Positions 1 to 43,572 of a stretch of 43,572 nucleotides of DNA are shown one piece after another; the first letter of the stretch is position 1, and the number at the start of each line of letters is the position of its first letter. The stretch covers positions 1 through 43,572 of the forward strand of contig NZ_NHOY01000003.1 of assembly GCF_002252755.1 (NCBI RefSeq). Direction: 5' to 3'. The DNA comes from Halorubrum sp. Hd13. GTDB lineage: Archaea; Halobacteriota; Halobacteria; Halobacteriales; Haloferacaceae. The notes under the pieces were generated by a model that worked only from the letters and a program-made list of their open reading frames with translations, did not search any database and had not been told where the DNA came from. Both the position numbers and the translations under genes were made by a program.

Positions 1-207
1 GGCTGAGGGAGCGGAGGGGGCGGAGGGAGCTGAGGGAACGGAGCGAGTAAAAATCGGGCGAGCGACGGCTCGCCCGAAACGGTCGCCGCCCTGAAATCGG
101 TCGCCGCCCTGGGAGCGGTCGCCCGCTCGGAAACGGTCGCCGCCCAGGAAAGCGGTCGCCGCGGCCGAACGGTTGGATTCAAGTCCGCCGCAGGGGAAGC
201 GGGTGGT
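1..207. repeat. 18-nt tandem repeat and hairpin upstream of gatD
   Basis: Positions 1-46 are a purine-rich GGAGG/GAGG low-complexity stretch. A hairpin (CGGGCGAGC paired with GCTCGCCCG) lies at about 55-76. Five units built on CGGTCGCC follow at 80, 98, 116, 134 and 153, spaced 18, 18, 18 and 19 nt, ending about 40 nt before the gatD start. The gatD frame is open back to position 34 but has no ATG there, and the 19-nt last spacing breaks the repeat phase, so I treat it as non-coding. The hairpin could end transcription of a gene left of the window. Confidence 0.7.
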
Positions 208-1482
208 ATGCAACCGGGAGATCGCGTCCGCGTCGAGCGCGGGGACGTCACGAACGAGGGCGTACTGCTCCCCTCGACGACTCGCGACCACCTCGTCGTC
301 AAGCTCGACGGGGGGTACAACGTCGGCGTCGACCGCGACGAGGTCGACGACGGGGCCGACGCGGGCGGCGGCGAGGCCTCCGAGATCACCTTCGACGACG
401 ACCTGCCGACGGTGTCGCTCATCTCGACCGGCGGGACGATCGCCTCGACCGTCGACTACCGGACCGGCGCGGTCACCGCCCAGTTCGACGCCGAGGACGT
501 GCTTCGGGCCGTGCCCGACCTGGCCGGCCGCGCGAACTACCGCGGGCGCGTCGTCGCCAACATCCTCTCCGAGAACATGGAGCCGTCCATCTGGCGGGAG
601 CTCGCCGAGGCGGTCGCGGAGGAGGTCGCGGCCGGCGCGGACGGCGTCGTCGTGATGCACGGCACCGACACGATGCAGTACTCCGCCTCCGCGCTCTCCT
701 TCATGCTCGACTCGCCCGTCCCGGTCGTGTTCACCGGGAGCCAGCGCTCCGCGGACCGCCCCTCCTCGGACAACGTGATGAACGCGGTGTGCGCGGTCGA
801 GGCCGCGAAGGCCGACCACGCGGAGACGCTCGTCTGCATGCACGCGAGCCCCTCCGACGACGCCTGCGCGCTCCACCGCGGCACCCGCGTCCGGAAGAAC
901 CACACCTCCCGCCGCGACGCCTTCGAGACGGTCGGCGCCCGATCGCTCGGCGTCATCGACTACGAGGCCGCGGCCGAGGCGGGCGCCGAGGGCGACGCGG
1001 CCGACGCCGCCATCGAGTGGAACCGAGAGCCGCTCCCGCGGGGGAGTGAGGCGAGCGAGGGCGACGGAGACGCGGAGGCCGGCCTCGCGCCCGACCTCGA
1101 CGGCGACGTGGAGCTCGCGAAGTTCACGCCGGGCATGGACCCGGCCGCGTGGGACTACCTCGACGGCAAGGACGGCGTCGTGATCGAGGGGACCGGTCTC
1201 GGCCACGTCCACACCGACCTCGTCCCGCGGATCGCGGAGCTGGTCGAGGACGGCACCGTCGTCGCGATGACGAGCCAGTGCCTCGACGGCCGCGTCTGCG
1301 ACCGCGTGTACGACACCGGCCGCGACCTGCTCGACGCGGGCGTCGTCGAGGCGGGCGACACCCTCCCCGGCACCGCGAAGGTGAAGCTCATGTGGGCGCT
1401 CGCGAACCTGTCGGACCCCGCCGAGGCGATGGCCCGCGACCTCGCCGGCGAGCTCACCGAGGAGTCGCAGCCCTGGCGATGA
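208..1482 (+). CDS. gatD: Glu-tRNA(Gln) amidotransferase subunit D
   Basis: 424 aa. With GatE, this archaeal subunit converts Glu-tRNA(Gln) to Gln-tRNA(Gln) in the cytoplasm; GatD is the asparaginase-like part that releases ammonia from glutamine or asparagine. Residues 1-50 form the small N-terminal domain typical of GatD (DRVRVE, then GVLLPST). The asparaginase domain has the nucleophile motif STGGTIAS at 73-80 and HGTDTM at 151-156 with the second catalytic Thr and Asp. An acidic insert lies around residues 252-295, a common halophile feature. The length fits the family. The ATG follows GGGTGGT. The stop overlaps the next start as ATGA, so the two genes are probably translationally coupled. 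No gatE is present in the window. Confidence 0.93.
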   Translation: MQPGDRVRVERGDVTNEGVLLPSTTRDHLVVKLDGGYNVGVDRDEVDDGADAGGGEASEITFDDDLPTVSLISTGGTIASTVDYRTGAVTAQFDAEDVLRAVPDLAGRANYRGRVVANILSENMEPSIWRELAEAVAEEVAAGADGVVVMHGTDTMQYSASALSFMLDSPVPVVFTGSQRSADRPSSDNVMNAVCAVEAAKADHAETLVCMHASPSDDACALHRGTRVRKNHTSRRDAFETVGARSLGVIDYEAAAEAGAEGDAADAAIEWNREPLPRGSEASEGDGDAEAGLAPDLDGDVELAKFTPGMDPAAWDYLDGKDGVVIEGTGLGHVHTDLVPRIAELVEDGTVVAMTSQCLDGRVCDRVYDTGRDLLDAGVVEAGDTLPGTAKVKLMWALANLSDPAEAMARDLAGELTEESQPWR

Positions 1483-2594
1483 CGGAGTCGGACGGGGAGC
1501 CGCCGCGCGCCCCCGGCTCGACGCCCGCCGGACCGACCGTCGTCGTCCGCGAGGCCCGCCCCGCCGACGCCGACGCGGTCGCGGCGTTCACGCGGGACAC
1601 GTGGGGCGAGCGGCACGAGGACTACCTCCCGCGGGTGTTCCCCGACTGGGTCGCCGCCGACGACCCTGACCGCGGCACCTTCGTCGCGACGCTCCCGCCC
1701 GAGGCGATCGACGGAAGCGACGCGGTCGCGGGGAACGACGACCGCGATCCGGGTGACACCGTGATCGAGGGCGACGGCGCGGGCGCGGCCGCCCCCGGCG
1801 AGCCAGAGGCCGTCGTCGGCTGCATCCGGGGCGCCCTGCTCACCGAGTGGGAGGCGTGGGGACAGGGGATCCGCGTCGACCCCGCCGCCCGCGGCTTCGG
1901 CGTCGGGACCGCCCTCTCGACCGGCGCGCTCGACTGGGCGCGCGACCGCGGCGCGACGGTCTGCCGGAATATGGTGTTCTCGTGGAACATCGCCGGGCTC
2001 GGCCAGTCGCGCGCGGTCGGCTTCGAGCCGGCGACGGAGTTCCGGTTCGCGGAGCCCGAGCCGGCGGCGGACGTCGGCGATCCGGAGACCGCGGCGACTG
2101 CCTCCGACTCCGACGGGCTCCGCGTCCTCGACGGTCCGGACCCGAACGCCGCGTGGGCGTTCTGGGCCGACAGCGACGCCCGAGACCACCTCCGGGGCCT
2201 CGCGCTCGACGACGGCGAGTCGTGGGCCTGTTCCGAACTCACTCGCGAGCGGCTCCGGGTCGCGGCCGACGACGACCGCCTCCTGGCGGTCGCCGACGCC
2301 GACGCGCTCGCCGGGGTCGCGCTCCGGGCCCGCGTCTCGGAGCGGCCGGGCGACGACGAGGACGACGCCCCCGAGCGCGTCGCCGTGTACGGCGTCGCCG
2401 CCTGGCGAGACGTCGACGCGGCGGGCGCGCTTTATAAATCGATCGCCGCGGACGCGGCCGCGGTCGACGCCGACGCCGCGCGCGTGCTGATCCCCGAGAC
2501 GGTGGAGCACGTGAGCGACACCGGCGCGAACCGGGTGCCGGTCGCCGGCGAGCCCGACTTCGTCATGCGGGCCGACCTCACGGGCGAACTATAA
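1479..2594 (+). CDS. GNAT-family acetyltransferase, two GNAT-like halves
   Basis: 371 aa, starting at the ATGA overlap with gatD. The N-terminal half (about residues 24-190) reads as a GNAT fold: VVVREARPADADAV opens it, and the acetyl-CoA pyrophosphate loop is RGFGVGTAL after IRVDPAA. The following NIAGLGQSRAVGFEPATEF matches the usual late strand of the fold. The C-terminal half (about 205-371) has the spacing of a second, degenerate GNAT domain (CSELTRERLR, then LLAVADADALAGVALRAR) without a clear acetyl-CoA loop. Substrate unknown. Coupling to gatD does not prove a related function, because unrelated overlapping pairs are common in haloarchaea. Confidence 0.8.
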   Translation: MTESDGEPPRAPGSTPAGPTVVVREARPADADAVAAFTRDTWGERHEDYLPRVFPDWVAADDPDRGTFVATLPPEAIDGSDAVAGNDDRDPGDTVIEGDGAGAAAPGEPEAVVGCIRGALLTEWEAWGQGIRVDPAARGFGVGTALSTGALDWARDRGATVCRNMVFSWNIAGLGQSRAVGFEPATEFRFAEPEPAADVGDPETAATASDSDGLRVLDGPDPNAAWAFWADSDARDHLRGLALDDGESWACSELTRERLRVAADDDRLLAVADADALAGVALRARVSERPGDDEDDAPERVAVYGVAAWRDVDAAGALYKSIAADAAAVDADAARVLIPETVEHVSDTGANRVPVAGEPDFVMRADLTGEL

Positions 2595-2596
2595 GC
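2586..2596 (+). promoter_or_regulatory. TATA-like box for the 71-aa membrane protein
   Basis: AACTATAAGC lies about 28 nt before the ATG at 2619 and overlaps the end of the GNAT gene. The spacing fits a leaderless haloarchaeal transcript. Confidence 0.5.
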
Positions 2597-2618
2597 GTCG
2601 CCCGCCGAACAGGGTATC

Positions 2619-2834
2619 ATGACGCTCCTCTCCGGGGTCGCCCTCCCGTGGTCGCTCCCGCTCACGCTCGTGGTCTACGGGGTCGTCGTCGCCGCCGCGG
2701 CGTGGATCTACCGCGACGCGAGGGAGCGCGGGAGCCGCTACGCGCCCCTCTGGGCGGTCGCGACCCTCGCGTTCACCATCGTCCCCGTGCTCGCGTACCT
2801 CTACCTCCACCGCGACGCCGGCCCGGCGCGGTGA
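2619..2834 (+). CDS. Small two-helix membrane protein, unknown function
   Basis: 71 aa. There are two predicted membrane segments, about residues 13-30 (LPLTLVVYGVVVAAAAWIY) and 45-63 (WAVATLAFTIVPVLAYLYL), separated by a charged loop RDARERGSR. The second helix followed by a short HRDAG tail resembles the small PLDc_N/YqaE-sized membrane proteins common in haloarchaea, but I cannot assign a family. A TATA-like box 28 nt upstream supports this start and independent transcription. Confidence 0.7.
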   Translation: MTLLSGVALPWSLPLTLVVYGVVVAAAAWIYRDARERGSRYAPLWAVATLAFTIVPVLAYLYLHRDAGPAR

Positions 2835-2880
2835 GCGTCGCGGACCGTTTTTAGGCTCGGGACACAGATCGACGATCGGA

Positions 2881-4158
2881 ATGCCCTCCACCGCTCGCTC
2901 CGGTCCGTTGAGCGCGCTCGCTCGGGGTCGCCGCTTCAGGGCGCTCGCGCTCTTCGTCTCGAATCTCCTCCCGCTCGCGGGCGTCGTCGCGCTCGGCTGG
3001 AACGCGGCCGCGCTGATGACGCTGTACTGGTTCGAACTCGGGATCGCCTCGCTCTGGGCCCTCGTCCGCGCGCTGTTCGCCGGCCGACCGTCCGAGATCG
3101 AGCGCACCGCGCTGATCGCCGGGCCGCTCGCGAGCCGCCGCGCCGCGCTCTCCGTCCCTCGCACGGGAGTTCAGATCCGTCTCTCATCGCTGCTCGTGCT
3201 CCCGGTCATCGCTCCGATACTCTGTGTCGTCTGGCTGTTCGTCGGGGGACTCACGGTGGGCGTCGTCGCCGACGGCGGCCTCTCGCCGAACGCGCTCGAC
3301 ACCGTGACCCTCGCGGTCCTCGCCGTCTTCGTCGGCGAGGGAGCGACGACGCTCGCCGAGTACTTCGCCGGCGGCGAGTACCGCGACCACAGCGCGCAGA
3401 CGGCCGTTCGCGGCGTGTTCGTCCACGCCGGAGCCGTGTTCTTCGCCGCGCTGTTCACCGTCGCGCTCGTCGGTGCGGCGACGCTCGACGGGGACGCGCC
3501 GATATCGGCGCTCGATCCCGGCGCGGTCGGCCTCCCCCTCCTGCTCGGCGTGATCGGGTTGAAGGCCGCCGTCGACCTCGCGGGGCTGTACCGCGACCGG
3601 CTCGACGCGTTCGACGAGTCGCAGGCGTTGGACCTCGGGTTCTCGTACGACCCGCCGACCACCGACTCGGTCCACAGCTCCCTCGACGGTCCGGTCGATG
3701 CGGTCCGTCTCCCCCGGCGCTCGCGGTTCGCCGGGGCGCTCGCGACGGTCTCCGTCCACCCGGGGCTGTGGTGGCTCGCCGCTGTCCCCGCGTTCGTCGC
3801 GGCGCTGTTCGCGATCGGCGGCGACTGGACGACCGTCACCGTCCTCTCGGTCGTCGCCGTCGCAGTCCCGCTCTCTCTCGCCGCGGTCGACCACGAGCTC
3901 CGGCACGGTCTCGTCGCGTACCGCGCCGGCGACGACGCGCTCGTCGCCCGCGACCGCCTGTTCGGTGCGACGCTGTGGCGCGTCGAGTCGTGGGATGAGA
4001 CCGGCTTGCGCGTGGAACGGACGTGGCTCGACCGCCGGCTCGGCACCGAGACGGTCGTGATCGAACTCCGCGACGAGGAGCACCGGGTCCCGGGGCTGTC
4101 GGACCCCGACACGGTGCTCGCGGCGTTCGATCGGCGCGCCGATCGACCGGACGACTGA
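2881..4158 (+). CDS. DUF6498-like multispanning membrane protein
   Basis: 425 aa. The N-terminal pattern (SNLLPLAGVVALGWNAAAL, then LYWFELGIASLWALV) resembles DUF6498 membrane proteins. About eight hydrophobic segments follow: two at 20-70, then around 105-125, 135-155, 180-200, 215-235 and two at 295-340. The C-terminal ~75 residues are soluble and beta-rich (YRAGDDALVARDRLFG, then LWRVESWDETGLRVE), resembling a bacterial PH-like domain. Function unknown. A TTTTTAGG TATA-like box at 2848-2855 is about 30 nt before the ATG, arguing for its own leaderless transcript. Confidence 0.65.
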   Translation: MPSTARSGPLSALARGRRFRALALFVSNLLPLAGVVALGWNAAALMTLYWFELGIASLWALVRALFAGRPSEIERTALIAGPLASRRAALSVPRTGVQIRLSSLLVLPVIAPILCVVWLFVGGLTVGVVADGGLSPNALDTVTLAVLAVFVGEGATTLAEYFAGGEYRDHSAQTAVRGVFVHAGAVFFAALFTVALVGAATLDGDAPISALDPGAVGLPLLLGVIGLKAAVDLAGLYRDRLDAFDESQALDLGFSYDPPTTDSVHSSLDGPVDAVRLPRRSRFAGALATVSVHPGLWWLAAVPAFVAALFAIGGDWTTVTVLSVVAVAVPLSLAAVDHELRHGLVAYRAGDDALVARDRLFGATLWRVESWDETGLRVERTWLDRRLGTETVVIELRDEEHRVPGLSDPDTVLAAFDRRADRPDD

Positions 4159-4207
4159 CTTCGCGTCGCCCTCGGGTCCGCTATCGATATCGATACCCGA
4201 ACCCGAA

Positions 4208-4218
4208 CGCCTAATTAC
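4208..4218 (+). promoter_or_regulatory. TATA-like box for the prepilin peptidase gene
   Basis: CGCCTAATTACG lies about 27 nt before the ATG at 4240, the spacing expected for leaderless transcription. Confidence 0.45.
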
Positions 4219-4239
4219 GCCCGCGGCGGCCGTGGGGAC

Positions 4240-5247
4240 ATGGTCGCCACGCTGCCGGACCTCCTGCGACTGCTCGTCGTCCCCGTCTTCGCGTGGGCGG
4301 CGCTGCGGGACGTCCGGACCCGACGCCTCCCGAACCGGATCTGGCCGCCGCTGTACGCGTTCGGGGCGCTGCTGTTGGTCTGGGAGGTGGCGTCGATATG
4401 GCCGATCGCCGGGATAGAAGAGACGCGGTTCGCCGTCCAGGTCGCGATCAGCCTCCTGTTCGTCGCGCCGCTGGGCTACGCGTTCTGGTTTCTCGGCGCG
4501 TTCGGCGGGGCGGACGCGAAGGCGCTGATCGCGCTCGCGATTCTCTTTCCCACCTTCCCGGAGTACGCCGTCGCCGGCGCGGAACTCCCGCTCGTCGAGA
4601 CCCAGATCGGCGTGTTCTCGCTCACGGTCCTCACGAACACGGTGCTGCTCGGGCTCGCGTACCCCCTCGGCCTCGCCGCGGTGAACCTCGCGCGCGGCGA
4701 GCGCTCCGCGAACATGTTCCTCGCCCGCCCGGTGGCGACGGAGTCGCTGTCGGACCGCCACGGCCGGCTCTTCGAGGACGACGACGGGGAGACGCGGAGC
4801 GGGCTGGACCTGGACGCGCTCCGGATGTACCTCCGGTGGCGCGGACTGCGGCTCGCCGACGTCCGCGCCGACCCGGGCCGCCTCCGCGACCCGGAGAGCG
4901 TCGGCGAGACGTTCGAGCCGACCGACGGCGGGACGCACGTCGGCCCCCTGACCGACGGTGGGACCGCGGCCGACTCGGACGTCGAGGCCGCCTCGCAGTC
5001 GGGTCTCGGACCGGCGGCGTTCGACGACCCGTGGGCCGCCGAGCGGTTCCTCGCCGAGATCGACCACGGCGCGTACGGCACCGACGCCGAGACGCTCCGC
5101 GGCGGACTGGCGGTCGTCGCCCGGAAGGACCGCGTGCTGGTGTCGCCCGGCATGCCGTTCGTCGTCCCGATGGCGGTCGGGCTGGTCGTCGCGCTGACGT
5201 ACGGCGACGCGCTGTTCGCGCTGCTCGGCGTCGTCGGACTGGTCTGA
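4240..5247 (+). CDS. A24-family prepilin/prearchaellin peptidase
   Basis: 335 aa. An aspartyl membrane protease of the FlaK/PibD/TFPP type, which would cut class III signal peptides of pilins or archaellins at the inner membrane face. The two catalytic aspartates are recognisable: D24 in ALRDVRTRRLPN and D92 in FGGADAKALIALA, the archaeal form of the GxGD motif. Hydrophobic helices flank them at about 8-22, 37-55, 66-90, 95-110 and 125-150, with a final pair at 308-335. The region at 165-300 is a long hydrophilic acidic loop, longer than in minimal PibD enzymes. It may process type IV pilins rather than archaellins; no pilin genes are nearby. Confidence 0.85.
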   Translation: MVATLPDLLRLLVVPVFAWAALRDVRTRRLPNRIWPPLYAFGALLLVWEVASIWPIAGIEETRFAVQVAISLLFVAPLGYAFWFLGAFGGADAKALIALAILFPTFPEYAVAGAELPLVETQIGVFSLTVLTNTVLLGLAYPLGLAAVNLARGERSANMFLARPVATESLSDRHGRLFEDDDGETRSGLDLDALRMYLRWRGLRLADVRADPGRLRDPESVGETFEPTDGGTHVGPLTDGGTAADSDVEAASQSGLGPAAFDDPWAAERFLAEIDHGAYGTDAETLRGGLAVVARKDRVLVSPGMPFVVPMAVGLVVALTYGDALFALLGVVGLV

Positions 5248-5297
5248 GAGAACCCCGCGGGACGGTCGTCGCGCGGCGCCGCCAGCTCCCGGCGCTG

Positions 5298-6953
5298 TCA
5301 GCTCCCGGCCCGGAGGTCCCCGACCGTGAGCACGCGGGTCCCGACGGGCCGTTTCACGAACTCGCCGATCTCTCGGCCGAGCAGTTCGCTGACCCCGCGC
5401 TGGGCCGACACGTCGAGGAGGCGCTGATCGATCCGGCCGTCGACGACGACCGTGTGCGGCGCCGTCTCGGCCGCCTCGACCGCGTCGAAGGCGTCGGCGG
5501 CGTCGACCTCCGCGAGGACGCCGCGGTCGTCGCCGAGCAAGCGGGCGCGGTCGCTCCCCGAGTCGACGACCTCCTGTACGTGCTCCTCGATCGATCGCGG
5601 CTCGTCGTCGACGGGGGCGTCGTCTGACGGTTCGGCCGGCTCCTCGTCGGTCTCCGTCCCCGACCCCTCGTCGGTCTCCGTCATCGGCTCCTCGTCGGTC
5701 TCCGTCATCGGCTCCTCGTCGGGTTTCGTCCCCGACCCCTCGCTGGTCTCCGCCCCCGACTCCGCTTCGGCCGTCTCCGCGGACCCGTCGTCCGCCGGTT
5801 CGGTGGCCGTCGCCTCGGCGTCGACGACGTCGACCTCGACAGAGTCGGCGCCCCCGTCGTCCCCCGCGGTCGCGGGGTGCTTCTCGACGGCCTCGACCAG
5901 GGCGCTCTCCGTCTCGTCGTTGGCCGCACCGGCCACGACGCCGTCGGTCTCCGGACCCTCGGGGTCGGGCGAACCGGGGTCGGAGGCGTCGGGGCCCGGC
6001 GTCTCGGACCCGCCGTCCTCCGCGTCGCCGCCGGTCCCTCGACCCGCGTCGTCCTCCCCGACGCCCTCTCGCCCGGCACCGCCGGCGTTCTCGCGTTCCA
6101 CGTCCCCGGGACCCTCGTCGTCCGCGGCCGCCTCGCGGAGGTTGGGCTCGTCGGCGAGGGTGTCGTACGGGACCTTCCCGCGGAGCGACTCGAAGACGGC
6201 GTTGCGGTCGAGGTCCTCGACCGACTCGCCGGGCGGCGCGAACGCGACGTAGTCGACGTCGCCCACCTGCGCGAGTTCGCGGAGGATGAGCTCGCCCCCG
6301 CGGTCGCCGTCGAGGAAGGCGGTGACGGTCCGGTCGGCGGTGAGCTCGGCCACCGCGTCCGGGACGTTCGTCCCCTCGACGGCGACCGCGTTCTTAATTC
6401 CGCACTCGAGCAGCGTGAGCACGTCCGCGCGCCCCTCGACGACGATGACGGCGTCGGAGTCGCCGACGCGGGGGCCGGCCGGGAGCCCCTCGTAGTCGAC
6501 GATCCCCTCGACGCGGGCGGCCTCGCGGACCTCCTCGAGGATGTCGTCGCTCGCGAGGCTCGTCTCCTCGAAGCCGCCGGCGATCAGCTCCTTGGCGCGC
6601 TCGACGACCTCGCGGCGCTTCGCCGCCCGCACGTCCTCGATGCTCGTCACCTCCACGGAGGCCTGGCAGGGACCGATGCGGTCGATCGTCTCCAAGGCCG
6701 CCGCGAGGATCGCCGTCTCGACTTTGTCGAGGCTCGACGCGACGGTGACCTCGCCGAACGACTGCCCGTTCTCGGACTGGACGGAGACGTCGATCCGGCC
6801 GACCCGCGACGACTCCTGGAGGTCGCGGAGGTCCAGCTCCTCGCCGAGGAGCCCCTCCGTCTGGCCGAACACCGCGCCGACGACGTCGCTGCGCTCGACG
6901 ACGCCGTCCGCCGCGATGGTGGCGTGTATCAGGTATTTCTCTGTGTCTTTCAT
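5298..6953 (-). CDS. dnaG: Archaeal DnaG primase-like protein
   Basis: 551 aa. Archaeal DnaG has a TOPRIM primase fold and in archaea is also linked to the exosome. I chose the ATG at 6953 because MKDTEKYLIHATIAADGVVE is the usual family N-terminus; the frame is open further upstream but that sequence is unlike DnaG. TOPRIM motifs are visible: VVEGRADVL with E173, then FLDGDRGG with D215 and D217. Residues about 275-455 are a long acidic, low-complexity linker rich in D, E, G, S and T, including five 8-residue units of TETDEEPM/TETDEGSG type. The conserved C-terminal domain (RSIEEHVQEVV to the end) follows. A TATA-like AACTATTTT at 7013-7021 (reverse strand) suggests a leader of about 35-40 nt. 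Confidence 0.92.
   Translation of the reverse strand: MKDTEKYLIHATIAADGVVERSDVVGAVFGQTEGLLGEELDLRDLQESSRVGRIDVSVQSENGQSFGEVTVASSLDKVETAILAAALETIDRIGPCQASVEVTSIEDVRAAKRREVVERAKELIAGGFEETSLASDDILEEVREAARVEGIVDYEGLPAGPRVGDSDAVIVVEGRADVLTLLECGIKNAVAVEGTNVPDAVAELTADRTVTAFLDGDRGGELILRELAQVGDVDYVAFAPPGESVEDLDRNAVFESLRGKVPYDTLADEPNLREAAADDEGPGDVERENAGGAGREGVGEDDAGRGTGGDAEDGGSETPGPDASDPGSPDPEGPETDGVVAGAANDETESALVEAVEKHPATAGDDGGADSVEVDVVDAEATATEPADDGSAETAEAESGAETSEGSGTKPDEEPMTETDEEPMTETDEGSGTETDEEPAEPSDDAPVDDEPRSIEEHVQEVVDSGSDRARLLGDDRGVLAEVDAADAFDAVEAAETAPHTVVVDGRIDQRLLDVSAQRGVSELLGREIGEFVKRPVGTRVLTVGDLRAGS
5643..5760 (-). repeat. 24-nt minisatellite inside dnaG
   Basis: Five units beginning CTCGTCGGTCTCCGT (plus strand) start at 5643, 5667, 5691, 5715 and 5739, each exactly 24 nt apart. 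The first three are nearly identical; the last two have diverged. They encode 8-residue acidic units in the DnaG linker, so unit gain or loss keeps the frame. Confidence 0.9.
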
Positions 6954-7090
6954 GATGGTGAATGGTGATGATCGGGCGGCGTCGCCGCCCGTGCGCTGTT
7001 GTGCGCGTCGCCGAAAATAGTTATCGCACCCGCCTCCGTCGAGGCCCTTTGAAGAAATATATTCTACAAAAGCCAATATCGAACTCTTTT

Positions 7091-7103
7091 GGTAAGATTT
7101 ATC
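7091..7103 (+). promoter_or_regulatory. Promoter of DUF3311-symporter pair in an AT-rich divergent region
   Basis: The 6954-7127 region between dnaG and the DUF3311 gene has an AT-rich core at 7050-7125, unlike the surrounding sequence. GTAAGATTTATCC centres about 29 nt before the ATG at 7128 and is the best TATA candidate for the rightward unit. The reverse-strand dnaG promoter lies on the other side of the AT-rich core. Confidence 0.5.
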
Positions 7104-7127
7104 CGTTCAAAGTAGTTATAGTTCGAC

Positions 7128-7412
7128 ATGAGGAGACCTCGGAGAGATATCGTGTGGATTCCGACGTTCGCACTGCTCGTCGCGTTCGCGGTGCCGTGGC
7201 CGCTGTGGGGCGTCGACCGCGTCGTCGCCGGGCTGCCGGTGTGGATCTGGTGGCACGTCGCGTGGCTCGGCCTGTGTACGGTCCTGTTCTCCCGGTTCGC
7301 TCGGAGCGGCGCGTGGGAGCGCGGGATGGGGCTCCGCCCCGGCGGAGACGGCGACGACCGGGCCGCGGGCGGCGACGCGGGGGCCCCCGCCGCCGGGGGT
7401 GAGCGGCCGTGA
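7128..7412 (+). CDS. DUF3311 small membrane protein
   Basis: 94 aa, two membrane helices (about residues 8-27 and 36-57) with conserved proline and tryptophan positions (FAVPWPLWG, then VWIWWHVAWLGLCTVLF), matching the DUF3311 family. Members usually sit just upstream of a sodium:solute symporter, as here: its TGA overlaps the GTG start of the symporter. It is probably an accessory subunit or stability factor for the transporter. The C-terminal 30 residues are Gly/Asp-rich and probably disordered. Confidence 0.8.
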   Translation: MRRPRRDIVWIPTFALLVAFAVPWPLWGVDRVVAGLPVWIWWHVAWLGLCTVLFSRFARSGAWERGMGLRPGGDGDDRAAGGDAGAPAAGGERP

Positions 7413-8893
7413 CGCTCGGGCTCTCGCTCGGGATCGTCGTCGGCTACCTCTTCCTCGCGCTCGCGGTGGGCCTCGTCGCCTACCGCGTCTCCGAGACGAC
7501 GGCCGAGGACTACTACCTGGCCAGCCGGTCGATCGGGACGGTGGTCCTGCTTTTCACCACCTTCGCCACGCTGCTGTCGGCGTTCACCTTCTTCGGCGGT
7601 CCGAACCTCGCGTTCGCCGCCGGCCCGGAGTGGCTGATCGTGATGGGGACGCTGGACGGCGTGCTGTTCGCGGTGCTGTGGTACGCGATCGGCTACAAGC
7701 AGTGGCTGATCGGGAACCGCAACGGCTACGTGACGCTCGGGGAGATGCTCGGCGACCGGTTCGGCTCGACGGGCCTCCGCGCGCTCGTCGCCGGCGTGAG
7801 CCTCCTCTGGCTGTTCCCGTACGTCATGCTCCAGCAGATGGGCGCCGGCGAGGCGCTCGTCGGGCTCACGAACGGCGTCGTCCCCTACTGGGGCGGCGCG
7901 GCGCTCATCACGGCGTTCATGATCCTCTACGTCGTCCTCGCCGGGATGCGCGGGGTCGCGTGGACGGACACGATTCAGGGGCTGTTCATGCTCTCCGTCG
8001 TCTGGGTCGCCGCGGTCTGGGTGGTATCCGCCGTCGGCGGCGTCGGCGCGGCCACCGGCGCGATGCTCGACGCTCGGCCCGACTTCGGGTCGTTCGGCGG
8101 CGGGACCTACTCCGTCGGGTTCATCGTCTCCACGGCGATCACCATCGCGTTCGGCGTGACGATGTTCCCGCAGATCAACCAGCGGTTCTTCGTCGCGAAG
8201 TCGGGCGAGACGCTGAAGCGGTCGTTCGTGCTGTGGCCCGTGCTCGTCCTCCTGCTGTTCGTCCCCGCGTTCATGCTCGGCGCGTGGGCGGCCGGGATGC
8301 CGGTCGACGTGCCGGAGGGCGCGAACGTGCTCCCGGTCGTGCTGAACGAGTACACGCCGGCGTGGTTCGCGGCGCTCGTGATCGCCGGCGCGATGGCCGC
8401 GATGATGTCCTCGTCGGACTCGATGCTCCTCTCGGGGTCGTCGTACTTCACCCGGGACCTCTACCGGCCCGTCGTCAACGCCGACGCCTCCGAGCGACGC
8501 GAGGCGTGGGTCGCCCGGATCGGCGTCGCCGCCTTCGCGCTGCTGGCGTTCGCCGCGAGCCTCTTCCGGCCCGGCACCCTGATCGAGGTCGGCAGCACCG
8601 CCTTCTCCGGGTTCGCGCTGCTCGCCCTCCCGGTTATCTGCGCGCTCTACTGGGAGCGGACCACCCGCACCGGGATGATCGTCGGCGTGCTCGTCCCGCA
8701 GCTCGCGTACCTCGCGGTGGTGCTGTCGGCGGTCGTCGGCTTCGTCCCGACGCTCCCCCGCACAGTCGCCGGCGGGTGGGACGTCGCGCTCGGGCTGATG
8801 GCGCTCTCGGCGCTCCTCACCGTCGGCGTCTCGCTCCTCACCGCGCCCAGCGCGGAGGGCGACGCCTCGCGGTTCGCGGTCGCCGGGGACTGA
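7409..8893 (+). CDS. Sodium:solute symporter (SSS family)
   Basis: 494 aa with a GTG start overlapping the DUF3311 stop (GTGA). The SSS pattern is clear. The N-terminal helix is followed by SETTAEDYYLASRSIGTVVL, then TTFATLLSAFTFFGGPNLAF, the conserved sodium-site region. LAGMRGVAWTDTIQGLFML is the diagnostic SSS segment around residues 177-200. IAGAMAAMMSSSDSMLLSGS (around 330-350) carries the serines typical of the second sodium site. About 13 transmembrane helices are expected. The pairing with DUF3311 suggests the pantothenate/monocarboxylate branch, but the substrate cannot be read from sequence. Confidence 0.88.
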   Translation: MTLGLSLGIVVGYLFLALAVGLVAYRVSETTAEDYYLASRSIGTVVLLFTTFATLLSAFTFFGGPNLAFAAGPEWLIVMGTLDGVLFAVLWYAIGYKQWLIGNRNGYVTLGEMLGDRFGSTGLRALVAGVSLLWLFPYVMLQQMGAGEALVGLTNGVVPYWGGAALITAFMILYVVLAGMRGVAWTDTIQGLFMLSVVWVAAVWVVSAVGGVGAATGAMLDARPDFGSFGGGTYSVGFIVSTAITIAFGVTMFPQINQRFFVAKSGETLKRSFVLWPVLVLLLFVPAFMLGAWAAGMPVDVPEGANVLPVVLNEYTPAWFAALVIAGAMAAMMSSSDSMLLSGSSYFTRDLYRPVVNADASERREAWVARIGVAAFALLAFAASLFRPGTLIEVGSTAFSGFALLALPVICALYWERTTRTGMIVGVLVPQLAYLAVVLSAVVGFVPTLPRTVAGGWDVALGLMALSALLTVGVSLLTAPSAEGDASRFAVAGD

Positions 8894-8927
8894 GTCCGAT
8901 CGGGGAGAAAGAGCGCGCGGCGGCCGG

Positions 8928-9113
8928 CTACTCGGACGCCTCCGACTTCTGCACCTTTGAGACGACGACGTCCCAGTCGGGGTGGCCGGGCCCGTTCCGG
9001 CAGTCCCACCCGCCCTCGACGTCGATGCCCTCGTCGTGCGCCTCGCGGAGCAGCGTCTGCAGCTCGTCGCGGAACTCCGCCTCAGCCGTCGGCGCGTCGT
9101 CGTCGGGGCTCAT
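8928..9113 (-). CDS. Small conserved haloarchaeal protein, unknown function
   Basis: 61 aa, acidic and soluble. An N-terminal helix (EAEFRDELQTLLREAHDEGI) is followed by VEGGWDCRNGPGHPDWDVVV, a compact Trp-containing motif I recognise as recurring in small haloarchaeal proteins of unknown role. It converges with the symporter end, 34 nt away. No clear promoter is visible within 40 nt of its start. Confidence 0.65.
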   Translation of the reverse strand: MSPDDDAPTAEAEFRDELQTLLREAHDEGIDVEGGWDCRNGPGHPDWDVVVSKVQKSEASE

Positions 9114-9268
9114 GCGGACCGCGCTCCGTCGCTCTCGACGGACGAGAGTTCCGCTCGGACGGGTCGCACCGGGGACGTCACCGAGCTCGGACCGAAAATG
9201 ACCGAATCGAGGGTAGCACCGCTATCACTAACATACATGCGTAGATCGAACCGGCCGCGTCGGTTCAA

Positions 9269-9302
9269 CTGTACTACTGTTAGTACAGTAGGTATTTATA
9301 AC
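9269..9302. promoter_or_regulatory. Perfect 8-bp inverted repeat next to a TATA-like box
   Basis: CTGTACTA at 9269-9276 and TAGTACAG at 9281-9288 are perfect reverse complements separated by CTGT. TATTTATAAC follows at 9293-9302. The 9114-9339 interval lies between the start of the 61-aa gene and the end of the broken HTH-10 gene. It has no gene I can support, and the promoter-operator arrangement reads best to the right or, with a long leader, to the left. Confidence 0.55.
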
Positions 9303-9339
9303 GAGTGGCTGTCCCCGTCGGAGGGGGATCGCCTCCTCG

Positions 9340-9979
9340 TCACGCCGGGGCGACGGTCCCCTCGATGAGCCGGCGATGGCCGCGTTTGATCCGGGAGGAA
9401 AGCGACTGCTGGGAGATGCCGAGCTCCGCCGCGACCTCGTCCAGCGACGCCGTTCGCGGCGAGTCGAAGTAGCCGCGCTCCTACGCCAACACGAGCGCCT
9501 CCCGCTGGGTCTCCGTCAGGTCGTACCCGTCCCCCTGGACCGGCAGGAGCGAGTGGACCGCCGTGATCCCGATGTCGATGTCGCGGTCCTGGCAGTCCGT
9601 CCGGAACTCGCCGATCGCCTCGCGGTCCTCCCCACGGACCTCGAACCGCCAGCCGTCCCGCGTCCCCGCGCCGGAGAGCACGGCGATGTTGGCGTGTGCC
9701 AGCGCGTTCAATACGCCGTAGTAGTCGTCGTCCCACTCCGCGCGCATCATGTACTCGTCGTCGACGTCGTCGACGAGATCGACGCCGGCGACGCCGCGAT
9801 GGGCCTCGAACGCGGACTCGATGTCGGCCGGGCGCGCGCCGCGGACCCAGAAGTAGGGGACGACCACCTCCCGTTCAGGATGAGCCGCTCCAGCTCGACC
9901 GTCGCCCCCGGGAGGTTCCCGAAGACCGTCCCAGCGGGAACTCATCCGCCGGGCTCGTGAACTCTATGACCGTGGCCAT
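9340..9979 (-). pseudogene. Broken HTH-10 (Bat-like) transcriptional regulator
   Basis: A once ~213-aa regulator can be rebuilt across three frames. It starts MATVIEFTSPADEFPLG at 9979. One base is then missing near 9930, and TVFGNLPGATVELERLI continues in the next frame. A second single-base loss near 9888 leads to EREVVVPYFWVRGARPADIE. An in-frame TAG at 9481-9483 then replaces the Tyr expected in the A-Y-E-R-G-Y-F motif, and the HTH continues (DEVAAELGISQQSLSSRIKR) to TGA at 9340-9342. The total of 640 nt plus two lost bases gives 214 whole codons. The paralogue is the divergent neighbour at 10143. Sequencing error could explain one lesion, three less easily. Confidence 0.85.
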
Positions 9980-9999
9980 ACCGAACGGTGACGCGCGAC

Positions 10000-10113
10000 G
10001 CCCATAACCGACGACGATGGTGTACCAAGCAGCGCGGTCGCGGCGGGGGTCCCGCCGTCCGCCCCCGCGATCGCCCAAACCCTGATATACCAAGCTTTCC
10101 CTATTTAACGGGG
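10000..10113. promoter_or_regulatory. Divergent promoter region of the two HTH-10 genes
   Basis: CTATTTAACG at 10101-10110 is a good TATA candidate about 37 nt before the ATG at 10143. A reverse-strand GGTTATGGGC near 10000-10010 sits about 25 nt before the start of the broken gene. TACCAAGC occurs twice in direct orientation, near 10024 and 10088, and may be a shared operator. Confidence 0.45.
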
Positions 10114-10142
10114 AATCGAGAACGGATCAACGAGTCCAACCG

Positions 10143-10799
10143 ATGAGTGTAATCGTGGAGTTCCGCGTCCTGTCCAGCGATTTCGAGCTCGGCCAGATCC
10201 TCTCCGTCGAAGGGGACTCCACCATCGAGCTCGAGACGCTCGTCCCGCTCGGCGAGGCTTCCGTCCCGCTGTTCTGGATCCGCAACTCCACGCGCGAGTC
10301 GTTCGTCGAAAGCGTCCAGCGCCACCCGTCGGTCGAGGAGGCCACGCGGGTCGACGCGTTCGAGGAGCGGACGCTGTTCACCCTCGACTGGGACGCGAAC
10401 CAGGACCACCTCGTCAGCGCCGTGCAATCGAACGACGGACAGATGTTGAGCGCCGTCGGATCGGCGGCGTCGTGGACGTTCGAGGTCCGGTTCCCGACCC
10501 ACGAGTCGCTCAGCGCGTTCTCGACGGACTGCGAGGAGGCCGGCATCGAAATGACGGTGACGCGCGTGTACAACCCCTCTGAGCCGGACGTACAGCCGTG
10601 GCTCGGCCTGACGGAGCCGCAGCTCGAGGCGCTCACGCTCGCGATCGAGATGGGGTACTACGACATCCCGCGCGGCTGTACGACGAAGGAGCTCGCCGAC
10701 GAGCTGGGTATCTCCGACCAGGCCGTCACCGAACGACTCCGGCGCGCCATCACGGCGCTGGTGACCTATACCCTCCCGATCGACAGTGAGAGCCGGTGA
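10143..10799 (+). CDS. HTH-10 family (Bat-like) transcriptional regulator
   Basis: 218 aa. The N-terminal two thirds (MSVIVEFRVLSSDFELGQIL to about residue 145) form the sensory domain found in bacterio-opsin-activator-like haloarchaeal regulators. The C-terminal HTH-10 domain (about 155-212) has LTEPQLEALTLAIEMGYYD followed by TTKELADELGISDQAVTERL, the expected helix-turn-helix. No separate GAF or PAS domain is present. The target is unknown; the gene is divergent from a decayed paralogue, so it may be the surviving copy. A TATA-like box lies at 10101-10110. Confidence 0.85.
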   Translation: MSVIVEFRVLSSDFELGQILSVEGDSTIELETLVPLGEASVPLFWIRNSTRESFVESVQRHPSVEEATRVDAFEERTLFTLDWDANQDHLVSAVQSNDGQMLSAVGSAASWTFEVRFPTHESLSAFSTDCEEAGIEMTVTRVYNPSEPDVQPWLGLTEPQLEALTLAIEMGYYDIPRGCTTKELADELGISDQAVTERLRRAITALVTYTLPIDSESR

Positions 10800-10845
10800 C
10801 ACCGGTCGCCGAAAGTCAAAAGACCGTTTACCACCGACTGCGGGT

Positions 10846-11733
10846 ATGAACGAGCCCGGCACCGAGGGCGTGCTGTTGGACCAAGGGGCGCTCCACGATC
10901 GGCTCGACGACGCGCCCGGGTGGCTGCGGGAGCACTACCGGACCTTCCGCGAGTCGATGCTCGGCGAGCGCGACGGCTCGCCGTTCCCCTGCTACTTCGG
11001 CATCGAAGTCGAGCGCGAGGGCGACCTGCTGTACGCCGCCTGCGAGTCGACGACCGACCCCGCCGCGCTCCTCCGGTTCCGCGACGTCCTCTTGGAGTAC
11101 CTCGACGCCTACGAGGACCACGCCGACCGCGCTCCCCTCGCCGTCTTCTTCCGACCGCCCGACGGCGACCGGGGCGAGGCGCACTACCACGAGCGGCTGT
11201 GGCACGTCCTCGAGTTCCTCCACGTCCACGACCCGGAGCCGTGGCCGGAGGAGATCCCGACGGACCCTGACACCCCGCGCTGGGAGTTCTGTTTCGGCGG
11301 CGAGCCGCTGTTTCCGACCTCCCGAGCGCCCTTCTACGACGAGCGGAAGAGCCGCTACTCGCCCGTCGGGCTGGAGATCACCGTCCAGCCGCGCGCCGTC
11401 TTCGAGGGGATCACCGCCGACACGGAGGCCGGCGAACAGGCGCGGGAGGCGATCCGCGGGCGCATGGAGGAGTACGACGGCGTCTGTCCCCACGCCGACC
11501 TCGGCGACTGGGGCGTCGAGGGCGACCGCGAGTGGACGCAGTACCTGTTCCGCGAGGACGACGCGGCGAGCCCCGACGCCTGTCCGCTGACGCCGACCCG
11601 GGAGCACCCGAAAGCGCCCGAGGCGCTGCTGGAACCGGGCGCCTGGCGCCGGTTCGCGGAGTCGCCGCCCTCGGAGAGCGCCTCCGGGTCCGACGCGGAC
11701 GCGGCCGTCACCTCGGGGCTCGACGATGACTGA
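10846..11733 (+). CDS. YqcI/YcgG family protein
   Basis: 295 aa from the ATG at 10846; an in-frame ATG at 10786 lies inside the previous gene's end and gives an unconserved basic leader, so I reject it. The YqcI/YcgG signature is visible: [20 protein letters not shown] near the N-terminus, [19 protein letters not shown] in the middle, and [20 protein letters not shown] followed by [15 protein letters not shown]. Biochemical function is not established for the family. Its stop overlaps the start of the isochorismatase-like gene by 8 nt, so the two are probably one operon. Confidence 0.8.
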
Positions 11734-12319
11734 GGCGGACGTCGCCGACTCGGCCCGCTCGGAGGGCGGCTCCGCGCCCCCCGACGACGCGGTCCTCCTG
11801 CTGATCGACTTCCAGGTCGGCTTCGACGAGCCGGGGTGGGGCGAGCGCAACAACCCCGACGCGGAGGCGGTCGCGGGCGCGCTCCTCGACCGGTGGCGCG
11901 CGGCCGACCGCCCGGTCGCGCACGTCCGACACGCCTCGACGGAGCCGGACTCGCCGCTCCGCCCCGACGCCCCGGGGTTCGCGTGGAAGTCAGAGACGGC
12001 GCCCGCCGAGGGCGAACCGACCTTCGAGAAGTCGGTCAACGGCGCGTTCCTCGACTCGGGGCTCGACGCGTGGCTCCGCGAGACGGACCACGAGTCGCTC
12101 GTCGTCTGCGGGCTCACCACCGACCACTGCGTCTCGACGACGACCCGCGAGGCCGAGAACCGCGGCTACGACGTGCGCGTCGTCGCCGACGCGACGGCGA
12201 CCCACGCCCGCGAGGGGTACGACGGAGAGGCGATCGGCGCCGACACGTCCCACCGCGTCGCGCTCGCGCATCTCGACGGGGAGTTCGCGACCGTCGTCGA
12301 GGCCGAGGACCTCCGTTAG
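11726..12319 (+). CDS. Isochorismatase-like cysteine hydrolase
   Basis: 197 aa. The catalytic triad of the family is present: D28 in [11 protein letters not shown]102 in [11 protein letters not shown], and C135 in [20 protein letters not shown]. The cis-peptide region before the cysteine is normal. Relatives act on isochorismate, nicotinamide, N-carbamoyl compounds or ureidoacrylate. Nothing here identifies the substrate, but the short active-site loops resemble generic amidase members. Coupled to the YqcI/YcgG gene by an 8-nt overlap. Confidence 0.88.
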
Positions 12320-12356
12320 GCTCCGCCCCGTCAGTTTCCGGTCGGTTCCGATCCGG

Positions 12357-13826
12357 TCAGTCGTCCGCGGTCCCCGCGGCCCCGCCCTCGCCGTCGTCTC
12401 TCGCGCGGTCCGCGGCGTTCGCGAACATCCCCCGCCGCGTCGTGTACGCGAAGTACGCGCCCAGCCCGAGGAACCCGACGACGTTCGAGACGGCGACCGC
12501 CCAGAACACGGCCTCGACGCCCCAGCCGAGTCCCGGCGCGACGGCGACGCCGAACGCCCCGAACGTCGCCGTCGCGGGCACGGCGGCGACCGCGATCGGG
12601 AACCGGATCCCCCAGTACTTGAGAACGTCGGCGGCGAGCGAGGTCCGGGTGCGCGAGGCGCCGTTGAATCCGGCGAGCAGCGTGTAGGTCCCGCCGAGCG
12701 CCCAGTAGGAGACCGCGAGCAGCCGCAGGTACAGCACTGCGAGCGACCGTCCACCCGGCGTGAGGTCGGGGGCGAGGAGGTCGACGACCCCGCCGGCGAC
12801 CGCGAACTGGACGGCGCCGAGCGCGAGGAACGCGCCGACGATTATCCCGGTTCCGACCGTCGCGGTGCGTCGGGCGCGGCGCGGGGCGTCCGCGCCGAGG
12901 TTCTGGCCGATCATCGACTGAGCGGCCTGTTGGGTCCCGAGCGCGGGGACGACCGCGAGGGTCGCGACGCGCGCGCCGACCGTGTACGCCGCGACTCCGG
13001 CCGCGCCGCCGGCGACCGCGACGAGGCTCACGACCAGCACGCGCACCAGTTCGGTCGCGCCGCGCTGGCCGCCCAGCGGGAGCCCGACGGAAACGATCTC
13101 GCGGAGGTCGCCGGCGTCGACGGCGAGGGCGTCTCGGGTGAGCCGGAACGTGTCGCGACCGATCCCGGCCGCGTACGCGAGGACGTGAACCAGCCCGGCG
13201 ACGCCCGCGAGCACCGTTCCGAGCGCCGCGCCCTCGACGCCGAGCGCGGGGAGCGGGCCGAGCCCGAATATCAGCGTCGGCGCCGCGACGAGGTTGACGA
13301 GGACGCTCGCGACGCTCACGTGGAGGACGGCCCGCGTGTCGCCGTAGGCGGTGAAGCAGTTCTCGACGGTGTCGCCCACCGCGCCGACCGGGAGGACCGC
13401 GGCGATTATCGCGAGGTAGGCGGCCGTGGTGCCGGCGAGCGCTGGGTCGGCCCCGAGGAACCGCACCAGCTCCTCGGCGTAGAGGGCGACGGGGACCGCG
13501 ACGGCCGCCGTGACCGCGAGGGCGACGAGGCCGCCGTTGACCGCGACGCGACGGGCCCCCGCGTCGTCACCGCCGCCGGCCCGCTGCGCGACGAGGAGCT
13601 GCGTGCCGACCGCGGCGACGACGACGACCGCGCCGAGGAGCGACTGGATCGGGAGGCTGAGCCCGACAGCCGCGACCGCGTCCTCGCTCACGCGGCCGAG
13701 CCAGAACGTGTCGACGAGGGCGTTGGCGACGTAAACGAGGTTCTGCGCGACGAGCGGGGCCGCGAGCAGCAGGAGCACCCGCCCCACCGGCCCGTCGGTG
13801 ATCGCCTCATTGTCGACGTCGAACAT
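12357..13826 (-). CDS. MATE-family efflux transporter
   Basis: 489 aa with about 12 helices in two related six-helix bundles. The N-terminus (ITDGPVGRVLLLLAAPLVAQ, then ALVDTFWLGRVSEDAVAAVG) is the usual MATE start. In the second bundle, YTVGARVATLAVVPALGTQQ followed by MIGQNLGADAPRRARRT is the repeated MATE signature. Members export cationic drugs, dyes or metabolites in exchange for Na+ or H+. The C-terminus is a short acidic tail. A reverse-strand TTTTATTAG at 13851-13859 lies about 29 nt before the ATG, consistent with a leaderless transcript. Confidence 0.88.
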   Translation of the reverse strand: MFDVDNEAITDGPVGRVLLLLAAPLVAQNLVYVANALVDTFWLGRVSEDAVAAVGLSLPIQSLLGAVVVVAAVGTQLLVAQRAGGGDDAGARRVAVNGGLVALAVTAAVAVPVALYAEELVRFLGADPALAGTTAAYLAIIAAVLPVGAVGDTVENCFTAYGDTRAVLHVSVASVLVNLVAAPTLIFGLGPLPALGVEGAALGTVLAGVAGLVHVLAYAAGIGRDTFRLTRDALAVDAGDLREIVSVGLPLGGQRGATELVRVLVVSLVAVAGGAAGVAAYTVGARVATLAVVPALGTQQAAQSMIGQNLGADAPRRARRTATVGTGIIVGAFLALGAVQFAVAGGVVDLLAPDLTPGGRSLAVLYLRLLAVSYWALGGTYTLLAGFNGASRTRTSLAADVLKYWGIRFPIAVAAVPATATFGAFGVAVAPGLGWGVEAVFWAVAVSNVVGFLGLGAYFAYTTRRGMFANAADRARDDGEGGAAGTADD

Positions 13827-13961
13827 CGGATAGTTCCGTATCTGGGGCCTCTAATAAAACGCTATTGGTGTCGGATACGATACGTTTTGTCCCCGGGTGA
13901 GCGGTGGTGAACTCGTCGGTGTGATCCTCACGTTTTTGCACTCGGCCGCCGTGGTTCGGGT

Positions 13962-14900
13962 ATGCAACGCGGCCGTCGAAAGCCGGACTGGCTGAAGTCG
14001 CGGCCACCGTCCGGGTCCCGGTTCACGGAGATCAAGGAGCGCCTCCGCGAGCGCGACCTCCACACCGTCTGCGAGGAGGCTAACTGCCCGAACATGGGCG
14101 AGTGCTGGTCCGGCCGCGACGGCCCCGGCACCGCGACGTTCATGCTCATGGGCGACCGCTGCTCGCGGGGCTGTAACTTCTGTGACGTCGCGACGGGCGG
14201 GATGGAGCCGCTCGACCCCGAGGAGCCGGAGAACGTCGCCGAGGCCGTCACCGAGATCGGGCTCGACTACGTCGTCTTGACCTCCGTCGACCGCGACGAC
14301 TTGGCGGACGGCGGCTCGGCGCACTTCGCCGAGACGATCCGCCAGATCAAGCGACGGGATCCGGAGGTCCTCGTCGAGACGCTGATCCCCGACTTCCAGG
14401 GGGACCCGGCGGCGGTCGACCGGATCGTCGACGCGGGGCCGGACGTGATCGCGCACAACGTCGAGACGGTCGAGCGCCTCCAGTGGCCCGTTCGCGACCG
14501 CCGCGCCGACTACGAGCAGTCGCTCGCGGTGCTCGACCGCGTCGACCGAACGTCCGACGTGCACACGAAGACGAGCCTCATGCTCGGGGTCGGCGAGTAC
14601 GCCCACGAGGTGTACCGGACGCTCGGCGACCTCAGCGAGGTCGGCGTCGACGTCGTCACCTTCGGGCAGTACCTCCGGCCGTCGCGCTCGCACCTCGACG
14701 TGTTCGACTACGTCCACCCGGACGCCTTCGAGACGTGGCGCGCGGTCGCCGAGGAGGAGTTCGACTTCCTCTACTGCGCCTCGGGGCCGATGGTCCGCTC
14801 GTCGTACAAGGCCGGCGAGCTGTTCGTCGAGGCGCTGCTCCGCGAGGGCCGCTCGCCCGAGGACGCCCGGCGGCACGCGCGCGCCGCCGGTGGCGACTGA
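13962..14900 (+). CDS. lipA: Lipoyl synthase
   Basis: 312 aa. A radical SAM enzyme that inserts two sulfurs into protein-bound octanoate to make lipoyl groups for 2-oxoacid dehydrogenases and the glycine cleavage system. The auxiliary cluster motif is CEEANCPNMGEC (C37, C42, C48). The radical SAM cluster motif is CSRGCNFC (C67, C71, C74). The conserved C-terminal Ser motif is MVRSSYKAGELF near residue 284. The N-terminus KPDWLKSRPPSGSRFTEIK is typical. No partner lipB/lplA gene is visible nearby. ACGTTTTTGCA at 13930-13940 may be its TATA region. Confidence 0.95.
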   Translation: MQRGRRKPDWLKSRPPSGSRFTEIKERLRERDLHTVCEEANCPNMGECWSGRDGPGTATFMLMGDRCSRGCNFCDVATGGMEPLDPEEPENVAEAVTEIGLDYVVLTSVDRDDLADGGSAHFAETIRQIKRRDPEVLVETLIPDFQGDPAAVDRIVDAGPDVIAHNVETVERLQWPVRDRRADYEQSLAVLDRVDRTSDVHTKTSLMLGVGEYAHEVYRTLGDLSEVGVDVVTFGQYLRPSRSHLDVFDYVHPDAFETWRAVAEEEFDFLYCASGPMVRSSYKAGELFVEALLREGRSPEDARRHARAAGGD

Positions 14901-14950
14901 TCGAGACGACCCGACCGACGGACGTCTCGAGACGACCCGACCGACGGACG
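14901..14950. repeat. 24-bp direct repeat after lipA
   Basis: A 24-bp sequence beginning TCGAGACGACCCGACC occurs at 14901-14924 and again exactly at 14927-14950. It starts directly after the lipA stop codon and could contribute to the 3' end. The remainder of the interval to 15100 shows nothing recognisable. Confidence 0.85.
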
Positions 14951-15103
14951 CACCCGAACGACCGGTTCTTCGCTCCGGAACGACCCCCGAGCGAGCCGCG
15001 CCCGTCTCCCTCTGAACCGGCCGGCCTGCGAGGCCCGAGGTCCCCGATAGCGATACTGTCTAAAATTCGGCACGATCGACGCGAAACGCGCCCCGAGCGC
15101 CGG

Positions 15104-15175
15104 TGGAAGTTATATACCTTATATGAGAGTTATTGACAGGACTTGTGTAGGAGTTGACAGGGATATACTTATCAG
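15104..15175 (+). promoter_or_regulatory. Promoter and possible operator repeats of the solute-binding protein
   Basis: GGATATACTTATC at 15161-15173 centres about 31 nt before the ATG at 15198 and is the best TATA box. Just upstream, TTGACAGG occurs at 15133-15140 and 15154-15161, 21 nt apart (two helical turns), abutting the TATA box. A second AT-rich element, TTATATACCTTATATGAG, lies at about 15109-15126. The direct repeats are placed where a repressor could block TBP. Confidence 0.5.
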
Positions 15176-15197
15176 AGAGGGGTCTATATGAGTGGGT

Positions 15198-16598
15198 ATG
15201 TCATACCACAAACGACGGCGTGACGTGTTGAAGACTGTCGGTGTCGCTGGCGCGGTCGGACTCGCCGGCTGTGCGGGCGGGGACGGCGGCGACGGGAGCG
15301 ACGGCGGGGACGGCGGCGACGGCGACGACGGAATGGACGGCGACGATGGCAGCGATGGCAGCGATGGCGGAGACGGCGGCGACGGTGGCAGCGGCGGTCC
15401 GGACCTGCTCACCGTCATCGGTTACCCCGAGAGCGGGATCCAGCTGTTCCGCGACTACTACGCCGCGTCCGACGGGGCGGAGGACATCCTCATCCCCGAC
15501 GGGCTTCAGGACCCATCGTTACCCGGGCAGGTCGGCAACGAGATGAGCAACGTCACCGGGACCGCGCCGGCGGCGGGCGGCCCGAACCAGGAGGCGTTCG
15601 AGAGCCTCTACCAGGACGCCTACGACGAGACGCCGGGCGTGTTCACCTCGCAGTCGTACGACTCCGCGGCCGCGCTGATACTCGCGAACGTCGCGGCGGG
15701 CGAGAACAGCGGGACGGCGATCCGCGACCAGCTCCGGCGGATCGCGAACCCGGACGGCACCGCGTACGGTCCGGGAGAGTTCCTCGACGCGGTCGAGGCG
15801 GCCGCCAACGGCGAGAACATCAACTACCAGGGGGCGTCCAGCGCCGTCAACTTCGACCAGAACGGCGACCCCGCGTCGGCGGCCTACTCCATCTGGGAGT
15901 TCGCCGGGCAGGACGCCGACTCCGTCGACGTCCAGGAGACGCAGAGCTTCGAGGGGGAGAACCCCGACGGCGCCGGCCCCTCGGCCGACTCGTCGCCCGG
16001 CGGGCTCGGCCGCGAGGTGAGCGTCGGGATCCTGCTTCCGGAGACCGGCGACCTGGCGTCGACGGGGCAGCCCATGATCCGCGCGGCCGAGATCCCGGCC
16101 CAGCAGGTCAACGACTCCGACCTCGACCTGACCGTGAACGCTCAGTTCGAGGACACGAACACCTCGCCCGACCAGGGGGTCAGCGGCGCCGAGTCCCTCG
16201 TCAGCGCGGGGGTTCCCGCGGTGTGCGGGACGGCCTCCTCCGGCGTGAACGTCCCCGTCTGTCAGGAGACGCTCATCCCGAACGAGGTCGTCGGCTGCTC
16301 GCCGTCCAGTACCGCGCTGTCGGTGACGAACCTCGAGGACGACGACTACATCTTCCGGACCGCCCCGAGCGACCAGCTGCAGGGCCGGGTCATGGCGCAG
16401 GTCGCCTCGGAGCGGCTCGGCGCCTCGACCGCCGCGACGCTGTACGTCAACAACGACTACGGTCAGCAGCTCTCCGAGCGGTTCAGCAACGTGTTCGAGG
16501 ACACGTTCGACGGCGAGGTGTTCGACCAGATCAGCTTCAACATCGGCGAGTCGTCGTACTCCAACGTCATCGAGCAGGCGCTCTCCAGCGGGAACTGA
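15198..16598 (+). CDS. Circularly permuted solute-binding lipoprotein of a Liv-type ABC transporter
   Basis: 466 aa. Residues 1-25 are a Tat-type lipoprotein signal (KRRRDVL, then GLAGC with C25), followed by a Gly/Asp linker to 67. The rest is a type I periplasmic-binding fold in the wrong order. Residues 68-256 (PDLLTVIGYPESG to ETQSFEGEN) are the family's C-terminal half. A linker follows (257-269). Residues 270-466 (LGREVSVGILLPETGDLA to NVIEQALSSGN) are the normal N-terminal half. In relatives ALSSGN runs straight into PDLLTVIGY. The frame is intact, so a folded permutant is possible. It is convergent with livF and probably serves that transporter. The ATG at 15198 fits the TATA box better than the GTG six bases upstream. 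Confidence 0.82.
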   Translation: MSYHKRRRDVLKTVGVAGAVGLAGCAGGDGGDGSDGGDGGDGDDGMDGDDGSDGSDGGDGGDGGSGGPDLLTVIGYPESGIQLFRDYYAASDGAEDILIPDGLQDPSLPGQVGNEMSNVTGTAPAAGGPNQEAFESLYQDAYDETPGVFTSQSYDSAAALILANVAAGENSGTAIRDQLRRIANPDGTAYGPGEFLDAVEAAANGENINYQGASSAVNFDQNGDPASAAYSIWEFAGQDADSVDVQETQSFEGENPDGAGPSADSSPGGLGREVSVGILLPETGDLASTGQPMIRAAEIPAQQVNDSDLDLTVNAQFEDTNTSPDQGVSGAESLVSAGVPAVCGTASSGVNVPVCQETLIPNEVVGCSPSSTALSVTNLEDDDYIFRTAPSDQLQGRVMAQVASERLGASTAATLYVNNDYGQQLSERFSNVFEDTFDGEVFDQISFNIGESSYSNVIEQALSSGN

Positions 16599-16787
16599 CC
16601 GCGATCGGAACCGACGCGTCTCTCGGGCGGCCGATCAAGCGCTACTGTTTTTTCAGACTACCCGACCGAGAAGCGGTGCGGGTCTGACGCGCATCGCTCG
16701 CGAGCGACGCGTCGCTTCTGGGCCTTTCGCTCCGCCTCAAAAACGGACCGCCGCCGCGTGGGGCCGACGGCGCGCGGACGCGACCGA
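16599..16787. terminator. Convergent terminator region
   Basis: Between the two convergent units, a T6 run (TGTTTTTTC) at about 16648-16653 could stop the rightward transcript. A TTTTTGAGG on the reverse strand at about 16735-16743 could stop the leftward one. An imperfect palindrome, CGCATCGCTCGCGAGCGACG, lies at about 16690-16709 between them. Confidence 0.5.
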
Positions 16788-17492
16788 CTACCCGCCGAGG
16801 AACTCCCGGCGGACCTCCTCGTCGTGCAGCAGCACGGCCCCCTCGTCCTCGAACCGGTTCTGCCCGTTCGCGAGCACGTACCCGCGGTCGCAGCGTCTGA
16901 GCGCCTCCTTGGCGTTCTGTTCGACCATCAGGACCGCCGTCCCCGACTCGTTGATCTCGTCGATCTTGTCGAACATCTCGTCGACGAGGTCGGGGGCGAG
17001 CCCCGCGCTCGGCTCGTCGAGGAGGAGGAGATCGGGGTCGAGCATCAGCGCCCGACCCATCGCGAGCATCTGGCGCTGACCGCCGCTCATCGTCCCCGCC
17101 TGCTGGTGTTTCCGCTCCTCTAAGATCGGGAAGCGATCGTACACCTTTCGGAGCTCCTCCTGCGGGACCTCGTCGAGGATGTACGCGCCCATCTCGAGGT
17201 TCTCCTCCACGTCGAGCTCCGCGAAGATGTTCTCGTTCTGCGGGACGTACCCCAGTCCCTTGTGGATGACGTCCTCGGGCTTCGTCCCGCTGATGTCCTC
17301 GCCGTCGAACGTCACCGTCCCGCCCATGTGCGTCGTCAGTCCGAACACGGACTTCATGACGGTGGACTTGCCGGCCCCGTTCGGGCCGACGATGGTGACG
17401 TACTCCTCGTCGTCGACGTCGAGGTCGACGTCGGTGAGGATCTGGAGGTCGCCGTAGCCGGCGTCCAGGTCGCGGACCTCGAGGAGGCTCAC
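16788..17492 (-). CDS. livF: Branched-chain amino acid-type ABC transporter ATPase, LivF-like
   Basis: 234 aa. One of the two nucleotide-binding subunits. Walker A is GPNGAGKST, the Q-loop region is GYVPQNENIFAEL, the ABC signature is MSGGQRQMLAMGRAL, and Walker B is LLLLDEPSAGL followed by VLMVEQNA. The PQNENIF and MVEQNAKEAL segments are typical of LivF rather than LivG. It is last in the operon: its ATG overlaps the livG stop by 4 nt. The substrate class (branched-chain amino acids, other amino acids, amides or urea) cannot be fixed from sequence. Confidence 0.9.
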   Translation of the reverse strand: MSLLEVRDLDAGYGDLQILTDVDLDVDDEEYVTIVGPNGAGKSTVMKSVFGLTTHMGGTVTFDGEDISGTKPEDVIHKGLGYVPQNENIFAELDVEENLEMGAYILDEVPQEELRKVYDRFPILEERKHQQAGTMSGGQRQMLAMGRALMLDPDLLLLDEPSAGLAPDLVDEMFDKIDEINESGTAVLMVEQNAKEALRRCDRGYVLANGQNRFEDEGAVLLHDEEVRREFLGG

Positions 17493-18445
17493 ACCTCACC
17501 CCCGAGGTACGCCTCGATGACCTCCTCGCTCTCCTTGATCTCCGTCGGGGTCCCGTCCTTCAGGATCCGGCCCTGGTGCATGACGATGACCCGCTCGCAG
17601 TTGTTCATGATGAGGTCCATGTCGTGTTCCACGATGAGGAAGGTGTACCCCTGCTCGCGCAGCTCGTGGACGTGTTCGAGCAGCCGCTTCTCCAGCGAGG
17701 GGTTGACCCCGGCGAACGGCTCGTCCAGGAGCAGCACGTCCGGGTCCGTCAGGAGCGCTCGGGCCATCTCCAGCAGCTTCCGCTGGCCGCCGGAGAGGTT
17801 CCCCGCGTACTCCTGCGCGAGGTGGTCGATCTCGAAGAAGTCGAGCACCTCCCAGACCCGTTCGAGCTGTTCGGTCTCCTGCTCGCGGACCGCCCCGCGC
17901 GTCATCGGCATGATCGACCGCCACAGCGACTCGCCGACCTGTCCCTTCGGCGCGAGCATCATGTTCTCGAGGACCGTCATCTCCTCCAGCTCGCGCGCGA
18001 TCTGGAACGTCCGGGCGAGCCCGCGGTTCGCGACCTCGTGGGGCTGGAGCCCCGTGACATCCTCGCCGTTGAACCGGACCGCCCCCTCGTCGGGGTTCAG
18101 CATCCCCGTGATGAGGTTGAACGTCGTCGACTTCCCGGCGCCGTTCGGGCCGATGAGTCCGGTGAGCGTCCCCTCCTCGACATCGAAGCTGACGTCGTCG
18201 ACGGCGACGATTCCCCCGAACTCCTTGCGGAGCCCCTCGACCTCGAGCGGGGCGTACCGCTCCCCGTCGCTCCCGCTCGGGAAGTCGGCCTCGGACCCCA
18301 TCGCCTCGTTCAGACCGGTCTCGGACGCCGACCCGTCGGCGGGGGCCTCGCCCGCGGCGTCGTCGCCGTCCGTCTGGGCGTCGTCCGTCGCGGCGTCATC
18401 GACCGGCGTCGACGCGCTCGGGGCGGACTCGTCGGTCTCGCTCAT
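17489..18445 (-). CDS. livG: Branched-chain amino acid-type ABC transporter ATPase, LivG-like
   Basis: 318 aa. Residues 1-68 are an acidic, low-complexity extension (rich in D, A, E, S and T), unlike the usual LivG of about 250 aa. The ATPase begins at LEVEGLRKEFGGIVAVDDVS. Walker A is GPNGAGKSTTFNLITG, then GLARTFQIAREL (LivG-type Q-loop), LSGGQRKLLEMARALL and LLLDEPFAGVNP. TFLIVEHDMDLIMNNCERVI and the short C-terminal tail EVIEAYLGGEV are also LivG features. It overlaps livM and livF by 4 nt on each side, so the subunits are probably made in step. Confidence 0.9.
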   Translation of the reverse strand: MSETDESAPSASTPVDDAATDDAQTDGDDAAGEAPADGSASETGLNEAMGSEADFPSGSDGERYAPLEVEGLRKEFGGIVAVDDVSFDVEEGTLTGLIGPNGAGKSTTFNLITGMLNPDEGAVRFNGEDVTGLQPHEVANRGLARTFQIARELEEMTVLENMMLAPKGQVGESLWRSIMPMTRGAVREQETEQLERVWEVLDFFEIDHLAQEYAGNLSGGQRKLLEMARALLTDPDVLLLDEPFAGVNPSLEKRLLEHVHELREQGYTFLIVEHDMDLIMNNCERVIVMHQGRILKDGTPTEIKESEEVIEAYLGGEV

Positions 18446-19818
18446 CGCTCTTCACCCCCGTCGGCGGCCGCCGGCTTTCCGGGCGCCTCGTCGGTTCCCG
18501 GCCGCGCGAGGTCGACGCTCGACGCGGTCTCCTTGCGGTGGCCGAGCAGCCCCTCCGGTCGGTTGTGCATCAGCCAGATCAGCACCACGCCCATGATCAC
18601 CAGCCGCAGCTGGCTGACGCTGTCGAGCGTGTACAGGACGAACGGCATCGGGTCGAGCGAGGCGAACCCCGCCATCGCCTCGCCGAAGTTCCGCGGCGCG
18701 TCGCCGAGCTCGAACGCCGTCTCGACGAGGTTCTTGAAGTACCGCGGCCCCTCGTACAGCAGTCCGGCGAATATCGCGCCGCCGAGGAAGCTCCCGGTGT
18801 TCGAACCCGCGCCCCCGATGATCAGCGCGATCCAGATGAAGAACGTGATGTTCGGGCGGAACGAGGGCGGCGTGATGCTCCCGCGGCTGGAGTACCAGAG
18901 GATCCCGCCGAGCCCCATCAGCGCGGAGCCGAGCACGAACGCCGTGAGCTTGAACCGGTCGGTGTCTTTCCCCAGCGCGTTCGCGACGTCCTCGTCCTCG
19001 CGGATCGCCTTCAGGACGCGCCCGAACGGCGACTTGCCGGTCCGCGAGAGCAGGACGTAGAACAGCCCGACGCCGACGAGGAGGAGGATCCCGTACGCCA
19101 CCCCGTCGATCACCGGCTTGGGGTTGTTCGGGATGTAGTTCCGCTCGACGAACGCGACGACGCCGAGGTACGGCTCCCAGAGGAACAGGGATCTGAGCAG
19201 CGCCTCGAGCGGGTCCGCGTAGTTCAGGATGAGCCCGCCGCCGCCGCCGAGACCGACCGTGTCGGCCGTCGGGTCGAACGTGAACAGCCAGAGGTCGATC
19301 GTGTCCGGCACCGTGAACGTCTGGAACGTCCGGGACATCATCGTGAACCGGACGATCTCGGAGAACGCGACCGTGACGATCGCGAGGTAGTCCGCCCGGA
19401 GGCGGAGCGCGGGCAACGCGACGAGGAGCCCGAACAGCCCCGCCGCGATCACGCCGGCGGCGATCCCGACGCTGAGCGGGAGCCCGAAGCCGCCGACCTG
19501 CGCGGCGCCGCCCTCGGCGACCGGCGGCTTCGACACCAGCGCGGTCACGTAAATGCCGATTCCCATGAAGCCGACGATGCCGATGTTGAACAGCCCGGTG
19601 TACCCCCAGTGGAGGTTCAACGCCAGCGCGAGCATGCCGAAGACGCCGATGTAGAACGTGAGGTTCGCGACCGAGTTCAGCTGTCCCCGGAGCCCGTATC
19701 CGAACGCGACCCCGGCGAGGATGTACGCGAGGTAGAGCGTTCCGAGGACGGCGAGGACGAGCGTCACGTCCCGCTCGAAGAGGCCCTCGATCCGCCCGCG
19801 GATGTCAGTGGCGCTCAT
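18442..19818 (-). CDS. livM: Branched-chain amino acid-type ABC permease, LivM-like
   Basis: 458 aa. The start is the ATG at 19818, overlapping the livH stop as ATGA; the frame is open upstream but that is the antisense-like shadow of livH. LivM signatures are LALNLHWGYTGLFNIGIVGF and LPALRLRADYLAIVTVAFSE, and in the last third FGRVLKAIREDEDVANALGK (the EAA loop contacting the ATPase). About 10 membrane helices. The hydrophilic C-terminal ~40 residues are acidic and probably cytoplasmic. An insert around residues 185-245 holds a poly-Gly stretch in VGLGGGGGLILNY. Confidence 0.9.
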   Translation of the reverse strand: MSATDIRGRIEGLFERDVTLVLAVLGTLYLAYILAGVAFGYGLRGQLNSVANLTFYIGVFGMLALALNLHWGYTGLFNIGIVGFMGIGIYVTALVSKPPVAEGGAAQVGGFGLPLSVGIAAGVIAAGLFGLLVALPALRLRADYLAIVTVAFSEIVRFTMMSRTFQTFTVPDTIDLWLFTFDPTADTVGLGGGGGLILNYADPLEALLRSLFLWEPYLGVVAFVERNYIPNNPKPVIDGVAYGILLLVGVGLFYVLLSRTGKSPFGRVLKAIREDEDVANALGKDTDRFKLTAFVLGSALMGLGGILWYSSRGSITPPSFRPNITFFIWIALIIGGAGSNTGSFLGGAIFAGLLYEGPRYFKNLVETAFELGDAPRNFGEAMAGFASLDPMPFVLYTLDSVSQLRLVIMGVVLIWLMHNRPEGLLGHRKETASSVDLARPGTDEAPGKPAAADGGEER

Positions 19819-20927
19819 GCCGTCGTCCTCCCGCTGAAGATGCCTTCGGGCTTGAACAGTAGGATCACGATCATCACCAGGAACGCGGCCGCGCGGCCGA
19901 ACTCGGAGGGGATCCAGACCACGGAAACGGACGCGGTCAGACCGATGATGATGCCCCCGCCGATCGCGCCGTAGATCGACCCGATACCGCCGAGGATGAC
20001 CGCGGCGAACACGAGCAGCAGCAGCAGCCACCCGTCGTTGAACCCGAGCGTCCCCTTCCAGAGGACGAACATGTAGCCGGCGACGCCCGTGAGCCCGGCG
20101 CCGACGATCCACGTCGTGCGGATGACGCGCTCGGTCGGGATGCCGGTGATCCGCGCGAGGTCCTCGTTGTCGGACATGGCGCGCATGGCCTTCCCGAGCT
20201 TCGTCCGCTGCAGGAGCAGGTGCACCCCCAGCATGAGGCCGCCCGCGACGACCACGAGGCTGATGTCGTGGGCCGTCACCCGGAACGTCCCGTCTATCGC
20301 GGGGACGTTCACGCGCGGGACCGACCCCGCCGCGGTCGTTCCGCGCACGCCCGCCCCGTAGACGAACTGGAGCAGGTACCGCAGCGCGAACGCGACCCCG
20401 ATGCTGGTGATGAGCAGCGCGATACCGCTCTCGTCGCGGATCGGCCGGTAGACGAACCGGTCGATCGCGAGCGCCAGCGCGATCGTGACGATCCCCGCCA
20501 GAAGAGCCCCGAGGACGACGGCGATCGGCGCGGTCGTGACCCCGATCCCGAGCGCGCCGCCGAACACCGACCCGCCCGCGCCGACGAGCAGGAGCGCGCC
20601 GACGCTGTTCTCGCCGATCCCGGCGACGAGGTAGCTGGTCCCCATCCCGGCGAACGCCCCGGTAGTGAGGTAGTCGCCGTGCGCGAAGTTCGCGAAGTTG
20701 AGAATGCTGTACGTCATCGAGAGTCCGATACCCGCCAGACCGATGATCAGGCCCCGAAGTAACCCGTCCCAGATCAGGGACGCGAGGCTGCTGATCTGAA
20801 TCCCCCCGGTCAGGAGCCCGGACACGAGCGACCAAGCCATCCACAGGGCCACGAGCAGGACCCCGATGGCGAGCGGTTCCTCGCTGAGGGTTCGGCGGTA
20901 TCGGACGTACGTTTCAGAGACACTCAC
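19815..20927 (-). CDS. livH: Branched-chain amino acid-type ABC permease, LivH-like
   Basis: 370 aa, first gene of livHMGF, with a GTG start. LivH features are GLIIGLAGIGLSMTYSILNF and FAHGDYLTTGAFAGM (the conserved N-F-A-H-G-D block), TKLGKAMRAMSDNEDLARIT (EAA loop) and AAVILGGIGSIYGAIGGGI near the C-terminus. It has a longer N-terminal helix pair and an insert at about 110-140 compared with the ~300-aa bacterial LivH. No binding-protein gene is encoded at its 5' side; the only candidate partner is the convergent lipoprotein beyond livF. Confidence 0.9.
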   Translation of the reverse strand: MSVSETYVRYRRTLSEEPLAIGVLLVALWMAWSLVSGLLTGGIQISSLASLIWDGLLRGLIIGLAGIGLSMTYSILNFANFAHGDYLTTGAFAGMGTSYLVAGIGENSVGALLLVGAGGSVFGGALGIGVTTAPIAVVLGALLAGIVTIALALAIDRFVYRPIRDESGIALLITSIGVAFALRYLLQFVYGAGVRGTTAAGSVPRVNVPAIDGTFRVTAHDISLVVVAGGLMLGVHLLLQRTKLGKAMRAMSDNEDLARITGIPTERVIRTTWIVGAGLTGVAGYMFVLWKGTLGFNDGWLLLLLVFAAVILGGIGSIYGAIGGGIIIGLTASVSVVWIPSEFGRAAAFLVMIVILLFKPEGIFSGRTTA

Positions 20928-21269
20928 GTGATAACACTCCTCATCATAGCGTATGAATCAACCTATAAGACGTTTTCTACCCAAAATCCACCGACGTATG
21001 CCGTGTTTAGACACATAAGTAGTGTCTGAGGAATATAACCACATGCGCGCTCGACTGCCGAACACGCCGCCCCGCTCGACCGGTCACCGCGGGCCCATCG
21101 GTCACCGATAGTCGAGGCGGCGACGGAAAGGCGGTGTGAACGCGGCGAGAAAGACGGTGTCAACGCGGCGAGAAAGACGGTGTGAACGCGGAGAGAGGGA
21201 CCCGCGGGCGGACGGGGCCGTCTCTCGCCTGCGGACCCCCTCTCGGGTCGTCGCCCGACCCGCCCCGAG
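20928..21269. repeat. Intergenic region with livH promoter and a 23-nt tandem repeat
   Basis: No gene is supported in this gap between livH and the 3' end of ggt. Reverse-strand TCTTATAGG at 20962-20970 is a TATA candidate for livH with a short leader. Three tandem units around GGTGTGAACGCGGCGAGAAA start at 21131, 21154 and 21177 (period 23 nt). They lie downstream of ggt, whose transcript runs into them. Confidence 0.7.
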
Positions 21270-22928
21270 TCAGTACCCCTGCGCGTTGCCGTCCTTCCGG
21301 GGCTCGGTGGCGGCCGAGAGGACCCCGTCCTCGTTGCGGACGATCTGCGCGCCGCCGAACTGGACCGGCGAGAGCGTTCTGACGTCGTGGTTCTTCCGAA
21401 CCAGCTTCGCGGTGACGTCGTCGTCGAAGTGCGGCTCGACGCCCAGCTCGCCGCTCTCGCGGTACCGCCACCGCGGCTCGTCGAGGGCGCGCTGGAGCGG
21501 CATGTCGTAGTCGACGACGTTCGATATCACCTGCACGTGCCCCTGTGGCTGCATGTACCCGCCCATCACGCCGAAGGCGGCCCAGTCGTCCTCGCCGAGG
21601 CGAACGATCGCGGGGACCAGCGTGTGGAACGGGCGCTTACCGGGTTCGAGGCTGTTCGGGTGCTCGGGGTCGAGCGAGAAGGACGCGCCGCGGTTCTGGA
21701 GGGCGATCCCCGTCTCGCCCGCGACGAGCCCGGAGCCGAAGCCGGCGAACCGCGAGTTGATGTAGGAGACGACGTTCCCCTCGTCGTCGGCGACGGTGAG
21801 CAACACCGTGTCGGCGTCTTCGGCGTCGGCGTTCGGTACGCCGAACGAGACGTCGTGGTCGGCCGTGGGCCCGACGCCGGCCGCCCGCTCCGCCGCCCAG
21901 TCGGCCGACCCGAGCGGCGGGATCTCCTCGTACTCGGGGTCGGCGATGTAACGGTGGCCGTCGTGAAAGGCCAGCTTCAACGCCTCGGCGAAGTAGTGGA
22001 CGCGGTCGGCGGTGTCGTAGCCGTGCTCGCCGGCGCCGAGCTCGCTCGCGATGTTGAGCGCCTCCAACGCGATGAGCCCCTGGTTGTTCGGCGGGAGCTC
22101 GTACACCTCGGCGCCGTTGTACGTCGTCGAGATCGGGTCGGGCCACTCGACCTCGAAGTCGGCGAGGTCGTCCACGGTCATGAACCCGCCCTGCGACTGG
22201 ATCTCCCCGGCGATCTCCTCGGCGATCTCCCCCTCGTACACCACGTCTGCGCCGTGCTCCGCGATCTTCTCCATCGACTCGCCGAGCCGCGGGAGCGTGA
22301 CCGTCTCGCCGACCGCGGGCGCCTCGCCGTCGAACAGGAACGCCTCCCGGGCGTGGTCGTCGGTGAACAGCTCCTCGGCGCCGGCCCAGTAGGACGCGAT
22401 GACCTCGGAGACGGGGTACCCCTCGGTGGCGTACCGGATGGCCGGTTCGAGGGCGTCGGCGAGGGTGAGCCGCCCGAGCTCCTCGATCGTCGCCTCCCAG
22501 CCCCGGGCCGTGCCCGGCACCGTGACCGCGTGGGGGCCGTAGAACGGCATGCCGGCCTCGTCGGTGTCGTCGACCGCGTAGCCGCCGTCGTCGGGGTAGT
22601 ACGAGGAGACGTCGTCGGTCTCCCGCAGCGAGTCGCGGACGTTCTCGATCGTCGCGTCGGCGGGCGCGCCGCCGCAGGCGCGCATCGATCCCACCTCGCC
22701 GTCGGCCGTTCGGTACAGCGCGAAGACGTCGCCGCCGAGCCCCGTCGACGTCGGCTCGACGACGTTGAGCGCGGCCGCCGTCGCCACCGCCGCGTCGAAG
22801 GCGTTCCCGCCCTCGCGAAGCGTCTCGATCCCGGCCTGGCTGGCGAGGGGCTGGCTGGTGGCGACGACGCCGCGCTGACCGTACACCGTCGATCGGCGAG
22901 AAGTGAACCGGTCCAAGTCTGGTTCCAT
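21270..22928 (-). CDS. ggt: Gamma-glutamyltransferase / glutathione hydrolase family
   Basis: 552 aa from the ATG at 22928. The in-frame ATG at 22949 is rejected because it overlaps the TATA box. Ggt enzymes self-cleave before a Thr that becomes the N-terminal nucleophile of the small subunit; here that is T374 in AEDADTVLLTVADDEGN. The large subunit has STGLGGDVFALY and GTARGWEATIEELGRL; the small subunit has FGSGLVAGETGIALQNRG, PFHTLVPAIV and FGVMGGYMQPQGHVQV. No signal peptide is visible, so it is probably cytoplasmic. In haloarchaea gamma-glutamylcysteine is the main thiol and a plausible substrate (inference). Divergent from the dpp operon. Confidence 0.9.
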   Translation of the reverse strand: MEPDLDRFTSRRSTVYGQRGVVATSQPLASQAGIETLREGGNAFDAAVATAAALNVVEPTSTGLGGDVFALYRTADGEVGSMRACGGAPADATIENVRDSLRETDDVSSYYPDDGGYAVDDTDEAGMPFYGPHAVTVPGTARGWEATIEELGRLTLADALEPAIRYATEGYPVSEVIASYWAGAEELFTDDHAREAFLFDGEAPAVGETVTLPRLGESMEKIAEHGADVVYEGEIAEEIAGEIQSQGGFMTVDDLADFEVEWPDPISTTYNGAEVYELPPNNQGLIALEALNIASELGAGEHGYDTADRVHYFAEALKLAFHDGHRYIADPEYEEIPPLGSADWAAERAAGVGPTADHDVSFGVPNADAEDADTVLLTVADDEGNVVSYINSRFAGFGSGLVAGETGIALQNRGASFSLDPEHPNSLEPGKRPFHTLVPAIVRLGEDDWAAFGVMGGYMQPQGHVQVISNVVDYDMPLQRALDEPRWRYRESGELGVEPHFDDDVTAKLVRKNHDVRTLSPVQFGGAQIVRNEDGVLSAATEPRKDGNAQGY

Positions 22929-22948
22929 ACCCTCGATCCGGCGCCCCA

Positions 22949-22958
22949 CATTATAAAC
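22949..22958 (-). promoter_or_regulatory. TATA box of ggt
   Basis: Reverse-strand TTTATAATG centres about 25 nt before the ATG at 22928, the spacing of a leaderless transcript, and decides between the two candidate starts. Confidence 0.6.
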
Positions 22959-23178
22959 GTCGGACCGGATCTATTCGGTCGAATCGGCCCCGGCCACGCG
23001 ATTCCGCACCTGGCTCCCTCGTCCTCGCGGGGCGTCCCCTATGTTTTCCTCCCGGACGAGGGTCCGTTTCGCTGTCACACGCCCCTCACACCCTCGATGA
23101 TCGTTCGTGTCAATACCGCTTATCGAAACAGAACCGGCGGATTACTGAACGGACGGTGGTTTGCGATAAAGAATAGAA

Positions 23179-23191
23179 TGGTTTTTAACAG
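23179..23191 (+). promoter_or_regulatory. TATA box of the dpp operon
   Basis: TGGTTTTTAACAG centres about 25 nt before the ATG at 23211, in an AT-richer stretch (23100-23190). This supports a leaderless start for the binding-protein gene. The remainder of the 22959-23178 region shows no gene. Confidence 0.6.
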
Positions 23192-23210
23192 ACGACGCGT
23201 ACGTGTGGGT

Positions 23211-24920
23211 ATGTCTCATTCCGACAACGGACAGACGCGATCGGCAACGACTCGCCGACGAGTTCTCGCCGCGATGGGCGGCGCGAGCGTCGTCGGTCTG
23301 GCGGGCTGCGTCGGCGGCGACGGCGGCGACGGCGGCGACGGTGGCGACGGGTCCGACGGCGGCGACGGCACGAACGAGTTCGTCGCCTCGGCCGCCGCGA
23401 ATCCGGGCACGTTCGACCCGACGATCATCACCGACGCGACCTCCAACTCCGTCATCGGGACGATGGCGTACGAGCGGCTGGTCGCGCTGACCTTCGACCT
23501 CTCCGAGGTCCGAGGCGAGCTCGCGTCCAGCTACGAGCAGGTCGACGACACCACCTTCCGGTTCCAGCTCCGCGAGGGCGTCACGTTCCACAACGGCGAC
23601 GAGTTCACCGCGGAGGACGTCGCGTTCTCCATCAACCGGACGAGCGGCACGACGAACGACGCCGACGTCTCGTTCATCGAGAACGTCGAGGTCCTCGGCG
23701 ACTACGAGATCGAGATCACGTCGAGCGACCCGCACGCGCCCTTCTTGAACGACCTCGCCGCGGTCCCGATCCTCACGAGCAAGACGGACGCGATCAGCGA
23801 GAACCCGGAGCAGGACGAGCACGACTTCACCGAGCAGACCCTCGGGACCGGCCCGTGGGAGCTAGAGGAGTTCTCGGCCGAGGACCGCGCCGTCCTCGTC
23901 CCCTACGAGGACTACTGGTACGACGGCGACGAGTACCCCGGCACGGCGCCGTGGGACCAGGTCACGTTCCGGGTCATCCCGGAGCAGGTCTCTCAGGAGG
24001 AGGCGATGGCCGCCGGCGAGCTCGACATGATCGACAACGCGGCCCCATTCGAGCTCGACCAGTGGGAGAACCAGACCGGCGAGGTCGTCACCGGCAGCGC
24101 CGTCGGGTTCGACTTCATCTCGTACCCGGTCAACCAGAGCCCGTTCACGAACGAGAAGCTCCGGCGCGGGATGACCCGTCTGCTCCCGAAGTCCGATGTC
24201 ATCGAGGCCGTCTTCGGCGGCTACGCGACCGAGCTCGCGGCCCCGATCAGCCCCGGTCTCGGCGCGTTCTGGGACCCCGAACACGAGCAGAACCTCCTCG
24301 ACGAGTACGTCGGCCAGGACGAGGAGGAGGGGCTCCGACTCATCGGCGAGGCGTTCGAGGAGGAGGACATCGAGGCGCCGTTCGACGTCTCCTTCATCAC
24401 CAACGTCAACCGGACCCGCGAGCGGTGGATGGAGATCATCCAGCAGACGATGGACGAGACCGAGTACTTCAACGCGGAGCTCGACGTCCGCGCGTTCGAC
24501 GACCTCGTCCCGTTCCTGCTCGACCCCGAGGGCGCCGCGGCCAGCACGGACGTCGTCGGAATCGGTTGGACCGGCGGCTCCGACCCCGACGGCCACGTGA
24601 ACCAGCTGCTCCACTCCAGTCAGCACGTCCCCGACGGGTTCAACTGGAACCTCTACGAGAACGAGGAGATGGACCAGCTCATCACCGAGGGGCAGACGAC
24701 CCTCGGCGCCGAGGAGCGGCTCCCGATCTACCAGGACCTGCAGGAGCTCGTCGCGCAGGACGTGCCGATGGCGAACATGTGGACCGGCGACCAGATAGAC
24801 GTCCTCAACCCGGAGAACATCGAGTCGATCGATCAGTGGAGTCCCCACCCCAACTCCAGCAACCGGTACAACACGCTGTACAAGCCGCACCTCGACGAGA
24901 TCGTCTACCCGGCGGAGTAA
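23211..24920 (+). CDS. dppA: Peptide-binding lipoprotein of a dipeptide ABC transporter
   Basis: 569 aa. A Tat-type lipoprotein: TTRRRVLAAMGGASVVGLAG followed by the lipid-anchored Cys, then a GGDGGDGG linker. The SBP_bac_5 fold follows, with TFDPTIITDATSNSVIGTMA, EGVTFHNGDEFTAEDVAFSI and LGTGPWELEEF as family landmarks, and a C-terminal DLQELVAQDVPMANMWTGDQ. It would capture oligopeptides outside the cell and deliver them to DppBC. It is first in a five-gene unit; dppB starts 38 nt downstream. Length is normal. Confidence 0.9.
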   Translation: MSHSDNGQTRSATTRRRVLAAMGGASVVGLAGCVGGDGGDGGDGGDGSDGGDGTNEFVASAAANPGTFDPTIITDATSNSVIGTMAYERLVALTFDLSEVRGELASSYEQVDDTTFRFQLREGVTFHNGDEFTAEDVAFSINRTSGTTNDADVSFIENVEVLGDYEIEITSSDPHAPFLNDLAAVPILTSKTDAISENPEQDEHDFTEQTLGTGPWELEEFSAEDRAVLVPYEDYWYDGDEYPGTAPWDQVTFRVIPEQVSQEEAMAAGELDMIDNAAPFELDQWENQTGEVVTGSAVGFDFISYPVNQSPFTNEKLRRGMTRLLPKSDVIEAVFGGYATELAAPISPGLGAFWDPEHEQNLLDEYVGQDEEEGLRLIGEAFEEEDIEAPFDVSFITNVNRTRERWMEIIQQTMDETEYFNAELDVRAFDDLVPFLLDPEGAAASTDVVGIGWTGGSDPDGHVNQLLHSSQHVPDGFNWNLYENEEMDQLITEGQTTLGAEERLPIYQDLQELVAQDVPMANMWTGDQIDVLNPENIESIDQWSPHPNSSNRYNTLYKPHLDEIVYPAE

Positions 24921-24958
24921 CGGCCCCGAACACCCGATAGCCCTCTCATTTCACCTCG

Positions 24959-25909
24959 ATGAGCCTTCAACGATTCGTACTCAAACGCGGCCTGATAACC
25001 ATCCCGCTACTGTTAGGGATCTCCCTGCTCACCTTCGGGATGGTCCACGCCATCCCCGGTGATCCGATCGACTTCATCACGCTGTTCACGGACCTCGATC
25101 CGCAGACGGAGATGGAGATACGAGCCGAATACGGTCTCGATCAGCCGGTGTACATCCAGTATATCGACTGGGTCACCAGCGCTGCGACCGGCGACTTCGG
25201 CCGGTCGATCATCACCCGCGACCCGGTCATCGACGAGATCATGACTCGGCTCCCGTACACGCTCGTGATGGGGATCATGGCGTTCGGCGTCACCCTCGTC
25301 ACGGCGATCCCCACCGGCGTGATCGCGGCGTACTACCGCAACACCAAGATCGATCAGGCCAGCCGCGTCTTCGCGCTGCTCGGGATCGCGATCCCGAACT
25401 TCCTGCTCGGCCTGCTGCTGCTCCTGATCTTCGCGAGCTGGCTCGACCTGTTCCCGATCCTCCCGCCGACCGATCAGGGAATACTCAGCTACGACATGCT
25501 GGTGTACACGCTGTTGCCCGCGATCACCATCGGCACCGGCTCCACCGCCCTGTTGATGCGACTGATGCGGTCCTCGATGGTGGAAGAGCTCGACAAGGAC
25601 TACGTCCGGACGGCGCGCGCGAAGGGCCTCCCGGAGCGGACGGTCGTGCAGAAACACGTCCTCCGGAACTCGCTGATCTCGGTCGTCACCGTGGCCGCCA
25701 TCCAGGTCGCGTTCATCATCAGCGGCTCCGTCGTCGTCGAGATCGTCTTCTCGTATCCGGGCATCGGCCGCCTCCTCGTCAATCGAGTGGGGAACCGCGA
25801 CTTCCCGGTGATCCAGGCGATCGTCCTCCTGATCGGCGTCGCCGTGATACTCGCGAACTTCGTCGCGGACGTGCTCTACGCGTACCTCGACCCCCGAATC
25901 CGATACTAA
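24959..25909 (+). CDS. dppB: Dipeptide ABC transporter permease, DppB-like
   Basis: 316 aa, six helices. The N-terminal FVLKRGLITIPLLLGISLLT and IPGDPIDFI are the usual DppB/OppB start. The EAA motif is DYVRTARAKGLPERTVVQKH, which docks on the ATPases. FSYPGIGRLLVNRVGNRDFP is the DppB C-terminal signature. The next gene starts 4 nt after the stop codon. Confidence 0.92.
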   Translation: MSLQRFVLKRGLITIPLLLGISLLTFGMVHAIPGDPIDFITLFTDLDPQTEMEIRAEYGLDQPVYIQYIDWVTSAATGDFGRSIITRDPVIDEIMTRLPYTLVMGIMAFGVTLVTAIPTGVIAAYYRNTKIDQASRVFALLGIAIPNFLLGLLLLLIFASWLDLFPILPPTDQGILSYDMLVYTLLPAITIGTGSTALLMRLMRSSMVEELDKDYVRTARAKGLPERTVVQKHVLRNSLISVVTVAAIQVAFIISGSVVVEIVFSYPGIGRLLVNRVGNRDFPVIQAIVLLIGVAVILANFVADVLYAYLDPRIRY

Positions 25910-25912
25910 ATA

Positions 25913-26998
25913 ATGTCAAGCGAAACCTCACAGCGGACGACGGAACGCGGACGAATACGGGTCACCGGCTTCGACGTCGACCGCGTCGAGTCCCGGGACC
26001 CGCTCTCCTCGTGGGAGCCGGACCTCCAGTCGGAGGAGGGACGCGGTCGCCTCGAGTACGCGTGGAAGCGGTTCAGACGCAACCACCTCGCGCTGTTCGG
26101 CGCGGCTACCATCGGCTTCATGATCCTGCTCGCGGTGTTCTCCCGACCCATCCAGCTCCCGAGTAGCTTCCCGGTGCTGGCCGGCCAGACGGTACAGCCG
26201 TTCTCGCTCGCGCCGGCCGACCCCGCGAATCAGGACGTTATCACCGGCTACCGGGAGCCGACGCTCGAAAACGTCCTCACGTGGCCCCCCACGGGCCTCT
26301 ACCTGTTCGGCGCCGACTGGGCCGGCCGCGACATCCTCTCGCGGGTGATGTACGGCGGCCGCTGGAGCCTCTCTATCGGCTTTATTGCGGTCGCCATGGC
26401 GCTGCTCGTCGGGATCCCGCTCGGCTCGGTCGCGGGCTACTACGGCGGCAAGGTCGACGAGCTCATCATGCGGATCGTCGACATGCTGTACGCGTTCCCG
26501 TTCATCGTGCTCGCGATCGCGGTCATCGCGGTGCTGGGGCGCGGCTACTGGGAGATGATCCTCGCCTTGGTCGTCGTCGGCTGGCTCCCGTACGCCCGCA
26601 TCATCCGCGGCGAGATCTTAAGTGTCAAAGAAAACGAGTACGTCACCGCCGCGAAGGCGCTCGGCTCCCGCGACCGGTCGATCATCGTCCGCCACATCCT
26701 GCCGAACGCGATGGCGCCGGTGATCGTGCAGGCGACGCTCAGCATCGGCACCACGGTGCTCGTCGCCGCGGCGCTCGGGTTCATCGGGCTCGGCCTGTCG
26801 CCGGCGAGCGCGGAGTGGGGCGTCATGCTCAACGTCGAGCAGGACGCGATCGCCCGCGGTCGCTGGTGGGCCGGGCTGTTCCCGGGCCTCGCCATCTTCG
26901 TCTTCGTGATGGCGATCAACCTCGTCGGCGACGGCGTCCGCGACGCGTTCGACCCGCAGGGCGATCAGACGGACTCCGACACCGGGGGGCTCCGCTGA
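25913..26998 (+). CDS. dppC: Dipeptide ABC transporter permease, DppC-like
   Basis: 361 aa. It has a hydrophilic N-terminal extension of about 55 residues before the first helix (NHLALFGAATIGFMILLAV). GADWAGRDILSRVMYGGRWS is the DppC-type periplasmic motif and EYVTAAKALGSRDRSIIVRH the EAA loop. LGLSPASAEWGVMLN is also characteristic. The stop overlaps the dppD start by one base (TGATG), indicating coupling. Confidence 0.92.
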   Translation: MSSETSQRTTERGRIRVTGFDVDRVESRDPLSSWEPDLQSEEGRGRLEYAWKRFRRNHLALFGAATIGFMILLAVFSRPIQLPSSFPVLAGQTVQPFSLAPADPANQDVITGYREPTLENVLTWPPTGLYLFGADWAGRDILSRVMYGGRWSLSIGFIAVAMALLVGIPLGSVAGYYGGKVDELIMRIVDMLYAFPFIVLAIAVIAVLGRGYWEMILALVVVGWLPYARIIRGEILSVKENEYVTAAKALGSRDRSIIVRHILPNAMAPVIVQATLSIGTTVLVAAALGFIGLGLSPASAEWGVMLNVEQDAIARGRWWAGLFPGLAIFVFVMAINLVGDGVRDAFDPQGDQTDSDTGGLR

Positions 26999-28089
26999 TG
27001 GCGATGCTCGAAGTCGAGGACCTCAACGTGCGCTTTTACACCGACGACGGCGTCGTCAAGGCGACGAACGACCTCTCGTACCGGATCGAGGCCGGCGAGC
27101 GGTTCGGCGTCGTCGGCGAGAGCGGGGCCGGCAAGAGCGTCACCAGCCTCGCGCTGATGCGCCTCATCGACGAGCCGGGCGTCATCGAGAGCGGGGAGAT
27201 CCGTTTCAAGGGGCAGAACCTCCTCGAGATGAACGAAGAGGAGATGCGCTCGCTCCGCGGCAACGAGATCGCGATGATCTTCCAAGACGCCGAGACCGCG
27301 CTGAACCCCTCGTACACGGTCGGCGAGCAGATATCGGAGGCGATCCGGTACCATCTCGACCTCGACGAGGCGGCGGCCCGCGAGCGCGCGATCGAGACGC
27401 TGGAGTCGGTCGGGATCCCGTCGGCGGCCGAGCGGTACAGCGACTACCCGCACGAGTTCTCCGGCGGGATGCAACAGCGCGTTGTGATCGCGATCGCGCT
27501 GTCGTGTGACCCCGACCTCATCATCGCCGACGAGCCGACCACGGCGCTCGACGTCACCATCGAGGCGCAGATCCTCGAGCTGTTAGAGGAGGTCGCGACC
27601 GAGTTCGACACCGCGATCCAGCTCATCACCCACGACCTCGGCGTCGTCGCCGAGTTCTGCGACCGCGTGATGGTGATGTACGCGGGCCACCCGGTGGAGA
27701 TGGCGCCTGTCGAGGACGTGTACTACAACCCGCAACACCCCTACACCGTCGGACTGATGAGCTCGATCCCGCGGATCGGCGACGACCGCGATCGGCTACA
27801 GACGATCCCCGGGCGGATGCCGGACCTGATAGAGATGCCGCCGGGGTGTAACTTCCATCCCCGGTGTCCGTACGCCGAGGAGTCGTGCACGCGCGTGGAT
27901 CCGCAGCTCGTCGACGTCGAGACCGGCGATCCCGCGGACCCGATCAACAGCGACGCGCAGACCGCCGCGTGCCTCGCGCACACCGGCGAGCTCACGGGGG
28001 AGCTGGAGTACGAGGTGACCGTCCGCGGCGAGGACGACTTCCCCGGGCCGGACGGCGCGTCGAGCTCCGCGGAGGTGACCGACCGATGA
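26998..28089 (+). CDS. dppD: Dipeptide ABC transporter ATPase, DppD-like
   Basis: 363 aa. Walker A is GESGAGKSV, the Q-loop is [19 protein letters not shown], the signature is [15 protein letters not shown] and Walker B is [12 protein letters not shown]. The C-terminal oligopeptide/dipeptide-transporter domain has the Cys cluster [15 protein letters not shown] and AACLAH, as in DppD members that may bind an iron-sulfur cluster. The stop overlaps the dppF start (ATGA). Confidence 0.92.
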
Positions 28090-29411
28090 GCGGCTCCGAG
28101 CCGCTCCTCCGCGTCGAGGGGCTCGAGAAGTACTACGAGTCCGAGAGCGACTTCATCGACCGACTCCTCGGCCGCCAGAAGAAGGTGAAGGCGGTCGACG
28201 GCGTCTCCTTCGAGATCAACGAGGGCGAGACGCTGGGGCTGGTCGGCGAGAGCGGCTGTGGAAAGAGCACCATCGGTCGGTCGATCCTCCAGCTCCGGGA
28301 GCCGACCGCCGGATCGGTGTACTTCAAAGGGCAGGATATCACGACCCTCTCCGACAGCGAGCTCCGCGACCTCCGGAAGGAGATGCAGATCATCTTCCAG
28401 AACCCACAGTCGAGCCTCAACCCGCGCCTGACGGTGAACGACATCATCGGCGAGGCGCTCGACATCCACGGGATCGAGGGCGACGTCACCCGCGACGCCC
28501 GCATCAAGGATCTGCTCGAACGGGTGGGGCTCAACGCGAGCCACGCCAACCGCTACCCGCACGAGTTCTCGGGCGGGCAGCTCCAGCGGATCGGGATCGC
28601 CCGCGCGCTCGCCGTGGACCCGGACTTCATCGTCTGCGACGAGCCCGTCTCGGCGCTCGACGTGTCCGTGCAGGCGCAGATCCTCAACCTGCTGGAGGAC
28701 CTCCAAGACGAGCTGGGGATCGCCTACCTGTTCATCGCGCACGACCTCTCGGTCGTCGAGCACATCGCCGACGAGATCGCCGTGATGTACCTCGGGAAGA
28801 TCGCCGAGATCGGCACCCCCGAGGAGCTGTTCGTGCCGCCGCAACACCCCTACACCGAGGCGTTGCTGTCGGCGATTCCGGAGCCGGACCCGTTGTGGGA
28901 GGGCGACAGGATACTCCTGGAGGGGTCGGTCCCCTCGCCGATCGACCCGCCCTCCGGGTGCAAGTTCCACACGCGGTGTCCGCGCGTCATTCCGCCGTCG
29001 GACTACGAGTTCGAACAGGAGGAGTGGCGCGCCGTCATGTCCTTCCGCCACCGCGCCCGCGAGGAGGACATCGCTGTCGAGACGTTCGGCGACGACGACG
29101 ATGCGCTCACCGAGGCGCTCCGCGACGAGCTCGACCTGCCGTCGTCGCTGACTGACCCGGAGGCGGAGCGGGTGGTCGAGGAGGCGCTCCGGTCGGTCGC
29201 GGACGAGGAGTTCGCCGCCGCGGAGAGCGTCCTGAGAGAGACGTTCGAGACCCCCTGCACGACGGACGAGCCGGCGCTCCGCCGGACCGACGCCGGACGG
29301 GTCGCGTGCCACCTCTTCGACCCGGCCTACGAGAGCGGACCGACCGACGGGACGAGGACCGACGACGGGGCAGTGACCGGGGACGGAGCGGCGGCGAGCG
29401 GCGACGACTGA
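28086..29411 (+). CDS. dppF: Dipeptide ABC transporter ATPase, DppF-like, with expanded Cys domain
   Basis: 441 aa, about 100 longer than a minimal DppF. Walker A is GESGCGKST, then [20 protein letters not shown], signature [14 protein letters not shown] and Walker [13 protein letters not shown]. The C-terminal domain has C292 and C298 (GCKFHTRCP), but the next cysteines are C391 and C408: about 92 residues, mostly acidic helix, are inserted between the second and third cysteines. In DppD next door this gap is only 6 residues. The last ~28 residues are a Gly/Asp/Thr tail. It closes the operon. Confidence 0.9.
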
Positions 29412-29451
29412 GCCCGTTCGGCTCGGCGTCGACCTCGCCCGCCCCGACGAC

Positions 29452-29463
29452 ACGCTTATTCCT
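29452..29463 (+). promoter_or_regulatory. TATA-like box before the 177-aa gene
   Basis: CGCTTATTCCTC is centred about 27 nt before the ATG at 29484, supporting that start and a leaderless transcript separate from dpp. Confidence 0.45.
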
Positions 29464-29483
29464 CCCGACGGGTACCCTCACTC

Positions 29484-30017
29484 ATGCGTCGATCACGCGG
29501 GCGTGACGGGGTCGACCGTTCCGACGACGACCCGTTCCGACCGAACGAGTCCGCCGAGCGCCACCGCCCTCGGGCCGCCAGAACGCTTCCGGCGGCGACG
29601 CTGACCCGGTGGCTGCTCCCGGCGCGGCTCCACCGCTGGGCGGTCTCCGTCAGCGTCGACACGCCGGCGGCGGCGTACGAGCGGGGCGAACCGGTTCCGG
29701 TCGCGATCGAACTCCGGAACCCGCTGCCGGTCCCGGTGACGGTGCGGACTACGTCGCCGGTCCCGTGGACGTGGCACGTCGACGGCCACCGCGACGCCTC
29801 GCACGTTCCCGAACCGCTCCCGGAGTCGGAGACTCGGTTCACGCTCGACCGCGGCGAACGCCGTCGGTTCACCCGGCGGTGGGAGCAGAGCTTCCGGGTC
29901 TCGAAGAGGGACTGGGAGCCGGCCGAACGCGGCGAACACACCATCGGAGCCGGGCTCGCCGTGGACGACCCGGCCGGAAAGGGCGTGTACGACGAGACGA
30001 CAGTGCGTATCGAGTGA
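29484..30017 (+). CDS. Haloarchaeal protein with a beta-sandwich (BsuPI-like) domain
   Basis: 177 aa, soluble. A basic N-terminal ~45 residues precede a single domain: VSVSVDTPAAAYERGEPVPV, AIELRNPLPVPVTVRTTSPV, PWTWHVDGHRDA, then FTLDRGERRRFTRRWEQSFR. The alternating strands, the central Trp motif and the L-D-R-G-E-x-R-R-F turn resemble the intracellular proteinase inhibitor (BsuPI) fold, an Ig-like sandwich. This is a resemblance only; no function is assigned. Convergent with the winged-helix gene 28 nt away. Confidence 0.6.
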   Translation: MRRSRGRDGVDRSDDDPFRPNESAERHRPRAARTLPAATLTRWLLPARLHRWAVSVSVDTPAAAYERGEPVPVAIELRNPLPVPVTVRTTSPVPWTWHVDGHRDASHVPEPLPESETRFTLDRGERRRFTRRWEQSFRVSKRDWEPAERGEHTIGAGLAVDDPAGKGVYDETTVRIE

Positions 30018-30045
30018 CCGGGGCCGCGGGCCCGCGGCCGCCGGC

Positions 30046-30405
30046 CTACTCGTCGGCGTCGCTCGGGATGTCGATCTCCTCCTGATGATACCGCTCGGTC
30101 GCGAGCTCCGCGACCGTCCGGAGCGACTCGACGAGCTCGTCCGACTCGTCGAGCGCGTACCGGTTCGGCTCGCGGCCCTCGGTGCGGTCGATCGTCAGGA
30201 GTCCGAACGGTTCGAGCCCGTCGAGCCCCTCGTGGACGACGGTCTGATCGACGCCGGCGCCCGCGGCGATCCGCTCGACTGACAGGGGTTCGGAGGCGTA
30301 GAACAGCGTCGCGACGATCCGAGCCCGCACCCGATTCGCGAACAGGAGCGCGAGCCCGTTCTCCTCGACGAGTCGCGTGTACTCCTCGGTCGATTGCTCG
30401 TCCAT
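30046..30405 (-). CDS. Winged helix-turn-helix regulator
   Basis: 119 aa, acidic. The ArsR-like winged helix covers residues about 20-85: NRVRARIVATLFYASEPLSV, then ERIAAGAGVDQTVVHEGLDG and LEPFGLLTIDRTEGREPN (the wing), followed by YALDESDELVESLRTVAELA as a C-terminal helix. No metal-binding cysteines, so it is not a classical metal sensor. It is divergent from the large HWHDWE protein gene (134 nt between starts), which it may regulate. Confidence 0.8.
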   Translation of the reverse strand: MDEQSTEEYTRLVEENGLALLFANRVRARIVATLFYASEPLSVERIAAGAGVDQTVVHEGLDGLEPFGLLTIDRTEGREPNRYALDESDELVESLRTVAELATERYHQEEIDIPSDADE

Positions 30406-30539
30406 GCCCGTCGTTCACGAGCGAGCGGGATGACGGCTTCGGAATCCGCGGTCCTCGGTGGCGGGGATCTGAGCCGGCCGCGGTGGCGATTGCTGTGGGA
30501 ACGTTTAACGTGGCCGGTGTCGTCCGGTCGGTAGATCGC

Positions 30540-32744
30540 ATGACGGGTGACGACGACGCGACGGCGGACGCCCCGGACCGGTCGGTCGACGACCGTCGGC
30601 GCCGCGCGCTGGTGTACGGTGGACTCGCCGCGCTCGCGGGCACGGGCACCGCCGGCGCGTGGTACGTCTCACGCGACGATCCGGCGCCGCCGCAGGAGCC
30701 CGACGACGGGGAACCGGAGGAGACGGGAGCGCCGGACGAGGTCGACCACGACGGCGAGACGGCCCCGTCGATCGTCCGGCGGTACGCGCCGGACCTCTAC
30801 TTCGGGGCCCTCGAGAAGTGGTACCCCACGGACCCCCGTCCGTACGTCGTCGAGACCGCTGCGGGCTCGGTCGTCGACGGATTCACCGCGCTCGACGGTT
30901 ACGCGGCGGCGTTCCGCGAGGCGGGGGCGCCGCCAGCGCCGACCGTGTTCTACAGCGTCGTCGAGGCCGCCGAGGGAGTCGACGCCCTGCAGTACTGGCT
31001 CTACTCCGCGTTCGACCAGTTCGCGGTCAACTTCCACTGGCACGACTGGGAGCTGTTGCAGGTGTTCGTCGAGCGCGAGACCGGCGAGCCGCTGCTGCTC
31101 TCGGCGAGCGCTCACTCCCGCGCGAGCCCGAACAACGAGTTCCTCGAGCCGGAGATCCCGGACGGGGCCCGTCCCGGGATCCTCTCCGAAGTCGGCTCCC
31201 ACTCGAGCGCGAGCGAGGTCAACGGCCTCGTGCCGACCTTCGAGCGGCTCCCGACGGCCGACCTGCTCTCCGACGTGACCAACGACGTGGTCGACGTCTC
31301 GGCGTCGCTCCGCGCGCCATTCGCGTACGGGCTTCCCCGCGACGAGGGGGCGCGGCTCCCGTTCGTGCTTCCCGAACTCGACGGCGTCCCCCTCCACGAG
31401 CACCCGTCGCTCTCGATCGACCGGACGGACCTCATCGACGAGCGGGTGACGGTCGGATCGTGGGGAGGGCTCCCAGTCCCGCCCGGCGACCTTCCGCTTC
31501 GCGAGCCGGGACTCGTGCTCGCGCACCCCGAGAGCCGCCTCGCGACCGGCGAGGGCGACGGCGACGCCGCGGCCGACGCCACCTACGCGCTCGAACCGAT
31601 CGCGCCGCTTCGGGAGGCGATCGACGACTTCGTCGGCCCTCAGCTGAGCTTCGAGTTCGCGGTCCCAGGGTTCGCCGAGGACGCGATCGCGAGTCACATA
31701 ACCTCGGTCGGGGTCCCGTGGGAGCAGGACCGGTTCGCGGATCCGCTCTCGGACGTGACCGACCCGGCCCACCGACGGCGGGTCGACGGCGCCGAACCGA
31801 CGGGGCTCACGGATCGGGTCGTCGGACGGGTGCGACAGCTCCGGGCGGGCACCGAGGGCGCACTCGACGGCGTCTCGGACGCGGCGCGCGACGCGGTCGC
31901 CGGCGTCGCCGGCGTCTCGCTGTTCGCGCCCCAGACGGAGCTCGCCGTCCGACTGGCGAGCGAGGATCCCACGGCGACGGCGACCCGCGGCGGGGCGTTC
32001 GGCTTCCTCCGCGTCGAGCCCGGGCCGCACCTCCTCGTGGTCAACGGCCCCGGGTTCGCCCCGATCGCGGAACGGTTCGTCCACGAGGGCGGACTCGTCC
32101 GCGCCGGCGGCGACGGCGAACTCGTCGCGGTGGCGACCGAGGACGCCGGGTGGATCCGCGGCGACGGGCGAGAGACGGGGGGAGTCGACCGCGTCCGGGT
32201 CGTCGAGGACTACGCGGGCGTGATCTACGAGGGAGCGCCGGCGGAGACGGACCGGTTCGCGGTCGCGGTTCACCGCGAGGGCAAGTACACGGTCGAGGTG
32301 GTCGACCGCGACGGTCGCCTCGGGGCCTACCGGGTGACGGCGGACTCGTTCGACGCGAACGGGGAGGCGGTCCGCGAGGAGGTCCGGACCGGGAAGCTCG
32401 CGCTCGCGCGGACCCTCCGCGACGAGGTCGCCGAGCTGTACGGGCTCGCGGAGTCGCTCTCGGAGTCCGCCCGCGACGACTCCGACGGCGAACACGACCC
32501 GGCGCTCGACCGGCTCAGCCGCGCCCGGCGCGCGGCCGACGGCGCGGTCGCGGCCGCGGAGGACGGCGAGGAGGAACCGGCCGACGATCGGCTGTTCGAC
32601 GTCGGGTCCGCGCTTTCGGAGTTCCGAGAGCTCCTCGCCGGCGAGGACCGGAGCGGATACGACGACGCGGCGGTCGCGGCGATGGCCCCGAAGGCGCTCG
32701 CGGGGATCGAGCGGGTCGACGCCGCCGTCGACGCTCCCCTCTGA
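30540..32744 (+). CDS. Large haloarchaeal anchored protein with HWHDWE motif
   Basis: 734 aa. RRRRALVYGGLAALAGTGTA (about 20-40) is an N-terminal anchor or Tat-like signal, followed by an acidic linker. From residue 80: VRRYAPDLYFGALEKWYPTD, LQYWLYSAFDQFAVNFHWHD and W-E-L-L-Q (HWHDWE at 166-171). The order Y-x-P-D-x-Y..., Q-Y-W-x-Y..., H-x-H-D-W-E resembles the core of Vps62-like and necrosis-inducing (NPP1) beta-sandwich proteins. The C-terminal ~200 residues contain predicted helices (LARTLRDEVAELYGLAESLS). Function unknown. I use the ATG at 30540, since TTTAACG at 30504-30510 lies about 33 nt upstream; an in-frame ATG at 30483 precedes that box. Confidence 0.65.
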   Translation: MTGDDDATADAPDRSVDDRRRRALVYGGLAALAGTGTAGAWYVSRDDPAPPQEPDDGEPEETGAPDEVDHDGETAPSIVRRYAPDLYFGALEKWYPTDPRPYVVETAAGSVVDGFTALDGYAAAFREAGAPPAPTVFYSVVEAAEGVDALQYWLYSAFDQFAVNFHWHDWELLQVFVERETGEPLLLSASAHSRASPNNEFLEPEIPDGARPGILSEVGSHSSASEVNGLVPTFERLPTADLLSDVTNDVVDVSASLRAPFAYGLPRDEGARLPFVLPELDGVPLHEHPSLSIDRTDLIDERVTVGSWGGLPVPPGDLPLREPGLVLAHPESRLATGEGDGDAAADATYALEPIAPLREAIDDFVGPQLSFEFAVPGFAEDAIASHITSVGVPWEQDRFADPLSDVTDPAHRRRVDGAEPTGLTDRVVGRVRQLRAGTEGALDGVSDAARDAVAGVAGVSLFAPQTELAVRLASEDPTATATRGGAFGFLRVEPGPHLLVVNGPGFAPIAERFVHEGGLVRAGGDGELVAVATEDAGWIRGDGRETGGVDRVRVVEDYAGVIYEGAPAETDRFAVAVHREGKYTVEVVDRDGRLGAYRVTADSFDANGEAVREEVRTGKLALARTLRDEVAELYGLAESLSESARDDSDGEHDPALDRLSRARRAADGAVAAAEDGEEEPADDRLFDVGSALSEFRELLAGEDRSGYDDAAVAAMAPKALAGIERVDAAVDAPL

Positions 32745-33062
32745 CCGGCGGAGGGAGACCGCGGGCTCCCGAATTTCACTGGGCGGTGGGTTCGCCGAAG
32801 CGACCCCGTCGGACTCACCGGCGGCCGTCGATCGGCCCATCCAAAGCGCCGCCGTGTCGCGTTCGTAAACCCGCATCCGCGATATCAATAACGGGTCGTC
32901 ACGGATCGCCGCGGACTCACGCGTCGCTCCGGTCCGACGCCGCTCGGCGCTCGCCGCCGGGGTCTCGACCTCGGTCGCGCGCTCTCGCCCCCGCTTCGGA
33001 GTAAGCCGGTCGTACCGCCTTTGCAACCCCATAACTAACCGATCGGGACTGCCATCCACCGT
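32745..33062. other. Intergenic region, no gene seen
   Basis: No supported gene. CCATAACTAACC at about 33029-33041 lies near 28 nt before the DUF1328 gene start and is a TATA candidate. A second AT-rich patch, GATATCAATAACGG at about 32881-32894, has no gene behind it. Confidence 0.5.
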
Positions 33063-33293
33063 ATGGCCGTTACTCCGCTCACACCGTCGTTCGACCTCTC
33101 CCCGTCGTCGGGAATCGGCGCCCCGCCGCTCCAGTTTTCGGGCGACTTCCTCGAACTGGCGGTGGTGTTTTTCCTCATCGCGATCGTGGCGGCGATCTTC
33201 GGCGCGCGCGGGGTCGCCGGGGTCTCGATGGCGGCCGCGAAGTGGCTCGTCATCGTCTTCGTCGTGCTGGCGATCATCTCGGTGCTGCTCTGA
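33063..33293 (+). CDS. DUF1328 small membrane protein
   Basis: 76 aa. Two helices with the family pattern: [20 protein letters not shown], the short R-G-V-A-G turn, then [18 protein letters not shown] ending the protein. This matches DUF1328 (YtjA-like), widespread small membrane proteins of unknown role. The N-terminal ~25 residues are a Pro/Ser-rich extension not found in bacterial members. Confidence 0.82.
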
Positions 33294-33411
33294 GGGGGTC
33301 CCGACCGTGGTCGCCGAGAGCAGAGAGCGCGCGAACGCGGGCCTCGGCTCCGTGAGGTCCGCGATCGACCCGGTGACGCGGTTCGAATCGCGGCGTCCGG
33401 GTCTCCGATAG

Positions 33412-33807
33412 ATGGACGCCCAACGCTGGTGGCCGCCGCTCGTCGAGCTCGCGGCGATCGCTTGGATCGCGCTGTTCCTCGCCGACCTCGCGATCGGCGT
33501 CGATCTGCTCGTCGCCTCCGCGGGGACCGAGAAGGCGGTCCGCGGCGCGCTGCAGTGGCTCCTCGTCGTCTTCCTCCTCGACCTCGTGCTCCTCTATCGG
33601 TGGTCGGACAGCGGCCCGAGGGAGTTCGTCCGTTCGAACTGGGTTCTCGTCCTCACCGCGGTCCCGTGGTTCCGTCCGTTCCGACTCCTCCGCGTCGGTC
33701 GCTCGGTGCGCGCGTTACGGCTCCTCACCGGATCGCGTCGGATCGGGTCGCTCCTGACAAAGCTCCGCCGCAAGTGTCGGAGCTTGTGGCGACGCTTACG
33801 CGACTGA
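33412..33807 (+). CDS. Voltage-sensor-like four-helix membrane protein without a pore domain
   Basis: 131 aa. Four hydrophobic segments: about 10-33 (with D25), 45-63 (with D57), 74-86, and an S4-like helix at about 87-106. The last has arginines at 88, 91, 94, 97, 100 and 103, exactly every third residue, as in voltage-sensor S4 helices. D25 and D57 could be counter-charges. The protein then ends in a basic tail (LLTKLRRKCRSLWRRLRD), with no room for S5-S6 and no selectivity-filter motif. It resembles the sensor half of ion-transport family proteins. It might be a truncated channel, a stand-alone sensor or a proton-channel-like protein; none of these is shown. Its end overlaps the convergent DUF389 gene by 12 nt. 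Confidence 0.6.
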   Translation: MDAQRWWPPLVELAAIAWIALFLADLAIGVDLLVASAGTEKAVRGALQWLLVVFLLDLVLLYRWSDSGPREFVRSNWVLVLTAVPWFRPFRLLRVGRSVRALRLLTGSRRIGSLLTKLRRKCRSLWRRLRD

Positions 33808-35184
33808 GGTCCTCGCCGAGGTCGGAATCCATTCGTCGAGCGACGGTCTCCACTCATCGAACGGCCACCGCACGCCCCGCTCGCCGTCGCCGGTGGCCGG
33901 CGCGCGCTGGTAGTCGACGAACCGAACGTCGACGCGGACCGATCGAGCCGTCCGGTTGTCGATCTCGGCCTGGAGATCGGTCGCGAGCCGCTCGTGTTCG
34001 CTGTCGCCGGAGCGCCCCACAGTTACCGTCACCGAGACCTCGTCGCTGAACGCGCCCGCGTCGTTGTACTCGGTCGCGACGCCGGCGAGTTCCAGCTCGC
34101 TGTACTCCTCGCCGTCGAGGACCGTTTGGACCCCGTCGTTCGCCTCCTGCTCGAAGACGAGGTGCTGGTACGTGCCGAGGGCGGTCACCGCGACGACGAC
34201 GACGAACAACAGGACGATCACGGCGTACGCGCCCGACCGCAGCGAGACGTCGGCGCTCTCGCGGACGGCGGGAATGACCGACGAACGGTAGCCGAGCGCG
34301 ACGAGCGTGAGGTACGCGGTGAGGTTGATGAAGACGATGTTCATCAAGAGCAGGACGGTTCCGCCCGCGACGACGAGCGGCTGGCCCCAGGCCGTGCCGA
34401 TGCCGGCCACCGCCGCCGCGGGGACGATGGCCGCCGCGACGGCGACGCCGGCGATGGAGACGGGGAGGTCGGTCGCGATCGCGAGCGCGCCGGCGAACCC
34501 GGCGGAGACGGCGATGGCGAACGTCAGGAGGTTCGGGGTGACGAACGCGCCCACCTGCCCGATGGTCGCGACGTCCAGCGTCGACGGGACGAATCCGCTC
34601 CGCTGCAGGAACACGCTCATTGCGACCGCGCCGAGGTACGCGACGACGAGTCCCGTCACCTGCGAGGTGGCGCTGTCGACGACCATCTCGTGGTCGCTGA
34701 TGACGGCGCCGACGCTCGCGGAGAGCGTCGATCCGGCGAACGGCGCGATCACCATGGCGCCGACGATGACGATCGCGGAGTCCAGGAGGAGGCCGCCGAC
34801 CGCGACGACGGCGCTCGCGACGGCGAACGCGAGGTAGGTCGCCGTGTCCGGCGTCAGATCCTCCGCGCGCGCCCGGATTTCGACGTTCGGAGCGCCTCTT
34901 TTACCCTTCGGCCCCTCGACGTACCGGTCTTCCAACTCGTCCGCGTTCGGCACCGTCGCCTCCTCGACGTCCGTGACGACGGTGTACGTGTCCTCGTCGA
35001 GTCCGGCCTCGTACAGCCGGTCGAGGACCACGCCCACGGCGCCTGACGGCACCGGTATCTCCGCCAGACTCCCCTCTCGGCGACCGTTCGCGTCGGTGAA
35101 GACGAACTCCACCTCCATCTCCGAGAGCGCCTCTCGGACGGCGTCGCGGTCGTCTTTCGGGACGAAAACCTGAACGAGTCTCAC
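33796..35184 (-). CDS. DUF389 / TIGR00341 membrane protein
   Basis: 462 aa from a GTG at 35184, giving VRLVQVFVPKDDRDAVREAL, the usual family N-terminus. An ATG at 35220 in frame lies beyond the TATA region, so I reject it. The N-terminal ~110 residues are a soluble ACT-like domain. The membrane core follows with TPDTATYLAFAVASAVVAVG, SAIVIVGAMVIAPFAGSTLS (family signature) and about eight helices. The C-terminal ~110 residues are a soluble domain with two periplasmic-type strands. Function unknown. The reverse-strand TTTTACTAAT at 35208-35217 is about 28 nt before the GTG. Confidence 0.85.
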   Translation of the reverse strand: MRLVQVFVPKDDRDAVREALSEMEVEFVFTDANGRREGSLAEIPVPSGAVGVVLDRLYEAGLDEDTYTVVTDVEEATVPNADELEDRYVEGPKGKRGAPNVEIRARAEDLTPDTATYLAFAVASAVVAVGGLLLDSAIVIVGAMVIAPFAGSTLSASVGAVISDHEMVVDSATSQVTGLVVAYLGAVAMSVFLQRSGFVPSTLDVATIGQVGAFVTPNLLTFAIAVSAGFAGALAIATDLPVSIAGVAVAAAIVPAAAVAGIGTAWGQPLVVAGGTVLLLMNIVFINLTAYLTLVALGYRSSVIPAVRESADVSLRSGAYAVIVLLFVVVVAVTALGTYQHLVFEQEANDGVQTVLDGEEYSELELAGVATEYNDAGAFSDEVSVTVTVGRSGDSEHERLATDLQAEIDNRTARSVRVDVRFVDYQRAPATGDGERGVRWPFDEWRPSLDEWIPTSARTSVA

Positions 35185-35220
35185 ACCGGCCAGTCGCGGC
35201 AGATGCGTTTTACTAATCAC

Positions 35221-35554
35221 CTGCTACGGATCAGTAACGGAGAACATATTCGACCGAGCGGTCCGACATCGAGCGCAACGCTCGACGCTATCGGAGTTAA
35301 AACCGACTCACGACACGTGAGAAACCGGTCCGGACGCTCGCGACCCGCGTAGCGACGAGGCCAGGGCCCTCTACTCGTGAACCGCTGACACCTCGCCGGT
35401 TTTGCGACAGTATAACTAATGAATCGTCTCCGCCACTACCCGCATGGACACCGCGTCACTCGCGACACCGGTCGACCGACGCCCGCCGTCGACCGTGAGG
35501 CCTCGACCCCCGTTCGACGCCCTCGATGACTGAAGACGGAGCCTCCGTCGGCGC
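35221..35554. other. Intergenic region with a possible small leader ORF
   Basis: This 334-nt gap carries the DUF389 TATA box at its left end. On the right, AGTATAACTAATG at about 35409-35421 is a good rightward TATA candidate. It is followed by a 29-codon frame at 35444-35533 and a 10-codon frame at 35526-35558 that overlaps the yihY-like start. A short hairpin (GACGGAG/CTCCGTC) lies at about 35535-35549, over the 10-codon frame. Confidence 0.5.
35444..35533 (+). CDS. Possible 29-aa leader peptide
   Basis: Too short to recognise. The frame begins with ATG about 28 nt after a TATA-like box (AGTATAACTAAT), as expected for a leaderless haloarchaeal gene, and encodes a Pro/Arg-rich peptide starting MDTASLATPVDRRPPS. 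Its end overlaps a 10-codon frame at 35526, which in turn overlaps the ATG of the YihY-like gene at 35555. This may be a chain of coupled short frames, or the remnants of a longer N-terminus for YihY. Low confidence. Confidence 0.25.
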   Translation: MDTASLATPVDRRPPSTVRPRPPFDALDD

Positions 35555-36397
35555 ATGAGGCCGTCGGGATCCGACGACGCGAGGGGCCCCTCCCGCGCGT
35601 CGGTAAGGCAACTCGCGGCGGCGGTCGTCGCGCTCGCCCGGAAAAACGATATCGGCGTCGTCGCTTCGGGCGTCGCGTTTTACCTGTTCAACTCCCTCGT
35701 GCCGCTGCTGTTGTTCGCGTTTATCGGGCTCTCGGCGGCCGGGTGGCTCGGCCCCGCCGTCGGCCTCTTCGGAGCCGTGGCCGGGATCGACGCCGGCGCG
35801 CTCGCCGCCTCGTTGGATTCGATCGTCGGCGACGACGCGGACCGACGACGGGCGGTCGTCATCGCCGGTCTGATCCTGTTGTGGAGCTCGCTGCGATTGG
35901 TGCAGGCGATCAACGTGTCGTTCCAGACGATACACGGCGTGCGCCACGAGCACTCGGTGGTCGAGACCGTGTTGGACAGTCTGATCGTGTTCGCGACGAT
36001 CATCGTCCTCGTTCCCGTCGGGTCGCTGCTCGTGGTGGCGCTGACGGTCGCGACGGACGTCTCCGTCGTTAGGGCGGTCAGTGCTCCGCTGCTGTGCGTC
36101 GCGCTCTTCGCCGGGTTTCTGCCGATGTACTACCGGTTCTCGGCCCCGGAGACGACGCTCTCGCAGGCGTTTCCGGGCGCGGCGCTCGCCGCGGTCGCGT
36201 GGGCGCTCTGCGCCGTCGGGCTCCGGCTGTACATCTCGACCTCACAGAGCGTCAGACTGTACGGCGTCGCCGGCGGCGTCCTTCTGGTGTTGACGTGGCT
36301 GTACGTCGGCGGCCTGACGCTCCTCGCCGGGGCGGCCCTGAACGCCGTTCTGACGGGGAGCGTCGACATCGACGCCGGCGAGCGTCCCGACGGGTGA
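35555..36397 (+). CDS. YihY/BrkB-family inner membrane protein
   Basis: 280 aa, six helices. The family pattern is clear: ARKNDIGVVASGVAFYLFNS, LVPLLLFAFIGLSAAGWLG, LILLWSSLRLVQAINVSFQT (with the W-S-S-L-R motif), IHGVRHEHSVVETVLDSLI and LPMYYRFSAPETTLSQAFPG. The last helix region is GGVLLVLTWLYVGGLTLLAG. Once annotated as RNase BN, the family is now considered a membrane protein of uncertain transport role. No TATA box is close to this ATG; the likely promoter is at 35409-35421. Confidence 0.88.
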   Translation: MRPSGSDDARGPSRASVRQLAAAVVALARKNDIGVVASGVAFYLFNSLVPLLLFAFIGLSAAGWLGPAVGLFGAVAGIDAGALAASLDSIVGDDADRRRAVVIAGLILLWSSLRLVQAINVSFQTIHGVRHEHSVVETVLDSLIVFATIIVLVPVGSLLVVALTVATDVSVVRAVSAPLLCVALFAGFLPMYYRFSAPETTLSQAFPGAALAAVAWALCAVGLRLYISTSQSVRLYGVAGGVLLVLTWLYVGGLTLLAGAALNAVLTGSVDIDAGERPDG

Positions 36398-36427
36398 CCG
36401 GGAGACGGGCGGCATCGGAAGAAACGG

Positions 36428-36460
36428 TGGCCTCGGCACTCACGACTCACAACCTATCCA
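36428..36460. repeat. Dispersed repeat, copy 1
   Basis: TGGCCTCGGCACTCACGAC opens a 33-nt block that recurs with one mismatch at 39132-39164. It lies 31 nt after the YihY stop, at the left edge of the lower-GC segment. Confidence 0.85.
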
Positions 36461-36646
36461 GAGGGCGCGTCCTTTCCAACTCTTTCGAGATATCCACTCG
36501 GAAACCAGTTCTACGGGACTGATCATTTCACAACGGGAACGAGCGGAGCACGAAATCGCATCAACTCAGCCGATAGTGAATTCATCTTGAGGGCTCGGCC
36601 CCGATAACCGCAAAAGTGCTTTGGCCGTGGGAAACACATTAGGAGT

Positions 36647-37051
36647 ATGTCAGAGACGACGGAAACCGATGAGGTCGATCGGCTTCCGGTGTGGTCTGCG
36701 CAAGAGGACTGGTGCGCAGTTACGACCGGAATGGATGTTATCGGGTACAAGTGGCATCCAGTTATTATCGACCGATTGTTGAAACACGAACGCCTCCGTT
36801 TCAACGAACTTTCCCGGGAGATCGGTGGCGCCATCACGAACAAGGTACTCTCGTCGAGTCTCGACGACCTTGAGCAGAAAGACCTGGCCAAACGAACCGT
36901 CATCAACGACAAGCCCGTCGAAGTCGAGTACTCACTTACCGAGCGGGGGCGATCACTCGAGCCAGTGATCGAATCGCTGGAAACGTGGGCCGCGAACAAC
37001 TTCCAGCCAGCGGAGTCCAAGGCGGAATCGATCGTGGACCACGAGCGATAG
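36647..37051 (+). CDS. HxlR-family winged-helix regulator
   Basis: 134 aa. HxlR layout: WCAVTTGMDVIGYKWHPVII, then DRLLKHERLRFNELSREIGG, AITNKVLSSSLDDLEQKDLA (recognition helix and wing) and VEVEYSLTERGRSLEPVIES, followed by a short C-terminal helix. A Cys in the N-terminal arm (position 23) is present, as in redox- or aldehyde-sensing HxlR proteins, but there is only one, so sensing is speculative. Codon usage is less GC-biased than in the left part of the window. It lies next to two oxidoreductase genes (convergent with the dehydrogenase), possible targets. Confidence 0.88.
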   Translation: MSETTETDEVDRLPVWSAQEDWCAVTTGMDVIGYKWHPVIIDRLLKHERLRFNELSREIGGAITNKVLSSSLDDLEQKDLAKRTVINDKPVEVEYSLTERGRSLEPVIESLETWAANNFQPAESKAESIVDHER

Positions 37052-37175
37052 CGCGGTCGACTGCTTGCCGTCAATATCGATCGACTGCCAGGGGATCTAG
37101 TTTCGCTCGTCCTTTGAACGATCGAATATTTTCGTGCCCCTCTGTCTCGGTGGAATCCTCGTGCCGATGCGGACG

Positions 37176-38150
37176 CTATATCCAGGGCGTCTCGGGATCG
37201 ACGACGCTATCTGGGGTTTCGTCCCGCAAGACAGCGGCAACTGCGCGGGCGACCCCCGCTGAGAGGTCTCTCTGGCTTGCTCGGGAGTACCACGCTGTAT
37301 GTGGTGTGACGACGACATCGTCGCGTTCGAGGAGCGGATTCTCTGGATCGGGTGGCTCCGATTCGAGGACGTCGAGCCCTGCGCGGGCGATTTCGCCGCT
37401 TTCGAGTGCTGCTACGAGAGCAGTCTCATCGATGACTGGGCCACGTGAGGTGTTGATGATGATGCAGCTCTCGGGGAGCCGCTCGAATTCGTCGGTCGAG
37501 AACATGTGCCGTGTCTCGTCGTACAGCGGAACGTGAATCGACAGATAATCGACTCGCTCGAGCAACTCGTCGAACGATACCTTCCCGACGTCGTAGTCAC
37601 GCATCGTCGACGCATCGACGTAGGGATCCGTCGCTATCACGTCGACGCCGAAGGCTCGGAGTTTGGCGGCGAGTCGACGAGCGATACCACCGAATCCGAC
37701 GAGTCCGAGCGTGCCGCCCGATAACCGATGGAGCGGGCGACCGGTTTTCCAGTCCCACGTTCCAGACTTCACTGTGCGGTCGTACTGTGAGATCGCCCTG
37801 TTACACGCCAAAAGCAGCGCGAACGCGTGCGTCGAGACTTCTTCGAGCGAGTAATCGGGAACATTCACCACGGTGACACCGTTGTCAGCGGCCGCTTCCA
37901 CGTCGATGTTGTCGACGCCGATACCGGCCCGTCCGACGACCCGGAGCGTGTCAGTGCTTTCTAAGACATGCTGTGTGACTGGGGTGGCCGCGTCAACGAT
38001 GATCCCGTCTGCATCACCGACGGCCGCTGCTACGGCAGCTTCGGTTTTCGCGTCCAGCGTTTCAATAGTTGCACCGTTGGCTTCCAGGATCTCGGCTCGG
38101 TCGGTTCGGTCGACGGTCTTGTTGTCACAGAGGACGATCTTGTGTTCCAT
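37176..38150 (-). CDS. D-2-hydroxyacid dehydrogenase, CtBP-like subfamily
   Basis: 324 aa. NAD-dependent reduction of 2-oxoacids or oxidation of the hydroxyacids. The N-terminal substrate domain contains VVGRAGIGVDNIDVEAAADN. The NAD-binding motif is GTLGLVGFGGIARRLAAKL. The catalytic Arg is in INTSRGPVIDETALVAALES, the Glu in LDVLESEPPDPENPLL and the His in VVVTPHTAWYSRASQ, whose T-A-W-Y-S form is typical of the C-terminal-binding-protein-like branch. Substrate unknown. The next gene on the strand, an SDR, ends 21 nt upstream of this start, so the two may be co-transcribed. Confidence 0.88.
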   Translation of the reverse strand: MEHKIVLCDNKTVDRTDRAEILEANGATIETLDAKTEAAVAAAVGDADGIIVDAATPVTQHVLESTDTLRVVGRAGIGVDNIDVEAAADNGVTVVNVPDYSLEEVSTHAFALLLACNRAISQYDRTVKSGTWDWKTGRPLHRLSGGTLGLVGFGGIARRLAAKLRAFGVDVIATDPYVDASTMRDYDVGKVSFDELLERVDYLSIHVPLYDETRHMFSTDEFERLPESCIIINTSRGPVIDETALVAALESGEIARAGLDVLESEPPDPENPLLERDDVVVTPHTAWYSRASQRDLSAGVARAVAAVLRDETPDSVVDPETPWI

Positions 38151-38171
38151 CGGTTTGAGCGGTGAGTCGTG

Positions 38172-38942
38172 TTAAAGTTCCATCTGAGTGGGCCTCAGGA
38201 GAATCTCGTTGACGTCAACGTGGGGCGGTTGACTGACCGCGTACCTGACAGAGCGAGCAACGTCAGCGGGGTCGAGCGTCTCCATCCACTCCGGTGGCAG
38301 CCCCTCGGAGAGATCAGTTTCGACGAATCCGGGTTCGATGTCCGTCACACGGATGTATTCCGTATCTTCACCACTGAACTCCTCCCGAAGCGCCTCCGAG
38401 AACCCGTTCACGGCGTACTTCGACGCACTGTATCCGCTGGCCCCCGGGAACGATTTTCGTCCCGCAAGCGAGGAGATGTTGACGACGTGCCCCGAGCCCT
38501 GACGCTGCATGAGTGGCAGGACCGCCTGGGTGACCCGCATCAATCCGTTCAGATTCACGTCGATCATCCGCTGGAACTCCGTTATATCCGCCTCTTCCAC
38601 CTGATCGAGAATCATCATGCCGGCGCTGTTGACCAAGATATCGAGGCGACCAAATCTGTTCTCTATCTGTTCTATCGCCTCTCGTACGTCGTCCTCGTCG
38701 GTGATGTCAGTTTCGACGACGAGTGCTGTACCTCCGTCGGACTCAACACGTTCCTTGAGCTGTTGGAGTTTGTCTTTTCGTCTGGCGGCTAGTGCTACAC
38801 GAACTCCTTCACGAGCGAGCGTCTCTGCCGTCGACCTCCCGATGCCCGACGAAGCACCGGTGATGAGTGCGACTTTCTGTGCAGTATCCTCAGCGTCCGA
38901 ATCTGTGAGTGCAGCCATTGATTTCGTTCCACTTGAGTCCAT
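38172..38942 (-). CDS. Short-chain dehydrogenase/reductase (classical SDR)
   Basis: 256 aa. Cofactor motif TGASSGIG at 28-35, structural NSAG (105-108), catalytic S157/S158, Y171 and K175 in GYSASKYAVNGFSEALREE, then PGFVETDL. The Arg-Arg pair after the second strand (ALAARRKDKL) favours NADP(H). The family's closest general relatives include serine/3-hydroxy acid dehydrogenases of the YdfG type. I use the ATG at 38942, supported by a TATA box. It starts a likely two-gene unit with the CtBP-like dehydrogenase. Confidence 0.9.
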   Translation of the reverse strand: MDSSGTKSMAALTDSDAEDTAQKVALITGASSGIGRSTAETLAREGVRVALAARRKDKLQQLKERVESDGGTALVVETDITDEDDVREAIEQIENRFGRLDILVNSAGMMILDQVEEADITEFQRMIDVNLNGLMRVTQAVLPLMQRQGSGHVVNISSLAGRKSFPGASGYSASKYAVNGFSEALREEFSGEDTEYIRVTDIEPGFVETDLSEGLPPEWMETLDPADVARSVRYAVSQPPHVDVNEILLRPTQMEL

Positions 38943-38956
38943 GTCGGGAGCGGTGA

Positions 38957-38968
38957 TAAAGTATAAAG
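38957..38968 (-). promoter_or_regulatory. TATA box of the SDR-dehydrogenase unit
   Basis: Reverse-strand CTTTATACTTTA centres about 21 nt before the ATG at 38942, supporting that start over the internal ATG at 38918. Confidence 0.6.
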
Positions 38969-39477
38969 TTACTGACTATTCACGAGGTTTCGCGGACGAA
39001 ACTACCGTATGGATACGACATCTCAGAGTGAACTCCGTTCGCCCGTCGACTATGACGACTCACCTAGGGGGTAGCAGATGCGATTCTCTGACGTTCGTTC
39101 ACTTCTTTTCGTAACCGATTGGACAGAAGGTTGGCCTCGGCACTCACGACTCACAATCTATCCATAGTGAATGTACTTAACGCAGTTATAGACGCCGCTC
39201 AGTCCATTATCTGTTCACTCTCGATTACCACTCTTCGGCCGGTCGACCCTACGTGGAAGCTCGGACATGCCGTACGGCTTCTCGATACTACTGACCAGCC
39301 GCGCTGTTTATGCCTGTGTATTTCTACCATACATATATAAACAAAAATCAATACATCAGCGTTGCCCGATTCCGGCGCCAACCCCCTTATCGAACCGTTT
39401 CGCTCGGTTCCTGCCGGAACGCATCGCGGAGACTGGCAAAACACCGTTTGACGAAACTAATAGATCACCGATATATC
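38969..39477. repeat. Intergenic region with dispersed repeat, copy 2
   Basis: No gene is supported here. A degenerate repeat spans 39052-39168. Its left part (ATGACGACT, then GTAGCAGATGCGATTCTC at about 39071-39088) matches 41673 onward; its right part TGGCCTCGGCACTCACGAC at 39132 matches 36428 and, weakly, 41758. An AT-rich element, CATACATATATAAAC at about 39328-39343, looks like a promoter without a recognisable gene behind it. Confidence 0.75.
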
Positions 39478-39555
39478 ATGTTTCGACACGGCCGAACCGC
39501 CTCAGCGGAGCAGCGCACGCCCGGCTGCACCACACAGCGCTCTCGTTCACCATGA
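39478..39555 (+). CDS. Possible 25-aa upstream ORF coupled to the flavin reductase
   Basis: An ATG at 39478 opens a 25-codon frame (MFRHGRTASAEQRTPG...) whose TGA overlaps the ATG of the reductase as ATGA. A weak TATA-like ACTAATAG lies about 25 nt upstream. It could be a leader peptide for translational coupling, or just leader RNA. Confidence 0.25.
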   Translation: MFRHGRTASAEQRTPGCTTQRSRSP

Positions 39556-40260
39556 CACACGAAGCAAAAGTTGTTGACACGTATCAGATCACGCCCCGAG
39601 TGAAGGGGTTCCGTCTGCGAGTACCCGGTCACGAGTTCGAGTACGACCCGGGACAGCACACGACGATCCGGTTCGAATCGGGCAACGAGCGAATCGTCCG
39701 CCCGTACACGCCGACGAATCTGCCCGGTAGCGAAGAGCTGGCACTGACGATCAAACGCTACGATGACGGACTGGCGTCGTCGTACATGCACCAGAAGCGA
39801 CCGGGTGACACGGTCGAGATCGGCTCGATAGAGGGCGCGATCACTCGTCGACACGAGCCGAGACGTCGCTTTCCTCGCGTCCGGCACGGGCCTCACACCG
39901 ATGATGGCGATGCTCCGGCAGTATCTGCGCGAGGGCACTGGCCACGCGCACATCCTCCTCGGCGAGAAGCGAGCGGAGACCATCATTCACCGAGAGACGC
40001 TCAATGAACTGGCGGCGAACAATCCCAATCTCAACCTGACCTTCGTGCTCTCGGACCCCAACTGGGAATGGACCGGGCGGATCGGATACGCACAGGAACA
40101 CCTCGAAGACCTGTTCGACGAGTTCACCGAGCGGGACTTCTACGTGTGCGGGGTCCCGCCGATGGTCGTCCAGGCGAAAAACCGACTGGCCGAGCTTGGA
40201 GCGCCCGACGAGCGAATTCACAGCGAAGGCTGGGAAGACAGCGTCGTCGCAGACGACTAA
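39552..40260 (+). pseudogene. FAD/NAD(P)-dependent ferredoxin-reductase-like protein, frameshifted
   Basis: The first frame (from ATG 39552) gives the FAD domain: MTHEAKVVDTYQITPRVKGF, EYDPGQHTTIRFESG, and RPYTPTN, the flavin-binding R-x-Y-T motif. Near 39838-39843 the frame shifts by +1. The second frame then gives SLVDTSRDVAFLASGTGLTP (NAD(P)-binding), and DFYVCGVPPMVVQAKNRLAE near the C-terminus. Removing one base makes 708 nt, exactly 236 codons (235 aa plus stop), normal for the family. Every family landmark is intact, so either a recent inactivation or a sequencing error is likely. Electron partner unknown. Confidence 0.82.
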
Positions 40261-40369
40261 CGAGGAGTGACGATATTCGGTGAGTGCAAGGACCGTTCGC
40301 AGTCGGTTCGCTTGATCTGACCGTCCCCGGTTCGGCTCCTGGTACGGTATCCCGGTAGGCCCGGCTTGA

Positions 40370-41431
40370 CTATCGTTTGAGACGGCGCTCGGAGAGCCGC
40401 GGACAGCCGAGTCGGTCCATCGTGCCGTGCGCTACGAGTTCACGGAGTAGACCAAGATCTGCGCTCGCGTACGCTTTCAGGCAGTGAGCGAGTTGTACCG
40501 AATCGACCGATCCGTCCTCGGGACCGAGATACCGCTCGACGAGCGTCGCATAGTCACCGTCGGTCATCCGAGGGTCGGATACGTCCGAGAGCGGCATGGT
40601 GTCGACCTCGCCGCGCCAGTCTGCCCGGTCGATCCCGATGTCGTAGTCGCTGAGTAGAACCGGATCGACCTCGATGCCAAGTTGACGAGCCGCTTCGACA
40701 ACCGTGTCAGCCTCCGATCTGACCGGGACGCTCTCCGGGGTTGCGTGGAAACACCCGTTCAGCACCCGCTCTGCTCCGGTCCCAACGACATCGCCCCCCG
40801 ATGCTTGCGCGAGACGTTGATAGAGAATTTCGAGCGGAAAGCGGTCGTATCCACGCGTCACAAGCGTTGCGCCTTCTGCCTCCGAAAGGTCTTCGACGAC
40901 GTGCTCGAGCAGGAGCTGTTCGTCTCGCGTGTCGGGTTCCTCGCGATGATATACCGTCGCATCACTGGACCGGTCACAGTATGCGAAACAAACGGCGGCG
41001 ATTTCGTACGTCTCCGGGTCTTCCACCCGGATACCCCCCGTCTCATCCGTCGGCCGGGGTTGGACTGTCACAGCGATACGTTCGTCGCTTGCCCCTAGCT
41101 GGACCAGCCACGGCGTGTCAAGTTCAGCCAGTGGCGGGTGTGTCTGAGGCTCCGGTGCCTCGATACGTTCCACGCCACTGTTCCCGGATGGAAACACGAG
41201 CTGGGCCCCGAGTGACCTCGACCGGACGACCCGGTCGAACCGGTACCATTTGCCCGTCTCCAACGACGATTCAGTGGCCGATGGCTCTTGGACTGCTACC
41301 CGTAGCTCCGTCCCCTCGATATCGGTACAGTATACCATGGACGTGGGTTCGGCCGGGTCGTCTGCAACGTAGTCAACCCGGAGTGGAACCTCTAAGCCAC
41401 GCTCCGCCGAAATCTCTCTCGAGGCTATCAT
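40370..41431 (-). CDS. OB-fold plus degenerate PolB-like exonuclease protein
   Basis: 353 aa, soluble and acidic. The N-terminal ~95 residues (VPLRVDYVADDPAEPTSMVY, then GKWYRFDRVVRSRSLGAQLV) have the strand pattern of a nucleic-acid-binding OB fold. Residues 135-340 follow the order of DnaQ/PolB-like 3'-5' exonucleases: EQLLLEHVVEDLSEAEGATL, VTRGYDRFPLEILYQRLAQA (motif II-like, Asp present), DIGIDRADWRGEVDTMPLSD, and AHCLKAYASADLGLLRELVA (motif III-like). The first acidic motif is replaced by IAAVCFAYCDRS, so catalysis may be lost. This is a pattern-based guess. The reverse-strand GCCGTATTTTCTC at about 41448-41460 may be its TATA region. Confidence 0.5.
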   Translation of the reverse strand: MIASREISAERGLEVPLRVDYVADDPAEPTSMVYCTDIEGTELRVAVQEPSATESSLETGKWYRFDRVVRSRSLGAQLVFPSGNSGVERIEAPEPQTHPPLAELDTPWLVQLGASDERIAVTVQPRPTDETGGIRVEDPETYEIAAVCFAYCDRSSDATVYHREEPDTRDEQLLLEHVVEDLSEAEGATLVTRGYDRFPLEILYQRLAQASGGDVVGTGAERVLNGCFHATPESVPVRSEADTVVEAARQLGIEVDPVLLSDYDIGIDRADWRGEVDTMPLSDVSDPRMTDGDYATLVERYLGPEDGSVDSVQLAHCLKAYASADLGLLRELVAHGTMDRLGCPRLSERRLKR

Positions 41432-42093
41432 CTGTTCGAGAAAATACGGCCTGTACTGTCAAAAACTACAACCTGTCTCTGTGGAGTGTTAATCGGGAGT
41501 TCATCAACCTCCTCTGCAACTAATCGTTCTCACTCTTTTCAGAGATTCTGAATCCATGGTCGGACATATTCTCTGTCTCTGTGCTAATTCGTATAGCTCT
41601 TGAGACAGAGTCGTACGGACCATTGCCTCACGTCGTCTCTAACCGCTCAAATTGTACTCTATTCGACCTCAAATGACGACTGTCCCCTCTCAGAGGGCAG
41701 CAGACGCGATTCTCAGGCGTTCGTGCACTTCTCCTCGAAAATGTATGGATAGAAAGCTGGCCTCGCACTCATAGGGCTCGTCATCGCCTCCCTCGTGCCG
41801 GCCCTAACTTCGATCCCGCCCTGAGGGGACGTTCCCCGTGCGCGACCGGAACGTGGCGAGTGCGGACCGGTCACCGATCGAGTTCTGAATGCGGCAGAGC
41901 GTCGGAACGTCTCTCCCGCAGCCCGGACTTTGGGGCGAACGCGTCCGTCAGAGAAACCGCCTCGGCGCTCGTGACTCTCGAGCTACCGGCGGTGAATAGT
42001 GCACTCCGCCGATTCCGACGAGAAGGCCGATTGCGGTCGAAAGCCAGTCGATCGGTCGGTCCGACCGGTCGGCAATCGGCGCCGCGTCCGGGC
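41432..42093. repeat. Gene-free region with dispersed repeat copies 3 and 4
   Basis: A 662-nt lower-GC stretch without a supported gene. Copy 3 spans about 41673-41786: ATGACGACTGTCC, GCAGCAGACGCGATTCTCAG, then AAGCTGGCCTCGCACTCA at 41754. A more decayed copy 4 lies at about 41958-42000 (GCCTCGGCGCTCGTGACTC, then GGTGAATAG). Stop codons are frequent in all frames between them. Confidence 0.65.
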
Positions 42094-43206
42094 TCAACCC
42101 CCGTCGTCGACCTTCCCGAGACGGATCGGTTCCTCGTCCCCGTCTGAGCGTTCGACCCGGACCGTCCTGGTCGGGAACGCCATGTCGAACCCGGCGTCCG
42201 CGAACGCCCGTTGAATCTCGCCGTTCACCGCCCCTCTGACCTCCTTCCAGCGGTCGAGGGCCTCGATGTGGTACTCGAGCCTGATCCGCATCGCCGAGTC
42301 CCCGTAGTCCCAGAACCACGCGCCAGTCCGCTCGGCGTCGACGCCGTCGACCTCGTTCGTCGTGTCGACGACCAGTTCGACGGCGGATTCCATCTCCGCC
42401 GGCGTCGTGTCGTACGACAGCCCGAGGAAGGTCTTCACCCGTCGGGTCGGCTCTGCGGAAATATTTCGCACCTCGGCCTTCGCGATCGACGCGTTCGGGA
42501 GCGTCACAACCCGCCCGTCGAAATCTCGGATGCGCGTCGTCCGGAGTCCGATCTCTTCGACGGTACCGGTCGTCCCCTCGATATCGACGATGTCGTCGAC
42601 GAGGAAGGGCTTCGTCGAGAGGATGTGCGCGCCGCCGAAGATGTCGGCCATGGTCTCGCGGGAAGCGAAGGCGACTGCGACCCCGGCCACGCCGAGTGAG
42701 GCGATGACGGCCACGACGTCGTACCCCAGCGAGTCCAGCACGACGATGCCCGCGACGGAGACGATGGCGATGTTGGCGATCCGGCTGACAATCGGAACGA
42801 GCTCGTCGTCGAGCTTGGACTCCGTGCGTTCGACGTACCTCATGAGGTAGGTCTCGACGAACCCGTCCGTCAACCGGACTGCGATCCACGCGATAGCCAC
42901 GATGACGGGAATCTCGACCGAGGCGTTCAACACCGACTCCAGCGGCTCGACGGGCGAGAGGATGCGTCGTCCCGCGACCGCACCGAACACGACGCCGAGG
43001 AGGACGACGGGCCGCCCGAGCGCGTAGACGACGATGTCGTCGACCTCCGTCTCCGTCGCTTCGACTTTCCGCCGCAGTCTACGCCGGTAAAAGAAGCTCA
43101 GCGACCGGCCGACCACTGCACCGAGGCACAGCACGGCGAAAAACAGGAAGTACTGCTGGATCGTGCTTCCGAAGTACGTCTCCGACAGCAACGAGACAAC
43201 TGGCAT
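42094..43206 (-). CDS. MscS-family mechanosensitive channel
   Basis: 370 aa. Three to four N-terminal helices lead to the pore helix SLGVAGVAVAFASRETMADI, the MscS TM3 signature with Gly/Ala spacing. The beta domain follows: KPFLVDDIVDIEGTTGTVEE, IGLRTTRIRDFDGRVVTLPN, ASIAKAEVRNISAEPTRRVK, and then the alpha-beta C-terminal domain ending with FADAGFDMAFPTRTVRVERS. It would release osmolytes on hypo-osmotic shock. Reverse-strand AGAGTTATGATAC at 43227-43239 centres about 27 nt before the ATG. Confidence 0.92.
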   Translation of the reverse strand: MPVVSLLSETYFGSTIQQYFLFFAVLCLGAVVGRSLSFFYRRRLRRKVEATETEVDDIVVYALGRPVVLLGVVFGAVAGRRILSPVEPLESVLNASVEIPVIVAIAWIAVRLTDGFVETYLMRYVERTESKLDDELVPIVSRIANIAIVSVAGIVVLDSLGYDVVAVIASLGVAGVAVAFASRETMADIFGGAHILSTKPFLVDDIVDIEGTTGTVEEIGLRTTRIRDFDGRVVTLPNASIAKAEVRNISAEPTRRVKTFLGLSYDTTPAEMESAVELVVDTTNEVDGVDAERTGAWFWDYGDSAMRIRLEYHIEALDRWKEVRGAVNGEIQRAFADAGFDMAFPTRTVRVERSDGDEEPIRLGKVDDGG

Positions 43207-43380
43207 ACAGGAGGCGTGTTCCCCGGTATCATAACTCTATGGCCGCGTCCGACGCACGGGTCGCGTCTGCCGCGTATCGGTGCGTCACTCGCCGGCGGCG
43301 ACCGGGCGGTCGACGGAGTGCGTCAGGGCGAACGCGAAAACGTGGCCTCGACGCTCGAACCCCGACGACTTACCAGTACC
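43207..43380. other. Right-end intergenic region
   Basis: No gene seen. It contains the MscS TATA region and a further weak match to the dispersed repeat (ACGTGGCCTCGACGCTCGAA at 43340-43359). Confidence 0.45.
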
Positions 43381-43387
43381 AACCGAC

Positions 43388-43500
43388 TTCGGCCTGCGAT
43401 TATACAGGCTGGAAGGCGAATACACCCGCCTTTAGGCGGGTGATGAAGCCGACATGGTGGGAAGCAATCCACTGGCCCAACGTCTGTACCGAGTTTCATA
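43388..43500 (+). mobile_element. IS200/IS605-type right-end-like hairpins (possible omegaRNA remnant)
   Basis: Two consecutive hairpins are visible. GCCTG (43392-43396) pairs with CAGGC (43405-43409). CACCCGCC (43423-43430) pairs with GGCGGGTG (43435-43442) around a TTTA loop. In haloarchaeal IS200/IS605 elements a hairpin of this form, with the CGCCTTTAGGCG core, sits just after tnpB, where the omegaRNA ends. No tnpB is present upstream, so this would be a solo right end or a remnant. A plain terminator hairpin remains possible. Confidence 0.5.
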
Positions 43501-43536
43501 TACCGAGGTTTAACTGACAGGCCGCTCTATACGCAG

Positions 43537-43572
43537 CTGTCTCTTATACACCCTTGACGCTGCCGACGACCC
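43537..43572 (+). other. Nextera adapter sequence (assembly artefact)
   Basis: CTGTCTCTTATACAC at 43537 followed by TTGACGCTGCCGACGA matches the Tn5 mosaic-end/Nextera read-2 adapter except for a short mismatch in the middle. It is not genomic; the contig ends here. Confidence 0.93.

Follow-up and report, generated by a model that had tools for sequence, protein, structure and literature searches.

Does a haloarchaeal substrate-binding protein carry the two parts of its fold in reversed order and, if so, how did this order arise? The question is raised by a gene of Halorubrum sp. Hd13 located in the window, i.e. the whole stretch of DNA that was analysed (43,572 nucleotides, contig NZ_NHOY01000003.1, positions 1 to 43,572 of the forward strand). 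A first-pass annotation had read this gene as a natural circular permutation of a type I solute-binding lipoprotein.

Gene architecture and order of the parts

The open reading frame spans positions 15198-16598 and, from its ATG start, encodes 466 residues followed by a TGA stop codon; an in-frame GTG is present at 15192. The following features were assigned to the gene:

15160..15171, + strand: possible archaeal TATA box GGGATATACTTA, inferred from sequence reading only
15198..15272, + strand: Tat lipoprotein signal peptide, residues 1-25 (RRR twin arginine, lipobox LAGC; from the translation)
15273..15395, + strand: Gly/Asp-rich spacer from the lipidated Cys to the domain, residues 26-66 (from the translation; low pLDDT)
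15396..15965, + strand: half A, residues 67-256, PDLLTVIGYP ... ETQSFEGENP (C-terminal, up to the stop codon, in conventional relatives)
15966..16004, + strand: linker DGAGPSADSSPGG, residues 257-269 (conserved in the perm1 clade, kept in re-permuted relatives; pLDDT about 80-92)
16005..16595, + strand: half B, residues 270-466, LGREVSVGILLPETG ... ALSSGN (matches Peripla_BP_6; superposes on 3ipc and 4n0q)

The putative TATA box lies about 32 bases 5' of the ATG; if it is genuine, the transcript would be nearly leaderless. The motif RRRDVLK...LAGC opens the translated protein, which meets the features of a Tat lipoprotein, namely a twin arginine, a hydrophobic stretch and the lipobox Cys in RRRDVLKTVGVAGAVGLAGC, with lipidation itself only inferred. 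A comparable module of signal and spacer was found in about 30 further genes of the same genome. In the type I binding fold, half B would normally come first and half A second. The 13-residue linker bridges the ancestral C- and N-termini, and the new termini fall in the loop between the helix ending in ALSSGN and the next strand, PDLLTVIGYP (site 1). The signal, spacer, PDLL start, ETQSFEGEN end, linker, LGREVSVGILLPETG start and ALSSGN followed by TGA all lie where the first-pass annotation had placed them.

Profile and structure-chain searches agreed on the reversed order. Positions 1-190 of the Pfam profile Peripla_BP_6 align to residues 273-465, so that the first part of the profile stands C-terminal, and the native sequence gave two out-of-order matches, whereas rejoining the halves conventionally gave a single match that runs from profile position 1 to 323 of 343 (E 1.9e-34). 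The PDB chain 3td9 likewise matched the native sequence in two out-of-order stretches and the reordered sequence in one; the reordered sequence aligned continuously to 3td9, 4n0q, 4gnr and 3ipc, where the native one gave split or half matches, and reached E-values down to 8e-17 against PDB HAAT proteins. The protein therefore shows whole-domain homology to PF13458 (HAAT/LivJ type I) without its canonical N-to-C order of parts, and since the parts are reversed we class it as a permuted variant and not as a canonical member. As judged from these sequence comparisons, the gene encodes a circularly permuted type I (HAAT/LivJ) binding protein, with neither loss nor duplication.

The same relation is visible among orthologues. 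Where the order is conventional, xPDxLxVIGYP comes directly after a helix whose end reads ...YTSKLQSAL, and the halves are fused without a linker (e.g. ALGGG directly joined to PDALVVIGYP in L076), a direct join that the first-pass annotation had stated for relatives. In permuted orthologues the new termini lie in this loop, and a short linker connects the old ones; it differs between clades: DGAGPSADSSPGG in perm1 (the clade of the window protein), RNATAADPVGV in perm2, IPQPEPNGSGSD in perm3 and GGGGSDSIPGS in L180.

Predicted fold, ligand and tether

AlphaFold2 modelled the window protein with a mean pLDDT of 85 and a pTM of 0.81, the core lying mostly above 90; structure prediction had been proposed as a check on whether the permutant could fold. 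When superposed, half B of the model matches 3ipc over residues 1-193 and 4n0q over its N-terminal half (Z 15.2, rmsd under 2); sequential structure aligners were unable to fit half A together with half B. In the model, helix 455-462 and strand 70-74 flank the site-1 cut, which falls about 190 residues inside the domain.

Across 80 permuted proteins 53 columns were invariant, among them D101, S348, T372 and Y421, drawn from both halves, which we take to match the amino-acid ligand contacts of LIVBP structures. That the protein binds an amino acid or a related solute is an inference from conserved residues and family, without binding data. The protein would fold as a normal two-lobed trap, catch its solute outside the cell and pass it to LivHM. 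In the type I fold, helix-to-strand loops sit at the lobe poles, remote from the cleft; permutation there would leave the pocket and the docking faces intact, and with a cut at site 1 the lipid tether should be carried by lobe 2 instead of lobe 1, an expectation that rests on general knowledge of the fold.

The importer locus

Four genes of an ABC importer lie next to the binding-protein gene in the window, assigned as open reading frames and by comparison of loci:

16788..17492, - strand: livF-like ATPase gene, convergent with the binding-protein gene and its neighbour in nearly all loci with enough flank
17489..18445, - strand: livG-like ATPase gene
18442..19818, - strand: livM-like permease gene (start at MSATDIRG inferred)
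19815..20927, - strand: livH-like permease gene

In most loci with enough flanking sequence, livF, livG, livM and livH are convergent with the binding-protein gene, whether this is conventional or permuted, and being encoded with LivH, LivM, LivG and LivF, a mark of HAAT proteins, holds for the window and most of these relatives. The simplest reading is that the permutation occurred in place and that the permuted protein serves the same importer. We consider it highly probable that the product of the gene is a circularly permuted substrate-binding protein, tethered to the membrane, that belongs to the adjacent LivHMGF-type ABC importer.

A gamma-glutamyltransferase-like gene (21270-22949) adjoins the locus in the window. 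Such a gene is found near the locus in many genomes of both Halorubrum subfamilies described below, after livH or before the binding-protein gene, and in the other permuted subfamily it lies on the opposite side of the binding-protein gene; this neighbour hints that the importer and released amino acids are connected. Halorubrum sp. Hd13 also encodes a second type I binding protein (L170; G000:C54, about 9128-10375), which has conventional order, is about 33% identical and has its own liv genes; it offers a natural conventional-order control within the same genome.

Distribution and selection

When each species was represented by a single genome, the scan yielded 76 loci, and the majority of these matched the window protein collinearly, either along residues 1-466 or along the entire core. 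Collinear loci were found in Halorubrum, Halobellus, Halorussus, Haloferax, Haloplanus, Haloprofundus, Natrialba, Natronorubrum and others, and the permuted order was also present on contigs whose titles name them as the chromosomes of Halospeciosus flavus and of Halostella pelagica (the latter a complete genome). Within Haloferax, H. gibbonsii (L073) and H. denitrificans (L030) have orthologues. From the class, 292 genomes were sampled evenly, and a long collinear match with E below 1e-100 was counted as permuted; on this basis about 126 genomes contained collinear permuted orthologues (48-96% identical), while about 88 others gave matches only as half-length pieces; those half-length matches that were fetched had conventional order, except for the re-permuted ones treated below. 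Halorubrum itself has two permuted subfamilies, one sharing 88-96% and the other about 50% identity with the window protein.

The first-pass annotation had named a chimeric breakpoint at 15399 or 16598 as what would turn its reading into an assembly artefact. The genome of the window is indeed a draft of 130 contigs, but the same order recurs in many independent assemblies, including those of Halostella pelagica and Halospeciosus flavus, and a misassembled or chimeric contig is effectively refuted. The same holds, for the family as a whole, for the idea of a decaying pseudogene in which the order of parts no longer matters: single genes are indeed damaged, one being interrupted by an inserted element (L188, second subfamily) and one split across two reading frames (L059), but pairwise dN/dS against close relatives was 0.05-0.25 in half A and in half B, well under 1, the invariant columns noted above run across the family, and the gene is retained beside the permease across the class. 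The linker was nearly constant among the close relatives compared for dN/dS.

The permuted state is old, under purifying selection and seated at a locus that is conventional in other haloarchaea. Together with the collinear orthologues known from many genera and the confidently predicted fold, this bears out a natural circular permutation, though one not confined to this genome: the event is ancient and has apparently been repeated within the family. The sequence AGCGG, proposed by the first-pass annotation as microhomology at which a deletion followed tandem duplication, is indeed common to both breakpoints in the window, but only 9 of 126 permuted relatives have it. Lacking conservation, it cannot be the scar of so old an event and is uninformative on how that event took place; judged by its distribution among relatives, the microhomology is coincidental.

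Several irregular loci were observed. In L188:6170-7551 (G017:C2) the permuted gene is broken by about 1.36 kb containing a 396-codon open reading frame with matching inverted ends, probably an insertion sequence. Tandem pairs of permuted binding-protein genes stand beside a single liv permease set in L055:5794-8619 and L184:4380-7192, and in each pair one copy apparently lacks the lipobox Cys and the long spacer. Finally, the permuted protein of L056:5989-7818 lacks the final ALSSGN and stop and reads through about 144 codons, as if after a small 3' indel.

Phylogeny of the site-1 permutation

Trees were built from halves set in a common order, and groups were named by domain order before topologies were tested. 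In the binding-protein tree, perm1 comprised 37 sequences with support of 100/99; perm2 (100/99) was placed within a 100/100 clade holding six conventional sequences, and perm3 (100/100) in a mixed 100/97 clade. Further permuted placements were L180/L214, and L215 beside the conventional L137/L237. The tree of the linked permease genes likewise requires several changes of order.

Two other sources of such a pattern were considered. A chimera of halves with different histories was rejected as unlikely, given that trees from half A only and from half B only recovered the same five groups. Horizontal transfer behind the scattered permuted clades would unite the permuted proteins in the binding-protein tree, which was not the case.

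For the binding protein alone, a single permuted clade was not formally rejected (p 0.06). It was rejected with the binding protein, LivF and LivG combined (AU p = 6.6e-6), as was a clade of perm1 plus perm2 on the same combined data (p 4e-4); the combined data presuppose a single history for the locus. Since the forms permuted at site 1 do not make up one clade, the phylogeny establishes that permutation at this site either recurred or arose and was reverted, and leaves undecided which of the two took place.

A second, nested permutation

Five genomes contained a third order of parts (L242, L239, L254, L255 and L261, from G476, G521, G530, G485 and G557, respectively). The automatic order test had first scored four of these loci as conventional, the fifth being L261. 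In particular, the order is signal, spacer, half B from about residue 42-44 to its end, half A, a perm1-type linker (EGAGPSADSMPGS or DGAGPSAEETPGS), then half B again, starting at residue 2-5 and ending at about 33-43, before the stop. All five genomes are draft assemblies and belong to two genera. The main segments are each about 63-74% identical to the window protein, and the genes adjoin livF and livG.

The re-permuted proteins nest within perm1 in the permease tree (98) and in the binding-protein and combined trees (100/99). As they retain the perm1 linker, the second event permuted an already permuted protein; a single origin for it was not rejected (p 0.26). The second cut (site 2) precedes strand 2 and falls again in a helix-to-strand loop, between helix 287-305 and strand 311-319 of the window model. 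By the same reasoning from loop positions in the type I fold, it should return the tether to lobe 1, beside its original position.

Origin of the permuted order

We infer that the permuted order may have originated when the core domain was duplicated in tandem within the gene, following the signal and spacer, after which trimming at both ends would leave the parts reversed. Permutation by duplication is a reviewed model (PMC3320104), and here it would account for the seamless junctions and for the reuse of the signal-spacer module. No duplicated or partly trimmed intermediates were found among the fetched open reading frames, the class not having been searched exhaustively. Splitting of the gene into separate halves and their re-fusion in the opposite order is another recognised route (PMC3320104), which we regard as improbable here: no genes for split halves lie beside the permease in the fetched loci, and apart from disrupted genes both halves are always in a single open reading frame.

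As to the number of events, we give about even odds to several independent permutations at the same helix-to-strand loop, followed in one permuted lineage by a permutation at a second loop, with the tether shifting between lobes and the pocket and permease kept. One early site-1 permutation in Halobacteria, reverted in several lineages by the same process of duplication and trimming, stays a tentative alternative. All permuted clades share the same cut, some linkers are alike (ADSSPGG, SDSIPGS, ADYPGS), and the re-permuted proteins show that the ancestral junction can be seamlessly restored. This alternative would nevertheless require at least three exact reversions without any remnant of a linker, the perm2 and perm3 linkers appear unrelated to that of perm1, and the conventional proteins share their termini with conventional outgroups.

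Comparison with known systems

A natural circularly permuted type I binding protein has been described in Treponema pallidum, TpMglB-2 (Tp0684), for which a 'Type Ic / Cluster Bc' was proposed and which still binds its ligand, glucose (PMC4990184). Like the haloarchaeal protein, it has a permuted type I fold, is lipid-tethered and is encoded beside an ABC importer. It belongs to the bacterial MglB subfamily, and its cut sends the first three N-lobe strands to the C-terminus and creates a fourth lobe crossover; the haloarchaeal protein, in contrast, is archaeal, of HAAT/LivJ type and cut in lobe 2, and in relatives the same locus holds conventional or re-permuted orthologues. Of the features of Type Ic, it therefore has the permuted type I fold and lacks the N-lobe cut after the third strand with unaffected C-lobe strand order. 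Its best sequence matches were all of HAAT/LivJ type, with no MglB among the matches listed. An adaptation of the tether was suggested for TpMglB-2, and whether tether position matters was left open (PMC4990184).

Compared with LivJ/LivK HAAT proteins (3td9, 4n0q, 3ipc, 1usg), with which it shares PF13458, alignable halves and the same importer genes, the permutant has reversed parts, a linker between the old termini and the tether elsewhere on the fold. Glycine-betaine-binding proteins of ABC importers are also interrelated by circular permutation (PMC2395249), but what is reported is a structural relation between divergent proteins that have a different type of binding fold; they are not orthologues of one locus and show no serial permutation. 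DNA methyltransferases and saposin/swaposin likewise represent natural rearrangements of parts within one fold, and for the methyltransferases duplicated intermediates are documented (PMC3320104), whereas none was found for the haloarchaeal protein among the fetched open reading frames.

Our literature search, which left most subscription journals outside its coverage, found no report of permuted haloarchaeal binding proteins. Permuted type I binding proteins as such were already known; what is apparently new is a serial, apparently recurrent permutation, at another cut and in another subfamily. For the haloarchaea a practical consequence is that an unbroken match to a family profile covers just a part of such a protein, and annotation and alignment of their binding proteins can mislead. 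As a rule, a natural circular permutation is inferred by comparing distant relatives. In the present case, one syntenic locus holds orthologues with alignable halves in three orders, one of which arose by permuting an already permuted protein. This makes the origin of permutation, its neutrality and the importance of tether position testable.
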